In this document: one piece after another, positions 1 to 64,000 of the stretch
Layout of the letters: the number at the start of each line of letters is the position of its first letter
Numbering within the stretch: position 1 is the first letter of the stretch
Source: Pseudonocardia xinjiangensis
GTDB lineage: Bacteria > Actinomycetota > Actinomycetes > Mycobacteriales > Pseudonocardiaceae
Direction of reading: 5' to 3'
Length of the DNA stretch: 64,000 nt
Assembly (NCBI RefSeq): GCF_012911925.1
Contig: NZ_JAAXKY010000013.1
Coordinates: forward strand, 1-64,000
The notes under the pieces: model-generated
Seen by the model: only the letters and a program-made list of their open reading frames with translations
Database searches by the model: none
What the model was told of the DNA's origin: nothing
Position numbers and translations under genes: made by a program

Positions 1-3000
1 CGCCGACACCGCCACCCCACCGCCACCGCGGCCACCACCGCCCGAGCCGGACGCGTACGCGCTCGCCCGGTTCCCGCCGTACTCGGCCGACGCGGATGCC
101 CGCGCGCTGTAGGAGTGGCTGCAGCGGACGCCGGGGCTGCCGGTGCAGGACGCCGAGGCCTGCGCGCTCCCAGGCCGGACGGACACCGCCGCGCTGGTGG
201 CGACGTACCCGTTGCCGAAGGTTCCGGCACCCGACCCGGACGCCAGCGCCCGGGCGCTCGCTCCGCCCGCGGCGCCGGCGGCGGCGCTCCTGGCCCGGAA
301 GCTGTAGGAGCAGCGGGAACCCGCGCTGCCCTGGCACGCGGCTGCGGCGACCGCCCCGTTGGCCTCCGCCTGCGCCGCGGCGCTCGTGGCGCACCATCCG
401 GTGCCGGACCCGCCCGCGCCGCCGCAGCGGGCGGCCGCCGCGGCGCGGTTCCCGGCGGTCCGGCTGCTCGCGCTGCTCGTCGAGGAGAAGCTGTACCGGC
501 AGGTCGAGCCGGCACCGCCCTGGCATGCGGCGGAAGCCTGGGACCCGCCGGCGCCGGCACCGACGCGGCTGACGCCCGCGCACCGCCCGTCGGCCCCGGC
601 CGTGCAGTCGGTGCTCGACGCGGCCTTGCTGGTTCCGCCCGGCGCGGCTGCCTGCGCGCCGCCCCCGGTCCGGGTGCGGCACGCGATGCCGGTGCAGTCG
701 GCGGTGACCTCGGCGGCGCCGGCCATGGCGTTCCCGCCCGTGCCGACCTGGCAGACGCCGGCGGCCGCACAGGTCGCGTTCGACGCAGCGCGCACCGCCG
801 GGCCACCGACCGTCGTGGTCGTACTCGACGCGCGGGTCGCACAGCCGGTCGTGCTGCCGTCGTCGCAGGCCGCGGTGATCGAGGCGGAAGTGGTGGCGAA
901 CCGCTCGCCCGCCTTCGCGTCCGGCGCGGTGGTCGAGGTCGCCGTGGTCGCGCTGATCTGCGCCTGGCACGCGGTGGTGGCGTCGCAGCGGGTCTCGCCG
1001 GTGGCGGTGCTCCGGCTCTGCCGGCCGTCCGGCCCGGCGACGGACGCCGTGGTCCCGGTCGCGGAACCGGTGCAGCCGGCTTCCGGGCAGACGATCCGCG
1101 AAGCGGCCCGACCGGCACCCGAGACGCCCGCGACGGGCTTCGCGCTGTCGCCCGTGCCGGTGGTCCGGCCCGAGTCGCGCTGGCTGGACGCGGTCGCGTC
1201 GCTCGCCACCACGCAGCCGCTTTCGGCGGCGACGCAGCCCGCGGTCGTGTGCGCACGGCCCGGCGTGCCGTCCGTGCCGCCGGTCGTCACGGCAGCACAC
1301 CCGGTACCGGCGCACTGCGCGACCGCGCTCGACTGCGCGAGCGTCGCCGGCGCGTCCCTGACCGGCTGCGCGGCCAGGTCGGCGGCCTCGGTGGCTGCCT
1401 GGCGTGCCACCTTCGCTGCCTGCGCAGCGTCGGCGGCGGCCTTCTTCTGCTCGTCGGTGGCACCCGCCCGCCTCCCGGCGTGAGCGGCGTCGGCGGCTGC
1501 CTGCTCCGCCTGCTCGGCCTGGGCGGCCATCTGCTCGGCGGCGGTGTTCTGCTGCTCCGCGACGATGTCGGCCACGACCTGGCCGGATCCCGCGGAGGAG
1601 TCGGTCTGGACACGGCAGCCGCTCTGGTCACTCGTGCAGCTGCCGCTGGAGCTGGAGGTGCCCGTCGCCGGAGGGCCGCGCGCCCCGCCGGACCCGTTCA
1701 GGGAGTTCGGGCCGTCGGTGCCCGACGCGGACGTCCGCGCGGTGCCGGTGCAGGCGTTCCCGCTGCCGGCGCAGTCCATCGTGGCCGAGGCCGTCGTCCA
1801 GCTCGACGCACCCGGCACGGTCGGGCCGCCGGAGTTCGCGCTCGATCCCGGCGCCACCGGCACCGGCAGCGTCGCCGGCTGGTCCGGCCCCTCCGGACCG
1901 CCCTGCTGCCCGTCATCCTGCTGCTGGTCACCCGACCGGCCCGACTCGCCGGACGGCCCGATGGTGCCCTCGCTGACCGTGGCGTTCGCGGTCGAACGGG
2001 CCTGCACCAGCGGCGCGATGACGTTCGCGTCCGGGCCGGAGGAGGCGCCCGAGTTCGTCACCGCCTGGCAGATGCCGCCGGCGACGCCCTCGCAGGTGCC
2101 CTCGCTGCGCGAACCACGGGGGTCCGGTGACACCGCCGGATCGGTCGCGGTGGCCTCGCTGGTCACCTTCCCGTCGCAGCGGGTCTCACCCTCACAGGTC
2201 AGCGCCGCGCCGGCGGCCGACGCCGCGGACGGGCCCGGGATCAGCCGCGAGGTGGTGACGGGCTTCGGGTCGCCGGTCGCGTCCACCTGCGGTCGGTCAC
2301 CGGCCAGCGCCAGCGCGGCACCGGCCCCGGTCGAGGCGGTCGACACCGAGCGCACGTCGCATCCGCCCGTGCCGCCGTCGCAGGTCGCGCTACCGGTCGA
2401 GACACGCGGCGCTCCCCCGTTGACGGCACCGTCCCAGGCCTCGGTGCCGGTGGTCACCGCACCCGTGCAACCCGCGTCCGCACACTGCAGGCTCGCGCTC
2501 GACGACGCCGCCGAGCTCGGGCCACTGGTCGGCTGTCCCGCCACCGGCAGCCCGGTGTCGGGGTCGACGACCACGAAGTCCGGGGCCGAGGACGCGGCCG
2601 ATGTGGCCTCACCGGCGCACCCGCCGCCCGTCACGGTGCAGTCCGTGGTCGCGCGGGTGCCGCGGGCCTGCGGGGACACCGCCGTGTCGCGGGCGCTCGT
2701 CCCGGCCACGGCCGTGCCACCGCAGGTGCCGTCCGCGCCGTCGCAGCGCACCTGCGCCGACGCGTGGGAGACGCTCACCGGGCCGGACACCGCGGTCACA
2801 CCCTCGGCGGCCTCGGCCGGGTCGCGGTCGGCGACCGTGGTGTCCGCAGCAGTGGAGCAGTTCCCGCCCGCGCCGTGCACCGTGCACTTCGTGGTGGCCG
2901 TGCTGTCCCGCACGCCGACCACGTCGCCCGAGGCGGCGCCGGTCGTCGTGCTGATGGCAGCACCGCGGCACTCGGCGATGGCGCAGTCGGCCTGCGCCCC

Positions 3001-6000
3001 GGCCGTGCTGGACGCCGCCAGCTCCCGCTCGGGCGCGCCGTCCGCGGCGGCCCGCAAGCCGTCGGTGCGGGCGGCGGTGTCCGTGACCTCGGAGGCCGAC
3101 TCGGCACCGCAGGTGCCGGCGGTGGTCTCGCAGGTCGAGGAACCGCTCGTGGTCCGCACGGCCGGCTTGGCGCCGGCAGCCGCCGCGCCGGTGACCGTGC
3201 CGGCGGTCGTCGTGTCGGCCCTGCCGGTGCAGGCCGGGCCGTCGCCGCAGTCGACGTTCGCGCTCGCCGTGCTGGTGGCGAAGCCGTCGCCGTCGCTCGT
3301 GACGGTCGGCGCGTCGTCGTCGAAAGAGGCCGTCCGGACGTCGGCCTGCTCGTCAGTGGTGCTGCCGACCCGGGTGCCGCTGTCGGCGCGGCAGTCGCCG
3401 CCGGCCGCCTCACAGGTGGCCTCGCCGTTGCTCGTGCGCTCCGCGCCGGCCGTCAGGCCCTTCGCGGTGCCGGTGGTGGCGGCTCGCCCGGTACCGGTGC
3501 AGCCGGCGCCGGCGCCGGCGCAGTCGACCTCGACGGCCGCGGTGCTCGCGCCGCCCGCGTCCCGGTCCCCGGCGGTGTCGCCGTGGCCCGAGCCGGACTC
3601 CGCCGAGCAGCCCCCGTCCGCCACGGTGCACTCCGCGGTGCCGGTGGTGGTCGCCTCCGGCGCGGCCGGCTCGGTCGCAGCCGTCGCGGTGCGCTCGGTG
3701 GCGGCCCGGTCCGTCGCACTGGTGGTGGAGGCCGCGCGGCCGGTGCAGCCCGTCGCCCCGTCGGCGCACCTGGTCGCGCTTCGCGTCCGTGCACCATCGC
3801 CGGACCAGCGGTCGCCGACGGCCACGGAGCTGGACGTCCCGCAGCCCACGGCAGCCGCCTCGCAGCGCGCGGTGCTGCCGGCCCGGCGGGTGTCCTCGCC
3901 CTGCACCTGCGTGCTGGAGGCGATCTGCACGTCCGGCCGATCGGTCGCCCCACCGGAGCTGGAGCTGTCACAGACCCCCGCGGCCGTCGTGCACCCTGCC
4001 TCGGCCCCACCGGAGTCGGCGTACGTGTTCAGGTCGCACCGACCGGTGCACGACGCGGCCGAAGCGGTCTTCTCCCGCTTCGCCGTCGGGGGCGCGTCCG
4101 CGTCCTCCTGGGACGGGCCGCTGCTCTCCCCGCGACAGGCCCCGGCACCGGTTCGGCATGTGCTCTCTGCCATCTGCGGAGTCGCACGACTGGACTGCCC
4201 GCACCCGGTCGCATCACCCGTGCAGCGCGCCGACGCGGTGGTGACCGTGCCGTCCTCGGCGCGGCTCGACGTGCTGCTGCCACAGCCCTGGTCGGCGCCG
4301 GTCAGCGTGCAGGAGGCGGAGCCCTTCGACTCCCCCGCCGACGTCTGCACGCCACACCCGGACGACACTCCCGCCAACGCCACGCACCGGTCGGTGTCCT
4401 TCTCTCCGTCCGCGCCGCGGCTCACCGCCCCGCACGCCACGAACGCCCCGCTCGACCCGCAGCCGGCCGCCGAGCCCTCACCACCACGGCTGCGCGACGG
4501 CACCGAATCCGAGACGTCATTACCGGTGGCGGCCATCAGCTCGTCGGTCGCCTCGTACACCTCGTCGCGCTGCGACTCGTACGTGGCGACGTTCTGCGCG
4601 TGCGCCTTCTTCGTCACCGTGCCCGCGGCGACCTTCTTCTCCTCCGCCGCCAGCTGCTTCTCCCGCGCAGTCAGCGCACGGTGTCCGTCGACCACCTCGT
4701 CGACGAGCTCGGCCCGTTCCGGCGACAGCTCCGCGCGCTCCGCTGCGACCTGCTTCGCCAGCTGCTGGTGCTTCTTCTCGTCCTTCGCGTACGCGGCCTT
4801 GGTGACCTCACCCGAGGCGACCTTCTTCTTCTCCGCCGCCAACCGCGCCTTGCTCTGGTCGACCTTGATCCGGCCCTCGAGCACCCGCTCGGTCTGCTCG
4901 GAATCGTCGTGGTCCTGCCGCTCCCCGAACCGGCTCGCGGAGTAGCGGTACTCGTCCTCGCCGGAGGGAGGACCACGAGGATCCGCTGCCGAGGACACCC
5001 CCGGCCGCACCGCCGCACCACCGGCGCAGCCCCGGCTGCCCGCCTCGGTGCACGCCGCGCGCAGCGACTCCGTTGCCCGCAGCGCACCGGAGATCGACCG
5101 GTCACCGGAGTCCACCGCGCGCGTCCCGGACGCCGCCTGCTCACCTGACCGGGCGCCGGTGCGCGCCTGCTTCTCCGCGAGCGCGCCCTTCAGCGCGAGG
5201 TTCGTCGCCGCCGGTTGTCCCCTCCGATTGCGCTCCCCCGCCGCGCCCTCGGGAACACCTTTCGCGGTGCGCACTGCCCGGAGCGCATCGGCAGCCGACA
5301 ACGTGGTGTCCCGGGTCCCGGCGGTGCCCTTCGCCGCTGTGCGAGCAGCGGCGGTCCGGCCCGCATCGCCGGCCACCCGCTTCGCGCCGGCCGGTTCCGT
5401 GCCGGCGCGCTGTCCTGCCGTCCCGGCAGCCTGCCCGCGGGTCGCGGCGGCGCGTTCGGCGTCAACCGGCGCCGTCGCCGCTGCGCGGTCTCGACGGCCG
5501 GCCGGCTCGGCGCCCTTCCGGCCCACCGCGTCCGCGGCCCTCCCCGCGCGGTTCTTCGTCCCCGTCGGCTTCTCGGCAGCCTTGGCGGTCTTCCCCTTGC
5601 CGGCCTTCGGCACCGGCTGCTCCTCCGCCGCCGTCTTCCGGGGCGGCTTCTTCTGGGCCGGCCCCTTCACTGCAGCCTTCTTCGACGTGGGCTTCCGCTC
5701 CCCCGCCCGCTCGGCCGACCGGGGAGCGTCGCTCGAACCCGCCTGACCGTCCTTGGCAGCGACCGGCTTCGAGCCGGCCTTCTTGTCACCGGAGTTCTTC
5801 CCAGCAGCCTGCTGTCCGGCCTTCTTGGCCGGCTTCGGCTCGACCTTCTTGCTGTCGGACTTCTCAGCGGGCTTCTTCGCCGGCTTCGCCCCGGGCTTGG
5901 TGTCGCCGGGCTTGGCGTTGCCGGTCTTCGTGTCACCGGACTTCGTCGCCGTCTTCTTCTCGGGCTTGTTGTCCGGCTTCGACTCGACCTTCTTGGTGGT

Positions 6001-6318
6001 TGCCTGCTTCTCCGACTTCCCACCGCCCGACGAACCGGAACCGGAATTCGAACCACCATTACCACCAGCAGACTTGGTGTGACCTCCCTTCGACATCGCC
6101 TGCTGCGCAGCCACCGGAACCACCACCGCCGCCGAAGCGGGAGACGCTGCAAGGAACGCCGCCCCCACCCACAGCACCACCACAGCACCGGCCAGCCCGA
6201 GAAGCCACCGCAGCATCCACAGCAACCGCTCCAGCGGCGACGGTCGCAACCGCACGGGCGCAGCAGTACGCGCGGCGAGGCCCCCGGCCCCACCCCCGCG
6301 CACCGACACCACACCCAT
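1..6318 (-). CDS. Giant exported Lys/Pro-rich, coiled-coil, paired-cysteine repeat protein (3' end outside window)
   Basis: The frame is open for 2106 codons from ATG at 6318-6316 to base 1 with no stop, so the protein exceeds 2100 residues and its C-terminus is not seen. An AGGAG lies about 8 bases before the ATG. Residues 1-31 are basic, 32-57 hydrophobic, and ASPASA near 58-63 looks like a signal-peptidase site, so export is likely. Residues about 100-275 are Lys/Pro/Ala-rich (KPAKK-type motifs), 275-455 Ala-rich, and 465-595 a charged predicted coiled coil with two related copies. From about 615 onward, short C-x(3-8)-C motifs recur every 25-60 residues in Ser/Thr/Gly/Ala-rich sequence, interrupted by a helical Ala/Gln/Glu segment near 1577-1652. 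Long plus-strand frames here are shadows: codon third positions, signal sequence and ribosome site all favour the minus strand. I do not recognise the family. A cell-surface or wall-spanning structural role is inference. Confidence 0.85.
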   Translation of the reverse strand, partial: MGVVSVRGGGAGGLAARTAAPVRLRPSPLERLLWMLRWLLGLAGAVVVLWVGAAFLAASPASAAVVVPVAAQQAMSKGGHTKSAGGNGGSNSGSGSSGGGKSEKQATTKKVESKPDNKPEKKTATKSGDTKTGNAKPGDTKPGAKPAKKPAEKSDSKKVEPKPAKKAGQQAAGKNSGDKKAGSKPVAAKDGQAGSSDAPRSAERAGERKPTSKKAAVKGPAQKKPPRKTAAEEQPVPKAGKGKTAKAAEKPTGTKNRAGRAADAVGRKGAEPAGRRDRAAATAPVDAERAAATRGQAAGTAGQRAGTEPAGAKRVAGDAGRTAAARTAAKGTAGTRDTTLSAADALRAVRTAKGVPEGAAGERNRRGQPAATNLALKGALAEKQARTGARSGEQAASGTRAVDSGDRSISGALRATESLRAACTEAGSRGCAGGAAVRPGVSSAADPRGPPSGEDEYRYSASRFGERQDHDDSEQTERVLEGRIKVDQSKARLAAEKKKVASGEVTKAAYAKDEKKHQQLAKQVAAERAELSPERAELVDEVVDGHRALTAREKQLAAEEKKVAAGTVTKKAHAQNVATYESQRDEVYEATDELMAATGNDVSDSVPSRSRGGEGSAAGCGSSGAFVACGAVSRGADGEKDTDRCVALAGVSSGCGVQTSAGESKGSASCTLTGADQGCGSSTSSRAEDGTVTTASARCTGDATGCGQSSRATPQMAESTCRTGAGACRGESSGPSQEDADAPPTAKREKTASAASCTGRCDLNTYADSGGAEAGCTTAAGVCDSSSSGGATDRPDVQIASSTQVQGEDTRRAGSTARCEAAAVGCGTSSSVAVGDRWSGDGARTRSATRCADGATGCTGRAASTTSATDRAATERTATAATEPAAPEATTTGTAECTVADGGCSAESGSGHGDTAGDRDAGGASTAAVEVDCAGAGAGCTGTGRAATTGTAKGLTAGAERTSNGEATCEAAGGDCRADSGTRVGSTTDEQADVRTASFDDDAPTVTSDGDGFATSTASANVDCGDGPACTGRADTTTAGTVTGAAAAGAKPAVRTTSGSSTCETTAGTCGAESASEVTDTAARTDGLRAAADGAPERELAASSTAGAQADCAIAECRGAAISTTTGAASGDVVGVRDSTATTKCTVHGAGGNCSTAADTTVADRDPAEAAEGVTAVSGPVSVSHASAQVRCDGADGTCGGTAVAGTSARDTAVSPQARGTRATTDCTVTGGGCAGEATSAASSAPDFVVVDPDTGLPVAGQPTSGPSSAASSSASLQCADAGCTGAVTTGTEAWDGAVNGGAPRVSTGSATCDGGTGGCDVRSVSTASTGAGAALALAGDRPQVDATGDPKPVTTSRLIPGPSAASAAGAALTCEGETRCDGKVTSEATATDPAVSPDPRGSRSEGTCEGVAGGICQAVTNSGASSGPDANVIAPLVQARSTANATVSEGTIGPSGESGRSGDQQQDDGQQGGPEGPDQPATLPVPVAPGSSANSGGPTVPGASSWTTASATMDCAGSGNACTGTARTSASGTDGPNSLNGSGGARGPPATGTSSSSGSCTSDQSGCRVQTDSSAGSGQVVADIVAEQQNTAAEQMAAQAEQAEQAAADAAHAGRRAGATDEQKKAAADAAQAAKVARQAATEAADLAAQPVRDAPATLAQSSAVAQCAGTGCAAVTTGGTDGTPGRAHTTAGCVAAESGCVVASDATASSQRDSGRTTGTGDSAKPVAGVSGAGRAASRIVCPEAGCTGSATGTTASVAGPDGRQSRSTATGETRCDATTACQAQISATTATSTTAPDAKAGERFATTSASITAACDDGSTTGCATRASSTTTTVGGPAVRAASNATCAAAGVCQVGTGGNAMAGAAEVTADCTGIACRTRTGGGAQAAAPGGTSKAASSTDCTAGADGRCAGVSRVGAGAGGSQASAACQGGAGSTCRYSFSSTSSASSRTAGNRAAAAARCGGAGGSGTGWCATSAAAQAEANGAVAAAACQGSAGSRCSYSFRARSAAAGAAGGASARALASGSGAGTFGNGYVATSAAVSVRPGSAQASASCTGSPGVRCSHSYSARASASAEYGGNRASAYASGSGGGGRGGGGVAVSA

Positions 6319-6700
6319 GACAGATGACTCCTGACGTCACCGAAGAGACAGCCGCTCAGGGCCCCGCACCAGCAGGGACACGGCCGGAATGAAGACACAC
6401 AGACGCACACCGGAGGTGTCACACGTCGCGCCTGGGGCAGCGACCCGCGACCGACCTCGCACCGCCACTCCCCCGGCTGGTTCGCCCGTCGCGAGCCGTC
6501 AGCGACCGACGAGAACCTCGTGGAGTGATCGACACGAAGAGTGCTGTCCGAGGGTGAACGCCAGTGGTTGCGGCGGTGCCATCGTGGCGACACGTCGATG
6601 ACGATCGGGCGTCCTCGCAGAAGGGGTGGGGTTCGTCGCAGATGCTGTGGGCTCTGCGAGGAACGCAGTCGGCGCGCGTTCACACGGCCGCAATGCGCGT
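6319..6700. other. Intergenic region between the giant gene and the MocR gene, no gene seen
   Basis: This 382-bp stretch must hold the promoter of the giant minus-strand gene. The short frames in it lack ribosome sites and have shadow-like Arg/Pro composition. A small ACACC-GGA-GGTGT dyad sits at 6407-6419. I see no RNA gene. Confidence 0.5.
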
Positions 6701-8116
6701 TTACGACATCCGCTGACGGGCGAGAGCCTTCCCGATGACGCGGGCACCCTCGGGGAATCGGTCGGGGTTCGGGCCGGAGTAGTTGAGCCGGATGAACGGG
6801 CCGGACGGTTCGGCGGGGAACCATTCGGTGCCGGGCGCGATCGTCACGCCGTCGGCTTCGCAGTCACGGGCGAGCCGGTCGAGGTCGGTCTCGTCGGGCA
6901 GGCGGGCCCAGAGGTTGAGACCGCCGCGGGGTACGTGGTCGAGGTGGGCGTCGGGGACGTGCTCGGCCAGGCTGTCGATGAGCAGGTCGCGGCGGGCGCG
7001 CAACTGGTGAGGCAGGTTGCGCAGGTGGGTGCGCCATCCGGGCTGTGTGACGACGTCGAGGGCGGCGGCCTGCAGGAGACCGCTGACGTACATCGACTCG
7101 GCTCCGCGGTCGGCGAGGATGCGGTCGCGGGCGGGGCCACGGGCGATGACCGCGGCGACGCGAACGGCCGGGGACACGCTCTTGGTCAGCGAGCGCAGGT
7201 AGACGACGTGGCCTGCGTCGTCGTGCACGGCGAGCGGTTGCGCGGTGGTGTCGATCCCCAAGTCGTGGGCCCAGTCGTCCTCCACGACGAAGGCGGCGTG
7301 AGCGCGGACGACGTCGAGCACCTGCGCCGCCCGTGAGGGCGGCCACTGCGCGCCGGTGGGGTTGGCGTACGTCGGCTGCGCGTAGAACACGCGTGCCCCG
7401 GTCTCGGCGAAGGCGCGCGCGAGCTCGTCCGGGTCCGGGCCGGTCGGTCCGCTCGGCACGGGGACGACGGGCACACCGGCTTGCGCCGCGGCGAGGATGG
7501 CACCCCAGTAGCTCGGCGACTCCATGAGCAACGGCTGCCCGAAGCCCACCAGCGCCCGGAAGATCGAGCTCAGGCCGCTCTGGCTCCCGGGCAGGACCAC
7601 GACGTCCCGGGGTGCCGGCGGGGTGACGCCCACCGGTGCGGTCTCGGCGAGCTCGTGGGCGAACCAGGCTCGTAGCTCCGGCAGTCCGGCGGCGGGAGAT
7701 CGGGCCACGGCCGCGTCGGTGCGGGCGGCGCGCGCGAGCGCGGCGCGCACCAGCCGCTCCGGGAGGAGCTCGCGGGCGGGGTACCCGGCGTGCAGGCCGA
7801 TCCCGTCCGGAGAGCTGAGGCGCATCGGCGTCGACACGGGCGGGATGCGCGCCGGTGGGGAACGCAGGGCCCCGGTCTGCCACCCGTAGTCGGGAGGCCG
7901 CACGGTGCGCACGGCGCGGGTGAACGTCCCCACGCCAGGCCGGGGCTCGACGAGCCCGAGCCTGCTCAGGGCTCGCATCGCCTTCTGGACCGTGACGGGA
8001 CTGGCTCCGTACTCCGCCGTCAACGCCCGGTTGGACGGCAGCCGGGCGCCCGGCGGCGCCTGCGCGATCCAGGCGCGCAGACCCGCGACGATCCGGGCAG
8101 CGCTATCGTCAGCCAT
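6701..8116 (-). CDS. MocR/PdxR-type GntR regulator with aminotransferase-like domain
   Basis: The 471-residue protein has an N-terminal GntR winged helix (about 5-70, including ARLPSNRAL and ASPVTVQKAMRAL) followed by a fold-type I aminotransferase-like domain. YANPTG, VEDDWAHD and the PLP-lysine motif SLTKSVSP (about residue 300) are all present. Such proteins are PLP-sensing regulators that usually control an adjacent divergent gene, here an EamA-type exporter. I chose ATG 8116-8114 because the GntR domain begins directly after it; the frame is open further upstream but the added sequence is low-complexity. The start overlaps the exporter start within one CATG and lies inside a 9-bp inverted repeat, so a leaderless message and autoregulation are plausible. 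The effector is unknown. Confidence 0.88.
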   Translation of the reverse strand: MADDSAARIVAGLRAWIAQAPPGARLPSNRALTAEYGASPVTVQKAMRALSRLGLVEPRPGVGTFTRAVRTVRPPDYGWQTGALRSPPARIPPVSTPMRLSSPDGIGLHAGYPARELLPERLVRAALARAARTDAAVARSPAAGLPELRAWFAHELAETAPVGVTPPAPRDVVVLPGSQSGLSSIFRALVGFGQPLLMESPSYWGAILAAAQAGVPVVPVPSGPTGPDPDELARAFAETGARVFYAQPTYANPTGAQWPPSRAAQVLDVVRAHAAFVVEDDWAHDLGIDTTAQPLAVHDDAGHVVYLRSLTKSVSPAVRVAAVIARGPARDRILADRGAESMYVSGLLQAAALDVVTQPGWRTHLRNLPHQLRARRDLLIDSLAEHVPDAHLDHVPRGGLNLWARLPDETDLDRLARDCEADGVTIAPGTEWFPAEPSGPFIRLNYSGPNPDRFPEGARVIGKALARQRMS

Positions 8117-8135
8117 GTCGAGACAAGATAGCGCT
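8099..8135. promoter_or_regulatory. Perfect 9-bp inverted repeat spanning two opposed start codons
   Basis: AGCGCTATC (8099-8107) and its exact complement GATAGCGCT (8127-8135) flank the CATG at 8114-8117 shared by the MocR and exporter starts. It is a likely MocR operator. Confidence 0.6.
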
Positions 8136-9146
8136 ACTCGGATTTCGCCGGCAACGTTATCGCCGTCGCGGACGGGCCTGTGGTGGGGGCTGCTGGGAGT
8201 GGCGGCGTTCTCGTTCACCGTCCCGTTCACCAGGGTCGCCGTCGGGGGGCTGTCCCCGCTGTTCGTCGGCTCGGCCCGCGCGGTCGTCGCCGCACTCCTG
8301 GCCGCCACCGCGCTCGCCCTGGCCAGGCAGCCCCTGCCGACGGGTGCCCAGTGGGTGCGGCTGGCCATCGTGGCCGGCGGCATCGTCGTCGGCTTCCCGC
8401 TGCTGACCTCCTATGCGCTCACCACCGCCTCGGCCGGTCACAGTGCCGTGGTGATCGCACTGCTCCCGGCGGCGACCGCTGCCATGGCCGTCGTCCGCGG
8501 CAAGGAACGCCCGCCGCGGTCGTTCTGGATCATGGCCGCGGTCGGCGCCCTCGCCGCCGTCGTGTTCGCGTCCCTGCAGGGCGGCGGGATCGGGCAGCTG
8601 CACCACTCGGACCTGTTGCTGTTCTGCGCCGTCGCCGCCGCCGCGATCGGCTACGCCGAGGGCGGCCTGCTCAGCCGCGAGCTCGGTTCCTGGCAGACGG
8701 TGTCCTGGGCGCTCGTGCTGTCCTCGCCGCTGATGATCACCCTGACGGTGGTCTCGACGCTCCAGCAGCCGCCGTCGGCGACGCCGGCCGAGTGGGCGGC
8801 GTTCGCCTACCTCGCCGCCGTCAGCATGTTCCTCGGCTTCTTCGCCTGGTACCGCGGCCTGGCCATCGGCCCGATGGCACAGGTCAGCCAGGTGCAACTG
8901 GTCCAGCCCGTGCTCGGCATCAGCTGGGCGGCACTGCTGCTCCGCGAGGAGCTGACCTGGCCGACCGTCCTCGGCGGTGTCGCCGTCATCGTCTGCGCCG
9001 CCATCGCCGTGCGCATCCGCCTCGACCCGCCGGCCCGTGCCGGGGCCGTCACACCAGAGCTGGAGCGGTGCGCAGCGCCGAGCCGCGCAGGCGAGCGGCG
9101 TCCTGGCTGGGAGGAGCGCCGAACTGGCGGCGGTACTCGCGACTGA
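8115..9146 (+). CDS. EamA/DMT-family membrane exporter
   Basis: This 343-residue protein is made of about ten hydrophobic helices in two EamA halves, beginning at RTGLWWGLLGVAAFSF after a short leader (MSRQDSATR). The second half includes FAWYRGLAIGPMAQVSQVQ and PVLGISWAALLLREELTW, typical of the drug/metabolite transporter superfamily. ATG 8115-8117 is preferred because the fold begins soon after it; upstream in-frame sequence has no membrane character. It faces the MocR gene head to head and is probably its target. The last 33 residues are hydrophilic and overlap the 3' end of the convergent AraC gene by 98 bp (9049-9146). The substrate is unknown; amino acids or other metabolites are common for the family. 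Confidence 0.85.
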   Translation: MSRQDSATRISPATLSPSRTGLWWGLLGVAAFSFTVPFTRVAVGGLSPLFVGSARAVVAALLAATALALARQPLPTGAQWVRLAIVAGGIVVGFPLLTSYALTTASAGHSAVVIALLPAATAAMAVVRGKERPPRSFWIMAAVGALAAVVFASLQGGGIGQLHHSDLLLFCAVAAAAIGYAEGGLLSRELGSWQTVSWALVLSSPLMITLTVVSTLQQPPSATPAEWAAFAYLAAVSMFLGFFAWYRGLAIGPMAQVSQVQLVQPVLGISWAALLLREELTWPTVLGGVAVIVCAAIAVRIRLDPPARAGAVTPELERCAAPSRAGERRPGWEERRTGGGTRD

Positions 9147-9954
9147 ACTGCGACGGGCTGTCGTAACCGACGCGGTGGCCGACGCCGGAGACGTCGCTGG
9201 ACTGCATGGCGAGCAGGAGCCGGGCCTCCTGCAGCCGGATCTGCTTCTGGAACTGGATGGGGCTCATCGCGGTGACCGCCTGGAAGTTGCGGTAGAAGGC
9301 GGACAGGCTCATGCCGGACAGCTGCGCCAGGTCCTCGACACGGAAGGACTGCGCGTAGTGGTCGCGGATCCACCGGACCGCCCGGGCGATGTGGCTGAGG
9401 CTGCTGTCGGCGAGACCGAGCTGGCGCACGACGGCGCCCTGCTCACCAGTGATGAGCCGCCACAGGATCTCCCGCTTGATCAGCGGTGCGAGCACCGCGA
9501 TGTCGCGTGGCTGGTCGAGCAGGCTCAGCAGCCTGATCACCGCGTCGACGAGCGCGGCGGGCGCGTCGTTGACAGCCATGCCGGACGGCGCGCCGCCGCC
9601 GGCGGGCGGGAGGTCACCGGGGGCGGCCTGCAGCAGCAGCTCGGCGACGGTGGCCGGGTGCAGGACCAGCCCGAAGCCCATCGCCGGCCGCTCGGGGCTC
9701 GCCTCGGTGAACTGGCCGGTGATCGGCATGTCCACCGAGGCGATGAGGTACTGCCCGGCGCGGTACTCGTACACGCGGTCGCCCAGCGCGATCCGTTTCG
9801 CGCCCTGCGCGATGAGTGCCATGACCGTTCCCGACATCGACGGAGACGGCGGCGTCGACTGCTCGACCTGCGACACCAGGACACCGTCGATGGCGGTGGT
9901 CGCGTCGGGCCGGGCATGCCGAGCGAGCAGGGCACGCAGCCCGTCGAGGTCCAT
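9049..9954 (-). CDS. AraC-family regulator with AraC_N sensor domain
   Basis: The 301-residue protein starts at MDLDGLRALLARHARPD. Residues about 20-170 form the cupin-like AraC_N region (GVLVSQVEQSTPP, MALIAQGAKRIALGD, YRAGQYLIASVDMPITGQ). Residues about 195-290 carry two helix-turn-helix motifs (EDLAQLSGMSLSAFYRNFQA and GVGHRVGYDSPSQFSREYRRQFG). I rejected the upstream extension because it adds a Cys/Leu-rich stretch with no family match. It is divergent from the monooxygenase/esterase pair at 10113-11493, which it may regulate, and its 3' end overlaps the exporter gene. Confidence 0.88.
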   Translation of the reverse strand: MDLDGLRALLARHARPDATTAIDGVLVSQVEQSTPPSPSMSGTVMALIAQGAKRIALGDRVYEYRAGQYLIASVDMPITGQFTEASPERPAMGFGLVLHPATVAELLLQAAPGDLPPAGGGAPSGMAVNDAPAALVDAVIRLLSLLDQPRDIAVLAPLIKREILWRLITGEQGAVVRQLGLADSSLSHIARAVRWIRDHYAQSFRVEDLAQLSGMSLSAFYRNFQAVTAMSPIQFQKQIRLQEARLLLAMQSSDVSGVGHRVGYDSPSQFSREYRRQFGAPPSQDAARLRGSALRTAPALV

Positions 9955-10112
9955 GATGCGATTGAAGCACGATCCCAGTACTCCACAAAGCGGGAGGATC
10001 AGGCAAGAGATCAGGAGCATCGTTCTCACGTTTCACCAGGTCACGATGCTTACATGGACGGGTCGACATCCCAGGAGCACACGACAGCTCCACGATCCCA
10101 GGGACTGCCCCC

Positions 10113-10427
10113 ATGAGCGTCAACCACGGTTTCCACGCCACCATGACCGCCCGACCCGGGAAGGGTGACGAGCTGGTCGAGTTCCTGCTCGACGCGCCGT
10201 CTCTGTCCAACGAGGACTGCGTCGTCTTCCTGGTCAGCCGCTCGGCGGGCAACGGGGACACCGTCCACGTCACCGAAGGCTGGACCAGCGAAGAGGCCCA
10301 CGGCAGGTTCTTCGCGACCGAGGAGGCGCAGGTGCTGGTCGCCAAGCTCCAGCCGCTGCTCGCGGGCGAGTCCCGGTACACCGACGAGGTGCCGGTGGGC
10401 GGCAAGGCCGCCTTCCGGGACCGCTGA
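10113..10427 (+). CDS. Antibiotic biosynthesis monooxygenase (ABM)-like protein
   Basis: This 104-residue protein resembles the ABM fold: a beta strand near the start (GFHATMTARPGKGDELVEFLLDAP), a central CVVFLVSRSAGNGDTVHVTEGWTS and a helix with EEAHGRFFATEEAQVLVAKLQPLL. Such small dimeric proteins degrade heme, oxidise quinones or act as accessory oxygenases, so the reaction cannot be given. It is the first gene after the divergent AraC regulator. A 49-bp gap with a GAGGAG-type ribosome site leads to the esterase, suggesting a two-gene unit. Confidence 0.75.
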   Translation: MSVNHGFHATMTARPGKGDELVEFLLDAPSLSNEDCVVFLVSRSAGNGDTVHVTEGWTSEEAHGRFFATEEAQVLVAKLQPLLAGESRYTDEVPVGGKAAFRDR

Positions 10428-10476
10428 CCGGCCACCGTCGTCCCGATCACCGCACCACCCCACGTGAGGAGCCACC

Positions 10477-11493
10477 GTGAACCAGGCACGCCCCGGCATC
10501 GACCCCCAGCTGCACGCAGTGCTGGCCGACATGCCGCTCATGTCCCAGCTCAGCCCGGAGGTGGTTGCGCAGCTGCGCCAGGCCCCGTCGACGCCGGTGG
10601 AGACCTTCCTCGACGGTCGCGCCGTCGACCGGCGCGAGGTCACCGTCCCGAGCCCGGACGGTGAGCGGATCCCGCTCTCGATCTTCAGCCCGGCCGGTGC
10701 CGAGCGCTCCCCAGCGGCACCGTGCGTCTACTGGATCCACGGCGGCGGGATGGTCATGGGAGACCGCTTCTCGAACATCGACATTCCGCTGGAGTGGCTC
10801 GACCGGCTCGGCGCCGTCGTGATCTCCGTGGACTACCGGCTGGCACCGGAGGTCAGCGGCACCACCCTCGTCGACGACTGCTACTGCGGCCTGCTCTGGA
10901 TTGCCGAACACGCCGACGACCTCGGCATCGATCCCGCCCGCATCGTCGTTGCGGGCGCCAGCGCCGGTGGTGGCCTCGCCGCCGGAGTCACGCTGATGGC
11001 ACGCGACCACGGCACCCCGGCGATCGCCGCCCAGGTGCTGATCGGCCCCATGCTCGACCACCGCAACATCACCACCTCGAGCCGGCAGTACTCGGGCGGA
11101 CCCGGCGTCTGGACGCGTAAGATGAACGAGTTCGGATGGCGGTCGGTGCTCGGCTGCCTCCCCGACGAGGACGTGCCCGGTTACGTCTCACCCACGATGG
11201 CCGACGACCTCTCGGGACTGCCGACCACCTACATCGACGCCGGTACGGCCGAGGTCTTCCGCGACGAGGACGTCGAGTACGCCACGAGGATCTGGGCGGC
11301 AGGCGGCCAGGCGGAGCTGCACGTCTGGGCGGGCGGGTTCCACGCGTTCGACGCGCTCTACCCACAGGCGCCGGTCTCGGCCGCGGCCCGCCGGACGCGC
11401 AGCGACTGGCTCACCCGGGTCCTGAGCCCCACTTCCCCCGCGCCGTCCGCGTCCCCAGACCTTCCGGAGCAGGCTCTCCAGCCGACAGGGTGA
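10477..11493 (+). CDS. Alpha/beta-hydrolase, hormone-sensitive-lipase type esterase
   Basis: The 338-residue protein has the family hallmarks: the oxyanion motif HGGG (WIHGGGMVMGD, about residue 88), nucleophile motif GASAGG (about 163), the acid within TTYIDAGTAEVFRDED and the catalytic His in WAGGFHAFD near 285. The GTG at 10477 is supported by GAGGAG about 8 bases upstream. Members are cytoplasmic carboxylesterases acting on short acyl esters or xenobiotic esters. With the ABM protein and the AraC regulator it may form a small degradative unit. Confidence 0.87.
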   Translation: MNQARPGIDPQLHAVLADMPLMSQLSPEVVAQLRQAPSTPVETFLDGRAVDRREVTVPSPDGERIPLSIFSPAGAERSPAAPCVYWIHGGGMVMGDRFSNIDIPLEWLDRLGAVVISVDYRLAPEVSGTTLVDDCYCGLLWIAEHADDLGIDPARIVVAGASAGGGLAAGVTLMARDHGTPAIAAQVLIGPMLDHRNITTSSRQYSGGPGVWTRKMNEFGWRSVLGCLPDEDVPGYVSPTMADDLSGLPTTYIDAGTAEVFRDEDVEYATRIWAAGGQAELHVWAGGFHAFDALYPQAPVSAAARRTRSDWLTRVLSPTSPAPSASPDLPEQALQPTG

Positions 11494-11668
11494 GCGCCAT
11501 TGCGCGCTGCGGACCGGTTGCCCAGCGGTCAGGCTCCGTCGTAGTTGGTGACCAGTTGTCCCGATGATCCAGAAGGTGTCACTCCGTCGCCATCAGCCCC
11601 TGTTGCGCTGTGTCGCCGCCTCACCCCGATCGGGTGGCAGCGGCTCATGGAGCCAGGAAGAGGAGTAG

Positions 11669-13171
11669 ATGGACGACCTCGAGCACCACAGGTTGAACCG
11701 GCGCAGGATGTTGGCAGTGACGGGTGGGCTGGCCGGTCTGGTCACCCTGGGCGGCGTCTCGCCGGCGCAGGCCGGCGAGACGACCGGCCAGGGGCCGGGC
11801 GGCAAGAGCCGGGACTGGTTGCCCGGTGACCACCACATCCACAGCGAGTTCAGCGTCGGATACGACGAGTCGACGTCGCCCCCGACCCCGATCATCGCGG
11901 GCGATGCGATCTACCCCATCGCGACGAACGCGACCAACGCGGAGCGCTTCGGTCTGCGCTGGATGGTCTCCACGGACCACGGCGGCCCCAACCACTCCAA
12001 GCTCAACGCCGAGCAGGCCTACCCCAGCCTGCTCGACTCCCGTCGCAAGGTGCCCGGTGTGCTCCAGTTCTACGGGATGGAGTTCGACACCCCGGCCGCC
12101 GACCACAGCAGCCTCATCATCCCCAAGGTCGCCGACGAGCGGGACATCCTGTTCTCCCTGGAGAGCCGCTTCGCCAAGCGCGACGCGTTCCCCAGCGACC
12201 CGGTCCGCGACACCGAGCCCAAGATGCTCGAAGCGCTCCGCGCGATGCGGGCCCTGCGTGACCGGCCCGTGCTGTTCGCCAACCACCCCGCCCGATCGGC
12301 CACCGGCCTCGGCGTCTACGGCCAGGACACGCCGGCCGAGTTCCGGGCCTGGAACGACACCGCACCCGAGGTGTCGGTCGGCTTCGAGGGCGCACCCGGA
12401 CACCAGGCCGGCACGCTCAACCGCGACGGGAGCCTCGACCCGAACGGCGAGCGCGGCGGATACGGCAACCACCCCACCATGGGCGGCTTCGACCAGATGA
12501 CCGCCCGGCTCGGCGGGCTGTGGGACTCCCTGCTCGGAGAGGGCCGCCGCTGGTGGATCACCAGCACGTCCGACTCCCACGTCCACTACACCGATGGTGG
12601 CTCCGACTTCTGGCCCGGCGAGTACTCCAAGACCTACGTCCACGCCACCGCGGACTACGCCGACATCCTCGACGGCCTGCGCAACGGCCGCATCTTCGTC
12701 ACCACCGGCGACCTCATCGACCGCCTCGACCTCACGGTCTCCCGGGCAGGCCGCGGTGACGGCGGCCCGAACCAGGCCGCGGTCGGCGAATCGCTGCTGC
12801 TGCGCGGCCGCGACGACCGCGCTGCCGAGGTCGAGGTACGCATCCGGGTTCCCAAGACCCCGAACGCGCACGGCGACCGGCCCGTACCGCGCCGCATCGA
12901 CATCATCGGCGGAATGATCACCGGACCGGTCGCCACGCCCACGGTCGACACCAACCCGACCACCACGGTCCTGGCGCGCTTCGACGAGTCGAACTGGCGC
13001 CGCGAGGGCGATTGGATCGTCGTCCGGCACTCGATCGATGTGCCCGGGGCGATGTACGTACGGGTCCGCGGCACGAGCACCACCGAGCTCGAGCCGGAAC
13101 CCGACGCCCACGGCGCCGACCCCTGGGCCGACCTGTGGTTCTACTCCAACCCGGTCTTCATCCGCCGCTGA
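11669..13171 (+). CDS. Tat-exported PHP-domain phosphoesterase-like protein
   Basis: The 500-residue protein begins with a twin-arginine leader (NRRRMLAVTGGLAGLVTLGG, cleavage likely near PAQAGE), so it should be exported folded. The metal-binding PHP signature follows: DHHIHSEFS near residue 54, STDHGG near 98 and FANHPARS near 208. PHP proteins are divalent-metal phosphoesterases; exported forms are poorly characterised and the substrate is unknown. The region after about residue 340 is less conserved and may be a beta domain. The gene stands alone and is closed by a hairpin at 13206-13224. Confidence 0.85.
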   Translation: MDDLEHHRLNRRRMLAVTGGLAGLVTLGGVSPAQAGETTGQGPGGKSRDWLPGDHHIHSEFSVGYDESTSPPTPIIAGDAIYPIATNATNAERFGLRWMVSTDHGGPNHSKLNAEQAYPSLLDSRRKVPGVLQFYGMEFDTPAADHSSLIIPKVADERDILFSLESRFAKRDAFPSDPVRDTEPKMLEALRAMRALRDRPVLFANHPARSATGLGVYGQDTPAEFRAWNDTAPEVSVGFEGAPGHQAGTLNRDGSLDPNGERGGYGNHPTMGGFDQMTARLGGLWDSLLGEGRRWWITSTSDSHVHYTDGGSDFWPGEYSKTYVHATADYADILDGLRNGRIFVTTGDLIDRLDLTVSRAGRGDGGPNQAAVGESLLLRGRDDRAAEVEVRIRVPKTPNAHGDRPVPRRIDIIGGMITGPVATPTVDTNPTTTVLARFDESNWRREGDWIVVRHSIDVPGAMYVRVRGTSTTELEPEPDAHGADPWADLWFYSNPVFIRR

Positions 13172-13205
13172 CGATCAGCCCGGCGTGTGGGCCTGCGACC
13201 AGGGT

Positions 13206-13224
13206 CCACGCGCCGGGCGCGTGG
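13206..13224. terminator. GC hairpin between convergent genes
   Basis: CCACGCGC (13206-13213), loop CGG, GCGCGTGG (13217-13224). It lies between the convergent PHP and tautomerase-YHS genes and could serve both. There is no U-tract, as is usual in actinomycetes. Confidence 0.6.
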
Positions 13225-13256
13225 CGCGCCCGCAAGCCCGGCCAGGGCGGGTCGGC

Positions 13257-13883
13257 TCAAGGTGTGTTCGGGACGAGCCCCTCGTTCTGGGTGTAGGCGT
13301 CGCGGCAGCCGGTGGCGCAGAAGCCGATGGTGGTGCCGTTGTGGTCCAGGGTGATCGCTCTCGGGCCGAGCCGGACCTGCATGCCGCAGATCGGGTCGAC
13401 CACCACGCCGTCGGGTAGGTCGGTTTGCGCGGGCGCCGCGGCCCGGTACTCCTCGGTCATGTAGTTCAGCACGCCGGCAGCGGTGGTGGCCTTGCCGTTC
13501 AGGCCGATGCTGCCGTCGGCGATGCCGACCACGTTGACCCACACGTCTCCGCCCTCGCGCGAGACCCCGTGCTGGTTGTCCTGTCGCCTGAGCGCGGCCC
13601 GCACCACACCGATGGCGTAGCGCGACATCTCTTCCCGCCATGCCTCGGGCACGGTGATCGTGACGATGTAGGGCGGCGGCACCTGGTCCGGGACGGGCCC
13701 GTCCCCGGTGGTCCAGCTCCGTGCCTCGTGGAACAGCACGTGACTCATCCGGCGCACCCGCCGGAGGGTCTCGGCCGGGATCTCCTCTCCGCCCAGCATT
13801 CCGGTCATGATCTGCTGCGCGACCTCGGCGCGCGCCGCCTCGTCCATGGCCCCGACAGGGTGGGTGATCTCGATCAGGTTCAT
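13257..13883 (-). CDS. Tautomerase-like protein fused to a YHS metal-binding domain
   Basis: The 208-residue protein starts at MNLIEITHPVGAMDE. Its first about 135 residues look like two tautomerase-type halves: MNLIEITHPVGAM...AQQIM and PPYIVTITVPEAWREEMSRY. The C-terminal 45 residues form a YHS domain (VVDPICGMQVRL and GFCATGCRDAY), which usually binds metal through its cysteines. The combination suggests a small redox or metal-linked isomerase, but no reaction can be assigned. It is divergent from a TetR gene, with a perfect palindrome between the two that probably controls this gene. The frame is open further upstream, but that part would cross the palindrome. Confidence 0.7.
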   Translation of the reverse strand: MNLIEITHPVGAMDEAARAEVAQQIMTGMLGGEEIPAETLRRVRRMSHVLFHEARSWTTGDGPVPDQVPPPYIVTITVPEAWREEMSRYAIGVVRAALRRQDNQHGVSREGGDVWVNVVGIADGSIGLNGKATTAAGVLNYMTEEYRAAAPAQTDLPDGVVVDPICGMQVRLGPRAITLDHNGTTIGFCATGCRDAYTQNEGLVPNTP

Positions 13884-13926
13884 CGTCACGTCCTCAGCAG
13901 GGTGGTGGCTCCGGCGACGGCCATCT

Positions 13927-13952
13927 GATTTACGTACACTCGTACGTAAATC
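13927..13952. promoter_or_regulatory. Perfect 26-bp TetR-type operator
   Basis: GATTTACGTAC (13927-13937), spacer ACTC, GTACGTAAATC (13942-13952). It sits 44 bp before the tautomerase-YHS start and 30 bp before the divergent TetR start. The AT-rich arms stand out in this GC-rich DNA. Confidence 0.8.
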
Positions 13953-13981
13953 GTAGATCGAACGTACGGAGAGGGTCAAGA

Positions 13982-14629
13982 GTGGGACGACGGGCGAGGT
14001 TCAGCCGCGCCGAACTGGAGGGCGCGGCCATCGCGGTGGTCGACGAGCACGGCCTCGCCGGTCTCACCATGCGTGCGGTCGCCGCCCGCCTGGGCACCGG
14101 CCCGATGACGCTCTACAACTATGTCGCCGATCGCGCGGCGCTGGATGCCCTGGTGGTGGACGGCGTGCTGCGCGGCATCACAATTCCCCACTCCCCCTCA
14201 TCCGACTGGCGCGTCGACGTCCGGGGACTCGCCGAGGAGCTGTGGCGTGCCGTCCGCCCGCACCCCAACGCCATTCCGCTGGTACTCGCCCGACGCAGCC
14301 AGTCGGAGACCTTCCTCGACGCCGCCGAGGCACTGCTCGCGGCACTCGCCCGGTCCGGCCTCGACGGCGAGGACCTCCTGGTCGCCTTCCGTGCCGTCAC
14401 CACGCTGGCGGCGGCCTTCGCCCAGACCGAGCTGACCGGCCCCTTGAGCGCCCGCAACGGTGGAGCGGACGCGACGATCGACCGGTTCCGCTCACTCCCG
14501 ACCGAGCGCTACCCCCGACTGATCGAGATCGCCGGTGTCGCCCGGACCAGCACGCCGGAGGCCGAGTTCCGCCGCGGGCTCGAAGCACTGCTCGACGGGC
14601 TACAACAGAAATTCACGCAGCGTCGATAA
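13982..14629 (+). CDS. TetR-family regulator with TetR_C-type domain
   Basis: The 215-residue protein has an N-terminal TetR helix-turn-helix (LTMRAVAARLGTGPMTLYNYVADR, about residues 28-52) and an all-helical C-terminal domain like the TetR_C class. GTG 13982 follows GAGAGGG at suitable spacing. It is divergent from the tautomerase-YHS gene and should bind the 13927-13952 palindrome, repressing both. The ligand is unknown. Its stop overlaps a second palindrome (14620-14639) that may serve the next regulator. Confidence 0.88.
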   Translation: MGRRARFSRAELEGAAIAVVDEHGLAGLTMRAVAARLGTGPMTLYNYVADRAALDALVVDGVLRGITIPHSPSSDWRVDVRGLAEELWRAVRPHPNAIPLVLARRSQSETFLDAAEALLAALARSGLDGEDLLVAFRAVTTLAAAFAQTELTGPLSARNGGADATIDRFRSLPTERYPRLIEIAGVARTSTPEAEFRRGLEALLDGLQQKFTQRR

Positions 14630-14639
14630 TTTTCGACGC
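14620..14639. promoter_or_regulatory. Candidate TetR operator before the second TetR gene
   Basis: GCGTCGA-TAATTT-TCGACGC is a perfect 7-bp dyad that overlaps the stop of the preceding gene and lies 17 bp before the start of the next TetR gene. A related sequence, GCGTCAACTTTTCTCGACTG, lies before the SDR gene. Confidence 0.6.
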
Positions 14640-14655
14640 CTGATAGCGTGATCCG

Positions 14656-15276
14656 GTGCCTCAGCCCGGAGAATCGAAGGGTCGCCGCCGCGTCGCTCCC
14701 AGCAAGGGCGATCTGCGCGAACGCGCGATCCTCGACGCCGCCGAACATCAACTCGCCACCGGCGGCCTGGACCACATGACGGTCGAGACGATCGCGACGG
14801 CGGCCGGGATCACCAGAGGCGCCTTCTACTTCTACTTCGGCTCGAAGAACGACGTGCTCACCGCACTCGTCGAACGAACGGTGTCGACGCTCCGCGCCGA
14901 AGTCGACGCGGCAGACGCAGCCGGCACCAGTTCACCGGCGGAAGCGGTCGAACAGAGCGTTCAGCAGACCGCACGCATGTGGCACGAACACGGCAGCGTC
15001 ATGCGTGCGGCCGTCGACCTCTCCCCCACCATCCCGGCCATCGAAGAGCAGTGGCGCTCCACGATCTCCGCCATCGCGGACATCACCCGGCGGATCGCCG
15101 AACGAGCGGGGCTGCCCGCCGGGGCCGGCCCCACGGATGCCACCGCTGTCACCGCCGCACTCGTCTGGATGACCGAGCGGTGCTTCTACCAGGCCTCCAG
15201 GACCGGCGGCTCCGTCGACGAGACAGCCGCGACGCTGACCCATGTCTGGCTCACCGCGCTCGATCTTCCCCGGTAG
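14656..15276 (+). CDS. TetR/AcrR-family regulator, EthR-like
   Basis: The 206-residue protein has its DNA-binding motif at about 45-70 (MTVETIATAAGITRGAFYFYFGSK) and a C-terminal domain (RMWHEHGSVMRAAVDLSP, VWMTERCFYQASR) resembling the EthR group of mycobacterial TetR proteins. GTG 14656 is the most economical start. Related dyads at its own promoter and at the SDR promoter suggest autoregulation and control of that SDR. The ligand is unknown. Confidence 0.87.
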   Translation: MPQPGESKGRRRVAPSKGDLRERAILDAAEHQLATGGLDHMTVETIATAAGITRGAFYFYFGSKNDVLTALVERTVSTLRAEVDAADAAGTSSPAEAVEQSVQQTARMWHEHGSVMRAAVDLSPTIPAIEEQWRSTISAIADITRRIAERAGLPAGAGPTDATAVTAALVWMTERCFYQASRTGGSVDETAATLTHVWLTALDLPR

Positions 15277-15304
15277 GGCGCCCGGCTCCGCCATTTTCGA
15301 CGCC

Positions 15305-15324
15305 GCGTCAACTTTTCTCGACTG
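15305..15324. promoter_or_regulatory. Second candidate site for the EthR-like regulator
   Basis: GCGTCAACTTTTCTCGACTG shares the GCGTC-A-N3-TT-N-TCGAC frame of the dyad at 14620-14639 and lies 18 bp before the SDR start. The string TTTTCGACGCC also occurs at both promoters (about 14630 and 15293). Confidence 0.45.
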
Positions 15325-15341
15325 GGCGTAGACTCGGGGCC

Positions 15342-16229
15342 ATGACGAATCCTACGACAGCCGCCCGACCTGCTCCGAAGATCTTCTTCATCACGGGTGT
15401 GAGCTCCGGGTTCGGGCGGGCGTTCGCGCAGGTCTTCCTCGCCGCCGGGCACACGGTGGTCGGCACCGTGCGCAAGCCCGACGACGACGAGCAGTTCGAG
15501 GAGCTCGCCGACGGCACGTCCGGACGGGCACTGACGCGCGTGCTCGACGTGACGGACGACGACGCCGTCCTCGCCACCGTCGCCGACGTCGAGGAGTCCG
15601 TCGGACCGATCGACGTGGTGATCGCCAACGCGGGCTACGGGCACGAGGGCGTCGTCGAGGAGTCGCCCATGTCGGAGCTACGGGCTCAGTTCGACGTCAA
15701 CGTCTACGGTGCCGTCGCCACCCTGAAGGCCGCCCTGCCGTACATGCGCAGGCGCCGCCACGGCCATCTGATGGCGGTGACCTCGATGGGCGGACTGATC
15801 ACCGTGCCCGGGCTGGCGTACTACCAGGGCAGCAAGTTCGCACTCGAGGGCATTCTCGACACCCTCGCCAAGGAGGTGAGGAGCTTCGGCATCGCCGTGA
15901 CGGCGATTGCTCCCGGTTCCTTCCGGACCGACTGGGCAGGCCGGTCCATGGTCCGCGCGGACCGCTCCATCACCGACTACGACACGCTGATGGAGCCGGT
16001 CCGCAGGAATCGCCTCGCCGCGAGCGGCAATCAGCTGGGCAACCCGGCGAAGGCGGCCGAAGCCGTGCTGTCGATACTCGACACCCCGGCGCCGCCGGTG
16101 CACCTGCTGCTCGGTTCGGACGCGCTCCGGCTGGTCACCGCCGGTCGCGGTGCGGTCGACGCCGAGATCGAGCAGTGGTCGCAGCTCACCCGCAGCACCG
16201 ACTTCCCCGAGGGCGCCCAGATCGCCTGA
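15342..16229 (+). CDS. Short-chain dehydrogenase/reductase
   Basis: The 295-residue classical SDR has the cofactor motif TGVSSGFGRAF (about 20-30), NAGYGHEG (about 90), the active-site serine in MAVTSMGG (about 147) and YYQGSKFALEG (Tyr/Lys about 160-164). The ATG follows a promoter with a candidate operator; the longer open frame upstream runs into the TetR gene and is not credible. It probably reduces or oxidises a small carbonyl or alcohol under the TetR regulator. The substrate is unknown. Confidence 0.9.
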   Translation: MTNPTTAARPAPKIFFITGVSSGFGRAFAQVFLAAGHTVVGTVRKPDDDEQFEELADGTSGRALTRVLDVTDDDAVLATVADVEESVGPIDVVIANAGYGHEGVVEESPMSELRAQFDVNVYGAVATLKAALPYMRRRRHGHLMAVTSMGGLITVPGLAYYQGSKFALEGILDTLAKEVRSFGIAVTAIAPGSFRTDWAGRSMVRADRSITDYDTLMEPVRRNRLAASGNQLGNPAKAAEAVLSILDTPAPPVHLLLGSDALRLVTAGRGAVDAEIEQWSQLTRSTDFPEGAQIA

Positions 16230-16262
16230 CCCCACCTCGTCGGCGCGGACCGACCTGGACGT

Positions 16263-16304
16263 CGTGCGGGCGGGTGGCCAGGAGGGGGCACACCCGCCCG
16301 CACG
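16263..16304. terminator. Strong 14-bp stem-loop between convergent genes
   Basis: CGTGCGGGCGGGTG (16263-16276) pairs perfectly with CACCCGCCCGCACG (16291-16304) around a 14-base loop. It lies between the SDR and pyruvyl-transferase-like genes and probably terminates both. Confidence 0.75.
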
Positions 16305-16310
16305 GCCCGG

Positions 16311-17459
16311 TCAGGAGGCCGGGTAGATCTGCCGTGCCACCTCCACCTTGCGGCTCACGTGCGCGGCCAGCACGTCCGGTGCGAACCCGCCGCCGGTGGG
16401 CGGCTTCGGGACGTCGGCGAGGTCCTCGACGAGATCCCAGTTCGAGCCCAGCCGCAGCAGCGAGCCGTGCTTCGTGGCGTAGTAGTCGCGGTTGACGCTC
16501 ACGGCCACCCCGTTCGCCCCGGCCGCCGCGGCCACCAGGTGGAGGTGGAAGCGGGTCGAGAGCCACGTCTGGTGTGGTGCCACCGGCATCCCGTGCCGCC
16601 ACACCTCGCTGAACGGGAAGAACTGCGAGCCGGGCAGCTCGTGCTCGAGCAACCCGTACACCACCCGGTCCTGCCCGGGTATGCCCTCGACGACCCCGAC
16701 GTCGGCGGGGTCGGCGTCCCAGGTCCGCAAGGTTGCGAGGGTGAACGCGGCGAGCCTGCTCACGTCGTGGTCACTCAGGTCGGACTGCACGCAGACCATG
16801 TAGCGCGGGAGCGTGCCGGACGGATGCGGTTCGGAACGCAGGAACCGGCCGGCGCCCAGGAAGGCGTCGTCGACACCTCGGCTGGCGGGTCGCTCCAGCA
16901 GCTCGGCGGACACCGTGTCCCGCACGTCCACCAGATCGAACCGCTCGAGCAGGGTACGGACCAGTGCCGCCTCACCCTCGTCGAGCGGCATGAGGCCCTG
17001 TCCGGTGAGCACCGCCCGGCCACCCGAGCGCCGGACCGCCGCCACCGCGGCGCCGAGCAGCCCGATGTGGTGCGGCCAGATGCCGTTGATGTACCCGCCC
17101 CCGATGACGTGGACGACGTCGGCGGTGTTCATCAGCTCGATGCCGGCCACCGAACGGCAGGCCAGGCCGGGCTGCTGCATCGCGTTCTGGACCCACGCGG
17201 CCTTCTCCCACGGCCCCCGGCCGGGCGCTTCCGCACACAGCCGCCACGCCGTGTCGGTGAACCGGGCCCGCGGGTGCAACCCGTCGAGCAGCACCGCGGC
17301 CGAACCCGGGGCCGGACAGTCGACCCACACGTCGGCGTCGGGGGCGACGACGGCCAGATGTCTCAACCAGACCGAGGTGATCAGCTCGTCGCCGTAGTTG
17401 GGGTGTCCTGCGGTGCCGACGAGGTAGTACAGGGGGCGTCCACGCACTGAACCCAGCAT
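16311..17459 (-). CDS. Polysaccharide pyruvyl transferase family protein
   Basis: The 382-residue protein opens with YYLVGTAGHPNYGDELIT, the N-terminal motif of the CsaB/WcaK polysaccharide pyruvyl transferase family. VVHVIGGGYING, LTGQGLMPL and the late STRFHLHLVAAAAG motif are also family-like. Members transfer pyruvate ketals or related groups onto cell-wall or exopolysaccharide sugars. No glycan cluster surrounds it here, so the acceptor is unknown. The stop is only 7 bp from the terminator stem. Confidence 0.8.
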   Translation of the reverse strand: MLGSVRGRPLYYLVGTAGHPNYGDELITSVWLRHLAVVAPDADVWVDCPAPGSAAVLLDGLHPRARFTDTAWRLCAEAPGRGPWEKAAWVQNAMQQPGLACRSVAGIELMNTADVVHVIGGGYINGIWPHHIGLLGAAVAAVRRSGGRAVLTGQGLMPLDEGEAALVRTLLERFDLVDVRDTVSAELLERPASRGVDDAFLGAGRFLRSEPHPSGTLPRYMVCVQSDLSDHDVSRLAAFTLATLRTWDADPADVGVVEGIPGQDRVVYGLLEHELPGSQFFPFSEVWRHGMPVAPHQTWLSTRFHLHLVAAAAGANGVAVSVNRDYYATKHGSLLRLGSNWDLVEDLADVPKPPTGGGFAPDVLAAHVSRKVEVARQIYPAS

Positions 17460-17524
17460 TCAGCCCAGTCTCGCCCGTCAGGTGGTGGACGAAGGTCTCC
17501 TGCGGATGAACAGCACCCGACGAC

Positions 17525-18415
17525 TTATCGACCCGGCTCGGGCCTGCCCCCGGTGGGAGCGAGCGTGACGAGCAGGCCCGGGTGGTCGGTGGCGCCGCGC
17601 AGGTCGATCGTCCGGGAGCCGGCGACGACGAACTCGGGCGTCGCCACGACGTGCTGCTGGCCACCGTCGTCGGCGAGCACGGAACCGGCAGGGAGGCAGG
17701 ACCTGAGGTCCGCACTGTCGCCGGACCCGAGGTTCAGGTCGCCTCCCAGCACCAGCGGCGCCGCCCCGTCCCGGGCGCGCATGTCCGCGATGACCGTGCC
17801 GAACAGGTACCTGCACTGAGCCCCCGCGACCTCCCGCTGGGTGTAGGCGAGGTGCGTGGTGCAGACGGCGACGGCGCGATCGGCCGCGACGTCCAGGCAC
17901 AGCCACGCCCGCTCCTCGGGGTCCTCCTCGTCCTGTGCCGGGTAGATCCCACCGCCCGCGGAGGACCCGGGCACCGACGGCCACCGCGAGACCAGGCCGA
18001 TGCCGTACTGCTGGCCGTTGCGGCAGCGGTACGCCTCCCCGGTACGCCCGTTGCGCGCCGCCTGGAACGCCGACACGGCCGTGCCGCCGGGCACCGCATC
18101 GGCGAGCGCGCGCTCCAGCGACGACACGTCGTCCTGGCAGACCTCGTTCAGGGTGACCAGGTCGGGCAGCTCGGCGCGGACCACGGCGGCGGCCTCGGCC
18201 GTGGACCGGCCGGTGTAGCAGCCGGCGATGCCGCTGCTGCACAGGTTCAGCTGCAGCACCCGCACCGATCCGGCCTGCACGACGCCCGGGCCCGGTGGGC
18301 CGGGCGGGGGCCCGCCCGCGTCCGGGCCGGCCGTCGTCGCGGCGCACCCCGCCAGGCACGCGACCACGCAGGCGAGCAGCGCCACCCACAGCCCTCGGAC
18401 GGACCGGTCGCTCAT
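17525..18415 (-). CDS. Endonuclease/exonuclease/phosphatase-fold lipoprotein
   Basis: The 296-residue protein starts MSDRSVRGLWVALLACVVAC and reaches the lipobox LAGC at Cys24, so it should be lipid-anchored outside the membrane. The mature part has the EEP fold: VRVLQLNLCSSG, DLVTLNEVCQDD (metal Glu), CTTHLAY, LVLGGDLNLGSGD and a final GATDHPGLL with the catalytic His. Candidate activities are nucleic-acid or phosphodiester hydrolysis. Extra cysteines in the mature part may form disulfides. Upstream in-frame extension lacks a signal and was rejected. Confidence 0.83.
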   Translation of the reverse strand: MSDRSVRGLWVALLACVVACLAGCAATTAGPDAGGPPPGPPGPGVVQAGSVRVLQLNLCSSGIAGCYTGRSTAEAAAVVRAELPDLVTLNEVCQDDVSSLERALADAVPGGTAVSAFQAARNGRTGEAYRCRNGQQYGIGLVSRWPSVPGSSAGGGIYPAQDEEDPEERAWLCLDVAADRAVAVCTTHLAYTQREVAGAQCRYLFGTVIADMRARDGAAPLVLGGDLNLGSGDSADLRSCLPAGSVLADDGGQQHVVATPEFVVAGSRTIDLRGATDHPGLLVTLAPTGGRPEPGR

Positions 18416-18582
18416 GCTCGCTAGTGCGGTGGCCACGAACGTTGCCGGGTTGATCGCGGGATCCAGGTGGTTCCTCGCAAGGCGCCGTCCGCAGCTCATA
18501 CCGGGGTATTTGCCAGGAAGGCAACGCTGCGAGGGGCCGCCTGGGCCCGCGAGGAACCCGGTGGACGTTTGTGGCCGCCGCA

Positions 18583-20040
18583 CTAGGTGCCGCAGTAGGT
18601 GACGTGGGGGCCGCCGCCCAGCGGCGCCGGCTCGGCGTAGCGCTCCAGCCCCGGACGCTCGACGAACGGATCGACAACGACCTCGACGAGGCGACGGAAC
18701 GGCGCCATGTCACCGCCGCCGGCGGCGGTCAACGCCTCTTCCACCAGGTGGTTGCGGGGGATGTAGACAGGGTTGACCCGGTCCATGCCTGCCGCCACGG
18801 TGGTGCCGTCCCGGGGCAGCCGGGCCTGCCAGCGCGCATCCCACGCGTCGAACGCGTCCGGCTCGGTGAACAGGGATCGCGCCGGACGTCCCCGCAGGTG
18901 CGACGACAGCGCCCGGAAGAACGTCGTGAAATCCACGTGCTGGGCGTGCAGGAGCTCCAGCACGTCCTGGATCAGGGGGACGTCCGGGGCCTCGAGACCG
19001 AGCTTCGCGGCCATCCCCCTCGTCCAGTACCCCTCGTAGCGCTCGGCGAACGAGAGCACGGCGTCGGTGGCGGCCTCGACAGCGGCGTCGGTGTCCTCGT
19101 GGATCAGCGGCACCAGCGCCTCGCCCAGCCGCGCCAGGTTCCACTGGGCGATGGCGGGCTGGTTGCCGTAGGCGTAACGGCCGCGGTGATCGATCGAGCT
19201 GAAGACCGTCGCCGGGTCGTAGGTGTCCATGAACGCACAGGGGCCGTAGTCGATGGTCTCCCCGGAGATCGTCATGTTGTCGGTGTTCATGACGCCGTGC
19301 ACGAACCCGACGAGCATCCAGCCGGCGACGAGCGACGCCTGCGCGTCGATGACCCGCCGGTAGAACTCCAGATAGGGGTTGTCCGCCTCGGCGACGTCGG
19401 GATGGTGCCGCGCGATCGCGTGGTCGGCCAGCTTCCGCACGAGCTCCTGGTCGCCGCTCGCGGCCGCGTACTGGAACGTCCCGACCCGCAGGTGGCTCGC
19501 CGCGACCCGCGCGAGCACCGCGCCGGGCAGCATCGTCTCCCGCACGACGTCGCTGCCGGTGGCCACCACCGCGAGCGCCCTGCTGGTGGGGATGCCCAGC
19601 GCGTGCATCGCCTCCCCCATCACGTACTCCCGCAGCATCGGACCGACGGCCGCCTTCCCGTCCCCTCCGCGAGCGAACGGCGTGCGACCGGAGCCCTTCA
19701 GATGCAGATCGCGTCGACGCCCGCCGGCGTCGACCAGCTCGCCCAGCAGCAGCGCCCGGCCGTCTCCCAGCCGGGGCACGTAGCCGCCGAACTGGTGGCC
19801 GGCGTAGGCCTGTGCGACAGGGCGCACTCCGTCCGGGACCGCGATGCCGACGAGCAGCTCGACACCGGCCGGTGCCCGCAACGCCTCGGCGTCGACACCC
19901 AGCTCGGTGGCCAGGTCCTCGTTGAGCATCAGCAGGGCGGGCGCCGGTGCCGCTGCCGCTGTCCACGGCACGGACAGCTCAGGCAGTTCGCGGGCGTAGG
20001 AATGGTCGAACTCCAGCAGCGGCCGGACGCTGACGCTCAT
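18583..20040 (-). CDS. selO: Protein adenylyltransferase SelO
   Basis: The 485-residue pseudokinase-fold protein matches Sel[17 protein letters not shown] at the start, [38 protein letters not shown] and [21 protein letters not shown]. SelO transfers AMP from ATP to protein hydroxyl groups and is linked to redox stress. The C-terminus ends Tyr-Cys-Gly-Thr, placing a cysteine third from the end where animal SelO has selenocysteine. Length agrees with bacterial homologues. Confidence 0.95.
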
Positions 20041-20111
20041 GACCCGAGGCTACGTGGCCCGGCGGGCACTACGTCCGGTTCCCGGGACCTGCTCACGGGG
20101 GCGGGGTGGCT

Positions 20112-20462
20112 TCACGGGCCTCGTGCTCGGCTCGGTGAGCCACGCGGTGCTGCACCACGCACCGTGCCCGGTTGCCGTTGTCCGCCCCGAGCTGGGCTGA
20201 CAGCGGAGCCGGCGAGCAACGGGACCACGTTGCTGCTGACGCTCTTCACCCGCGACATCCACCGCTCCCGCGCACCGGTCGCCAGCGTCGCGAGGGAGCA
20301 CGGGTGGCGGACGTGGGCGGTGCCGCGACCGGGGGTCCGGCACTCGCTGCACCACCCGTCCCCGTCGTCGGTGTGGACGACCAGGAGCCGCGTGAACACG
20401 TCAGGCATGACGGAGAGCAGCTCGACCACCTCCCACCACGGGTCACGCGCAGGGTCGGTCAC
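20112..20462 (-). CDS. Small Cys-containing hypothetical protein
   Basis: This 116-residue frame begins [20 protein letters not shown] and contains [26 protein letters not shown], with a CxxC plus a third cysteine that could bind metal. The region after about residue 70 is low-complexity and may be weakly constrained. Its GTG overlaps the end of the preceding small ORF by 20 bp, suggesting coupling. No function can be given. Confidence 0.5.
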
Positions 20463-20601
20463 GGGAAGCCTCCGCGCGTACCCGGGCGATCGCCTCCAGT
20501 GCCTCAGCGGCTCCCGGAGCGGTACCGATCACGCACCTGCCCCCCGGTAGCTCCGTGACCCACAGCGCTCCCCCCTCTGTGTCCTGCTCGTCGTGGTCCA
20601 C
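20443..20601 (-). CDS. 52-residue hypothetical protein upstream of the Cys-containing ORF
   Basis: GTG at 20601-20599 opens a 52-codon frame, beginning VDHDEQDTEGGALWVTELPG with a helical end EALEAIARVRAEAS, and a stop at 20445-20443. Composition is protein-like (acidic start, amphipathic helix) and third positions are GC-rich. It overlaps the next gene by 20 bp. It is unrecognised. Confidence 0.4.
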   Translation of the reverse strand: MDHDEQDTEGGALWVTELPGGRCVIGTAPGAAEALEAIARVRAEASRDRPCA

Positions 20602-20744
20602 GCGTCCCCCTAGCCGGCCCCAGAACGTTCCAAACGTTCATAACAGTACCGAACATCGATGATCGCACTAAGTAGTAGCAACCAGGGCTGTTTGTCCCGA
20701 ACGACCGCGAGCAGCGACGCGCGCGCTGAGCAGCGCCTAACGTC

Positions 20745-20933
20745 GTGAACGTGGAAGACCTCGTGACCACCGGAGACCTGGCGAAAGCGCTGGGTGTCTC
20801 CCGCGGTGCGGTGATCCGCTGGGTGAACGACGGGTTGATCACGCCGGACGTCACGACACCCGGAGGTCACCACCGCTGGTCCGTGGAACGGGTGCGCGAG
20901 CAGCTCAAGGGGCAGCGCAAGCGCGACGAGTAG
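20745..20933 (+). CDS. Small MerR/BldC-like DNA-binding protein
   Basis: The 62-residue protein is a single winged helix-turn-helix: LVTTGDLAKALGVSRGAVIRW followed by GGHHRWSVERVREQL. This matches the excisionase/MerR-like fold of BldC-type regulators, which use the GGHRR wing. There is no sensor domain. Its position next to the DevR-type island suggests a regulatory role there, but its targets are unknown. Confidence 0.75.
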   Translation: MNVEDLVTTGDLAKALGVSRGAVIRWVNDGLITPDVTTPGGHHRWSVERVREQLKGQRKRDE

Positions 20934-20979
20934 CCCGGAAACGACTCCCCGAGAGGCGTGACCTCCGGCAGGGATCAAC

Positions 20980-20993
20980 GGGCCCTCCGCCCC
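20980..20993. promoter_or_regulatory. Weak DevR-type box before the CBS gene
   Basis: GGGCCCTCCGCCCC matches GGGCCGTTCGGCCC at 10-11 of 14 positions. Its distance to the CBS start (about 41 bp) is shorter than for the other boxes, so this is the least certain member. Confidence 0.3.
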
Positions 20994-21033
20994 GTGCCGT
21001 GGCCTGCCGGGCCGGTCGAGGATCGGCCGGGGC

Positions 21034-21315
21034 GTGGTCCTCGAGGTCGACATCGCCCGCTTCGTCGCGCGCGGGTCCGGCTCGCCGGATGCGCGGGCGG
21101 CCGTGCACGTCGAGGAGCTGACACGACCGGTCGAACCGCTGCCGGTCACGGCTCGCCGCTCCGACGCCGCGCGCCGGATGCAGGCCGAGCACGCGGACGC
21201 CGTCCTGGTCGTCGACGGCGCCCGGCTCGTCGGGATCGTCACGGCGACGGACATCGTCCGCTCGCTCGCCTCGGTCACCTCCCCGGCAGCCGGCAGTTGC
21301 GGCATCGAGGTCTGA
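21034..21315 (+). CDS. CBS-domain protein
   Basis: The 93-residue protein carries CBS features: VEELTRPVEPLPVTARRSDA, AARRMQAEHADAVLVVDGARLVGIVT and ATDIVRSLA. One CBS motif is complete; the N-terminal part may be a partial second one, so the gene may be short for the family. CBS proteins bind adenine nucleotides and sense energy state. It is followed after 9 bp by the PPOX gene. The GTG start has only a weak ribosome site. Confidence 0.7.
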   Translation: MVLEVDIARFVARGSGSPDARAAVHVEELTRPVEPLPVTARRSDAARRMQAEHADAVLVVDGARLVGIVTATDIVRSLASVTSPAAGSCGIEV

Positions 21316-21324
21316 TGGGCTCCG

Positions 21325-21837
21325 GTGGAGGGCATCCGGCCCTATCCGGACGAACGCGCCCGCATCGAGGCTGACGGCATGACCCCGTCGGACCTCAACG
21401 GTTCGGCGGGCGCAGCGGAACTCGTGGAGCTCGACCGCACGGAATGCCTGAGGCTGCTGGCCACGGGCGTCATCGGCCGGATCGTCTTCACGGAGGCCGC
21501 AATGCCCGCCGCCCATCCCGTGAACTACCTCCTCGACGGTGAGGAGGTCCTCTTCCGCACCGCCGACGGGCGGACATTCGCCGCCACCCACCGCACCGTC
21601 GTCGGTTTCCAGGCCGACGACCTCGATCCCGTGACACACACCGGCTGGAGCGTGCTCGGCGTCGGCCACGCCTACGAGGTGGTCGATCCCGAGCGCCTGG
21701 ATGCACTCGACGCCACCATGGCGGAGTCGTGGGCTGGCGGCCGCGCAGGCCACGTCGTCGCCGTCCCCCTGCAGCACCTCACCGGTCGCCGGCTGCTCCC
21801 CACCGGCACGGCCGACGACGTGCCGGTCCGCCGGTAG
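21325..21837 (+). CDS. Pyridoxamine 5'-phosphate oxidase-like flavin protein
   Basis: The protein has 170 residues from GTG 21325, or 152 from ATG 21379. It contains the PPOX split-barrel pattern: LLATGVIGRIVFTEAAMPAAHPVNYLLDG, VLFRTADGRTFAA and a C-terminal VVAVPLQHLTGRRL. Related actinobacterial proteins bind FMN, F420 or heme and occur in DosR-type regulons. The core barrel starts near residue 30, so the later ATG is possible. It probably forms a unit with the CBS gene. Confidence 0.78.
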   Translation: MEGIRPYPDERARIEADGMTPSDLNGSAGAAELVELDRTECLRLLATGVIGRIVFTEAAMPAAHPVNYLLDGEEVLFRTADGRTFAATHRTVVGFQADDLDPVTHTGWSVLGVGHAYEVVDPERLDALDATMAESWAGGRAGHVVAVPLQHLTGRRLLPTGTADDVPVRR

Positions 21838-21873
21838 CGCTGTGGACGCCCGCCGGGCCGTCCGGAACCGGAT

Positions 21874-21891
21874 CAGGGCCGTTCGGCCCTG
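21874..21891. promoter_or_regulatory. Palindromic DevR-type box before the devR-like gene
   Basis: CAGGGCCG-TT-CGGCCCTG is an 18-bp dyad ending 81 bp before the regulator start. It is the best copy of the motif that recurs through this island and suggests autoregulation. Confidence 0.65.
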
Positions 21892-21971
21892 CGTTCCGGG
21901 TCGTTCGCGGGTCGGAGTGCCCTGTCCGGCGGCAGTAGCGTGGGTGAACCAGCGATGAGAGGCCCGGTGCC

Positions 21972-22622
21972 GTGACCATCTCCGTGTTCCTGCTGGACGA
22001 TCACGAGATCGTCCGCCGCGGCATCGCGCAGCTGCTCGAGTCCGAGGACGACATCCAGGTCGTCGGCGAGGCCGGCACCGGAGCCCAGGCCATGGCCCGC
22101 ATGCCGGCCCTGCGACCCGACGTCGCCATCCTCGACGTCCGCCTCCCCGACAGCGACGGCGTCACCGTCTGCCGCGACATCCGCTCCATCCTCACCCCGC
22201 CCCCCGCCTGCCTCATGCTCACCTCCTACTCCGACGACGAGGCCCTCTTCGGCGCGATCATGGCCGGGGCGTCGGGCTACCTGCTCAAACAGGTCACCGG
22301 CATCGACCTCGTCGGAGCCGTCCGCATCGTCGCAGGCGGCGGCTCACTCCTCGACCCGAAGGCCACCGCCGTCGTCCTCGAACGCCTGCGCACCGGCACC
22401 GAGCCCACGGACCCCCGCTACGCATCGCTCAGTCCCCAGGAACGACGCATCCTCGGCCTCATCGCCGACGGGCTCACCAACCGCCAGATCGGCGCCGAGA
22501 TGTTCCTCGCCGAGAAGACCGTCAAGAACTACGTCTCCTCGGTCCTGCACAAACTCGGCTTCGCCCGCCGCACCGAAGCAGCCGTCTACGCCGCGGACCT
22601 CCGCCGCACCGACGGAAGCTGA
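21972..22622 (+). CDS. devR: DevR/DosR-like NarL-family response regulator
   Basis: The 216-residue protein has a receiver domain with Asp9/Asp10, the phosphoacceptor Asp55 (VAILDVRLPDSDG), Thr84 and Lys106, and a LuxR-type helix-turn-helix near 150-205. EKTVKNYVSSVLHKLGFARR closely resembles the recognition helix of mycobacterial DosR. DosR-type regulators are phosphorylated by heme sensor kinases under hypoxia, NO or redox stress and switch on dormancy genes. No kinase is in the window, so the partner is encoded elsewhere. Neighbours (nitroreductase, Usp, CBS, PPOX, SHOCT) match a DosR-type regulon. Confidence 0.9.
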   Translation: MTISVFLLDDHEIVRRGIAQLLESEDDIQVVGEAGTGAQAMARMPALRPDVAILDVRLPDSDGVTVCRDIRSILTPPPACLMLTSYSDDEALFGAIMAGASGYLLKQVTGIDLVGAVRIVAGGGSLLDPKATAVVLERLRTGTEPTDPRYASLSPQERRILGLIADGLTNRQIGAEMFLAEKTVKNYVSSVLHKLGFARRTEAAVYAADLRRTDGS

Positions 22623-22628
22623 CCCGCG

Positions 22629-22646
22629 CAGGTCCTTCGGCCGTAG
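22629..22646. promoter_or_regulatory. Degenerate DevR-type box before the nitroreductase gene
   Basis: CAGGTCCTTCGGCCGTAG keeps an exact TTCGGCC half but is one base shorter at the centre than the best box. It ends 76 bp before the gene start, the same spacing as the other boxes. Confidence 0.45.
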
Positions 22647-22721
22647 CGGGCACGGTGAGGTGGGGGCACCGTCATTGCTCGCACAGGCCGGCGTGGGCCG
22701 GCCCTCGTCGAATCCACGGGC

Positions 22722-23732
22722 GTGACCACGATGACCGACATCCCAGGTGCGCTCGGGCTGACCCCCGAGCAGGTCGAGGACGTACTGGCGACAGCGGGCC
22801 GCGCGCCGTCGCTGCACAACAGCCAGCCCTGGCGTTTCCGGCTGACCCCCCACCTCATCGAGCTGCACGCCGACCCGGAACGCAGGGTCCACCACGCCGA
22901 CCCCGACGATCGCGAGCTGCGCATGGCGTGCGGGGCGGCACTGTTCAACCTGCGGCTGGCGCTGCACGGCCAGGGCATCCGACCGATCGTCACGATCCTC
23001 CCGGCCGGCGCCCACCCCGGTCTCCTCGCCGTCGTCCGGCACGGGGGCCGCAAGAGCGCCACTCCCGAACAGCTGCGGCTGCTGCGCGCCGTTCCCCTGC
23101 GCCGGACGAACCGGCACCCGTTCAGCGACGAGCCGGTGCCCCCACCCGCGTTGTACGCGCTCCGCCGCGCGGCGAGCGAGGAAGGCGGCCTGCTGCACGT
23201 CGTGGACGAGCCGGCCGCCCGGACCCGGCTGCAGCAGATGTCGGTCCGGGCGTACCGGGCCCAGACGGCGGACCCGGACTTCCGCGCCGAGCTCGAGCGG
23301 TGGACGGCGACCCCACCCGGACGCCGCGACGGGGTCCCCGCAACGGCAGGCGGCCCGCTCTCCGAACCCCAGGACCGGTGGGTGCTGCGCGACTTCCGCG
23401 GCGGCTCCGGTCCGGCGCGGCCACCCGGCAAGGACTTCGAGACCGAGCCGGTGCTCGCGGTGCTGACCTCCCAGCTCAGCGGCGCGCTGGGGGACGTCCA
23501 CGCCGGGCTGGCACTGGAACGGATCCTGCTCACCACCACCGCTGAGGGGCTCGCCGTCTCCTTCCTGTCCCACGTCGTGGAGGTGCGCCAGACCCGGGAG
23601 GAGCTGCGCCGGCTCATCAGCGAGACGCGCCTGCCGCAGGCCGTCCTGCGGATCGGGCGCGGCTACCCCGTCGCCGCCACGCCCCGCCGCGAGATCTCCG
23701 ACGTGCTCGACCCGGAGAGCAGCCGGACGTGA
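22722..23732 (+). CDS. Acg-family nitroreductase-like protein
   Basis: The 336-residue protein begins after GTG 22722 (ATG 22731 possible). It has the family start VEDVLATAGRAPSLHNSQPWRF, then LRMACGAALFNLRLALHGQG, and ends RIGRGYPVAATPRRE. Acg proteins of mycobacteria are divergent nitroreductases within the DosR regulon; they bind FMN with a lid region and have no known substrate. The location just after the devR-like gene, with a box before it, supports the same regulon. Confidence 0.88.
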   Translation: MTTMTDIPGALGLTPEQVEDVLATAGRAPSLHNSQPWRFRLTPHLIELHADPERRVHHADPDDRELRMACGAALFNLRLALHGQGIRPIVTILPAGAHPGLLAVVRHGGRKSATPEQLRLLRAVPLRRTNRHPFSDEPVPPPALYALRRAASEEGGLLHVVDEPAARTRLQQMSVRAYRAQTADPDFRAELERWTATPPGRRDGVPATAGGPLSEPQDRWVLRDFRGGSGPARPPGKDFETEPVLAVLTSQLSGALGDVHAGLALERILLTTTAEGLAVSFLSHVVEVRQTREELRRLISETRLPQAVLRIGRGYPVAATPRREISDVLDPESSRT

Positions 23733-23744
23733 ACAGCGGGATCC

Positions 23745-23758
23745 GGGTCCCTGGGCCC
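23745..23758. promoter_or_regulatory. DevR-type box inside a larger dyad before the Usp gene
   Basis: GGGTCCCTGGGCCC matches the island motif at 10 of 14 positions and ends about 80 bp before the Usp start. It lies inside a wider hairpin, GATCCGGG (23740-23747) with CCCGGATC (23758-23765), that could also terminate the nitroreductase message. Confidence 0.45.
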
Positions 23759-23838
23759 CCGGATCGAGGTCGAGCGGTCCTGCCGCCCCCGGCCCCGGTA
23801 CGCCACGCTTCCGGGCACGGACAGCAGGCGAGAGCGAG

Positions 23839-24726
23839 GTGACCGCGATGAACGCCCTGGAGCACAGCGCACCCACCTTCGACGAACCCGCGGTGGTCGT
23901 CGGGGTCGACGGCACGCAGATCGCTCTGGAGGCCGTCCGCTGGGCCGCGGCCGAGGCCCGGCTCCGCCGCCTCCCGCTGCGCATCGTGCACGCGGCCCCC
24001 TACGCCGCGGGCCACGACGCACCGGCGGTGCGACGCGCCCAGGACATCCTGGCCCGCGCCTTCACCGTCGCCCGCCGCGCCGAACCCGGCCTGCGCAGCT
24101 CGACCCACGGCACGGAACAGCCGCCCGTCGACGCCCTGCTCGACGCGGCCGGGAACGCCCACCTCCTCGTCCTCGGCATGGGCGGCGGAGAACGCCCGCA
24201 CGAGATCCTCATCGGCTCCGTCGCCCTCGAGGTCAGCGGTTGCGCGCGCTGCCCCGTCACCGTCGTCCGCGGCCGCCTTCAGCACCCGGACCGGCGCCCC
24301 CTGCTCGCCGGGGTCGACGAGCCCGCCACCGACGAGGCCGTGCTCGACGTCGCGTTCAGCGAGGCGCGGCGCCACCGCGACCGGCTCCTCGTCCTGCACG
24401 CCGGTGGCCCGCGCCACGACACGGAACCCGCCGTGCAGGACGACCTCGCCGACCAGCTCACCTCCTGGGCGGACCGCTACCCCGATGTCCCGGTCGACCT
24501 GCGGATCGTGCCCGGACCACCGGCGCCGGCACTGCTCGCCGCCGCGGTACTGGCGCGCATGGTCGTCCTGGGCACCCGCGGGCGCACCGCGCCGGCCCGC
24601 GTCCTCTTCGGATCCACCAGCCGGCAGGTCCTCCGCCGCTGCGGCGTGCCCGTCACCGTCGTGAGCCCCCACGCGCACCCCCGGGAGACCGGGCTCGTCG
24701 CGTCCGCGGAGCGCCGGCGCTGGTGA
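23839..24726 (+). CDS. Universal stress protein, tandem UspA domains
   Basis: The 295-residue protein has two UspA domains. The first begins AVVVGVDGTQIALEAVRWAA and contains a GMGGGERPHEILIGSVALEV nucleotide loop. The second begins PLLAGVDEPATDEAVL and contains LGTRGRTAPARVLFGSTSRQVL, a G-x2-G-x9-G-S/T type ATP-binding loop. Such tandem proteins are common in DosR regulons and are linked to slowed growth. ATG 23848 is an alternative start. Confidence 0.9.
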   Translation: MTAMNALEHSAPTFDEPAVVVGVDGTQIALEAVRWAAAEARLRRLPLRIVHAAPYAAGHDAPAVRRAQDILARAFTVARRAEPGLRSSTHGTEQPPVDALLDAAGNAHLLVLGMGGGERPHEILIGSVALEVSGCARCPVTVVRGRLQHPDRRPLLAGVDEPATDEAVLDVAFSEARRHRDRLLVLHAGGPRHDTEPAVQDDLADQLTSWADRYPDVPVDLRIVPGPPAPALLAAAVLARMVVLGTRGRTAPARVLFGSTSRQVLRRCGVPVTVVSPHAHPRETGLVASAERRRW

Positions 24727-24821
24727 AGCGGCAGACCCCTCAGAGCAGGGCGCGGCGCCAGAGCGGTTCCACGCTCGCCCACTCGCGCTCCCAGCGGCTC
24801 GCGACCCTGGTCGGCAGGGCT

Positions 24822-25748
24822 TCAGTCCCGGGTTCCGCCCACCGGTCCCCTGGCACCGGAGGGCTTCACCACCAGAACCGGACACGGGGCGAACTCGACG
24901 AGCCTGGTGCTCGTCGATCCCAGCATCAGCCCGTCGACCTCACGATGGCCCTGGTGGCCGACGACCAGCAGCCGGGCCGCGCCGGCCCGATCCAGCAGGG
25001 CCCGCAACGCGGTGTCCTCGACGAGGTAGCGCTCGGTCGGCAGCGCCGGATGGGCCGCGGCGACGAACTCCAGCTCGGAGTCGAGCAGACTCCCGCCCTC
25101 GGCCGCGAGGGTCGCGTCGTCCTCGCTGCGCTGCCGCGGGCCGCCGTGCGGGCCGGCCACCACATCGGTCCACGTGTGCATCGCCACCAGCCGGACGCCC
25201 AGGGACTCCGCGAGCTCGGCGGCGAGCATCAGGGCCGCGTGGCTGGCTGCGGAACCGTCCACGCCGACCACCACGGGGCCGCTGCGTGGCGGCGGCACCT
25301 GTGGAGCGGCGCCTCGAACCACCGCGACCGGGCAGGCGGCCCGGTTGATCAGGTCACGCGCGACGGAGCCGGCGAGCATCCCCGTCCAGGCCCCCTCCCC
25401 GTAGCTGCCGAGGACGAGCAGGCGGGCCTCCGCCGCCTGGCCGGCGAGCACGTCGACGACCGCCCCCGCCGTCTCCACCACGTCGGTGTCGGCTCCGGCC
25501 CGTTCGGTGCCGCGCATCAACTCGCTCAGCCAGGGCGGCGACGACGGGCCGGACCCGCCGACGGGAACACCGGGCCCGACGTGCACCAGCCGCAGCGGCG
25601 CGTTGCACGCCGCGGCGAGGTCCGCCGCCCACTCGGCCGCGTCGCGTGCGGAGTCCGACTGATCGACCCCGACGACGACCGGGCGGGAACCGCGGGCGCT
25701 CGCTCCCGTCGAACCGACGTTCATCCGCGCTGTCCTCCCGCTCGCCAT
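24822..25748 (-). CDS. Universal stress protein, tandem UspA domains
   Basis: The 308-residue protein has two Usp domains: PVVVGVDQSDSARDAAEWAA with LGSYGEGAWTGMLAGSVARDL, and PVVVGVDGSAASHAALMLAA with VVGHQGHREVDGLMLGSTSTRL. Both keep the G-x2-G-x9-G-S ATP-loop pattern. The start ATG overlaps the stop of the SHOCT gene (TGATG), so translation is probably coupled. MNVGSTG at 25727 is an alternative start. It faces the other Usp gene tail to tail. Confidence 0.9.
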   Translation of the reverse strand: MASGRTARMNVGSTGASARGSRPVVVGVDQSDSARDAAEWAADLAAACNAPLRLVHVGPGVPVGGSGPSSPPWLSELMRGTERAGADTDVVETAGAVVDVLAGQAAEARLLVLGSYGEGAWTGMLAGSVARDLINRAACPVAVVRGAAPQVPPPRSGPVVVGVDGSAASHAALMLAAELAESLGVRLVAMHTWTDVVAGPHGGPRQRSEDDATLAAEGGSLLDSELEFVAAAHPALPTERYLVEDTALRALLDRAGAARLLVVGHQGHREVDGLMLGSTSTRLVEFAPCPVLVVKPSGARGPVGGTRD

Positions 25749-26032
25749 CAGGGACGACTGGGCGACCGCCAGTCACCGGCCGCTCCCTCGAGGGTGTCCA
25801 GCCGTCGCAGATACTCCGCCTCGTCGATCTCTCCGCGGGCGTACCGCTCGGCGAGCAGCTGTTCCGGGCTGGGGCGCGCGGACTGCTCAGCGCGGCGGTC
25901 AGTGCCGCCGATCCGCAGGTAGCGCCCCAGCGCGACGATCACGGCGATCACCAACGCCCAGAACGCGACCGAGCTCACCGACATCAGCACCCAGCCCCAT
26001 GCGGTCATCTGGTTGCCCCACCAGTACATCAT
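25748..26032 (-). CDS. Short membrane protein with SHOCT domain
   Basis: The 94-residue protein starts MMYWWGNQMTAWGWVLMSVS, with one membrane segment at about 12-36 (VSSVAFWALVIAVIVALG). A C-terminal SHOCT motif follows (PEQLLAERYARGEIDEAEYLRRLDTL, about 56-82). A strong GAGGAGG ribosome site supports this start. SHOCT domains are short oligomerisation modules found on membrane proteins in DosR-type islands. It forms a coupled operon with the downstream Usp gene. Confidence 0.87.
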   Translation of the reverse strand: MMYWWGNQMTAWGWVLMSVSSVAFWALVIAVIVALGRYLRIGGTDRRAEQSARPSPEQLLAERYARGEIDEAEYLRRLDTLEGAAGDWRSPSRP

Positions 26033-26104
26033 CGGATCCTCCTCACCTCGCCGCGGCACACAGACCGGCCAGGACATCCTGTTCCGGGCCACCGCGCGGC
26101 GATC

Positions 26105-26119
26105 AGGGCACGACGGCCC
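26105..26119. promoter_or_regulatory. DevR-type box before the SHOCT-Usp operon
   Basis: AGGGCACGACGGCCC keeps both arms of AGGGCCGTTCGGCCC and differs only in the four central bases. It is 73 bp upstream of the SHOCT start. Confidence 0.5.
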
Positions 26120-26212
26120 GTCACGGTCGCCGGAGGTCCCCACTCACGCGGGACTCGCGGACCAGGCCTCGGAGCTGTCCGGGCACCCGGCGCCGGGGGG
26201 TCCCGGACGGGT

Positions 26213-26227
26213 AGGGCCGTTCGGCCT
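26213..26227. promoter_or_regulatory. DevR-type box before the small repeat ORF
   Basis: AGGGCCGTTCGGCCT matches the best box at 14 of 15 positions and ends 69 bp before the ATG at 26296. Confidence 0.6.
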
Positions 26228-26295
26228 CTTCTCCTCACCGCCTCGGACGGTCGACCATCCCGGGACCGGAGTGGCTCGTCTGAGGAGAGAGCGCC

Positions 26296-26472
26296 ATGGC
26301 CTCGGTTCGGAACGTGTACGACCACGGCGGAACCTGGATCGGCACCGCGACAACGCGTGGCGTTGTGCGTGACCACAGCGGTGTGCGGATAGGCACCGCG
26401 ACCACGGCAGGCGACGTGCACGACCACAGCCGGGTCCGGATCGGGAGGGCTCGAACCCCCGCGTCGCAGTAG
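26296..26472 (+). CDS. 58-residue three-repeat beta-rich protein
   Basis: ATG 26296 follows a strong GAGGAGAGA and opens a 58-codon frame. It contains three 16-residue tandem units: [33 protein letters not shown] and [16 protein letters not shown]. The pattern x-V-x-D-H-x-G-x-x-I-G-T-A-T-T-x-G resembles the repeat of four-fold beta-flower-type small proteins, but only three units are present and the third decays. Function is unknown. It sits in the DevR-type island with its own box. The repeats, ribosome site and box together argue that it is a real gene. Confidence 0.7.
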
Positions 26473-26497
26473 CGGCCGGAGGCTTCCAATCCGAGGA

Positions 26498-26513
26498 CGG
26501 GACGTTCGGCCCT
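26498..26513. promoter_or_regulatory. DevR-type box before phosphoketolase
   Basis: CGGGACGTTCGGCCCT differs from AGGGCCGTTCGGCCCT at two positions and ends 72 bp before the phosphoketolase ATG. Confidence 0.6.
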
Positions 26514-26584
26514 TCTCGGCCCGGGGCGGCATGGACTTGGCTGGCTTCCGAGCGCCCGACACCCCGAGTCTCAGGAGCCGGCCC

Positions 26585-28981
26585 ATGACAGTCACAGCAG
26601 GCGGGACCTACTCCGCGGTCGCGAGCCGCTCCGACGGCGGCGAGCTCGATCGCCTCGACGCCTGGTGGCGTGCCGCGAACTACCTCGCGGTCGGCCAGAT
26701 CTACCTGCTGGACAACCCGCTGCTGACGCACCCGCTACGGCCGGAGGACATCAAGCCCCGGCTGCTCGGGCACTGGGGGACGACACCGGGACTGACATTC
26801 CTGTGGGCCCACCTCAACCGCGTGATCAAGCGACGCGGTATCGACACGCTGTTCGTGACGGGGCCCGGACACGGCGGGCCGGCGGTGGTGGCCACGGCGT
26901 GGCTGGAGGGCACCTACACCGAGCGCTTCCCCGACGTCTCGCGGGACGCGGCCGGCATGGCCAGGTTGTTCCGGCAGTTCTCCTTCCCCGGTGGCATCCC
27001 GAGCCACGCGGCTCCGGAGACCCCGGGGTCCATCCATGAGGGTGGCGAGCTCGGCTACTCGCTGGCGCACGCCTACGGGGCCGCGCTGGACAACCCGGGA
27101 CTGCTCGTGGCGTGTGTGATCGGCGACGGTGAGGCGGAGACGGGCCCGCTGGCCGCGTCCTGGCACGCCAACAAGTTCCTCAACCCGGTCTCCGACGGCA
27201 CGGTGCTGCCGATCCTGCACCTCAACGGGTACAAGATCGCGAACCCCACGGTGCTGGCCCGCATCCCGGAGCGGGAGCTGCTCGCCCTGCTGGAGGGGTA
27301 CGGCCACGAGCCGTTCGTCGTCGAGATCGCCGTCGACGAGGACCACCTGGCCGTGCACGCGCGGATGGCGGCGGCCATGGACCGGATCATGACCAGCATC
27401 GCCGGCATCCGTGCCCGGGCGGCACGCGGCGAGCTCACCGAGCGGCCCCGCTGGCCGGTGCTGGTACTGCGCAGCCCGAAGGGGTGGACCGGTCCCGCGG
27501 TGGTCGACGGTCTCCCGATCGAGGGGACGTGGCGGGCGCACCAGGTGCCCCTGTCCAGGGTGCGGGAGGACCCCGCGCACCTGGCACAGCTGGAGGAGTG
27601 GATGCGCTCCTACCGGCCGCAGGAGCTCTTCGACGCCGAGGGCGGTCCCGTCCCGGAGCTGCGGGCGCTGGCCCCGCTGGGCGAGCGACGCATGAGCGCC
27701 AGCCCCCATGCCAACGGCGGCGAGCTGCTGGAGCCACTGCGGCTGCCGGACTTCCGCAAGCACATGGTGGACGTGCCGGAGCCCGGCGGCGCCACCGCCG
27801 AGGCGACTCGCGTGCTCGGTGGCTGGGTGCGCGACGTCATCCGCGCCAACCCGTCGAACTTCCGCCTGGTCGGCCCGGACGAGGTGGCGTCGAACCGGCT
27901 GCAGGACGTGTTCGAGGTGACCGACCGCCAGTTCGAGGGCGAGCTGCTGGCGACCGACGAGCACCAGAGCCCCCACGGGCGGGTGCTCGAGGTGCTCTCG
28001 GAGCACCTGAGCGAGGGTTGGCTGGAGGGCTACCTGCTCACCGGCCGGCACGGGCTCTTCACCTGCTACGAGGCGTTCATCCACATCATCGACTCGATGC
28101 TCAACCAGCACGCCAAGTGGATCAAGGTGAGCCGGTCGATCCCCTGGCGGCGCCCGATCGCGTCGCTGAACTACCTGCTCACCAGCCACGTCTGGCGCCA
28201 GGACCACAACGGCTTCTCCCACCAGGACCCGGGCTTCATCGACCACGTCGTGAACAAGAAGTCCGAGATCGTCCGGGTCTACCTTCCGCCGGACGCCAAC
28301 ACACTGCTGTCGGTGATGGACCACTGCCTGCGCAGCCGCGACCAGATCAACGTCGTCGTCGCGGGCAAGCAGCCCGCGCCGCAATGGCTCGCCCCCGACG
28401 CCGCGCTGGCACACGCCAGCCGTGGGATCGGGCTCTGGGAGTGGGCGAGCAACGACGCGGGAACGGTGCCCGACGTCGTGCTGGCCTGCTGCGGGGACGT
28501 GCCGACCCTGGAGACGCTCGCCGCGGTGTCCCTGCTGCGCCGGCACCTGCCCGAGCTGCGGGTACGGGTGGTCAACGTGGTGGACCTGATGCGGTTGCAG
28601 AACGCGGGCGAGCACCCGCACGGCCTGTCCGACCGGGAGTACGACGCGCTCTTCCCGCCCGGTACCCCGGTGATCTTCGCCTTCCACGGCTACCCGTGGC
28701 TGATCCACCGCCTCACCTACCGCCGGCACAACCACGAGGACCTGCACGTGCGCGGCTACAAGGAGGAGGGGACCACCACCACCCCGTTCGACATGCTGAT
28801 GCTCAACGACCTCGACCGGTTCCACCTCGTGGCCGACGTGATCGACCGGGTGCCCGACCTGGGCGTCCGGTACGCGGCCCTGCGCCAGCACATGTTCGAC
28901 GAGCGGATGCGCTGCCGCGCACACACGCGCCGGACGGGCGAGGACGCCCCGGACGTGCGCGACTGGGTGTGGACGGGCTGA
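26585..28981 (+). CDS. xfp: Phosphoketolase (xylulose-5-P/fructose-6-P)
   Basis: The 798-residue protein matches phosphoketolases in length and motifs: [60 protein letters not shown], the thiamine-diphosphate motif [19 protein letters not shown] and the late [11 protein letters not shown]. It cleaves xylulose-5-P or fructose-6-P with phosphate to acetyl phosphate and a shorter sugar phosphate. ATG 26585 is chosen because the conserved domain begins about 20 residues later. The acetate kinase gene follows after 2 bp, so acetyl phosphate can yield ATP and acetate. A DevR-type box upstream suggests use under low oxygen. Confidence 0.95.
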
Positions 28982-28983
28982 CC

Positions 28984-30123
28984 GTGCGGGTCCTCGTGGT
29001 CAATGCGGGCTCGAGCACCGTGAAGGTCCGGCTGCTCGACGCCCACGACGCGCTCGTGCACCGCGGCGACCTGCCCGCCGACCGCGGGCGCCCGCAGCCG
29101 GGCGCGCTGGAGGAGGCAGTCGGTGAGCTGGGCGCGATCGACGCCGTCGGGCACCGGGTGGTGCACGGCGGGCAGGTCTTCCGCGGGCCGGTGCGGGTGG
29201 ACGACGCGGTGCTCGACGAGCTGGACCGCCTGACGGCGCTCGCCCCGCTGCACCAGCCACCCGCGCTCGCGGCGATGCGCGCCACCCGCGCCGCTCTGCC
29301 CGATGTCCCCGCGGTCGCCTGCTTCGACACGGCCTTCCACGCCACCCTGCCCGCCGCCGCGTCCACCTACGCGGTGCCGCAGCGGTGGCGTACCGAGTTC
29401 GGGGTGCGCCGGTACGGCTTCCACGGGCTGGCGCACGAGTGGGCCGCCCGGCGGGTGGCCGCCCTCGCCGGTCCGGGCCTGCGCACGGTGGTCGCCCACC
29501 TCGGTTCGGGGGCGTCGCTGTGTGCCGTCGAGTGGGTGGCCGACGAGCCGCACTCGGCCGACACCACGATGGGGTTCACCCCGACCGCCGGGCTCGTGAT
29601 GGCGAGCCGCAGCGGCGACCTCGACCCCGCGGTTCCCCTGTGGCTGGTCGAGACCGTGGGGCTCGCGGCGGCCGAGGTGAGCACCGCCCTGCAGCGCGAC
29701 TCCGGTCTCGTGGGACTGGCCGGCTCCGCCGACATGCGCGCCGTACTGGCGGCCGCACGGATCGGGGAGCCGGACGCGGTGCTGGCGGTGGACGTGTGGC
29801 TGCACCGCCTGCGGGCCGGGATCGCGGCGATGGCGGCGGCGCTCGGCGGACTCGACGTGCTGGTCTTCAGCGGCGGCGTGGGTGAGCACGCCGCGCAGCT
29901 GCGCAGCCGGGCGGTGGACGGGCTGGGCTTCCTCGGGCTCGCGGTCGACCCCGGGGCCAACGACTCGGCGCCACCCGAGACCGACACCGACATCAGCGTC
30001 CCGGGGAGCAGAGCCCGCACGCTGGTGGTGCACACCCGGGAAGAGCTCGTGATCGCCGGGCAGGTACGCCACCTGCTCGGTGCGCGCTCAGGACCGTCCT
30101 CCGCCTTCCAGCATGCGCTGTAG
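28984..30123 (+). CDS. ackA: Acetate kinase
   Basis: The 379-residue protein begins VRVLVVNAGSSTVKVRLLD, the acetate-kinase ATP-grasp start. It contains VGHRVVHGG, CFDTAFHATLPAAA, RRYGFHGLAHEW, VAHLGSGASLCAV, DTTMGFTPTAGLVM and FSGGVGEHAAQLR. It makes ATP from acetyl phosphate and ADP. It is 2 bp downstream of phosphoketolase, so the pair forms a substrate-level phosphorylation shunt. It is slightly shorter than typical AckA (about 395-400). Confidence 0.95.
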   Translation: MRVLVVNAGSSTVKVRLLDAHDALVHRGDLPADRGRPQPGALEEAVGELGAIDAVGHRVVHGGQVFRGPVRVDDAVLDELDRLTALAPLHQPPALAAMRATRAALPDVPAVACFDTAFHATLPAAASTYAVPQRWRTEFGVRRYGFHGLAHEWAARRVAALAGPGLRTVVAHLGSGASLCAVEWVADEPHSADTTMGFTPTAGLVMASRSGDLDPAVPLWLVETVGLAAAEVSTALQRDSGLVGLAGSADMRAVLAAARIGEPDAVLAVDVWLHRLRAGIAAMAAALGGLDVLVFSGGVGEHAAQLRSRAVDGLGFLGLAVDPGANDSAPPETDTDISVPGSRARTLVVHTREELVIAGQVRHLLGARSGPSSAFQHAL

Positions 30124-30148
30124 GGCCGTCGACGAGTAGGACGGGCCT
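30122..30148. terminator. Possible terminator hairpin after ackA
   Basis: AGGGCCGTC (30122-30130) pairs with GACGGGCCT (30140-30148) with one mismatch, between the convergent ackA and STAND regulator genes. Confidence 0.4.
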
Positions 30149-30176
30149 GCGCCCGCCCGCCGGACGACCGCGGACC

Positions 30177-31814
30177 TCACATCCCCTGGGCCTGCCGCGC
30201 TGCCTCTGCTCGGACGCAGTACCGGCCGTGTCTCTCCGACAGCTCCCGATCACCGAGCGCGGAGGCCGCCGAGACCGAGAGCCGGAAGACCTCGGGCCAG
30301 TACCGCCAGTTGACCCACATCCGGGAGAACGGCTGCAGCGCCTCGACGGTGCGCACGATCGCGGAGTGGTCGCCCATCGCGAAGGCCAGCCGCAGCGCGC
30401 CGAGCCAGTTCTCGCCCTCGACCTCCAGCCAGCGCTGCGCGGAGACCGGCTCGTAGAACACGGTCTGCGGATCGGACTGGTCGTCCTCGGCCTGGCGGGA
30501 GGGCTGGAACCAGCCGGCGGCGCCACGGGCCGTCGCGAGGAGCCAGGAGACGAGCCGCCGGCGGGCTGCCTCGACGTCCGCGTGACTGTCCTCGGCCATC
30601 AGCTGTTCCTGCGCGAACAGCCGGATGAGGTCGTGGAACCCGGCGCGTTGGTCGGTGACCGACATGAGCAGGCCGAGCTCGACGAGATCGTCGAGGCGCT
30701 TGCCGACCTCGTGTGCCGGCAGCTCGGTCAGCACGGAGGCCACGGCGACTCCCGCGTCAGGGCCGGGGACCAGTGCGAGCCGCCGGAACACGAGCCGGGT
30801 GGTCGGGTCGAGCTGGCCGTAGGACACGGAGAAGGCGGTGCGGATCTGCAGGTCCCCCGCGGACAGGTGGTCGAGCCGGCTCTCCTCGTCGGCCAGCAGG
30901 CGAGCCATCGTCTCGATGGTCCAGCCGGGCCTGCTGAGCAGGCGGTTGCCTGCGATCCGCAGTGCGAGTGGATAGTTGCCGCACAGCCGGGCGACCCACC
31001 GCTCGAGCTCGGGTTCAGGGCGCGCGGTGGCGTCGGGCTCGATGACGGCGCGCAGCATCGCGGCGGCGTCCGCGTCGCTGAGCGGACAGAGCGCGAGGCG
31101 CCGGGCGCGGTCGAGCCCACCGAGCTTCCGCCTGCTCGTGATGAGCGCCACGGTCCCGCCCGGGTCGGGCAGCAACCCCCGCACCTGGGCCTCGTCCGCC
31201 GCGTTGTCGAGGAGCAGCAGCATCTTCCGTTCGCGCAGGGTGCGCCGCAGGAGCTGGCCGCGGTCGGTGGGGTGCGCGGGGATGCGGTCGACGTCGACGC
31301 CGACCGCGCGCATCAGGCGCAACTGCACCACGTAGGGGTCGAGTGGTTCGCTGTCGCTGCCGCGCAGGTCGCAGAACAGCCGCCCGTCGGGGAACTCGGT
31401 GCGCGAGGCGTAGGCGCTGCGCACCGCCAGCGCCGTCTTGCCGATGCCGGCCGCCCCGGCGATCACGACCGGAGCCGAACGGCCGCGGAGGGCCGTGGTG
31501 ACGACGGCGAGCGCAGCGGCGCGCCCGGTGAAGTCCGGGATGTCCGGGGGCAGCTCACACAACGGGGCCGGCGCGGGCCGGGCGCGACCTCCCCTGGCGG
31601 CGCCCAGCAGCAGCTTCCGCTCGTCGTCGGGAACGCCGAGCGCGGTGGCGAGGGCCGCCACCGTGCGCGCGTGGGGTTTCCTGCTGTGCCCCCGTTCCAT
31701 GTCGCTGAGCGCCCGCACGCTCACACCGGAACGCACCGAGAGATCTTCGAGGGTCAGACCGGCGTTGTGGCGGAAGGTCCGCACGAGCTCTCCGAGATCG
31801 GACGGCTCCGGCAT
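30177..31814 (-). CDS. XRE helix-turn-helix / NB-ARC STAND regulator
   Basis: The 545-residue protein has an N-terminal XRE domain (about 7-62: LGELVRTFRHNAGLTLEDLS, SVRALSDMERGHSRKP), then an NB-ARC ATPase. That domain has a P-loop (VVIAGAAGIGKTALAV, about 120), Walker B (KMLLLLDNAADE), a sensor region (ALITSRRKLGG) and GxP-like CGNYPLALRIAGNRL. The C-terminus ends soon after a short helical region, with no long TPR or WD array, so it is short for the class. It may be a transcription switch. No obvious target lies next to it; the closest operon is the sugar-type importer. Confidence 0.82.
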   Translation of the reverse strand: MPEPSDLGELVRTFRHNAGLTLEDLSVRSGVSVRALSDMERGHSRKPHARTVAALATALGVPDDERKLLLGAARGGRARPAPAPLCELPPDIPDFTGRAAALAVVTTALRGRSAPVVIAGAAGIGKTALAVRSAYASRTEFPDGRLFCDLRGSDSEPLDPYVVQLRLMRAVGVDVDRIPAHPTDRGQLLRRTLRERKMLLLLDNAADEAQVRGLLPDPGGTVALITSRRKLGGLDRARRLALCPLSDADAAAMLRAVIEPDATARPEPELERWVARLCGNYPLALRIAGNRLLSRPGWTIETMARLLADEESRLDHLSAGDLQIRTAFSVSYGQLDPTTRLVFRRLALVPGPDAGVAVASVLTELPAHEVGKRLDDLVELGLLMSVTDQRAGFHDLIRLFAQEQLMAEDSHADVEAARRRLVSWLLATARGAAGWFQPSRQAEDDQSDPQTVFYEPVSAQRWLEVEGENWLGALRLAFAMGDHSAIVRTVEALQPFSRMWVNWRYWPEVFRLSVSAASALGDRELSERHGRYCVRAEAARQAQGM

Positions 31815-31941
31815 GGCCACTCCCTCCGGTTCGGCTGTGACCGCGTGTCGGCAAGGACGCGAGACCGACAGTAGTCCGCGCATCCCGGTCGAGCGGCGGA
31901 TGTCACGGCCCTCGCCGGGTCCCCACGCCGCCGCGATGTGG

Positions 31942-34440
31942 TCAGGTGGCGCGGCGGGAGCGCAGGCGGGCCTGGGTGTAGACGGCGGCGGCGACCAGGA
32001 TGAGGAAGCCCTGGAAGAAGTACTGCCAGGACTGGCCGAGGTCGAGGAACGTCGTCGCGTTGAGCACCTGCTGGATCAGGGCCGCGCCCAGCAGCGTGCC
32101 GATGAACGAGCCGCGCCCGCCCAGCAGGCTCGCCCCGCCCAGCACCACCGCGGTGATGCTGGACAGCGTGTAGCTCACGCCCTGGGTGGCGTCGCCGACC
32201 CCGATCTGGGCCATCAGCAGGAGCGCGCCCAGGAAGGTGAGCAGGCCCGCGACGACGTAGGCCAGCACGTGCGCGCGGTTCACCTTCACCCCGAGCCGGC
32301 GGGCCGAGTCCTCGTGCGAGCCGACCGCACGCAGGCCGCGCCCCCACGGCGTGAGCCGCAGGGCCAGTTCCAGGCCGACGGCCACCACGACGGCGGCGAT
32401 GAACGCCAGTGGCACGGAGCCGGTGGTGGCGGTGATCAGATCGGTGATCCCCGTGCTGATGAACCCGGCCTGGAACGGGCGCAGCAGCAACGACACGCCC
32501 TGCAACCCGATGTAGAGGGTGAGCGTGGCGGCCACCGACGTGAACCCGCCGTAGCGCACCAGCACGCCGTTGAGCAGCCCGCTCGCCGCGGCCACCACGA
32601 TCATGATCACCAACGCCAGGACGATCGTGCCCGCGGTCGCACCGTCGACGAGGAAGAAGGACGCGATCACCACCAGGAGCCCGGCCAGCGGCCCGAGGGA
32701 GAGGTCGATGCCGCCGGTCATGATCACCACCGTCTGCCCCATGGAGATGAAGGCCAGGGCGCTGAGCAGGGCGAGCACCGAGGACACGTTGAACGGCGCG
32801 AGGTAGCGCGTGTTGTGCGCGAACGTGTAGGCCCCGAGCGCGAGGATGACCAGCGCCAGGACGACGCTCGGCGCGTAGTCGCCCTTGGCCAGGCGCCGCA
32901 GCCGCGAACCGCCCCCGCTCTCCGCGGCGGGTCCGGACTCCTGCCTGCGCAGGGTGACGGCGCCGACCACCGTGCTGGTGATGTTCTCCTCGGTGACCTC
33001 GTCCCCGTCGAGCTCGCCGACCACGTGTCCCCGGGAGAAGACGACCACCCGGTCGCACAGGCCCTCCAGCTCCTTGGCGTCGGAGGAGACCACGACGACC
33101 GGCACGCCGGACGCGGCCACGTCCCGCATGATCTGGTAGATCTCCGCCCGCGCCCCGACGTCCACGCCCTGCGTCGGCTCGTCGGCCAGCAGGATCTTCG
33201 GACCGGCCAGCAGAGCGCGGGCCAGCACCACCTTCTGCTGGTTGCCGCCGGAGAGCGCCATGACGTCGGTGTCGATGGAGGCCGTCTTCACCGCCAGCCT
33301 GCGCACCTCCTCGTCCACGGCGGCCCGCTCCCGCACGCGGTCCACCACACCGGCGGTGGCCAGCGCCGGCAGCGCGCTCACGGCTGCGTTCTCCCGCACC
33401 GACATGGTCGTCATGAGGGCCTCGGCGTGCCGGTCGGCCGGCATGTAGGCCGTGGCGTCGACGAGAGCACGTCCCGCGATCGGCCGCCCGTCGAGGGTGA
33501 TGCGCCCGGTGCTGCGCACCAGCCCGGCGAGCGCGCGCAGGAACTCGCTCTGCCCGTTGCCGACGATGCCGGCCAGGCCGACGATCTCCCCGCGCCGCAC
33601 GCTCATCGAGGCGTCGTGGAACCCCTCCCCCGACAGTCCCGTCACATCCAGCACCTCGGGGGCGTCGTCCGAGGGCGGGTGCTTGGCCGGGAAGGCCGCG
33701 GCGAGCTCGCGGCCGATGATCATCCGCAGCAACGCGTCGTCGTCGATGTCGGCGACGCGGCTGGTGCCCCGGACGCTGCCGTCGCGCAGCACGGTCACCT
33801 CGTCGGCGATGCGGCGGACCTCGGCCATGCGGTGGGTGATGTAGACGACCGCGCAGCCGCGGGCCGTCGCCTTCCTGACCTGCTCGAACAGCATCTCCGT
33901 CTGGTCCGCGCCCAGCGGCGCCGTCGGCTCGTCCAGGATCAGCACCTTCGGCTCCAGCGCCACCGCCTTGGCCACCTCCAGCAACTGCTTCTGAGCCACC
34001 CCGAGCCCGTCCACCCGGTCGTGCAGCCGCACGGTCGAGCCGACGGTGCGCAGGAGATCGGCCATCCACGCCCGGGTGCTCCCACCCGTGGACATCCGTC
34101 CCGCCGGCACCGCCACCCGGATGTTCTCCGCCACCGTCATGTCGGGCAGGACGGCCGGGTGCTGGTGCACGATCGCGATGCCCAGCCGCGTGGCGGCGTC
34201 GGCGGTCAGGACCGGCACCTGCTCGCCGTCGACGCTGATGTCGCCGTGGTCGGGCTGCACCGAACCCGAGGCCACCCCCATCAGCGTCGACTTGCCCGCG
34301 CCGTTCTCGCCGAGCAGCGCGTGCACCCGGCCGGGGAGCACATCGAGCGAGACGTCGGTGAGCGCGCGTACCGCTCCGTAGGTCTTGGTGACCCCGGCCA
34401 GGCTCAGGGCCGGGGTGGTGGTCCGGGTCGTCGCCGGCAT
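31942..34440 (-). CDS. Fused ribose-type ABC ATPase and permease
   Basis: The 832-residue protein joins a RbsA-like double ATPase (about 1-510) to a RbsC-like permease (about 540-832). The first ATPase half has Walker A GENGAGKST and Walker B KVLILDEPTAPLG. The second has the degenerate loop GIVGNGQSE typical of RbsA, the signature ALSGGNQQKV and ILLADEPTQGVDVG. The permease part has FISMGQTVVIMTGGIDLSLGP and VVLGGASLLGGRGSFIGT. These are normally separate genes; here one polypeptide carries both, plus a second separate permease gene upstream. It drives import of the ligand of the adjacent binding protein. It is the last gene of a six-gene minus-strand operon. Confidence 0.92.
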   Translation of the reverse strand: MPATTRTTTPALSLAGVTKTYGAVRALTDVSLDVLPGRVHALLGENGAGKSTLMGVASGSVQPDHGDISVDGEQVPVLTADAATRLGIAIVHQHPAVLPDMTVAENIRVAVPAGRMSTGGSTRAWMADLLRTVGSTVRLHDRVDGLGVAQKQLLEVAKAVALEPKVLILDEPTAPLGADQTEMLFEQVRKATARGCAVVYITHRMAEVRRIADEVTVLRDGSVRGTSRVADIDDDALLRMIIGRELAAAFPAKHPPSDDAPEVLDVTGLSGEGFHDASMSVRRGEIVGLAGIVGNGQSEFLRALAGLVRSTGRITLDGRPIAGRALVDATAYMPADRHAEALMTTMSVRENAAVSALPALATAGVVDRVRERAAVDEEVRRLAVKTASIDTDVMALSGGNQQKVVLARALLAGPKILLADEPTQGVDVGARAEIYQIMRDVAASGVPVVVVSSDAKELEGLCDRVVVFSRGHVVGELDGDEVTEENITSTVVGAVTLRRQESGPAAESGGGSRLRRLAKGDYAPSVVLALVILALGAYTFAHNTRYLAPFNVSSVLALLSALAFISMGQTVVIMTGGIDLSLGPLAGLLVVIASFFLVDGATAGTIVLALVIMIVVAAASGLLNGVLVRYGGFTSVAATLTLYIGLQGVSLLLRPFQAGFISTGITDLITATTGSVPLAFIAAVVVAVGLELALRLTPWGRGLRAVGSHEDSARRLGVKVNRAHVLAYVVAGLLTFLGALLLMAQIGVGDATQGVSYTLSSITAVVLGGASLLGGRGSFIGTLLGAALIQQVLNATTFLDLGQSWQYFFQGFLILVAAAVYTQARLRSRRAT

Positions 34441-34461
34441 GTCCGCTCCTCGCTGTCGGGG

Positions 34462-35577
34462 TTACTGGAGTGCGGCGATCTGGTCGGCCGCGCTGAGGCT
34501 GCTGGACACGAAGGCGTCCATCGGCAGCGCTGCGTCGCAGGTGACCGGATGTGGCATCCCGGAGAGGGAGTCCTCGAACGCGCTCTGCGGGTACACGGTC
34601 GACTGCGGTATGACGCCGCCACTGGCCCGCGCCACCGCGTTGTCGACGGCCAGGCGGGGCATCGCGTTCTGTGAGGAGACCGTGAACAGCGGGAACTCGT
34701 GCCCGGCGTCCTTCTGCTGCTGCCAGTCGCAGGCCAGCTGGTTGGCGTCCTCGGTGGCGATCGCCGGGATCTGGCGGCCGGCCTGCGCAAAGGCCGGGAA
34801 CGAGCTCGCGAGTGCCGAGCCGAAGTCGGTGGTGATCGCATCGATCTCCGGGTACTTCGCCAGCGCCGCCGTGATCACCTGCTGGGTCTGTGCGGCGTCC
34901 CAGTTCGTCACCTCGTACGGGGTGTTGCCGACGAAGTGGATGTCCGGGTACGTCGCCAGCACGCTCTGCATGCCCTGGTACTCCGCGAGGCTCTGCGAGT
35001 TCGCGGACGGGCCGCCCAGGTTGAGCACGTTCCCCTTGCCGTGCAGGGCCTTCACCAGCCACTGCGCCCAGAGCACCCCGACCTGCCGGAAGTCGGTGCT
35101 GACGAAGGCGTCGTAGTCGGTGCCGGGCCGCCCGCCCGGGCTGATCCGGTACGGCACGGTGATCACGCCCGCGCGGTACGCGCTGCGCAGGGCGGGCAGC
35201 ATCGCCTGCCCCGCGTCCGGGAAGACCACCAGTGCCTGGGCGCCCTTCGCCACCAGCCCCTGGATGTCGGAGACCGCCTTCTGGGTGTTGCTCTGGCCGT
35301 CGGTGTAGGAGAAGGAGGTCACGCTCGGGCACTTCGCGATCTCGGCCTTGGTCTCGCCGAGGGCGACCTTGCGCCAGTTGTTGCCGCCGAAGCCGTCGGC
35401 GAGCGCGAACGAGACCGGGTTCGGCCCGCACCACGACGGCACGTCGGCGTTGAGCGGACGGCCCGGGACGGCCGGGGCCGGGTGGTGGCCGGTCGTGTTG
35501 ATCGAGCACGCGGCCAGGGTCAGGGCCAGCACGCCCAGGCAGGCCACCGCCGTTCGCCGCACGATCTGGGTGGGCAT
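34462..35577 (-). CDS. Ribose-type sugar-binding lipoprotein
   Basis: The 371-residue protein begins MPTQIVRRTAVACLGVLALT with lipobox LAAC (Cys24), then a periplasmic-binding-protein type I fold: VSFALADGFGGNNWRKVALGE, LVAKGAQALVVFPDAGQAM, GNVLNLGGPSANSQSLAEYQG and IDAITTDFGSALASSFPAF. Peripl_BP_4 proteins bind sugars, polyols or autoinducer-like furanoses. The ligand cannot be read from sequence. It is 21 bp upstream of the ATPase-permease fusion and 31 bp downstream of the second permease. Confidence 0.9.
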   Translation of the reverse strand: MPTQIVRRTAVACLGVLALTLAACSINTTGHHPAPAVPGRPLNADVPSWCGPNPVSFALADGFGGNNWRKVALGETKAEIAKCPSVTSFSYTDGQSNTQKAVSDIQGLVAKGAQALVVFPDAGQAMLPALRSAYRAGVITVPYRISPGGRPGTDYDAFVSTDFRQVGVLWAQWLVKALHGKGNVLNLGGPSANSQSLAEYQGMQSVLATYPDIHFVGNTPYEVTNWDAAQTQQVITAALAKYPEIDAITTDFGSALASSFPAFAQAGRQIPAIATEDANQLACDWQQQKDAGHEFPLFTVSSQNAMPRLAVDNAVARASGGVIPQSTVYPQSAFEDSLSGMPHPVTCDAALPMDAFVSSSLSAADQIAALQ

Positions 35578-35608
35578 GGGGATCTTCCTCGATCTCGGGA
35601 GGCCGTGG

Positions 35609-36682
35609 TCAGGCCACGGCGCTGCGGGGACGCCCGCGGCGCAGCCGGGCACGGACGGCGGGCCAGTCGATCGTGTAGATCGCCACCCCGGCGGCCAGCG
35701 CCAGCGCCTGGACGATGTTGCCGGTGGCGGGGTTGACGCCGAGGGTGAGCACGAGCTGGTTGAGCTGGGAGAGGAACAGCGCGGCGACCACACTGGCGAC
35801 GGCACTGCCCTTGCCGCCGAGCAGCGACGTGCCGCCGAGCACCACCGCGGCAACCGACGGCAGGAGCTGGGAGTCGCCCTGGAAGGCGCTGGGCGTGGTC
35901 ACGATCCCGGCGAGCAGGATGCCGGCGACCGTGTAGAGCAGCGATGCCCACACGTAGGCCGCGAGCTGGTGGCGCTTGACGCGCAGGCCGGCGAGGCCGG
36001 CTGCCACCGGGTTGTCGCCGACCGCCTCGAAACGGCGCCCCGCCACCGACCGCTTGACCAGGAAGCCGGTCCCGGCGGTGAGCAAGGCCGCGAACCAGAC
36101 CGCGTGCGGCAGCCCGAGCAGGGCCCCGGTCGCGATCGTGCGCATCGCGTCGGTGGTGCTGGTCGGCGAGCCGCCGGAGACCCCCAGCACCACCGCGTAG
36201 AGCAGCGCGTTCGTGCCGAGGGACGTCACGATCGCGGGCATGCCCAACCGGCTGACCACCAGCCCGTTGAGCAGGCCTGCCAGCAGTCCGGCCAGGAGCG
36301 CCAGCAGCACCGCCGGCAGCAGCTTCCCGCTGTCGCCGTCGGGGACGTGCGTCACCAGGACCACCGCCAGTGAGACGGTGCCCGGCACCGAGAGGTCGAT
36401 GCCGGCCTGCTGCACCACCAGGGTCTGGCCCAGCGCGATGACGGCCAGCACCGCGGCGAACGGCAGCATTCCCTGCAGCGAGCTGCGGCTGAGGCTGTCC
36501 GGCTGGGCGACCAGACTGACCAGGAACAGCAGGATCGTCGCGCCCAGGATCGTGACCAGGCCGCGGGAGGCACGGCCCGACCGCAGCAGCCCGCCGATGC
36601 CGCCGGTCACCGCCGACGGTCCGGCGATGGGCGAGGGATCGGCTGCGGTGGCCGGCATGCGGTCCTTTGCCGTATCGCTCAT
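35609..36682 (-). CDS. Ribose-type ABC permease
   Basis: The 357-residue protein has a cytoplasmic lead and about 8-10 membrane helices with the RbsC motifs ALGQTLVVQQAGIDLSVPGTVSL, NGLVVSRLGMPAIVTSLGTNALLY and VAAVVLGGTSLLGGKGSAVA. It probably pairs with the permease domain of the fused gene as a heterodimer, since the operon supplies only one ATPase. The start is 4 bp after the stop of the preceding dehydrogenase gene. Confidence 0.9.
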   Translation of the reverse strand: MSDTAKDRMPATAADPSPIAGPSAVTGGIGGLLRSGRASRGLVTILGATILLFLVSLVAQPDSLSRSSLQGMLPFAAVLAVIALGQTLVVQQAGIDLSVPGTVSLAVVLVTHVPDGDSGKLLPAVLLALLAGLLAGLLNGLVVSRLGMPAIVTSLGTNALLYAVVLGVSGGSPTSTTDAMRTIATGALLGLPHAVWFAALLTAGTGFLVKRSVAGRRFEAVGDNPVAAGLAGLRVKRHQLAAYVWASLLYTVAGILLAGIVTTPSAFQGDSQLLPSVAAVVLGGTSLLGGKGSAVASVVAALFLSQLNQLVLTLGVNPATGNIVQALALAAGVAIYTIDWPAVRARLRRGRPRSAVA

Positions 36683-36686
36683 GTTC

Positions 36687-37757
36687 TCAGCGCCACGGGT
36701 CCACCAGGATCTTCCCGGTGGCCCGGCGATCGACGAGGGCGTCCAGACCCTCGGGCACCAGCGCGTCCAGGCCGATGACCCGCTCCAGCAGGTGCTCGGC
36801 GATGCCGTCGGCCGTCAGCAGGCGCAGTGCGGCCGGGATGTCCTCACCGCACACGTGCGCGACGGTGCTGCGCAGGTCGACCTCGCGCAGGATCACGTCG
36901 GCGAGGTCGAGGTCCTGCGGGCCGTGGGCGAGCCCGACCAGCAGCACCCGGCCGCCCCGGGCGGTCATCCGCACGGCCCGTTGCGCAGCGCCGGACACCC
37001 CGCTGGCCTCGATCACGAGCGGAGCACCCTCGCCGCCGGTCAGATCGCGCACGAGATCCACCGGGTCGCGCGTGGAGACGTCGTAGGTCTCGGTCGCGCC
37101 GAGCGCGCGAGCCGTGGCCAGCCGGGCGTCGTCCACGTCGAGCGCGATGATCCGTCCCGGCCGGCTCCCGGTGAGCCCGCAGAGGATGAACGAGCCGATC
37201 GCACCCGCACCGACCAGCACCACCGTCTCGCCCGGTGCCACATCTGCCCGGCGGGCGGCGTGCAGGCCCACCGCGAGCGGCTGAGCGAGCCCGGCGGCGT
37301 CGTCCGGGCACGCGTCCGGAATCGGTACGCAGGTCGACGCGGGCACCGCCGCGTACCCGGCGAGACCGCCGTCGGCGCTGAGACCGAGCGTCCAGTAGCG
37401 GGCACAGAGGTTGGTCCGGCCGGCGAGGCACCATGAGCAGTCACCGCAGGACACGCCGGCGCCGGTCGCGACACGGCGCCCGGCGAGGTACGCGGCGTCT
37501 TCCCCGTGCTCGACCACCTCGCCGATGAACTCGTGGCCGAGCACCATCGGCCCCAGATGCCCGCTGGCCGGGTGCCGGCGGAGCACCGGGAACATGCCCG
37601 GGCCGTGCTGGTACTCGCCGGCATCGGTGCCGCAGATGCCCGAGCGCGTGACCCGGACCAGCACCTGGCGCGGGCCGGCGACCGGCACCGCGCGCTCCTC
37701 GATCCGCACGTCCCCGGCGCCGTGGTAGACGGCGGCGCGCATGGTCGCAGCGGCCAT
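36687..37757 (-). CDS. Zinc-dependent medium-chain dehydrogenase (first of three)
   Basis: The 356-residue protein has catalytic-zinc motifs (GICGTDAGEYQHG, GHEFIGEV), the four structural-zinc cysteines (CGDCSWCLAGRTNLC) and NAD binding at VGAGAIGSF. It resembles polyol, idonate or threonine dehydrogenases. ATG 37757 overlaps the stop of the upstream dehydrogenase (TGATG), so translation is coupled. The substrate is unknown; context suggests a polyol or cyclitol hydroxyl. Confidence 0.88.
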   Translation of the reverse strand: MAAATMRAAVYHGAGDVRIEERAVPVAGPRQVLVRVTRSGICGTDAGEYQHGPGMFPVLRRHPASGHLGPMVLGHEFIGEVVEHGEDAAYLAGRRVATGAGVSCGDCSWCLAGRTNLCARYWTLGLSADGGLAGYAAVPASTCVPIPDACPDDAAGLAQPLAVGLHAARRADVAPGETVVLVGAGAIGSFILCGLTGSRPGRIIALDVDDARLATARALGATETYDVSTRDPVDLVRDLTGGEGAPLVIEASGVSGAAQRAVRMTARGGRVLLVGLAHGPQDLDLADVILREVDLRSTVAHVCGEDIPAALRLLTADGIAEHLLERVIGLDALVPEGLDALVDRRATGKILVDPWR

Positions 37758-38734
37758 CACGCCTGCTCCATCGTGATGTGCACCTTCACCTGGTCACGGT
37801 CGGTCCGGGCCAGCTCCACGGCCTTGTCGGCCTCAGCCAGCGGCACGCACGTGGTGACGAGCGGAGAGAGGTCGACACCGGTGCGGGCCAGGAACCGCAG
37901 CGTCTGTGGCCAGACCCCCGGCGAGCCGATGGTGCCGCGCACCTGCAGCTCCTTCGACTGGATCAACCCGAGTCGCGCCGGAGCCGACCCGCCGACGTCG
38001 ATGCCGACGTTCACCAGCCGGGCCCGGAACGCGGCGATCTCCAGGGCCGCGGCCATCGCGCTCGGCTTCCCGCTGGCCTCGATCACCACGTCCGCGCCGC
38101 GACCGCCGGTGTGCTCCATGACGTCGTCCACGAACCCGTCCGCCGTCGGGTCCAGGCACACCTCGGCCCCGAGCCGCCGCGCCAGGTCGGCCCGGTCCGC
38201 ATTCGGCTCCGCCACGATCACCCGCGCGCGACGGCCGACGGCCGCGGCCACCACGCCGAGGCCGATCGGGCCCGCTCCCAGCACCGCGACCGTGTCGCTC
38301 GCGTCGAGATCACCTGCCCGGCGCGTGGCGTGGTACCCGCAGCTGAACGGCTCCACCAGCGCGCCCTGCGTCCAGCTCATGGAGTCCGGCAGGCGGTGCA
38401 GCCACTCCGGGCGCGCCACGAAGTACTCGGCGGCGGCGCCGCTGATGCTGAACCCGAAGTGGTCGGCCCCGATCACGCACTCGCCGACCACCCGGTCGTG
38501 CTCCCGGAAACCGGTGACGGCCGAGCCGGCCGCCACGATCTCGCCGGCCCATTCGTGCCCCGGGATCAACGGGTACGTGAAGGGGATGATGTAGCGGCCC
38601 TCGAGCAGCTCGATGTCGGAGTGGCAGACGCCCACGGTTCTCGCGGCCACCAGCACCTCGTCCGGGCCGATCTCCGGCACGGGGATCTCCTCGACGCGAG
38701 CGGCGGAGTCGCCGACGAATCGCAAGGCCTTCAT
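37757..38734 (-). CDS. Medium-chain dehydrogenase lacking structural-zinc cysteines (second of three)
   Basis: The 325-residue protein begins MKALRFVGDSAARVEEIPVP. It keeps GVCHSDIELLEG, GHEWAGEI and the dinucleotide motif LGAGPIGLG. The usual four-cysteine structural-zinc lobe is absent: the segment reads VVGECVIGADHFGFSISGAA. This and its shorter length set it apart from the two flanking dehydrogenases. It lies 43 bp after the third dehydrogenase gene and is coupled to the first. Confidence 0.87.
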   Translation of the reverse strand: MKALRFVGDSAARVEEIPVPEIGPDEVLVAARTVGVCHSDIELLEGRYIIPFTYPLIPGHEWAGEIVAAGSAVTGFREHDRVVGECVIGADHFGFSISGAAAEYFVARPEWLHRLPDSMSWTQGALVEPFSCGYHATRRAGDLDASDTVAVLGAGPIGLGVVAAAVGRRARVIVAEPNADRADLARRLGAEVCLDPTADGFVDDVMEHTGGRGADVVIEASGKPSAMAAALEIAAFRARLVNVGIDVGGSAPARLGLIQSKELQVRGTIGSPGVWPQTLRFLARTGVDLSPLVTTCVPLAEADKAVELARTDRDQVKVHITMEQA

Positions 38735-38777
38735 GTGTTCTCCAGTCCGTGCCCCGGTGCCCGCGGCACAAGGTGTT

Positions 38778-39842
38778 TCACGAGTCGACCCGGACCAGCA
38801 GCTTCTGGGCGTCACCGGCCGGGTCCAGCAGGCGCTCGAAGCCCCGGGCGACGATGTCGTCCACGCCGATCACCTCTGTCAGCACCTTCTCCACCGGCAA
38901 CCTGCCGGTCGCGATGAGCGCGGTGATCCGGGGGAAGTCGTGCACGGGGTAGCACCAGGTGCCGATCAGCGAGAGGTCCCGGTTGGACAGTGCCATCGGG
39001 TCGATCGTCGCCGGTGCGACGTGCAGCCCGACCTGCGTGGCCGTGCCGTGCGCGCGCAGGCTCGCCAGCGCGACGCTCAGCCCGCCCTGCGAGCCGGAGC
39101 ACTCGGCGGCGACGTCCACCCCGATCCCGCCGGTGAGCTCACGCACCGCGTCCGGCACGTCGTCGGCGAGCGGGTCGAGCACGACGGCCACACCGAGGGC
39201 CTCGATCAGCGCCCGGCGCCTCGCGTTCGGCTCGCTGACGATGACCGTCGAGGCACCGCCGGCGTGCGCGTACAGCGTGGCCAGCGCGCCGATCGGTCCG
39301 GCGCCGGTGACGAGGACCGTGTCACCGGCGCGGAACCCGGTGCGGTCCACGCCGTACGCGGCCACCGCGGTCGGTTCCACCAGCGCGCCCTGGATGTCAC
39401 TGACCGAGCCGGGGAGCGGACAGACCTGGTGGCCGGGAACCACCACCTGCTCACTGATCCCGCCGCCCTGCCAGCTGAGCCCCGTGCACGCCATCGTCGT
39501 GCAGAGGTGGTTCAGCCCGCGCAGGCAGTAGTAGCACTGTCCACAGTAGATCAGCGGCATCACGGCGGCGCGGTCGCCGGCGCGGACCCCGGTGACGTCA
39601 CCGCCGACCTCCAGCACCTCGCCGGAGAACTCGTGACCGAGCACCTGCGGGGCGGCCGCGCCCGTCAGCGGGTGCGGGGCGGTCGGGATGACGATCGGAC
39701 CGGCCGCGTACTCGTGCAGGTCCGTGCCGCAGATTCCGGAGAGGTAGGGCCGCAGGCGCACCTCTCGCGGACCGAGCGGGCCCGGTTCGGCGACCTCCTC
39801 GACCCGGACGTCGTTCTTGCCGTGGTAGACGGCGGCTCGCAT
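38778..39842 (-). CDS. Zinc-dependent medium-chain dehydrogenase (third, promoter-proximal)
   Basis: The 354-residue protein begins MRAAVYHGKNDVRVEEVAEP. It has GICGTDLHEYAAGP, GHEFSGEV, CGQCYYCLRGLNHLC and TGAGPIGALA, resembling 2,3-butanediol/sorbitol dehydrogenases. It is the first gene of the minus-strand operon that continues through two dehydrogenases and the ABC importer. Two GTTC-N9-GAAC-like sites lie upstream. Upstream in-frame extension runs through these sites and was rejected. Confidence 0.88.
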   Translation of the reverse strand: MRAAVYHGKNDVRVEEVAEPGPLGPREVRLRPYLSGICGTDLHEYAAGPIVIPTAPHPLTGAAAPQVLGHEFSGEVLEVGGDVTGVRAGDRAAVMPLIYCGQCYYCLRGLNHLCTTMACTGLSWQGGGISEQVVVPGHQVCPLPGSVSDIQGALVEPTAVAAYGVDRTGFRAGDTVLVTGAGPIGALATLYAHAGGASTVIVSEPNARRRALIEALGVAVVLDPLADDVPDAVRELTGGIGVDVAAECSGSQGGLSVALASLRAHGTATQVGLHVAPATIDPMALSNRDLSLIGTWCYPVHDFPRITALIATGRLPVEKVLTEVIGVDDIVARGFERLLDPAGDAQKLLVRVDS

Positions 39843-39887
39843 CGTCAACTCCTGTGTTGGCGGGTCCGTCAAGGTGTTCAGCACGAT

Positions 39888-39904
39888 GTGCGTCAGCAGT
39901 GAAC
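39888..39904. promoter_or_regulatory. GTTC-N9-GAAC-like site before the importer operon
   Basis: GTGC-GTCAGCAGT-GAAC differs from the 17-bp pattern at one arm base. It lies 46 bp upstream of the first dehydrogenase start. Confidence 0.45.
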
Positions 39905-40006
39905 ATCTCTCCCCCGGCCGCGTCAAGCACTCTCCGGACACCTGCGTCGGAAGCGCCATATGCGCAGTTCGGGACACCGCGCGCTGACGACGCCGGCCTG
40001 ACCGCT

Positions 40007-40023
40007 GTTCACTGACGCCAAAC
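40007..40023. promoter_or_regulatory. GTTC-N9-AAAC site before the importer operon
   Basis: GTTC-ACTGACGCC-AAAC has one mismatch to the 17-bp pattern and lies 165 bp upstream of the first dehydrogenase start. Confidence 0.4.
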
Positions 40024-40041
40024 GCCGCCACGCACCCCTCA

Positions 40042-40096
40042 TTGCAGCAAAGCCACTTTCACGCAACGTCGTTGCGTGAAAGTGGCTTTGCTGCAA
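40042..40096. repeat. Perfect 55-bp palindrome
   Basis: Arms of 27 bp (40042-40068 and 40070-40096) are exact complements around one central T. The left arm starts TTGCAGCAAAGCCACTTTCA. It sits 17 bp downstream of the PRISE-type gene and upstream of the dehydrogenase operon. It could be a transcription terminator or a dispersed genomic palindrome. Such perfection over 27 bp suggests recent spread or selection. Confidence 0.9.
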
Positions 40097-40113
40097 CACC
40101 GGGCGGGCGGGCG

Positions 40114-41190
40114 TCAGCCCAGCGGCGGGATGATCCGCTCCGCGCGCAGGCGCTCGAACAGGTCGAGGAAGGACCGGCGGGTGTCCTGGACGACGGTGAA
40201 GCCGAAGGACCGGCTCTTGGTCATGTCCGCGAAGGTCTCGGTCTCCCGGCCCAGGTCGCCGTCGGTGTGCCACCAGGATGCGAGCTCCTCCAGCTTGGTG
40301 GGCACCAGGCCGTGCTTCTCCACGATGCGGTCCCACACCGGGCCCGCGGCGGCGAGCCGGTCGGCCAGCGGCTGGGCGTGGCCGGGGTACTGCGCCGGCG
40401 GCACGCCCAGGCCGTCGGCCAGCACGGGCCACAGCTGCCGCCAGCGGAACACGTCGCCGTTCACGGCGTTGAACGCCTGGTTCCAGGCCTCGGGCGTGCT
40501 CGCGGCCCACACCAGTTGCTTGGCCAGCAGCCGGGCGTCGGTGACGTCGGTGACCCCGTTGAACTGCTCGGGCGAGCCGGGGAAGACGAAGGGCTCCCCG
40601 GTCTCGCGGCTCAACGCCCCGTACACGGCCAGGGTCACGCCCATGTTCATCGCGTTGCCCAGCGCCCACCCGATCAAGGTGTGGGGACGGTGGACGGACC
40701 AGGTGAAGCCGCTGCGCTCGGCGGCCTCGAACAGGACGTCCTCCTGCGCGTAGTAGAAGTTCTGGTTGGGCAGCCGCGGCTGTTCCTCGCGGAACGGGGT
40801 CTCCATCGGCGTCCGCGCGTACGCCTCGAACGGGCCGAGGTAGTGCTTGAGGCCGGTCACCAGTGCGACGTGCGCGAGGCCGCCGGTCTCACCGAGCGGC
40901 TCGAGCAGGTTGGTCATCATGGCCGCGTTGACCTCGCAGTTCTCTGCTTCGGTCGCCCGCCGCTGCCAGGTGCAGTAGAAGACGTGGGACGGCCGCAGAT
41001 CGGCCACCGCCCGCCGCGTGGCGGCGGAGTCCAGCAGGTCCGCGGCCACCGGCCGGATCCCCGGTTCCGGCACCGTTCCGCTGCGGGAGAGCCCGTGCAC
41101 CTCCCACCCCTCGGCGAGCAGTTGCCGGGCGGTGTTGTTGCCCGAGATCCCGGTGACTCCGACCACGAGTGCGCGCTTGCTGTCCACCAC
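40114..41190 (-). CDS. PRISE-type (iridoid synthase/progesterone 5-beta-reductase-like) SDR
   Basis: The 358-residue protein begins with NADPH motif ALVVGVTGISGNNTARQL. It follows the PRISE pattern: HVFYCTWQRRATEAENCEVN, LVTGLKHYLGPFEAY, PRLPNQNFYYAQEDVLFEAA and TWSVHRPHTLIGWALGN. PRISE enzymes reduce activated C=C bonds of enones. The GTG at 41190 with GGAAGG upstream gives the usual family length. It is divergent from the XRE-cupin regulator with GTTC-N9-GAAC sites between. An enone reductase or epimerase role in the pathway is inference. Confidence 0.85.
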   Translation of the reverse strand: MVDSKRALVVGVTGISGNNTARQLLAEGWEVHGLSRSGTVPEPGIRPVAADLLDSAATRRAVADLRPSHVFYCTWQRRATEAENCEVNAAMMTNLLEPLGETGGLAHVALVTGLKHYLGPFEAYARTPMETPFREEQPRLPNQNFYYAQEDVLFEAAERSGFTWSVHRPHTLIGWALGNAMNMGVTLAVYGALSRETGEPFVFPGSPEQFNGVTDVTDARLLAKQLVWAASTPEAWNQAFNAVNGDVFRWRQLWPVLADGLGVPPAQYPGHAQPLADRLAAAGPVWDRIVEKHGLVPTKLEELASWWHTDGDLGRETETFADMTKSRSFGFTVVQDTRRSFLDLFERLRAERIIPPLG

Positions 41191-41263
41191 GTTGCGAGTC
41201 CGCCTTCCGGTGAGTGTGACAAGGGTTCGACGCGGCGGCGGAACAGCAGGTGCCACCGCGTCT

Positions 41264-41280
41264 GTCCAGTATCTCTGAAC
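41264..41280. promoter_or_regulatory. GTTC-N9-GAAC-like site before the PRISE-type gene
   Basis: GTCC-AGTATCTCT-GAAC has one mismatch to the 17-bp pattern and lies 74 bp upstream of the PRISE-type start. Confidence 0.45.
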
Positions 41281-41325
41281 ACACGCACTGGGCGCGTCGC
41301 AGTGACGGTTTTCATCAGGCCGGGT

Positions 41326-41342
41326 GTTCTAATATGCTGAAC
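41326..41342. promoter_or_regulatory. GTTC-N9-GAAC site before the XRE-cupin gene
   Basis: GTTC-TAATATGCT-GAAC has perfect arms and an AT-rich centre, 48 bp before the regulator start. Confidence 0.6.
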
Positions 41343-41389
41343 GATCGGTTGGTCCCCGACCTGCCGATTCCCCGATCAGAGGTGCGTCC

Positions 41390-42133
41390 GTGACAGCGAC
41401 CAGCGGTTCCCCGGCAGCCTCCGATGCGCCGCGCCGGCAGCGGTCGGGCGGCGAGGGCGCCGACCGGCACGACATCGCCGGAGTGGGCGCACAGCTGCGG
41501 GCCAGGCGGCTCGCCGCCGGCCTGTCGTTGCGTCAGTTCGCGCGCGATCTCGGGGTCTCCGCCTCGCTCGTGTCGCAGATCGAGAACGGCAAGTCCCGCC
41601 CGTCGGTCGCCACGCTGTACGCGATCTGCAACGCGCTCGACCTCTCGCTCGACGAACTGTTCAGCAGCGCCGGCGCGGCGGAGCCGCCCCGGTCCGACGC
41701 TGCGTCCGGGCCCGCCGGTGACCACGCCACGCACAGCTACCACGGCGCATTCGCCAAGCTGAACGAACCGGGCCCGAACGTCTCGAGCCCGGTGGTACGG
41801 CCGACCGACCGCCGCAGGCTCGTGCTGGACTCCGGGGTCACCTGGGACCAGCTCTCGGCCGCCCAGGACTTCGGCGTGGACTTTCTGCGCGTGCGCTACG
41901 AGGTGGGCGGCAGCTCGGTTCCCGGCGAGCAGCTCACCCGGCACTCCGGCGCCGAGTACGGGTACATCATCAGCGGCACGCTGGACGTCTCGCTCGGGTT
42001 CGACACCTACCGGGTCGGGCCCGGCGACGCGATCTCGTTCGACTCCTCCACCCCCCACCGGCTCACCAACAACGGTGACGTCCCGGTCGAGGCCGTCTGG
42101 TTCGTCCACGGCCGCAACCAGACGGGGTACTGA
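41390..42133 (+). CDS. XRE-family regulator with C-terminal cupin
   Basis: The 247-residue protein has a Ser/Gly-rich lead, an XRE helix-turn-helix (about 33-88: LRARRLAAGLSLRQFARDLG, VSQIENGKSRPSVATLYAIC) and a cupin domain (about 150-240: EQLTRHSGAEYGYIISGTLD, SFDSSTPHRLTNNGD). This class senses small catabolic ligands. Its central position and the recurrent GTTC-N9-GAAC sites make it the likely regulator of the importer, PRISE and hydroxyquinol units. The ligand is unknown. Confidence 0.9.
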   Translation: MTATSGSPAASDAPRRQRSGGEGADRHDIAGVGAQLRARRLAAGLSLRQFARDLGVSASLVSQIENGKSRPSVATLYAICNALDLSLDELFSSAGAAEPPRSDAASGPAGDHATHSYHGAFAKLNEPGPNVSSPVVRPTDRRRLVLDSGVTWDQLSAAQDFGVDFLRVRYEVGGSSVPGEQLTRHSGAEYGYIISGTLDVSLGFDTYRVGPGDAISFDSSTPHRLTNNGDVPVEAVWFVHGRNQTGY

Positions 42134-42188
42134 GGTACCGCCTGCGCGAGGCGCCTGCGCGGTGCTGTTGACACGCCGCCGACGGCCC

Positions 42189-42205
42189 GTTCATTATCGG
42201 TGAAC
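42189..42205. promoter_or_regulatory. GTTC-N9-GAAC site before the dehydrogenase/hydroxyquinol operon
   Basis: GTTCA-TTATCGG-TGAAC is a 5-bp perfect dyad with the same 17-bp length as the site at 41326-41342. It lies 38 bp before the operon start. Confidence 0.65.
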
Positions 42206-42242
42206 ACCGCTGTTAACGAGCGAGCTCGCGAAGGGGATCCCT

Positions 42243-43535
42243 GTGCTGATCGGTTTCGCCGGTCTCGGAAGAATGGGCAGGCCGATGGCGCGCAACCTCG
42301 CGCGCGCCGGCCATGAGGTGCTCGCCTACGACCCGGTGCTCGCCGCGAGTGCCGACGATCAGGGCCTCGCGCCCGACGGCGTGCGTCTCGTCCGGTCCGT
42401 GGCGGATCTCGCCGCCGCCCCGATGACGATCAGCATGCTGCCCGACGGCGCCACCACGCGCGAGCTCGTGACCGGTCGCGACGGGCTCTGCGCCGCCGGC
42501 GTTCAGGACGGGCACCTCCACGTGATCATGGGGACGGTCGGGCCGACGCTGGTCCGGGAGGTCGCCGCGGCCGCGGCCGAGCGGGGGGTGCAGGTCGTCG
42601 ACGCCCCGGTCTCCGGAAGCGTGAGCCTCGCCGACGCCGCGCAGATCACGACGATGGTCGGGGGCACCGAGGAGCAGTTCGCCCGGGTCGGCCCCGTGCT
42701 GGCGGCGATGACGAAGATGCAGTACCACACGGGCCCCGTCGGCTCCGGCTCCACCGCGAAGCTCGCCGTCAACGCCGTGCTCGCCGCCCTCAACCAGGGG
42801 GTGGCCGAGGGCATGCTGCTCGCCGAGGCAGGCGGCCTCGACACCGCGGTGTTCTACGAGGTGCTGAGCACGAGCGCGGCGGGAGCGCCGTACGTCGGGT
42901 ACAAGTCCGATGCCTTCCTCTCCCCTGCCGAGATCGCGGTGTCGGCGCCGGTCTCCCTCATCCACAAGGACGTCAGCCTCGCCCTCGACCTGGCCGCCGA
43001 GCAGCGGCTGACGCTCCCGGGCTCGGAGGCCGTGGTCGGCGTGCTCGACCAGGCCACGGCCGCGGGGCTGGGCGAGGAGGACATGGCCCAGGTGCTCGCC
43101 GCGCTCCGGCTGCTCAACGCCTCCGAACGGCCGTCGAACCCGGAAGGAACGAACGCCATGAACGACGACGTCGAACAGATCCGCGAGCTGGAGGACCGGC
43201 GCTACGACGCGATCGTCGCCGGCGACTTCGACGGCTTCGCGAAGCTCGCCCACCCCGACCTGGCCTACACGCACTCCACGGGCGACACCGACACGCTGGA
43301 GTCCTACCTGGAGAAATGCCGTGCGGGTTTCTACGACTACCACCGCATCGACCACCCGGTCGACCGGATCACCGTCGTCGGCGACACGGCCATCGTCGTG
43401 GGCGAGATGAACGCCGACCTCACCGCGGGCGGTGTGCAGAAGACCCTGGCCAACCGCTGCCTCGCCGTGTGGGTCCGCTCCGGAGGCGACTGGAAGCTCC
43501 TCGGCTACCAGCCCACGGTCGTCCCCAGGAGCTGA
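42243..43535 (+). CDS. 3-hydroxyisobutyrate-dehydrogenase-like protein fused to SnoaL/NTF2-like domain
   Basis: The 430-residue frame joins a beta-hydroxyacid dehydrogenase (about 1-295) to an NTF2-fold domain (about 306-430). The first part has GFAGLGRMGRPMARNLARAG, VDAPVSGSVSLADAAQ and the catalytic-lysine motif GSGSTAKLAVN. The second has IRELEDRRYDAIVAGDFDGF and VQKTLANRCLAVWVRSGGDW. The joint, EGTNAMNDDVEQ, carries an internal ATG (43158, residue 306) 10 bases after GGAAGG, so a free C-terminal protein may also be made. SnoaL-like domains can be hydratases, isomerases or dehydratases. It is the first gene of the operon ending in ring cleavage. Confidence 0.85.
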   Translation: MLIGFAGLGRMGRPMARNLARAGHEVLAYDPVLAASADDQGLAPDGVRLVRSVADLAAAPMTISMLPDGATTRELVTGRDGLCAAGVQDGHLHVIMGTVGPTLVREVAAAAAERGVQVVDAPVSGSVSLADAAQITTMVGGTEEQFARVGPVLAAMTKMQYHTGPVGSGSTAKLAVNAVLAALNQGVAEGMLLAEAGGLDTAVFYEVLSTSAAGAPYVGYKSDAFLSPAEIAVSAPVSLIHKDVSLALDLAAEQRLTLPGSEAVVGVLDQATAAGLGEEDMAQVLAALRLLNASERPSNPEGTNAMNDDVEQIRELEDRRYDAIVAGDFDGFAKLAHPDLAYTHSTGDTDTLESYLEKCRAGFYDYHRIDHPVDRITVVGDTAIVVGEMNADLTAGGVQKTLANRCLAVWVRSGGDWKLLGYQPTVVPRS

Positions 43536-43539
43536 GCCG

Positions 43540-44640
43540 ATGCGCGAGCAGTTCACCTACGACGCCGTGGCGGGCCGGGTCGTGTTCGGCGCGGGCACGG
43601 CCCGCACCGCACTCGCCGACGAGGTGGCCCGCTTCGACGCCGCGCGGGTCCTGCTGATCGCCTCGGAGCAGGAGGAGCCGCTCGCCCGCTCGCTCGCCGC
43701 GCCGTTCGCGGAGCGGATCGCCGCCACCTTCACGGCGGTGCGCCCCCACGTGCCCACCGAGGTCGCCGCGGACGCGCGGGAACTGGCCACCGCGGCAGGC
43801 GCCGACCTGCTGCTCAGCGTCGGTGGCGGGTCCACCACGGGCACGGCGAAGGCGGTCGCGCTGACCACCGGCCTGCCGATCGTGGCCGTTCCCACCACCT
43901 ACGCGGGCTCGGAGGTCACGCCGGTCTGGGGGATGACGGAAGGGGCGCGCAAGACCACGGGCGTGGACCAGCGGGTGCTGCCCCGCTGTGTCGTCTACGA
44001 CCCCGAGCTCACCCTCACGCTGCCGGTCGACCTGTCGATGGCCAGCGGGCTCAACGCCATGGCGCACTGCGTCGAGGCGTTCTGGGCGCCGCGGCGCAAC
44101 CCCATCTCGACGCTCATGGCCGAGGAGGGCATCCGCGCACTCGGCCGGGGCCTGCCCGCCGTCCTCGACGAGCCCGGCGGCGCGGACGGGCGGGCGGACC
44201 TCCTGTACGGCGCCTACCTGGCCGGCTCCGCCTTCGCGGTGGCCGGCTCCGGCCTGCACCACAAGATCTGCCACGCACTGGGCGGGGCGTTCGACCTCCC
44301 ACACGCCCGGACCCACGCGATCGTGCTGCCGCACGTCCTCGCGTTCAACGCCCCCGCCGCCCCGGACGCGGCCGACCGGATCGCTCGGGCCCTCGGCCGG
44401 GCCGACGCGGTGACCGGCCTGGCCGAGCTCTCCCGGCGGCTCGGGATCCCGGCCGGGCTGCGTGAGCTCGGGATGCTCGAGAGCCAGGTGGACGAGGCAA
44501 CCGACCTCGTCGCCCCCACCGTGCCGGCGGACAACCCGCGCCGCGTCGACCGGCCCGCACTCCGGGCACTCATCCACGCGGCCTGGGCCGGCTCACCGCC
44601 GGGCCCGGACGCCACCGCGACCCACCAGGGACAGACATGA
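43540..44640 (+). CDS. Maleylacetate reductase
   Basis: The 366-residue iron-alcohol-dehydrogenase-fold protein begins MREQFTYDAVAGRVVFGAGT. It has LLSVGGGSTTGTAKAVAL, IVAVPTTYAGSEVTPVWGMTE, MASGLNAMAHCVEAFWAP and GLHHKICHALGGAFDLPHA, matching maleylacetate reductases. It reduces maleylacetate to 3-oxoadipate with NAD(P)H. It starts 4 bp after the fusion gene and overlaps the dioxygenase start by ATGA, so the three genes are one operon. Confidence 0.93.
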   Translation: MREQFTYDAVAGRVVFGAGTARTALADEVARFDAARVLLIASEQEEPLARSLAAPFAERIAATFTAVRPHVPTEVAADARELATAAGADLLLSVGGGSTTGTAKAVALTTGLPIVAVPTTYAGSEVTPVWGMTEGARKTTGVDQRVLPRCVVYDPELTLTLPVDLSMASGLNAMAHCVEAFWAPRRNPISTLMAEEGIRALGRGLPAVLDEPGGADGRADLLYGAYLAGSAFAVAGSGLHHKICHALGGAFDLPHARTHAIVLPHVLAFNAPAAPDAADRIARALGRADAVTGLAELSRRLGIPAGLRELGMLESQVDEATDLVAPTVPADNPRRVDRPALRALIHAAWAGSPPGPDATATHQGQT

Positions 44641-45524
44641 GCATCTCCGCCGAGTCCGACGCCGCCCAGCAGGAACGGGCCGTCACCGACAAGGTCGTCG
44701 CGAGCTTCGACACCACCGCCTCGCCGCGGCTGCGCGAGGTCATGCAGAGCCTCGTCCGGCACCTGCACGCCTTCGCCCGCGACGTCCGGCTCACCCAGGC
44801 GGAGTGGGAGGCGGGCATCGAGTTCCTCACCCGCACCGGCCACATCACCGACGAGCGTCGCCAGGAGTTCATCCTGCTCTCCGACGTGCTGGGCCTGTCC
44901 ATGCTCACGGTCGCGATCAACGCCCCGGCCACCGCAGGTGCCACGGAGTCCACCGTCTACGGCCCGTTCTTCGTCGACGCCGCCCCGGAGATCCCCTTCG
45001 GCGGCGACATCGCGGCCGGCGCGAGCGGCACGCCCTGCCTGGTGGAGGGCACCGTCCGCAGCACGGACGGCACCCCGGTCCGCGGCGCCCGGATCGACGT
45101 GTGGGAGGCCGACGACGACGGCTTCTACGACGTCCAGTACGACGGGGACCGCATCGCCGGCCGCGGGTGGCTGCGGTCGGACGACAAGGGTCGTTACCGC
45201 TTCTGGTCGGTGGTGCCCGCCCCATATCCGATCCCGGCCGACGGCCCCGTCGGCGACCTGCTCACCGCCGCGGGCCGGTCCCCCATGCGTCCGGCCCACC
45301 TGCACTTCAAGGTCGCCGCGCCCGGGCACCGGACGCTGATCACCCACGTCTTCGTAGCCGGCGACGAGCACCTCGACCACGACGCGGTCTTCGGCGTGAA
45401 GGACTCCCTCGTCGTCGACGTGGTCCGGGAAGGCCCGGGCGACGCCCCCGACGGCACCACCCGCACCGAGCCGTGGGCGCGGATCCGGTTCGACATCGTG
45501 CTCGCCCCCGACCACGAGGGATGA
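44637..45524 (+). CDS. Hydroxyquinol 1,2-dioxygenase
   Basis: The 295-residue intradiol dioxygenase has an N-terminal helical dimerisation domain and a beta-sandwich core. By direct count the ferric ligands fall at Tyr164 (DGFYDVQ), Tyr197 (PAPYPIP), His221 and His223 (RPAHLHF). These are the positions known for the Nocardioides simplex hydroxyquinol dioxygenase, of nearly the same length. It opens 1,2,4-trihydroxybenzene to maleylacetate, the substrate of the gene before it. No phenol hydroxylase or ring-hydroxylating gene is nearby, so hydroxyquinol must arise another way or be made elsewhere. Confidence 0.93.
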   Translation: MSISAESDAAQQERAVTDKVVASFDTTASPRLREVMQSLVRHLHAFARDVRLTQAEWEAGIEFLTRTGHITDERRQEFILLSDVLGLSMLTVAINAPATAGATESTVYGPFFVDAAPEIPFGGDIAAGASGTPCLVEGTVRSTDGTPVRGARIDVWEADDDGFYDVQYDGDRIAGRGWLRSDDKGRYRFWSVVPAPYPIPADGPVGDLLTAAGRSPMRPAHLHFKVAAPGHRTLITHVFVAGDEHLDHDAVFGVKDSLVVDVVREGPGDAPDGTTRTEPWARIRFDIVLAPDHEG

Positions 45525-45548
45525 CGAGAGGGCGCGTTGCCCGGGCCC

Positions 45549-45917
45549 TCAGGGAGCGGCGCACCCCACCGCCGTAGGCATCTCCGCCGCCCGGACGGGC
45601 AGTTCCACCGTGACACCGCCGCCGTCCGCACTGGCGGGCACCGGCGTGCCGTCGGCGAGGGCGGCCGACGCGAGATCGAGGTGGTCGGCGCGGCCAGGCA
45701 GCGTCACGGCGCCATCCCCGGGCGCGTCGACCACGGCCCAGATCCCGGTGCCCGTGCGGGTCCAGCGAACCCAGGGTGTGTCGGCGGGATCGGCGACGAC
45801 GCGGTCCAGCGGGCGCGAGCCGTGCACCAGCGGACCGCTGTGCTTGCCGAAGTCGGGCCACTCGATGTCGTTCCAGAGCACGTCGGGCCGGTAGCGGTCG
45901 ATCGCGCAGCTCGATCA
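45549..45917 (-). pseudogene. Remnant of an alpha-L-fucosidase (GH29)
   Basis: Reading the minus strand, AIDRYRPDVLWNDIEWPDFGKHSG is broken here into its parts AIDRYRPDV and LWNDIEWPDFGKHSG, a GH29 core segment. Just upstream of it is an in-frame TGA. After PLVHG the sequence jumps to a C-terminal-type region (PWVRWTRTGTGIWAVVDAPG). The N-terminal catalytic half and part of the middle are missing. The longest intact frame (110 codons, 45549-45881) starts inside the motif. A truncated, internally deleted fucosidase next to the PhyH/AraC genes suggests a decayed carbohydrate locus. Confidence 0.72.
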
Positions 45918-46011
45918 GTCAATACATCCGATGTCGCGTCGATGCATCATCGGCTGCCCGGTCGCTTACCGCGGGCTGGGGAGGGCTGCGAGACGCGGTC
46001 GGCCGTGGAGG

Positions 46012-46296
46012 TCACGCGAGCTTCTCGAAGAAGAACTCGTGCTTCAGAAAGGAGACGTCGTACTCGTGCCCCGGCTGGGGAGGCAGGAGCTGCGCCGCCT
46101 GGATCAGGCGCCAGCCGTCCCGCAGCGCGTCGAGCCCGGTCTCGTACGGTGGCGTGTCGCTGTCGCCCGTGGTCGGGTTCGTCCGGCCGGTGCCGTCGTA
46201 GACCGACCAGCCGACCACGGCCGAGTCCAGCGCCGAGGACGACAGATAGAGCACCAGCACCTGCTGACGCAGGTCCGTCCGCTGGGTACTGGTCAT
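46012..46296 (-). CDS. 94-residue hypothetical protein coupled to PhyH
   Basis: It begins MTSTQRTDLRQQVLVLYLSS and ends YDVSFLKHEFFFEKLA. It has no membrane segment and a conserved-looking Trp/Tyr-rich middle (VVGWSVYDGTGRTNP, RDGWRLIQAAQLLPPQPGHEY). Its ATG overlaps the PhyH stop by ATGA, implying coupled translation and a shared role. I do not recognise the family. Confidence 0.65.
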   Translation of the reverse strand: MTSTQRTDLRQQVLVLYLSSSALDSAVVGWSVYDGTGRTNPTTGDSDTPPYETGLDALRDGWRLIQAAQLLPPQPGHEYDVSFLKHEFFFEKLA

Positions 46297-47168
46297 GCCG
46301 GCTCTCCCATCGCGGTGGGCCGGCGGGCGTGCGGGTTGAGACTGCGCTGCGCCACCACGCGGGTGGGCCGGTTGGTGACCCGGGTGACCCAGTAGTCCGG
46401 GTCGTAGCTGTCGTCCCCCACGAGCGCCTGCCACAGCCGCACCCGGTTGTAGACCTCCAGCCGTCCGGTGGCGTGCTCGTACCACGGGAACTGCCTGCCG
46501 AGTTCAGCGGCGACCGCCGGGTCGTACAGATCGTCGGTGTTCCACAGCCGCAACTGGCGGACCGTCGGGTTGAGCCGGATCTTGAACATGTACCGGTCGA
46601 TGACACTGTCGTTGCGCCGCCCGCCGTGCCAGATGCCGTGGTGGAGGAAGACGACAGTGCCTGCCGGGCAGGTGAGCCGGCTCTGACCGCGCAGGTTCTG
46701 GTAGCGGCCGGTGTCGGTCTCGTTGGTGCGCCGAAGATGGCTGCCTGGCACGGAGAGCGTGCCGCCCATGTCGAGCGTGACCTCCTGCGGGTAGTACATG
46801 AGCTGCACGTCGAACGCATCGGGCCGAACGTCGATGATCGCGTCACCGTGCAGGTTCTGCGCCGTGCCCTCGCGGGCCCTGCGGATGTGCACGGCGTGGT
46901 GGTCCACAGCGGGTTCCGGCCCGACGAGGCTGTAGACCGCCCCGGCGATCTCGGGTAGCCCGAGCAGTTGCCGGGCGAACGACCCTTCCTCGAACGCCTC
47001 GTTGACCGGCGCCCCGTACGGCGCTGCGGGGATTCCCTTCCGCAGCACGTCGACGGCCAGGGCATTCATCTCCGCCGGCACGACGGCGTCGATGCGCAAC
47101 GACCCGTGTGCGACAAACCGAGCCATCTGTACGGAGGTGAGCAGGTGTTTGCGGTGGGGACGGGACAT
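46293..47168 (-). CDS. Phytanoyl-CoA dioxygenase (PhyH) family oxygenase
   Basis: The 291-residue protein has the Fe(II)/2-oxoglutarate facial-triad pattern: His and Asp in QNLHGDAIIDV (about 105-112) and a distal His in VVFLHHGIWHGGRRN (about 180), with GTLSVPGSHLRRTNE between. PhyH proteins hydroxylate lipids, natural products or sugars. It is divergent from an AraC regulator and coupled to the 94-residue protein. The fucosidase remnant downstream hints at a carbohydrate-linked substrate, which is inference. Confidence 0.88.
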   Translation of the reverse strand: MSRPHRKHLLTSVQMARFVAHGSLRIDAVVPAEMNALAVDVLRKGIPAAPYGAPVNEAFEEGSFARQLLGLPEIAGAVYSLVGPEPAVDHHAVHIRRAREGTAQNLHGDAIIDVRPDAFDVQLMYYPQEVTLDMGGTLSVPGSHLRRTNETDTGRYQNLRGQSRLTCPAGTVVFLHHGIWHGGRRNDSVIDRYMFKIRLNPTVRQLRLWNTDDLYDPAVAAELGRQFPWYEHATGRLEVYNRVRLWQALVGDDSYDPDYWVTRVTNRPTRVVAQRSLNPHARRPTAMGEPA

Positions 47169-47271
47169 GTCTCTCCTTCGCCGCCGGCGACTGGTCCGCG
47201 TTCACCGAGCGTAGGAAGCCACTGGCTCGCAGCGCGTGGGTCTGGTTCGCCACTGGTGGTAATTTTTCACC

Positions 47272-48069
47272 ATGATCGCCCGGGTAGAGCGCATTGCGCT
47301 GCCCCTGGGTGAACCGCCGGGACCTGTGAACGTCGGCGTGGGCGTGCACGGCGTCCGCAGTCTGTACGACATCTTCCGGCTGCCCGACCTGTGGCAGCTG
47401 CACGTCTACGGCTACTCGGCGAAGCTGACCATCGGCGGCCGCAGCTACCCCGTCCGTCCCGGTTCGGTCAGCCTCGTTCCGCCGGGGGTCGAGGTCCGCT
47501 TCGACTACATGGGCCGCTCGGAGCACCTCTTCGCCCACTTCCGCACCCCCTCGCGCGGCCAGACCGTGTCGGTGCCCGTCGTGCAGGACGCAGGCCCGGC
47601 CGCCCCCGGGCTGTCGGACCTCCTCCGTTCCGCGCTCGAGGCGTCACCCGGCGCGTCACCGCGCGTGGCGGCAGAGGTCTGGACGGCACTCTGGCGGGTC
47701 GCCCAGCTCCCGGAGCCGGCCACGAGCACCGCGAGGCACACCGCCGATGCGAGGCACCCGGCCGTCGCCTCCGCCATCGCCCACATCGAGGCGAACCTCG
47801 CGCAGCCACTGACCGTCCCCGACGTCGCCCGCGTGGCAGGCGTGTCGCACAACCACCTCACCCGGCTCTTCCGGACCGAGACCGGTGTTCCGGTGGTCGG
47901 CTACATCCGCCGGCGGCGGATGGCCAGGGCGCACCATCTGCTGACCGCCACCACGATGTCCATCCCCGCCATCGCCTCGTCCATCGGCATCACGGACCTG
48001 CAGGCGTTCAACAAGGCGTGCCGCCGCGAGCTCGGCCGATCACCTCGGTCGATCCGAGGGGGCGCCTGA
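47272..48069 (+). CDS. AraC-family regulator
   Basis: The 265-residue protein has an N-terminal cupin-type sensor (LHVYGYSAKLTIGGRSYPVRPG, VSLVPPGVEVRFDYMG). The C-terminal double helix-turn-helix is at about 165-262 (VPDVARVAGVSHNHLTRLFRTE and IPAIASSIGITDLQAFNKACRRELG). It is divergent from PhyH with a 103-bp gap and probably activates it. The inducer is probably a sugar-like compound (inference). Confidence 0.9.
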   Translation: MIARVERIALPLGEPPGPVNVGVGVHGVRSLYDIFRLPDLWQLHVYGYSAKLTIGGRSYPVRPGSVSLVPPGVEVRFDYMGRSEHLFAHFRTPSRGQTVSVPVVQDAGPAAPGLSDLLRSALEASPGASPRVAAEVWTALWRVAQLPEPATSTARHTADARHPAVASAIAHIEANLAQPLTVPDVARVAGVSHNHLTRLFRTETGVPVVGYIRRRRMARAHHLLTATTMSIPAIASSIGITDLQAFNKACRRELGRSPRSIRGGA

Positions 48070-48091
48070 CCACCGTCGGCCGATCGGCGGG

Positions 48092-48814
48092 CTAAGCGGG
48101 CGGGGCGACGATCGAGTCCGGCTGGTTCGCGCGCCGAAGCGCGTCGGCGACGAACCCGCTCGCCTTCAGCTCCTCGATGAAGGCCCGGAGGAACCGGACC
48201 GTCTCCGGGCCGCGGGTCCTGGTCGTGCCCAGCGCCTGCCGGATCTCCATGAACCGGCCCTCGATCAGACGAAACTCGGGATGGCTGCTGACGAACTCGA
48301 CCATCGGCTGCTTGATGCCGGCGGCGACCTCCAGACCCCGGTCGCGGAACACGTCGATCCCGTCCTCCCCGCGCACCGCACTCGCGTGCTGGAGGGTGCG
48401 GGACAGGAACAGGTCGTAGGCCGACCCCTCGTTGACGCCGACCCGCACACCGTCGCTGTCGACGTCGGCCGTCGAGGAGATGGCCGAGTCCCGGGGCACG
48501 ACGAACACCCCCTCGATCACGACGTACGGCGCGGTGAAGGCGACCTCCGCCTCACGCACGGGCTCGATGGCCAGGAAACAGATGTCCGCCTGCCCCGATG
48601 CCATGGCCTCGAATGACTTCCGTGCCGCGTCGAAACAGACCAGCTCCACCGGAAGCCCCAGGCGCGAGCCCAGCTCGCGTGCGATGTCGACCGTCACACC
48701 GGTCGGCGCCGCCGGCGTGCCCTGCGCCAGCACCGGGTTGCCCAGGTTGATCGACGCCCGCAGGGTGCCGGTCGGCGCGAGATCCTCCGCGATGGCTGCG
48801 GGCACGATGCTCAT
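48092..48814 (-). CDS. Family 3 solute-binding-domain protein without signal peptide
   Basis: The 240-residue protein has the SBP_bac_3 fold: GTLRASINLGNPVLAQGTP, GVTVDIARELGSRLGLPVEL, FEAMASGQADICFLAIEPVR and VRVGVNEGSAYDLFLSRTLQ. No signal peptide or lipobox precedes the domain: the start is MSIVPAAIAEDLAPTG. There are no transporter genes beside it. Such orphan domains can be cytoplasmic amino-acid-like binders or enzymes. Residues resemble cyclohexadienyl-dehydratase-like relatives only in fold. Confidence 0.78.
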   Translation of the reverse strand: MSIVPAAIAEDLAPTGTLRASINLGNPVLAQGTPAAPTGVTVDIARELGSRLGLPVELVCFDAARKSFEAMASGQADICFLAIEPVREAEVAFTAPYVVIEGVFVVPRDSAISSTADVDSDGVRVGVNEGSAYDLFLSRTLQHASAVRGEDGIDVFRDRGLEVAAGIKQPMVEFVSSHPEFRLIEGRFMEIRQALGTTRTRGPETVRFLRAFIEELKASGFVADALRRANQPDSIVAPPA

Positions 48815-48883
48815 GGAGACGATCCTAGGTTCGTCCTCCGAGGAGTGAGGGGCTCAGGCGGCGCTCCGCACTAGCGTGCTCCC

Positions 48884-50014
48884 GTGCGTCTCACCGAACG
48901 CGGGCTCAACCGCGCCACGTTGCACCGGCAGCACCTGCTCGCCCGGTCGGCGCGGCCCGTGGGCGACGCCGTGCACGACCTCGTCGCAGTGCAGGCACAA
49001 CACCCCGCCTCGCCGTACGTGGCCCTCTGGAGCCGGGTCGCGGACTTCGACCCCGACGCGCTGGACGCCGCGTTCGCCGACGGGACGCTGGTCCGGGCGA
49101 CCTTGCTGCGGATCACCCTCCACGTCGTGCACGGTGAGGACTGGGCGGCGTGGCACCGGGCGATGGAAGCAATCCTGCGTGCGTCCCGGTACGGCGACCG
49201 CCGCTTCGCCGACAGCGGCCTGACCGTGGCCGACGTCGACGGGCTGCTCCCGGCGCTCGCCGAGTTCGCGCAGCAGCCGCGGCACCGCGCCGCGATCGAG
49301 GAGATGCTGGGAGAGCGGCTCGACGCGACCCGCGGACGCGCCGCGTGGTGGGCGCTGCGCACGTTCGCTCCGTTGCACCACGTCCCGGCGGGCGGGCCGT
49401 GGGCGTACCGCAGCCCATCGACCTTCCGCGCCGCATCGGCCGGCGGCGTGCCTGTCGACGAGGCGAGGCAGCGGCTGGTGCTGCGCTACCTCGGGGCGTT
49501 CGGCCCCGCCACCGCTGGCGACATCACCCGGTTCACGTCCCTGCGCCGCCCGGAGGTGCTGGCGGCGATCGACGGGCTGGGCGTGGCGGTGGAGAAGCTG
49601 GACGGTCCGGCCGCGGGCCCCTACTTCGACGTCGTGGACGCGCCGCGACCGGACGGGGACACGCCCGCGCCGCCGCGCCTGCTGCCCATGTGGGACAACG
49701 TCCTGCTCGCCTACGCCGACCGCACCCGCCTCGTCCCCGCCGCCTACCGGCCCCTGATCTACCGCCGCAACGGCGACGTGCTGCCCTCCCTGCTCGTCGA
49801 CGGCCGAGTCGTCGGGGTGTGGCGGCCACACTCCGGCGGGATCGAGGCGCACGCGTTCGAGTCCCTGGATCCGGGGACGTGGCGGGCGCTCGCCGCCGAG
49901 GCCGCGGCGTTGTCGGCCGTGCTGGCCGCCCGCGACCCCCAGCCCTACAACCGCTACGCCCACTGGTGGGCCAAGGGCATCCCGGCCGAGGAGGTTCGCC
50001 GGCTACCGGGCTGA
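48884..50014 (+). CDS. Winged-helix AlkZ-like (HTH_42) protein
   Basis: The 376-residue protein begins MRLTERGLNRATLHRQHLLA and contains VAVQAQHPASPYVALWSR, with the Gln-x-Gln motif of the AlkZ DNA-glycosylase superfamily. WWALRTFAPLHHVPAGGPWAY, DITRFTSLRRPEVLAAI and LPMWDNVLLAYADRTRLVP also fit. AlkZ relatives unhook DNA crosslinks or protect antibiotic producers; many genomic copies have unknown roles. It is divergent from the SBP-like gene. Confidence 0.85.
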   Translation: MRLTERGLNRATLHRQHLLARSARPVGDAVHDLVAVQAQHPASPYVALWSRVADFDPDALDAAFADGTLVRATLLRITLHVVHGEDWAAWHRAMEAILRASRYGDRRFADSGLTVADVDGLLPALAEFAQQPRHRAAIEEMLGERLDATRGRAAWWALRTFAPLHHVPAGGPWAYRSPSTFRAASAGGVPVDEARQRLVLRYLGAFGPATAGDITRFTSLRRPEVLAAIDGLGVAVEKLDGPAAGPYFDVVDAPRPDGDTPAPPRLLPMWDNVLLAYADRTRLVPAAYRPLIYRRNGDVLPSLLVDGRVVGVWRPHSGGIEAHAFESLDPGTWRALAAEAAALSAVLAARDPQPYNRYAHWWAKGIPAEEVRRLPG

Positions 50015-50018
50015 CCGA

Positions 50019-50411
50019 TCATCGCGGACCGAACCTGCGATGTGACGCGAGCACAGCAGTGACCGTCAGTGCGGCGATGCCGACCGACTCCATGAGCAGC
50101 GCCGCCGACACCAGCGGCGACCCGACGGCGCCGAGAAGCTCGACCATCCCGAGCACGAGCGCGCCGACGGTCCCTCCGGTGAAGAAGGTCCCGGACAACG
50201 CCACCGGTGTGAGCCAGCGGCGCGGCACGAGGAGCGTCGACGTCGCGAGCACCAGACCGCCGAAGGCGCTGAGCAGGAACGCCGACCCGACCACGGGAAT
50301 GTCGAACCCTTCCCTCATCAGGAGCACGAGATGGATCGTGCTCATCGCGACGAGCAGGGCCGCGCTCAGCACGCGACCGACGGCGACGACGGCGCGGACC
50401 CCGGTGCCCAC
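50019..50411 (-). CDS. Four-helix membrane protein of unknown function
   Basis: The 130-residue protein has four hydrophobic segments (VVAVGRVLSAALLVAMSTIH, PVVGSAFLLSAFGGLVLATS, TPVALSGTFFTGGTVGALVL, SAALLMESVGIAALTVTAVL). Its GTG overlaps the stop of the GMC oxidoreductase (TAGTG), so it is probably translated with it. No family is recognised. Confidence 0.72.
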   Translation of the reverse strand: MGTGVRAVVAVGRVLSAALLVAMSTIHLVLLMREGFDIPVVGSAFLLSAFGGLVLATSTLLVPRRWLTPVALSGTFFTGGTVGALVLGMVELLGAVGSPLVSAALLMESVGIAALTVTAVLASHRRFGPR

Positions 50412-51991
50412 TAGATGCCGTGGGTGGTCTGGATCATCTCCGCAGCTCGTTCACCGATGACGACGCACGGTGCCATCGTGTTTCCGCTGGTGATGTCGGG
50501 CATGATCGAGGAGTCGGCGATACGCAGGTTGTCGACGCCGTAGACCCGCAACGCACCGTCGACCACCGACATCGGATCGCGTCCCATCTTGGCGGTGGAG
50601 GACTGGTGCCAGTAGGTGACGGCGGCGTTGCGCACGTAGGTTTCCAGGGCGCGGGCGTCGAGCTCGCCCGGTAAGGCCTCGGCCTTCACCAGGGTGTCGA
50701 AGGTGGAGCTGTTTCCGAGCTCTCGGCACAGCGCGATACTGGCGAAGGCTGCGCTCAGGTCGTCGGGATGCGACAGCGTGTTGGCCTCGATCAGCACAGG
50801 ATCGCAGGATTCGGGCCCGGAAAGGTGCACCTCGCCCCGGCTCTTCGGGTGGCTCAGGCCGGCGAACATCGTCCATCCGTGCGCCGGTATCCCCAGGGCC
50901 GCGGTTTCGGCGCTGGGCACGGGGAACTCGACCTGGCAGTGCAGCATGTCGGGCAGGTCGAGGCTGTCGTCGCTCTTCCAGTACAGGGTGGCTTCGGAGC
51001 CGCCGTTGCCCACCCGCTGAGGCTCCCGGTATTCGAAGATGCAGCCGAACGACACGTGGTCCTGGTGGTTGCGACCCACGCCCGGAAGGTGCTGGACGAC
51101 CGGGATGCCATGGCGTCGGAGTTCGTCCTCGGGTCCGATACCGGACTGCATGAGGACCTTCGGCGTGTTGATCGCGCCCAGCGAGAGTATGACCTCCTGC
51201 CCGGCCGTATACCGCTGCCGCTGCGAGCCCTGGACCACCTCCACCCCGACAACCGTGGTGCCCCGGAAGAGCAGTTTGCTGACCAGAGCGTCGGTCAGGA
51301 CCGTCAGGTTGGGCTGCCCCAGCAGCGGGTGCACGTAGGAGCGGAAGATCGAGGAGCGCCGCCCGTCCCGGACGATCAGGTCGTTGATCGCGGCGCCCCC
51401 GGAGCCTTCCATCATCGCCCCGTTGGGGCTGTCGAACACCGGCAGGCCCAACGATCCGGCGGCCTCGACCATGGCATGGGCCACGGGTGACGGGTCGGTG
51501 GCCGGTTCGACATGGACGGGGCCGCCCTGCCCGCGCCGCACCGGGTCGCCGGGCCCCTGCCAGTTCTCGATGCGGCGGTAAATCCCCAGGACCGACTCGT
51601 AGCCCCACGCCGGGTCACCCGCTTCGGCGGCGTAGTGCTCCCAGTCGTTCTTGTGGCCCCGGGCCCATACCGTCACATTGATGCTGGAGCCACCTCCGAG
51701 CACCTTGCCCATGTTGAGCGGGATGGCGCGGCCGTTCAGATGGGGGTTGGGCTGGGCGGCGAAGGCCCAGTCCCGCTCCGAGCCCAGGTTCGCGGGCCAC
51801 CGGGCCGGCTCCATGACGTCGGGGACGTCATCGCTCCCGCCCGCCTCGATCAGGAGCACGCGCACCCGCGGGTCGTGTGCCAGGCGGCCCGCGACGACAG
51901 ATCCGGAGGATCCGGCACCACACACGATGACGTCGTAACCGTGGACCGTATCCGCACCGTCCGCGCTCGACGTGGTCTCGGTTTCTGTCAT
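50411..51991 (-). CDS. GMC-family FAD oxidoreductase
   Basis: The 526-residue protein has the FAD motif YDVIVCGAGSSGSVVAGRL (about 19-37), GKVLGGGSSINVTVWARGH and SLGAINTPKVLMQSGIG. The C-terminal active-site region is YWHQSSTAKMGRDP with DSSIMPDITSGNTMAP. Choline dehydrogenases and related alcohol oxidases are the nearest groups; the alcohol substrate is unknown. GGAG precedes the ATG by about 9 bases. Upstream in-frame extension would add about 100 odd residues and was rejected. Confidence 0.9.
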   Translation of the reverse strand: MTETETTSSADGADTVHGYDVIVCGAGSSGSVVAGRLAHDPRVRVLLIEAGGSDDVPDVMEPARWPANLGSERDWAFAAQPNPHLNGRAIPLNMGKVLGGGSSINVTVWARGHKNDWEHYAAEAGDPAWGYESVLGIYRRIENWQGPGDPVRRGQGGPVHVEPATDPSPVAHAMVEAAGSLGLPVFDSPNGAMMEGSGGAAINDLIVRDGRRSSIFRSYVHPLLGQPNLTVLTDALVSKLLFRGTTVVGVEVVQGSQRQRYTAGQEVILSLGAINTPKVLMQSGIGPEDELRRHGIPVVQHLPGVGRNHQDHVSFGCIFEYREPQRVGNGGSEATLYWKSDDSLDLPDMLHCQVEFPVPSAETAALGIPAHGWTMFAGLSHPKSRGEVHLSGPESCDPVLIEANTLSHPDDLSAAFASIALCRELGNSSTFDTLVKAEALPGELDARALETYVRNAAVTYWHQSSTAKMGRDPMSVVDGALRVYGVDNLRIADSSIMPDITSGNTMAPCVVIGERAAEMIQTTHGI

Positions 51992-52317
51992 ATCGGCAGT
52001 CTCCAACCGTGGATTGTGATGAGCAGGAAATGGCGTCGACACCGTCGACGCTCGACTGATGCCCGGACGCTGCACGAATGACGGACGAACCCCTCGATCG
52101 TCCGGGCAGACGCGCACGACATCGAAATCCGGCAATGGCATCAGCTGGGACACCCGGGAATGCGCCCCCACGCGTTCCCGGGAGATGGTGAACCTGTCGG
52201 CAGTGGAACCCGCCGCAGCGGAATCGTTCAGCCCTGACGACATCCGCATCGATGCGAAGTCGGGCGTGAGGAGTATCGACCGGCGGCGGCCCGCCACACC
52301 AGGAAGTGTGACGTAGA
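51992..52317. other. Leader region upstream of the GMC gene, no gene seen
   Basis: About 326 bp separate the GMC start from the palindrome at 52318. If the promoter is at the palindrome, the message has an unusually long 5' leader. I see no convincing small ORF or riboswitch class here. Confidence 0.4.
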
Positions 52318-52339
52318 TTTCCTACCGTTCGGTCGGAAA
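52318..52339. promoter_or_regulatory. 22-bp TetR-type operator
   Basis: TTTCCTACCG-TT-CGGTCGGAAA has one arm mismatch and the TACCG-NN-CGGT core common to TetR operators. It lies 26 bp beyond the 3' end of the TetR gene and upstream of the GMC gene. Confidence 0.6.
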
Positions 52340-52364
52340 CTGCCTCGGCTCCGCCACGCCGCCG

Positions 52365-52973
52365 TCAGGCACTTCGCGCGAGCCGCAGCGAGAGGCCACC
52401 CAGCGCCCGGTGGGCGGAGTCCTCGAGCTCCGCGCGCGACGCGCCGCCGCACGCGAGCACGGCGAGACCGTGCCGCACGACGCTGATGAAGCGGGCCAGC
52501 GACGCCGGATCCTCGTCCGGAGCGAGGTCCCCCTCGTCCTGCGCCCGTTCGTACCGCTGACGGAGCGCGCTCTCGGCCGCGAGCCGCAGCCCCACCATGT
52601 GCTCGGAGATGTCGTGGTTCTCCGGCCCGCACACGAAGGCGCCCTGAAGGACGAAGCAGCCCATCGGACGCTCCGGGTTGGTCAGCTGCTCCACGCTGCG
52701 CAGCAGGTACTGCCGGGTGACGTCCAGCGCGGTCGGCGCGTCCAGCGCCTGGAAGGTGTGGACCGCGTCGACGGCGTAGTAGCGGTCCAGCGCGCGGAAG
52801 AACAGGTCCTTCTTGCTCGCGAACGCGGCGTAGAGAGCCGGCCGGTTGATGCCCATGGCCGTGGTCAGGTCGGTGAGGCTCGCGCCCTCGTAGCCGTACC
52901 GCCAGAAGACCTCCAGCGCGGCATCCAGCGCGCGCTCGAGATCGAACTGCCGAGGCCTGCCCACTGCAGCCAT
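52365..52973 (-). CDS. TetR-family regulator
   Basis: The 202-residue protein begins MAAVGRPRQFDLERALDAAL. Its helix-turn-helix is SLTDLTTAMGINRPALYAAFASK (about 36-58) and its C-terminal domain contains GCFVLQGAFVCGPENHDISEH. An alternative ATG lies at 52988. The palindrome just downstream (52318-52339) is a likely binding site, so it may control the GMC gene. Confidence 0.88.
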   Translation of the reverse strand: MAAVGRPRQFDLERALDAALEVFWRYGYEGASLTDLTTAMGINRPALYAAFASKKDLFFRALDRYYAVDAVHTFQALDAPTALDVTRQYLLRSVEQLTNPERPMGCFVLQGAFVCGPENHDISEHMVGLRLAAESALRQRYERAQDEGDLAPDEDPASLARFISVVRHGLAVLACGGASRAELEDSAHRALGGLSLRLARSA

Positions 52974-53067
52974 GACCAACTCTCTCATGCGCCCTGTCGA
53001 ACTCCCCCTGGGAAGTTCCGCCGAGAAGCCCGTTATTCCGCCGGGGCCGGCCACGTGCCGCGTCCGC

Positions 53068-54099
<1,032 letters not shown>

Positions 54100-54209
54100 T
54101 CATGAGCCGCTGCGCGTTCGGCGACGGGAGGACGTCGCGCCGGACAGATGAGTTCCGGCGCCGCCGTCGGTCTACCCGTCGAACATCAACCGACCGGAAG
54201 GGAACTCCG

Positions 54210-54824
54210 ATGGCGAAGGTCATCTCCACCCTGTTCATCGCGGCCGACGGCGTCGCCGAGATCGACCCCGACTGGCACTTCCCGTACTTCGACGAGAACA
54301 TGGGCCGCGCTGTCAGCGAGGACTACGACACCGCCGACGTGCTGCTCATCGGCCGCGAGACCTACGACAGCTTCGCCGGAGCATGGCCCGACCGCGAGAA
54401 CGCCGGCGGGGACGACGCACCCTTCGCCAAGCAGCTCGGGGACACGCGCAAGGTCGTCGTCTCGCGCCAGCCCCTCGAGTTCTCCTGGCGCAACTCCGAA
54501 CTGATCGACGGCCCCCTCGTCGAGGCCGTCACCGCGCTCAAGGGCGCCCCCGACGTCCGGGGCATCCTCATTCCCGGCTCGATCTCGGTCGTGCAGCAAC
54601 TGCTCGCCGCCGGGCTGGTCGACGAGCTCCGCCTGCTGGTGCATCCGGTAGCAGCACGCAAGGGCCGCAGGCTCTTCGACGACGGTGACGCGCCCTACCA
54701 CCTGGCGGTGACCGCGACGGAGACGTTCCCGACGGGGGTCATCCGGGTGATCTACTCCCCCGCCAAGGAGCCCGCCCCCGCCGGCTACGACGAGGTCAAG
54801 AACCACGTGCCCGACGGGAAGTAG
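54210..54824 (+). CDS. Dihydrofolate reductase / RibD C-terminal-like protein
   Basis: The 204-residue protein begins MAKVISTLFIAADGVAEIDP. It has TADVLLIGRETYDSFAGAWP, TRKVVVSRQPLEFSW, IPGSISVVQQLLAAGLVDEL and HPVAARKGRRLFDDG, typical of the RibD_C family of NADPH-dependent reductases common in actinomycetes. True folate reductase activity is unlikely for this subgroup; the substrate is unknown. GGAAGGGAA precedes the ATG. Confidence 0.88.
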   Translation: MAKVISTLFIAADGVAEIDPDWHFPYFDENMGRAVSEDYDTADVLLIGRETYDSFAGAWPDRENAGGDDAPFAKQLGDTRKVVVSRQPLEFSWRNSELIDGPLVEAVTALKGAPDVRGILIPGSISVVQQLLAAGLVDELRLLVHPVAARKGRRLFDDGDAPYHLAVTATETFPTGVIRVIYSPAKEPAPAGYDEVKNHVPDGK

Positions 54825-54857
54825 CAGCCGTCCACGTCTGCGTCCACGACGCCTAGG

Positions 54858-56729
<1,872 letters not shown>

Positions 56730-56786
56730 TTCGCTCCACCGTGCGGTTCGGCTTCCAGCACGTTCAGAACCTCCCGCCGGCGACGG

Positions 56787-57560
56787 TCACGAGCCGCGGG
56801 TGTCGCCGGTGAACGGGCAGTCCGTCACCTGCGCGGCCCGGCGATGGAGCTCCCTCATGACTGCGGGCAGCTCCGCCGGGCCGCGCAGGGCCGCCGGAAA
56901 GTTCAGCCGGGTGAGCCGGGATCCAGCCAGGCCCTCGATGAGAAACGTGATCCCGAACCGGTCGACGCGGACCGGCGCCACCGCGTGCACGCCCTGCAGC
57001 AGATCGCGGTCGAGCAGGTGGGCGAGCTGCACCACCTGCTCCGGGTGGGCACACAACAGGTGCGCGACCACCTCGTCGCTGCTGGCGGCCAACGGGTCGG
57101 CAGTGGCATGGGCGTAGGCGTCGGGATCGACCGGCTCGCCGTCCAGCCGGAGCTGGACGACCGAGACCCGGAGCAGCGTGGACGCGTCGGGGCGCAGCAC
57201 GGTCTCGACCGGCTGGTCCCGGTAGGCCGCCAGCAGCACCTCCAGCGCGACCCCGACGTCGTCGGCGGCCTCGACGACGCCGTGCACGGTGACCGAGTCG
57301 AGCCGCCGGTCCGGGCCGGGCACCGGGCTCACCAGCGCGCTGCGGACGGTGACGGGCACGGCCTGCCCGGCCACGCGGGCCGCGAGCGGCCCGTCCTCCG
57401 GCACCAGCAGCACGAGGGAACCATCGGTGTCGACCGCGACGACATCCAGTACAACGGTGAGGTCGGCGCCCACCTCCATCACCGAGGTGGGGGCGTTCGA
57501 CAGCACGGTGCGGGCACGCTCGGCAGGGTCGGGGCCCGGTGGGGCGGCAGGCGAGATCAC
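56787..57560 (-). CDS. DUF2470 iron/heme-utilisation-type protein
   Basis: The 257-residue protein has an N-terminal split-barrel-like region (VLDVVAVDTDGSLVLLVPED, VHGVVEAADDVGVALEVLLA). Its C-terminal DUF2470 domain (HATADPLAASSDEVVAHLLC, HAVAPVRVDRFGITFLIEGL, RLNFPAALRGPAELPAVMRE) resembles the HugZ/heme-oxygenase-like group. An IdeR-type iron box lies directly upstream, so it should be induced under iron limitation. It converges on the GH2 gene. Confidence 0.85.
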   Translation of the reverse strand: MISPAAPPGPDPAERARTVLSNAPTSVMEVGADLTVVLDVVAVDTDGSLVLLVPEDGPLAARVAGQAVPVTVRSALVSPVPGPDRRLDSVTVHGVVEAADDVGVALEVLLAAYRDQPVETVLRPDASTLLRVSVVQLRLDGEPVDPDAYAHATADPLAASSDEVVAHLLCAHPEQVVQLAHLLDRDLLQGVHAVAPVRVDRFGITFLIEGLAGSRLTRLNFPAALRGPAELPAVMRELHRRAAQVTDCPFTGDTRGS

Positions 57561-57577
57561 ACGAACTCCTCCACAAC

Positions 57578-57596
57578 TTAGGTTCGCCTAACCTTA
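57578..57596. promoter_or_regulatory. IdeR/DtxR-type iron box
   Basis: TTAGGTTCGCCTAACCTTA closely matches the 19-bp DtxR/IdeR consensus (TTAGGTTAGGCTAACCTAA class). It is 18 bp before the DUF2470 gene start. Confidence 0.88.
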
Positions 57597-57847
57597 GCCA
57601 CTCGCGTTCGGAGCGCAAGCGTTCCCGGGCGGTTCCGGCGTCGTGATCCTGACCCCGGAGTACGCGTAGACGGCTGACGCAAAGTGCTGCAAGATCGCAA
57701 ACGGCACACACACCGCGGCCGGGACCGTGCGGCGCCGTCGGTGCCACCCCTGCCCAGACGCTCTCGGGTGCTGGGAAACCAGTCTCGAAGCCCCCAGCCA
57801 CCCCGCCCGACCTGGCGACTCGAAGCCGCGCCGTCAAAAGGACATCA

Positions 57848-60361
57848 GTGCTGGCCACTTACATCCGGAACATCGGGCCCTTCCGGTTCCTGGTGGCTCT
57901 CCTCGCCACGTCGGTCATCACGTTCAACCTCGTCACGCTCGACTTCCAGTTCGCCGACCAGATCTCGAGCGTCGTCGCCGCCCTCCTCGCCGTCCTGTCC
58001 CTCGGTGGACTCGGCAACCCGTCACCGAAGCTGACGATCGAGGAGGGCATCCGGAAGATCGCGGAGGAGGTCCGCGACGTCTGGAAGGAGCAGGAGCGGA
58101 AGCGCGGCCTGAGCGACACGTCGTTCATACCGCTCCGGGTGAAGATCATCTCCGGGCTCGACGCGAGGCACGGCGAGGTCTCCGCGTTCCTGGCGACCCC
58201 GGCGAAGTCGCCACTGTGGAACCTCGAGGACATGCGCCGGTCGTGTGCGGCTGTGGTCTACCGGTCCGACGTCCGCCGGGTCGTCATCTTCGGCGAGGAG
58301 GGCACCGGGAAGTCCACGCTCGCGGTCGCCCTCACGCTCGGACTGATCGAGCGCTACTTCACGAAGCGCGGCGACCTCGTCCCCCTCTGCTTGTCGCTCA
58401 ACTCCTGGGATGCCCGCCGGGACTCCTTCGAGGACTGGCTCAACCGCCGGCTCGAGACCACCTACCCGATCCTGCGGTCCTTCCGTCGTGGTCCGGACGG
58501 GATCGCGCGGACGCTCACCAACTCTGAACAGTTCGTGTTCGTGCTCGACAGCCTCGACGAGATCGCCGACGGCAGCGACGTCACAGGTGCCCTCCAGCGG
58601 ATCGAGGAGTTCTTCCCGGAGCGCCAGCGTCTCTGCATCCTGGCCCGGGACCACATCTACGAGAGAGTGCGGCTGCGCAACACGGCGAAGCTGCGTCTGT
58701 GCCGATCGACACGGGACGACGTCCGGCGCTATCTCGGGGCGCTCTCGGCGCGGGACCAGGCAGACGGCGGTCTCGACGCACTCCGCGCGGCGATCCGATC
58801 CGGTCGCGCGGCGCATCGCTCGGCGATCGTGAGGGTGCTGCGGACACCGCTGTACCTGCGCTCGGCGTACAACGCGATCATCGACGAGAACGTCACCGCG
58901 CACGAGTTGCTGGACACCGCCGAGCAGGGCGGCGAGAGGGGCCTGAAGGAGCGCCTGCTGGCGGCCGAGGTGGATCGGGCCTTCACCAGGGCACCGATCC
59001 TGCAGAAGCCCCGGGCCCTGTACTGGTTGATGTACATGGCGCGGGACATGGAGCGTAGGAACTACGTCTCGTACGCGTGGTGGCGGGTGGGCGACGCGAT
59101 ACCGCGAGCAGCGCTGGCAGCAATGGCCGCGAGCCTGATCGCGCCGGCATATCTCCTGGCGATCGTCATGCCCGTCGGGCTCACCCGTGGACTCGCGATC
59201 GGCGCAGGCACCGGCGCGATCCTGGGGATTCTCCGGGGCTACCCGGTCGGCCTGCGTCACGTCGCCGTCGCGGCACCGATCGCCTGGGTCGAGGTGTTCA
59301 TCCTCGCCGTGCTGGTCCATCCGCCGGTCCAGGCCGTGGCTGATGCGACGCAGCTGGCCGTGGCGATCGGGCTGGTCCTGCTGCTGAAGGAACGGTTGGT
59401 GGTCGACAGGCCGACGGTTGCCGCGCTGACGGCCGTCGGGATCGCCGCGGTCACCGCCCTGGTCGTCTCGGTGGTGAGCCAGGTCACGGGCCTCCAGGAC
59501 CAGTACCGGAGCCCGCCGGACATCGTCATCGGCGTCCTGTTCGGCATCGGCATCGCCGTCATCGCCGCACGCCTGCTCATCGAGCGCCCACGCACCCAGA
59601 TGCGGGCCTCACGAATCCGGCTGACCCCCGCCCCGCGCATCACCTCACCGATCTGGCCGATCCTCGCCGCCGTACTGCCGGCGAGCCTGATCGGGGTGGG
59701 CGGAGGCATCGGCGGCACAATCCGGTACGGCCAGGAGTACGGCCTCAGCCTGATGTACTTCTTCGGTCTCACCATCGGGGTCCCGGTCGGCCTGATCGGC
59801 GGACTCGTCAAATGGCTCAGCCTGCCGCTCGCTGCCGGCAGTCCGCTGGAGGGATCGTCGCCGTCGTCGGTGGAGGGGGCCCCGCTCAGAAGCGATCGGA
59901 TCGTCGCACTCCTGAGCATCGTAAGCCTTGCGACCGCGGCCACGGGAACGATCGCGATCGCCATCAGCTACCTGACCGGGCCGCTGGCGGTCATCCATGC
60001 CGTCAACTCGCCCGGCTTCTCTCTCGAACCAGCTCAGGGAATCCTGTACGGACTCACCATGGGCGTGATCGTGGCGTGTTTCTTCACGGCCTGGCCGACG
60101 TATTTCATCGCCCACATGTGGCTGCTCTGTCTGGGCCGCCGGTATCCGTTGCAGCACCAGACGTTCCTCGACGCGCTGGTCAATGCGAACCTGATGCGGA
60201 ACGAAGGACCATTGCTCTACTTCCGGCACCGGGAACTGCAGTCCTACCTCGGGCGGACCACCCGGACGGTCAACCCGGCAGTTGCCGCTGATCAAGAGGC
60301 CGGATCTTCTGCGACGTCCAGTACTCCTCCAGCGAGGAGATCCGTCCGTCCTCGAACGTGA
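57848..60361 (+). CDS. Membrane NACHT-domain STAND ATPase
   Basis: The 837-residue protein has two N-terminal membrane segments (about 8-60) and a NACHT ATPase (about 145-300) with P-loop VVIFGEEGTGKSTLAVALTL, Walker B FVFVLDSLDEIADG and sensor CILARDH. A helical region follows, then about eight to ten membrane helices from residue 418 to 770, ending in YFRHRELQSYLGR, a motif common at the end of actinobacterial NACHT proteins. GTG 57848 follows AAAAGGA. STAND ATPases act in signalling or antiphage defence; whether this one does is unknown. The last 92 bp overlap the convergent SnoaL gene. Confidence 0.87.
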   Translation: MLATYIRNIGPFRFLVALLATSVITFNLVTLDFQFADQISSVVAALLAVLSLGGLGNPSPKLTIEEGIRKIAEEVRDVWKEQERKRGLSDTSFIPLRVKIISGLDARHGEVSAFLATPAKSPLWNLEDMRRSCAAVVYRSDVRRVVIFGEEGTGKSTLAVALTLGLIERYFTKRGDLVPLCLSLNSWDARRDSFEDWLNRRLETTYPILRSFRRGPDGIARTLTNSEQFVFVLDSLDEIADGSDVTGALQRIEEFFPERQRLCILARDHIYERVRLRNTAKLRLCRSTRDDVRRYLGALSARDQADGGLDALRAAIRSGRAAHRSAIVRVLRTPLYLRSAYNAIIDENVTAHELLDTAEQGGERGLKERLLAAEVDRAFTRAPILQKPRALYWLMYMARDMERRNYVSYAWWRVGDAIPRAALAAMAASLIAPAYLLAIVMPVGLTRGLAIGAGTGAILGILRGYPVGLRHVAVAAPIAWVEVFILAVLVHPPVQAVADATQLAVAIGLVLLLKERLVVDRPTVAALTAVGIAAVTALVVSVVSQVTGLQDQYRSPPDIVIGVLFGIGIAVIAARLLIERPRTQMRASRIRLTPAPRITSPIWPILAAVLPASLIGVGGGIGGTIRYGQEYGLSLMYFFGLTIGVPVGLIGGLVKWLSLPLAAGSPLEGSSPSSVEGAPLRSDRIVALLSIVSLATAATGTIAIAISYLTGPLAVIHAVNSPGFSLEPAQGILYGLTMGVIVACFFTAWPTYFIAHMWLLCLGRRYPLQHQTFLDALVNANLMRNEGPLLYFRHRELQSYLGRTTRTVNPAVAADQEAGSSATSSTPPARRSVRPRT

Positions 60362-60689
60362 GGAGCGCGACCTCCATGATGCGCTTGCGGAAGCTGTCGT
60401 CGCGATCGTCGAACTCGGCCTCCCACTTGACCGTCACACGACCTGTCTCCTGATCCACCGAGGTCAGGAGGTGTCTGCACGTGATGTTGTCCTGCGACTC
60501 GACGACCTTCTTCTGCCAGTAGCTGCGGATGCTCGCGACACCGAGCATGGGCTCCGCGTAGCCGCCCTCCTGGTAGGTCGCGTCCTCGGTGAAGATCCCC
60601 GGGATCAGGTCCGGATCCTGTTCGGCCCACGCGCGCAGGTACTCGGCGACGACCTGATCGATGTGAACCTTGGACAACTCCACGAACAT
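60270..60689 (-). CDS. SnoaL/NTF2-fold protein
   Basis: The 139-residue protein begins MFVELSKVHIDQVVAEYLRA. It has the SnoaL-like pattern: DLIPGIFTEDATYQEGGYAE, GVASIRSYWQKKVVESQDNI and TVKWEAEFDDRDDSFRKRIM. It may be an isomerase, hydratase or ligand binder. Its 3' end overlaps the NACHT gene by 92 bp on the opposite strand. Confidence 0.85.
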   Translation of the reverse strand: MFVELSKVHIDQVVAEYLRAWAEQDPDLIPGIFTEDATYQEGGYAEPMLGVASIRSYWQKKVVESQDNITCRHLLTSVDQETGRVTVKWEAEFDDRDDSFRKRIMEVALLTFEDGRISSLEEYWTSQKIRPLDQRQLPG

Positions 60690-61051
60690 CCCCTGCTACA
60701 TCGAGTCGCAATGGATTGCCACCCGGCGAGGACGCGAGCGTAGCCCGACCGGAGCGTGGATGGTACGAGGCTGCCCGCGCGCGGCGGGCTCGGGGCCGGT
60801 CGGCAGCTCCGACTGCGGCGGGCCCGATCTCCCCGCGTCGGCGCCCGGTCGGCACGGAGCCCGGCGCCCGCCGAAGGGCGCCCGGCTCGCCTCCCACGTT
60901 TGCCATGACCTCTGCCGGCGCCCTCCCGCTCGCCCCGCAGGCGAGGCCGATACGGTCACGATGATCAATTCACCCAAACCTTACGAAACTCGACCACTAG
61001 CGGCGACCGGCGAACGACGACCGGTGAACCCCGAACGGCGAACAAGACGCG
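60690..61051. other. Divergent intergenic region, no gene seen
   Basis: These 362 bp separate the SnoaL and VWA genes. A GC stem-loop is at 60857-60888 and short GGCGAAC/CGGCGAAC-like repeats occur at 61005-61045, just before the VWA start. Small frames here have shadow-like composition. Confidence 0.45.
60857..60888. repeat. 13-bp stem-loop in divergent intergenic region
   Basis: GAGCCCGGCGCCC (60857-60869) pairs with GGGCGCCCGGCTC (60876-60888) with one mismatch around GCCGAA. No gene ends nearby, so a simple terminator role is not obvious. Confidence 0.55.
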
Positions 61052-62983
61052 ATGACGAAGTCGACCCAGATCATGCTCGCAGCGCTGACCGTGGGGCTCT
61101 GTCTCCTCGTGCCGGTGCCGGGCGTCCTTGCTCAGGAGTCGCCTGGCCAGGCCCAGCTCGCGCCGACGATGCTCGTGCTCGACGCGTCGGGCTCGATGAC
61201 GGGCGCGGATCCTTCCGGCGGTACCAAGATGGAGGCCGCCAAGCGGGCCGTCCACACGCTCGTGGACGCCACCCCGGCCGGCGCATCGGTCGGGCTCGCC
61301 GCCTACGGCACCTCCACCGGCAACTCCACCGCCGAACGCGAACAGGGCTGCCGGGACGTGACGGTCCTGCGCGAGGCCGGCCCGATCGACAAGGCGGCTC
61401 TCGGTGCAGCCGTCGACGGCCTCACCCCGCGAGGCTTCACTCCCATCGGACGGGCACTGCAGGTGGCGGCGGAGTCCCTGCCCCAAGAAGGCCCCCGCTC
61501 GATCGTGCTCGTCTCCGACGGCGAGGACACGTGCGCACCCCCGCAGCCGTGCGAGGTCGTGCGGACACTCGCCGGGCAGGGCGTGGACCTCGTCGTGCAC
61601 ACCGTCGGGTTCGGCGTCGACCGCGTCGCCCGCGCCCAGCTGAGCTGCGTCGCCCAGGCGACCGGCGGCACCTACAGCGACGCACCCGACGCCGAGACGC
61701 TGCAGCGGGTGCTGCCCCGGGTCACCGCCACCGCGTTGCGCAACTACCAGCCGGCGGGTAGCCCCATCACCGGAAGCCCTGGTTACGACACCGCGCCGGT
61801 GGCGCTGCCGGGGCAGTACCTCGACACCATCGGCCAGAAGGAGAAGCGCTTCTACGCCGTCGACGTGCCGCAGGGAGCCACCGCCTACGTCAGCGCGACC
61901 GTCTCCTACCCGCCGCTGCGCGACGTTCCGCGGACCGACGACAACAACGCGCTGCACCTGGACGTGCACGGCATCGACGGTTCCGACTGCCTCAAGTCCG
62001 AGGTGGCGCAGTCCCTGCGTTCCAGTGACGGGGAGGCCCTGACGGTCGCCTCGACGTGGAACGGGGCGACCGAGGTCCGCAACGGGTCCGGCGACGACCG
62101 GTGCCAGGGCGGCGGGCGCTACTACTTCGCCGTCGAATGGCACACGGTGTCCGTCGGTGTCCCGGAGCGCATGCCGATCGAGTTGCTCGTCGGCGTCGAG
62201 CCCGCAGCGGTCGACACGGGGCCCGTCGCCGTCCTGCCGCCCGCAGAGCTGGTTGCGGCCACCGGCCCGGGCACGCCGGTGGTCGGCGGCGGATCCTTCA
62301 ACGTGGCAGGCACCCTCGACGCCTCCGGCACCTACACCGACGCGCTTCAACGCAGCGAGTTCGTCTTCTACCGCGTGAAGCTGCAGTGGGGCCAGGGCCT
62401 CGCCTACCGCGTGCACTTCGGCGAGACACCCGGCTCCGGCCTCGCCAACATCTCACCGCTGTCGACGACGCTCTACACCCCGTTCCGGGAGGAGATCGCC
62501 TCGGAACGCATGGTCTACACCGGCAAGGACTTCACGCTGCCGACGATCTCCACAGCCCCGGTGCGCTACAACAACAGGGCCGCCGACGCGACCACGGTAC
62601 GCACGCAGAGCGTCGCAGGCTGGTACTACATCGCCGTTCAGGTCGGCCCCGTCGCCGACGACACCCGCTCCGCCGCTCCCGTTCCCGTGCGGTTGGACGT
62701 CTCCGTCACCGGAACCGCCGAACCCGGCCCCCGCTACGACCCCGCCTCCGGCGACGCAGCGGCGGGACCATTCGGCGAGAACCGGTCCCCGGCTCCCGCT
62801 GCGCCGCAGGAACCGGTTGCCGCGCCCGTCGACACCGCCACCCACCTCGCGATCTCGCCCGTGGGGTGGATCGCCGCCGGCGCCGTGCTCGTCGCGGCGC
62901 TGGTGGGCGGCGCATTCGCCCTCCGACGGCTCCGGAGGGCGGGCTCCGATTCGTCCGACCACCAGCCACCACGGGGTCAGTGA
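61052..62983 (+). CDS. Exported, membrane-anchored VWA-domain protein
   Basis: The 643-residue protein has a signal peptide (MTKSTQIMLAALTVGLCLLV, cleavage near GVLAQE). A von Willebrand A domain follows at about 38-225 with MIDAS motif LVLDASGSMTG, TPRGFTPIGRALQ and VLVSDGEDTCAPP. A long beta-rich region comes next, then a Pro/Ala-rich stalk. It ends in a membrane anchor (WIAAGAVLVAALVGGAFALR) with basic tail. The VWA part probably binds a protein ligand via a metal ion at the cell surface. Partner unknown. Confidence 0.9.
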   Translation: MTKSTQIMLAALTVGLCLLVPVPGVLAQESPGQAQLAPTMLVLDASGSMTGADPSGGTKMEAAKRAVHTLVDATPAGASVGLAAYGTSTGNSTAEREQGCRDVTVLREAGPIDKAALGAAVDGLTPRGFTPIGRALQVAAESLPQEGPRSIVLVSDGEDTCAPPQPCEVVRTLAGQGVDLVVHTVGFGVDRVARAQLSCVAQATGGTYSDAPDAETLQRVLPRVTATALRNYQPAGSPITGSPGYDTAPVALPGQYLDTIGQKEKRFYAVDVPQGATAYVSATVSYPPLRDVPRTDDNNALHLDVHGIDGSDCLKSEVAQSLRSSDGEALTVASTWNGATEVRNGSGDDRCQGGGRYYFAVEWHTVSVGVPERMPIELLVGVEPAAVDTGPVAVLPPAELVAATGPGTPVVGGGSFNVAGTLDASGTYTDALQRSEFVFYRVKLQWGQGLAYRVHFGETPGSGLANISPLSTTLYTPFREEIASERMVYTGKDFTLPTISTAPVRYNNRAADATTVRTQSVAGWYYIAVQVGPVADDTRSAAPVPVRLDVSVTGTAEPGPRYDPASGDAAAGPFGENRSPAPAAPQEPVAAPVDTATHLAISPVGWIAAGAVLVAALVGGAFALRRLRRAGSDSSDHQPPRGQ

Positions 62984-63025
62984 CGGTCGGCGCCGTCCGG
63001 AGGGTCCGAGGCGGGTCCCCCCAGC

Positions 63026-63823
63026 TCAGTCCTCCGCAGGCGCCGACGTGCCGGCGACGTGCTCGCTGATCCAGTCCGTGAGCACGTCCGCCCGGGCCGT
63101 CGTCTCCTCGGAGCTGTGGGGGCAGGTAGGCCCGGAGATCTCCGTGGCGACGAGCTCCGGCTCCCCGTCGACCTGGGTGAAGAACGGCGCCCCGGAGTCG
63201 AAGGCGCAGGCGCTGGTCAGCAGGTGCGGGCCGGTCGCCTCGATGAACAGCTCGGCGTCGGTGACGCGGGTGACGACGAACTCCGCGGTCTGCAGCTGGT
63301 CGGGCCGGTGGGTCAGGTCGGCGACACCGTCCGCCGAACCCCAGCCTGCCAGCCGGACGGCGTCCCCCGACTCCGGCCGTTCTGTCCGGATCGCGAGCGG
63401 CTCGATCGACTCGACCGGTTTCGCCAGCTCGGCGAGCGCGACGTCGACCCCCGGGTGCTGGACGATGTCGACGACCTCGACGGTCGTTCCCCCGGAGCCC
63501 GACAACGTGTCCCGCCCCAGCGTCACCGTGATCGGGTAGCGAGGCGGGCCGCTGACCCGGGTGCGGTCGCCGTCGTGGGCGCAGTGGCCCGCGGTGACGA
63601 CCCACTTCGGAGCGATCAACGCGCCGGAGCACGCGCTGCTGTACTCGGTGCCGTCGGCGCGGACGATCTTCGGCATGGAGAGCACGGCGACGAAGGGGTA
63701 GGCGCCCTCGGGCGCGTCCTCGCCGTGCGCGATCGCAAAGGCCGGAACGGTGGTGGTCACGATCACCGCGGCGGCCGCCGCTCCGGCCACGGCGAGCGCG
63801 GCCACGTACTTCCTCAAGGACAA
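63026..63823 (-). CDS. Secreted trypsin-like (S1) serine protease
   Basis: The 265-residue protein has a signal peptide (MSLRKYVAALAVAGAAAAAV, cleavage near AFAIAHG), so the mature start would be near IAHGEDAPEG. His is in VVTAGHCAH, Asp in PGVDVALAEL and Ser in CAFDSGAPFF. The usual GDSGGP reads FDSGAP, so the oxyanion region is altered though Ser is kept. It faces the VWA gene tail to tail with a 42-bp gap. Confidence 0.88.
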   Translation of the reverse strand: MSLRKYVAALAVAGAAAAAVIVTTTVPAFAIAHGEDAPEGAYPFVAVLSMPKIVRADGTEYSSACSGALIAPKWVVTAGHCAHDGDRTRVSGPPRYPITVTLGRDTLSGSGGTTVEVVDIVQHPGVDVALAELAKPVESIEPLAIRTERPESGDAVRLAGWGSADGVADLTHRPDQLQTAEFVVTRVTDAELFIEATGPHLLTSACAFDSGAPFFTQVDGEPELVATEISGPTCPHSSEETTARADVLTDWISEHVAGTSAPAED

Positions 63824-64000
63824 GACAGGTTCCTTCCCGGTTCAGTGGCCCCGTCGCGCTGTCGGGGAGCGTGCGCGGCGGATCTGTGGTCACGATGGAT
63901 CGAGTCCGCGCGTCGAGAGGTGAAGCCGGTGTCGGCCGCATGATCGCCGGTGGATCATGCCAGGCCGTACGACCGTGTCGGCGGTGGCGTTCAGGGCTTG
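63824..64000. other. Upstream region of the protease gene
   Basis: This holds the protease promoter; no further gene is visible before the right edge. Confidence 0.4.

What the first reader, a model, noticed from the sequence alone, without database searches (positions are those of the whole stretch)
1..6318. Giant exported protein with about three dozen paired-cysteine repeats
A single minus-strand frame is open for 2106 codons and still has no stop. After a signal sequence, basic region and coiled coil, it is built of Ser/Thr/Gly/Ala-rich repeats each holding a C-x(3-8)-C pair (for example CETTAGTC, CADGATGC, CTVADGGC). Secreted actinomycete proteins of this size are rare and I match it to no family. 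The frame, signal sequence and Cys pairs are read directly; a surface scaffold with many local disulfides is inference.
Basis: partly seen in the sequence, partly recalled or inferred. Interest (0 to 1): 0.88.

Follow-up and report, generated by a model that had tools for sequence, protein, structure and literature searches.

The report
Giant secreted protein with disulfide stalk
The long frame is the front third of a roughly 6,250-residue, apparently exported protein of a Pseudonocardia bacterium, one of a family of giants whose largest frame has 58,239 codons, which keep their cysteine pairs in one stalk and almost none elsewhere, and which may be cut into many separate proteins.

Summary
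Observation confirmed: minus strand 6318-1, 2106 codons, 74 Cys. No stop is seen because the window begins at base 1 of its contig. The probable rest of the gene lies on contig C68 of the same genome (3,970 codons to a stop), giving about 6,240-6,300 aa and about 60 Cys pairs.

It belongs to a family found only in Pseudonocardia (15 of 36 genomes sampled in the genus; 0 of 24 others in the order), with single frames up to 58,239 codons. In P. eucalypti, 15 such frames fill 77% of a 1.05-Mb contig.

Anatomy: signal-like start, basic linker, coiled coil, then Cys-pair repeats modelled as beta-hairpins with Cys pairs at the turns. Cys are about 96% conserved and mostly lost in pairs. The modular cargo is nearly Cys-free (171 in 301,770 aa; 2,656-3,199 expected). 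RGPP is enriched 14-fold there, in the coding frame only. Recognised modules include MFS, SecA, NUDIX, PP2C and GGDEF. Trypsin-like domains occur in 22 of 41 giants, though not in the window's own two.

Best reading: an exported giant with a disulfide-clipped stalk and swappable cargo, perhaps cut at R|GPP. Anatomy is well supported; export, cleavage and purpose are inferred. The disulfide idea holds, but the scaffold is only the carrier.

The parts
1..6318 (-). N-terminal 2106 codons of the giant gene; cut by the contig end at base 1 (probable remainder on contig C68:15585-3676 of the same genome, outside the window)
6127..6318 (-). aa 1-64: signal-like start, hydrophobic stretches at aa 31 and 51, ending in ASPASAA (possible cleavage site, by eye)
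   Evidence: dN/dS of aa 1-70 0.29
4978..6126 (-). aa 65-447: basic Lys/Ala/Gly/Ser-rich linker, fast evolving, with a Cys pair at aa 423/431 (5026-5052)
   Evidence: dN/dS 0.65
4966..4977 (-). RGPP at aa 448-451, just before the coiled coil
4522..4899 (-). aa 474-599: coiled-coil-like segment (by eye)
   Evidence: dN/dS of aa 421-610 0.23
121..4461 (-). aa 620-2066: 36 Cys pairs in Ser/Thr/Gly/Ala-rich repeats, predicted beta-hairpins with the Cys pair at the turn
1519..2808 (-). aa 1171-1600: stretch modelled by AlphaFold2 with 39 relatives (mean pLDDT 80.6, pTM 0.81); aa 1171-1345 (2284-2808) modelled alone (86.8, 0.80)
1669..1680 (-). RGPP at aa 1547-1550 inside the repeats, invariant in 25 of 25 relatives aligned
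1354..1584 (-). aa 1579-1655: GQVVAD motif followed by an Ala/Gln/Glu-rich helix inserted between repeats
6319..6609 (-). about 290 bp upstream of the start, included in a 78% DNA match (6009-6609) with the P. alaniniphila gene although neighbouring genes do not match

Best explanation
The frame is the carrier end of a giant exported modular protein. SHOWN by sequence: one frame under purifying selection; about 60 conserved Cys pairs; then 3,347 aa without Cys ending in a PP2C-like domain; relatives with the same front and different, partly exchanged, nearly Cys-free cargo. PREDICTED: each Cys pair sits at the turn of a long beta-hairpin, so the stalk is a sheet of hairpins clipped by local disulfides. 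INFERRED: the chain is exported into oxidising surroundings, where stray Cys in the cargo would mispair, which explains the Cys purge; RGPP marks in the cargo are cut after Arg by trypsin-like peptidases that lie inside many giants or just downstream of some; modules are released at or beyond the surface, and as many are of kinds that need nucleotides or membranes they may act on or in neighbouring cells.
For: Frame and family. Remainder of the gene. Cys: all 10 Cys of one stretch invariant in 25 of 25; 312 pair cells: 304 both kept, 8 both lost, 0 single; 74 of 74 kept in the closest relative. Hairpins. Cys-free cargo: 171 Cys in 301,770 aa of 25 giants, 2,656-3,199 expected; in the largest frame beyond aa 6000, 4 Cys codons in 52,239 against 3,403 and 741 in the other forward frames. 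RGPP: 80 against 5.7 expected in the coding frame of 12 giants, 0.8-1.3-fold in the other five frames. Peptidases: Trypsin_2 inside 22 of 41 giants (tally, recounted); His and Ser motifs visible in 20 of 21 in-giant stretches printed (of 37 listed) and 6 of 6 downstream ones. Selection on the cargo: dN/dS 0.44-0.56.
Against: The window's own gene and its paralogue hold no recognised trypsin domain. One in-giant copy looks degenerate (21,891-codon giant). RGPP lies only weakly more often outside or near the ends of shared segments (inside 52% against 64+-4% at random; median distance to an end 38 against 53+-7, and some of 300 simulations went to 33). Downstream peptidases were not checked for export signals, and cleavage specificity is untested. 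Export of chains with many membrane helices is hard to picture. Cargo relatives are often ordinary cytoplasmic or membrane families. That C68 is the same gene rests on homology and on both pieces ending at contig ends, not on reads.
Confidence: 0.55

Rival explanations
1. A giant polymorphic toxin: the stalk displays the chain, the variable C-terminal module is a toxin delivered on contact, the modules between help delivery, and there is no general release of modules.
For: Conserved front with variable ends; one giant ends with a DUF3990 domain (recalled as ADP-ribosyltransferase-like) and a NUDIX domain; a 150-codon frame starts 18 bp after the stop of the paralogue. PMC3482391 (passages) mentions giant actinobacterial proteins that combine several toxin domains.
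Against: Many modules are transporters or regulators, not known toxins. No steady immunity-like neighbour: in 25 giants the downstream genes differ, apart from a shared 217-250 aa gene after 5 giants of P. eucalypti, and after the C68 stop the next coding-like frame on that strand begins 519 bp on.
Confidence: 0.25
2. A surface coat or adhesin: the whole chain stays intact on the cell and the modules are structural or binding parts.
For: Repeat stalk, LysM domains in some members; other giant bacterial proteins are thought to be surface proteins (PMC10066038, PMC12863079, passages).
Against: Enzyme-like and transporter modules, catalytic motifs kept in most trypsin-like copies, no LPxTG motif found.
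Confidence: 0.14
3. Gene accretion without present function: captured genes fused in frame behind an exported stalk and decaying.
For: Ordinary gene families inside the largest frame, very different lengths at what looks like one locus, middle parts not alignable between two near relatives.
Against: Near-total loss of Cys in the coding frame only, dN/dS 0.44-0.56 in the cargo, RGPP enrichment in the coding frame only, catalytic motifs kept.
Confidence: 0.05
4. An artefact: a chance or antisense open frame in GC-rich DNA.
For: Long shadow frames do occur here, e.g. a plus-strand frame of 1,133 codons over the same DNA.
Against: Conserved Cys, purifying selection and homologues in many genomes.
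Confidence: 0.01

Closest known systems
Polymorphic toxin systems, including giant actinobacterial multi-toxin proteins (PMC3482391, passages read)
   Same: Conserved exported front, variable C-terminal modules, peptidases linked to the chain, exchange of modules.
   Different: Cys-pair hairpin stalk with no Pfam or NCBIfam match, Cys-free cargo, RGPP marks, lengths up to 58,239 codons, no steady immunity neighbour found.
Giant proteins of Omnitrophota (39,678 aa in V. archaeovorus; PMC10066038, passages read)
   Same: Single frames of tens of thousands of codons with membrane helices, few annotated domains.
   Different: Different phylum; that report as seen describes no Cys-pair stalk, Cys purge or RGPP marks; no sequence comparison with them was made here.
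Giant1-5 surface proteins of Apilactobacillus (PMC12863079, passages read)
   Same: Several giant extracellular proteins per genome, a beta-rich N-terminal domain.
   Different: 3,000-8,000 aa, beta-solenoid plus helical rod; the word cysteine does not occur in that text.
Cysteine exclusion and even Cys numbers in exported Gram-positive proteins (Daniels 2010, known only through PMC9974433, passages)
   Same: Exported proteins avoid unpaired Cys.
   Different: Here both rules act inside one chain: paired Cys in the stalk, almost none in the cargo.
Large beta-barrel pores (pleurotolysin, complement, gasdermin)
   Same: Long hairpins side by side; top Foldseek rows of the four-hairpin model (E 6.8e-5 to 9.4e-4 for 8 rows).
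   Different: TM-scores at most about 0.3 and second-look Z below 5: no evidence of common origin or of a pore.

Membership tests
Polymorphic toxin system | Conserved N-terminal part with variable C-terminal modules | tested here: met
Polymorphic toxin system | Recognised toxin domain at the C-terminus | tested here: inconclusive
   Last 990 aa of 10 giants: 7 with a Pfam match (MFS, Trypsin_2, DUF3990+NUDIX, PP2C_2, LysM, HTH families, Amidoligase_2), 3 without; only DUF3990 is toxin-like, by recall. Own gene ends PP2C-like
Polymorphic toxin system | Small immunity gene next to the toxin gene | tested here: inconclusive
   Downstream genes of 25 giants differ; a close 150-codon frame only behind the paralogue; a shared 217-250 aa gene behind 5 P. 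eucalypti giants is of unknown role; nothing close behind C68
Polymorphic toxin system | Processing peptidase in the chain | tested here: met
   Trypsin_2 inside 22 of 41 giants, but in neither giant of the own genome
Bacterial polyprotein cut by its own protease | Recurrent site between modules | tested here: inconclusive
   RGPP enriched 14-fold in the coding frame only; placement between shared segments only weakly supported
Bacterial polyprotein cut by its own protease | Cleavage observed | not testable with these tools
   needs N-terminomics or an in vitro assay
Sortase-anchored surface protein | C-terminal LPxTG signal | tested here: not met
   No LPxTG in the window or C68 parts (one LPPTA); the assembly gap is unseen
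Any Pfam or NCBIfam family (window part) | Profile match | tested here: not met
   (best Pfam E 0.07, below cut-off)
Beta-barrel pore or outer-membrane barrel | Fold match of the hairpin repeats | tested here: inconclusive
   best Z 7.8 for the 430-aa model and 4.9 for the 175-aa model
Giant surface protein of the Omnitrophota or Apilactobacillus kind | Sequence relationship | not tested
   their sequences were not compared; like them in size only

The most novel reading that the evidence does not exclude
A bacterial extracellular polyprotein system: one gene of up to 58,239 codons is exported as a single chain behind a disulfide-clipped beta-hairpin stalk (possibly a single-chain sheet or tube), and trypsin-like peptidases in or beside the giants cut it at R|GPP into many Cys-free enzymes and membrane proteins that act outside or in neighbouring cells. 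Pseudonocardia species keep arsenals of such genes and exchange the modules; on one contig they occupy 77% of the DNA.
Probability: 0.3. Interest if true: 0.96.

Novelty: new variant of a known kind. Interest (0 to 1): 0.87.

Why it matters
If translated whole, these would be among the largest proteins of any cultured bacterium, in a genus studied for antibiotics and for insect and plant symbiosis (recalled). The family separates paired from forbidden cysteines within one chain, a natural experiment on oxidative folding that can be read from sequence. If the RGPP marks are cleavage sites, this would be a bacterial counterpart of viral polyproteins on a very large scale, with a sharp prediction: new N-termini that start with GPP. 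How a cell exports chains of tens of thousands of residues with membrane helices is an open question that these strains would make testable.

Tried and rejected
Led nowhere or replaced: a 1,101-aa module of the paralogue as a class-wide query found the own genome and two weak short matches in 296 genomes. The A2 profile over 397 genomes of the order found the own genome and two weak matches (an 86-aa frame with a stop at E 2e-5, and one at E 3e-4), which I take as low complexity. Fold searches gave no confident relative; the viral library had no match at E 0.001 or better. Alignment A1 used the wrong strand for several loci and was replaced by A2. A regular expression for catalytic motifs missed nearly all copies and was replaced by reading the stretches. 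Small matches on C268, C288, C36, C111 and C158 were not followed. An array of toxins was my first reading; the MFS, GGDEF and MarR modules spoke against it.

Paper searches for earlier reports: Pseudonocardia with 'giant protein' (1 paper, on polyketides), with 'polymorphic toxin' (1 paper, on lectin-like bacteriocins), six terms such as 'giant gene' and 'huge protein' (36 papers, 10 listed; one passage checked, about polyketide synthase genes), DUF4781 (3 papers, listing only). None of what I saw describes this family; the library holds open-licence papers only.

Rows and limits behind counts: the second test has 22 rows with two giants entered twice (20 distinct), and one of its first test's eight both-lost cells (L091) is a broken frame rather than a loss. 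One search also showed 36 single losses in strict columns (154 expected if independent). One search uses 25 distinct giants; two neighbouring pairs in P. eucalypti may each be one broken gene, and giants fill 77% of the contig whose 21 trypsin domains all lie in or beside them. One search used the last 48,609 of 58,239 codons; one search printed 21 of 37 in-giant trypsin stretches. The background of 0.88% Cys is from 9,369 aa of hand-listed window frames that passed a GC3 filter.

The assembly gap is now given as 160-220 codons (two alignments disagree because the repeats are alike), the Cys pairs as about 60.
Full report
WHAT IS IN THE SEQUENCE. The minus-strand frame 6318..1 is real: ATG, 2106 codons, no stop. 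The window is bases 1-64000 of contig C44 (74,032 bp) of a 7.76-Mb genome in 308 contigs, so the frame is cut by the contig end. It has 74 Cys; the 72 after aa 600 alternate strictly between short and long gaps (36 pairs), and one more pair is at aa 423/431.

THE REST OF THE GENE. A query from the closest relative, starting where the window ends, found contig C68 of the same genome at 77% identity, open from the contig end. C68 is 15,586 bp; the frame runs from 15585 down to 3676 and stops at 3673-3675, 3,970 codons. About 160-220 codons with 8-10 Cys are missing between the two contigs, depending on the alignment. The whole protein is therefore about 6,240-6,300 aa with about 60 Cys pairs. 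In the C68 part all 38 Cys lie in the first 623 aa and none in the last 3,347; RGPP occurs four times, the last within the final 11 residues, just behind a PP2C-like domain (PP2C_2 E 9.9e-5, 22.4 bits against a cut-off of 24; nothing in the full-length scan). That C68 is the same gene is inferred from homology and from both pieces ending at contig ends; reads were not seen.

THE FAMILY. The own genome also holds a complete paralogue: one frame, 7,049 codons from ATG to stop, on contig C233; 67 of the 74 window Cys align with its Cys at 52% identity. A 374-aa query matched 15 of 60 genomes. All 15 are among the 36 sampled from the genus (own included; one, G015, is weak at E 6.5e-4), and 0 of 24 others of the order matched. 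A scan of named genomes with two peptide patterns gave 46 loci, all Pseudonocardia. A profile search of 397 genomes of the order found the own genome and two weak matches. Frames around the matches run from about 400 codons (in a draft genome) to 58,239. Fetched DNA confirms 58,239 codons stop to stop in P. eucalypti and 21,891 in a genome of one contig. On the 1,053,233-bp contig C3 of P. eucalypti, 15 coding-like frames above 3,500 codons cover 813,513 bp, 77%. One is cut at each contig end, and two neighbouring pairs may be broken genes. The P. eucalypti assembly is listed with 97% completeness and 7% contamination.

THE STALK. All 10 Cys of the 374-aa stretch are invariant in 25 of 25 relatives. 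In the window stretch aa 1171-1600 with 39 relatives, of 312 pair cells 304 keep both Cys, 8 lose both and none keeps one, allowing two columns of slack. Over the whole front, Cys conservation averages 0.96, the next residue (Gly) 0.57; in strict columns there were 36 single losses where 154 are expected if independent (22 rows, two entered twice). AlphaFold2 models have mean pLDDT 80.6 and 86.8 and show long beta-hairpins with the Cys pairs at the turns. Fold searches gave no confident relative: the best are beta-barrels and large pores at low scores.

SELECTION. Window against the closest relative: dN/dS 0.46 overall; signal 0.29, basic linker 0.65, coiled coil 0.23, repeats 0.33-0.45. C68 part: repeat tail 0.42, post-repeat 0.53, cargo 0.44-0.56. 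In another pair of relatives (G004, G011) values rise to about 1 in the middle, where they hardly align. These are simple Nei-Gojobori values.

THE CARGO. Beyond aa 3700 of 25 giants (one cut giant taken whole) there are 171 Cys in 301,770 aa, where 2,656-3,199 are expected (with backgrounds of 0.88% and 1.06%). In the largest frame beyond aa 6000 there are 4 Cys codons in 52,239, against 3,403 and 741 in the other forward frames. A few giants keep small Cys clusters in the cargo or near the end. Pfam families in the last 48,609 codons of that frame: MFS_1 in 5 of 15 pieces, GGDEF, TauE, NUDIX, MarR, FHA, PP2C_2 and others. In 16 pieces of three other giants: NUDIX 4, SecA_DEAD 2, cation efflux 2, Trypsin_2 2, rhomboid 1 and others. 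The last 990 aa of 10 giants differ: 7 have Pfam matches of different kinds, 3 have none. The paralogue and one other piece match DUF4781. Part of the end of the largest giant is shared at 52-56% identity with three other giants of the same genome; another part matches a separate gene-sized frame at 37%. Segments recur at different positions in different giants. The front can move: the window's gene shares its 5' end and 290 bp of upstream DNA with its closest relative, but no neighbouring gene. Four other giants of 11,677, 11,939, 20,151 and 21,891 codons share a downstream neighbour (by eye).

THE MARKS AND THE PROTEASES. RGPP is the most over-represented tetrapeptide in the cargo of the 25 giants (162 against 11.2). 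Over 12 giants it is 14-fold enriched in the coding frame (80 against 5.7) and 0.8-1.3-fold in the five other frames. It is spelled by 57 different DNA 12-mers and is 11 times denser than in ordinary frames of the same contig (2 in 41,732 aa). Its placement outside or near the ends of shared segments is only weakly better than random. Trypsin_2 domains lie inside 22 of 41 giants of seven genomes (tally by hand, recounted): P. eucalypti 10 of 17, G033 3 of 5, G008 2 of 2, G011 2 of 6, G004 2 of 2, G021 3 of 7, own genome 0 of 2. In P. eucalypti five giants have a trypsin-like gene within 2.5 kb behind them, three of which have none inside. His and Ser motifs are visible in 20 of 21 in-giant copies read and in 6 of 6 downstream copies; the catalytic Asp was not checked throughout. 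Arg-Gly is a bond trypsin-type enzymes can cut (general knowledge); that these do is inference. In the own genome a peptidase acting in trans would be needed.

HOW IT PROBABLY WORKS. The signal-like start exports the chain; basic linker, coiled coil and disulfide-clipped hairpins form a stalk; Cys-free modules follow and are released or presented by cutting at RGPP. Shown: one selected frame, paired Cys, Cys-free and exchanged cargo, RGPP enrichment, linked peptidases. Inferred: export, disulfides in the real protein, cleavage, and action on neighbours. The main rival is a giant polymorphic toxin, which shares the architecture, but a steady immunity gene was not found.

LITERATURE. Seen as passages: giant frames of Omnitrophota, 39,678 aa in one (PMC10066038); Apilactobacillus giants (PMC12863079); giant actinobacterial multi-toxin proteins (PMC3482391); a survey of huge proteins whose main text does not hold the word Pseudonocardia (PMC11573180); Cys rules in exported proteins (PMC9974433). 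Searches showed no report of this family in what was listed. Larger records (about 85,000 aa in Omnitrophota, about 45,000 aa in an alga) are recalled, not looked up.

Noticed in passing
own genome contig C233:21813-42962 (L009, L012, L013): Complete paralogue of 7,049 codons with a 150-codon frame starting 18 bp behind its stop.
   Followed up: partly
own genome contig C68:15585-3676 (L189): Probable C-terminal 3,970 codons of the window's gene, ending in a PP2C-like domain and RGPP.
   Followed up: yes
G012:C3, behind giants ending near 59280, 245819, 328346 (+) and 68607, 815160 (-): The same kind of 217-250 aa gene, then a trypsin-like gene, follows five giants of P. eucalypti.
   Followed up: partly
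G012:C3:474915-538875 and 678481-738120: Two pairs of neighbouring large frames on one strand (16,886/4,483 and 14,950/4,701 codons) that may each be one giant broken by a frameshift or an error.
   Followed up: no
G033:C1:4045526-4111198 (L057-L060): A 21,891-codon giant with a SecA-like ATPase domain in its cargo and a module of about 1,650 aa present twice at 59% identity.
   Followed up: no
window 63161-63631, minus strand: Trypsin_2 match (E 2.8e-8) in a 271-aa frame, far from the giant.
   Followed up: no
cargo of the 58,239-codon frame, beyond aa 6000 (G012:C3): Trp is 1.6 times and Lys 1.6 times as frequent as in ordinary window proteins, Ser 0.7 times; unexplained.
   Followed up: no
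cargo of 25 giants: RAPP is also over-represented (67 seen against 17), perhaps a variant of RGPP.
   Followed up: no
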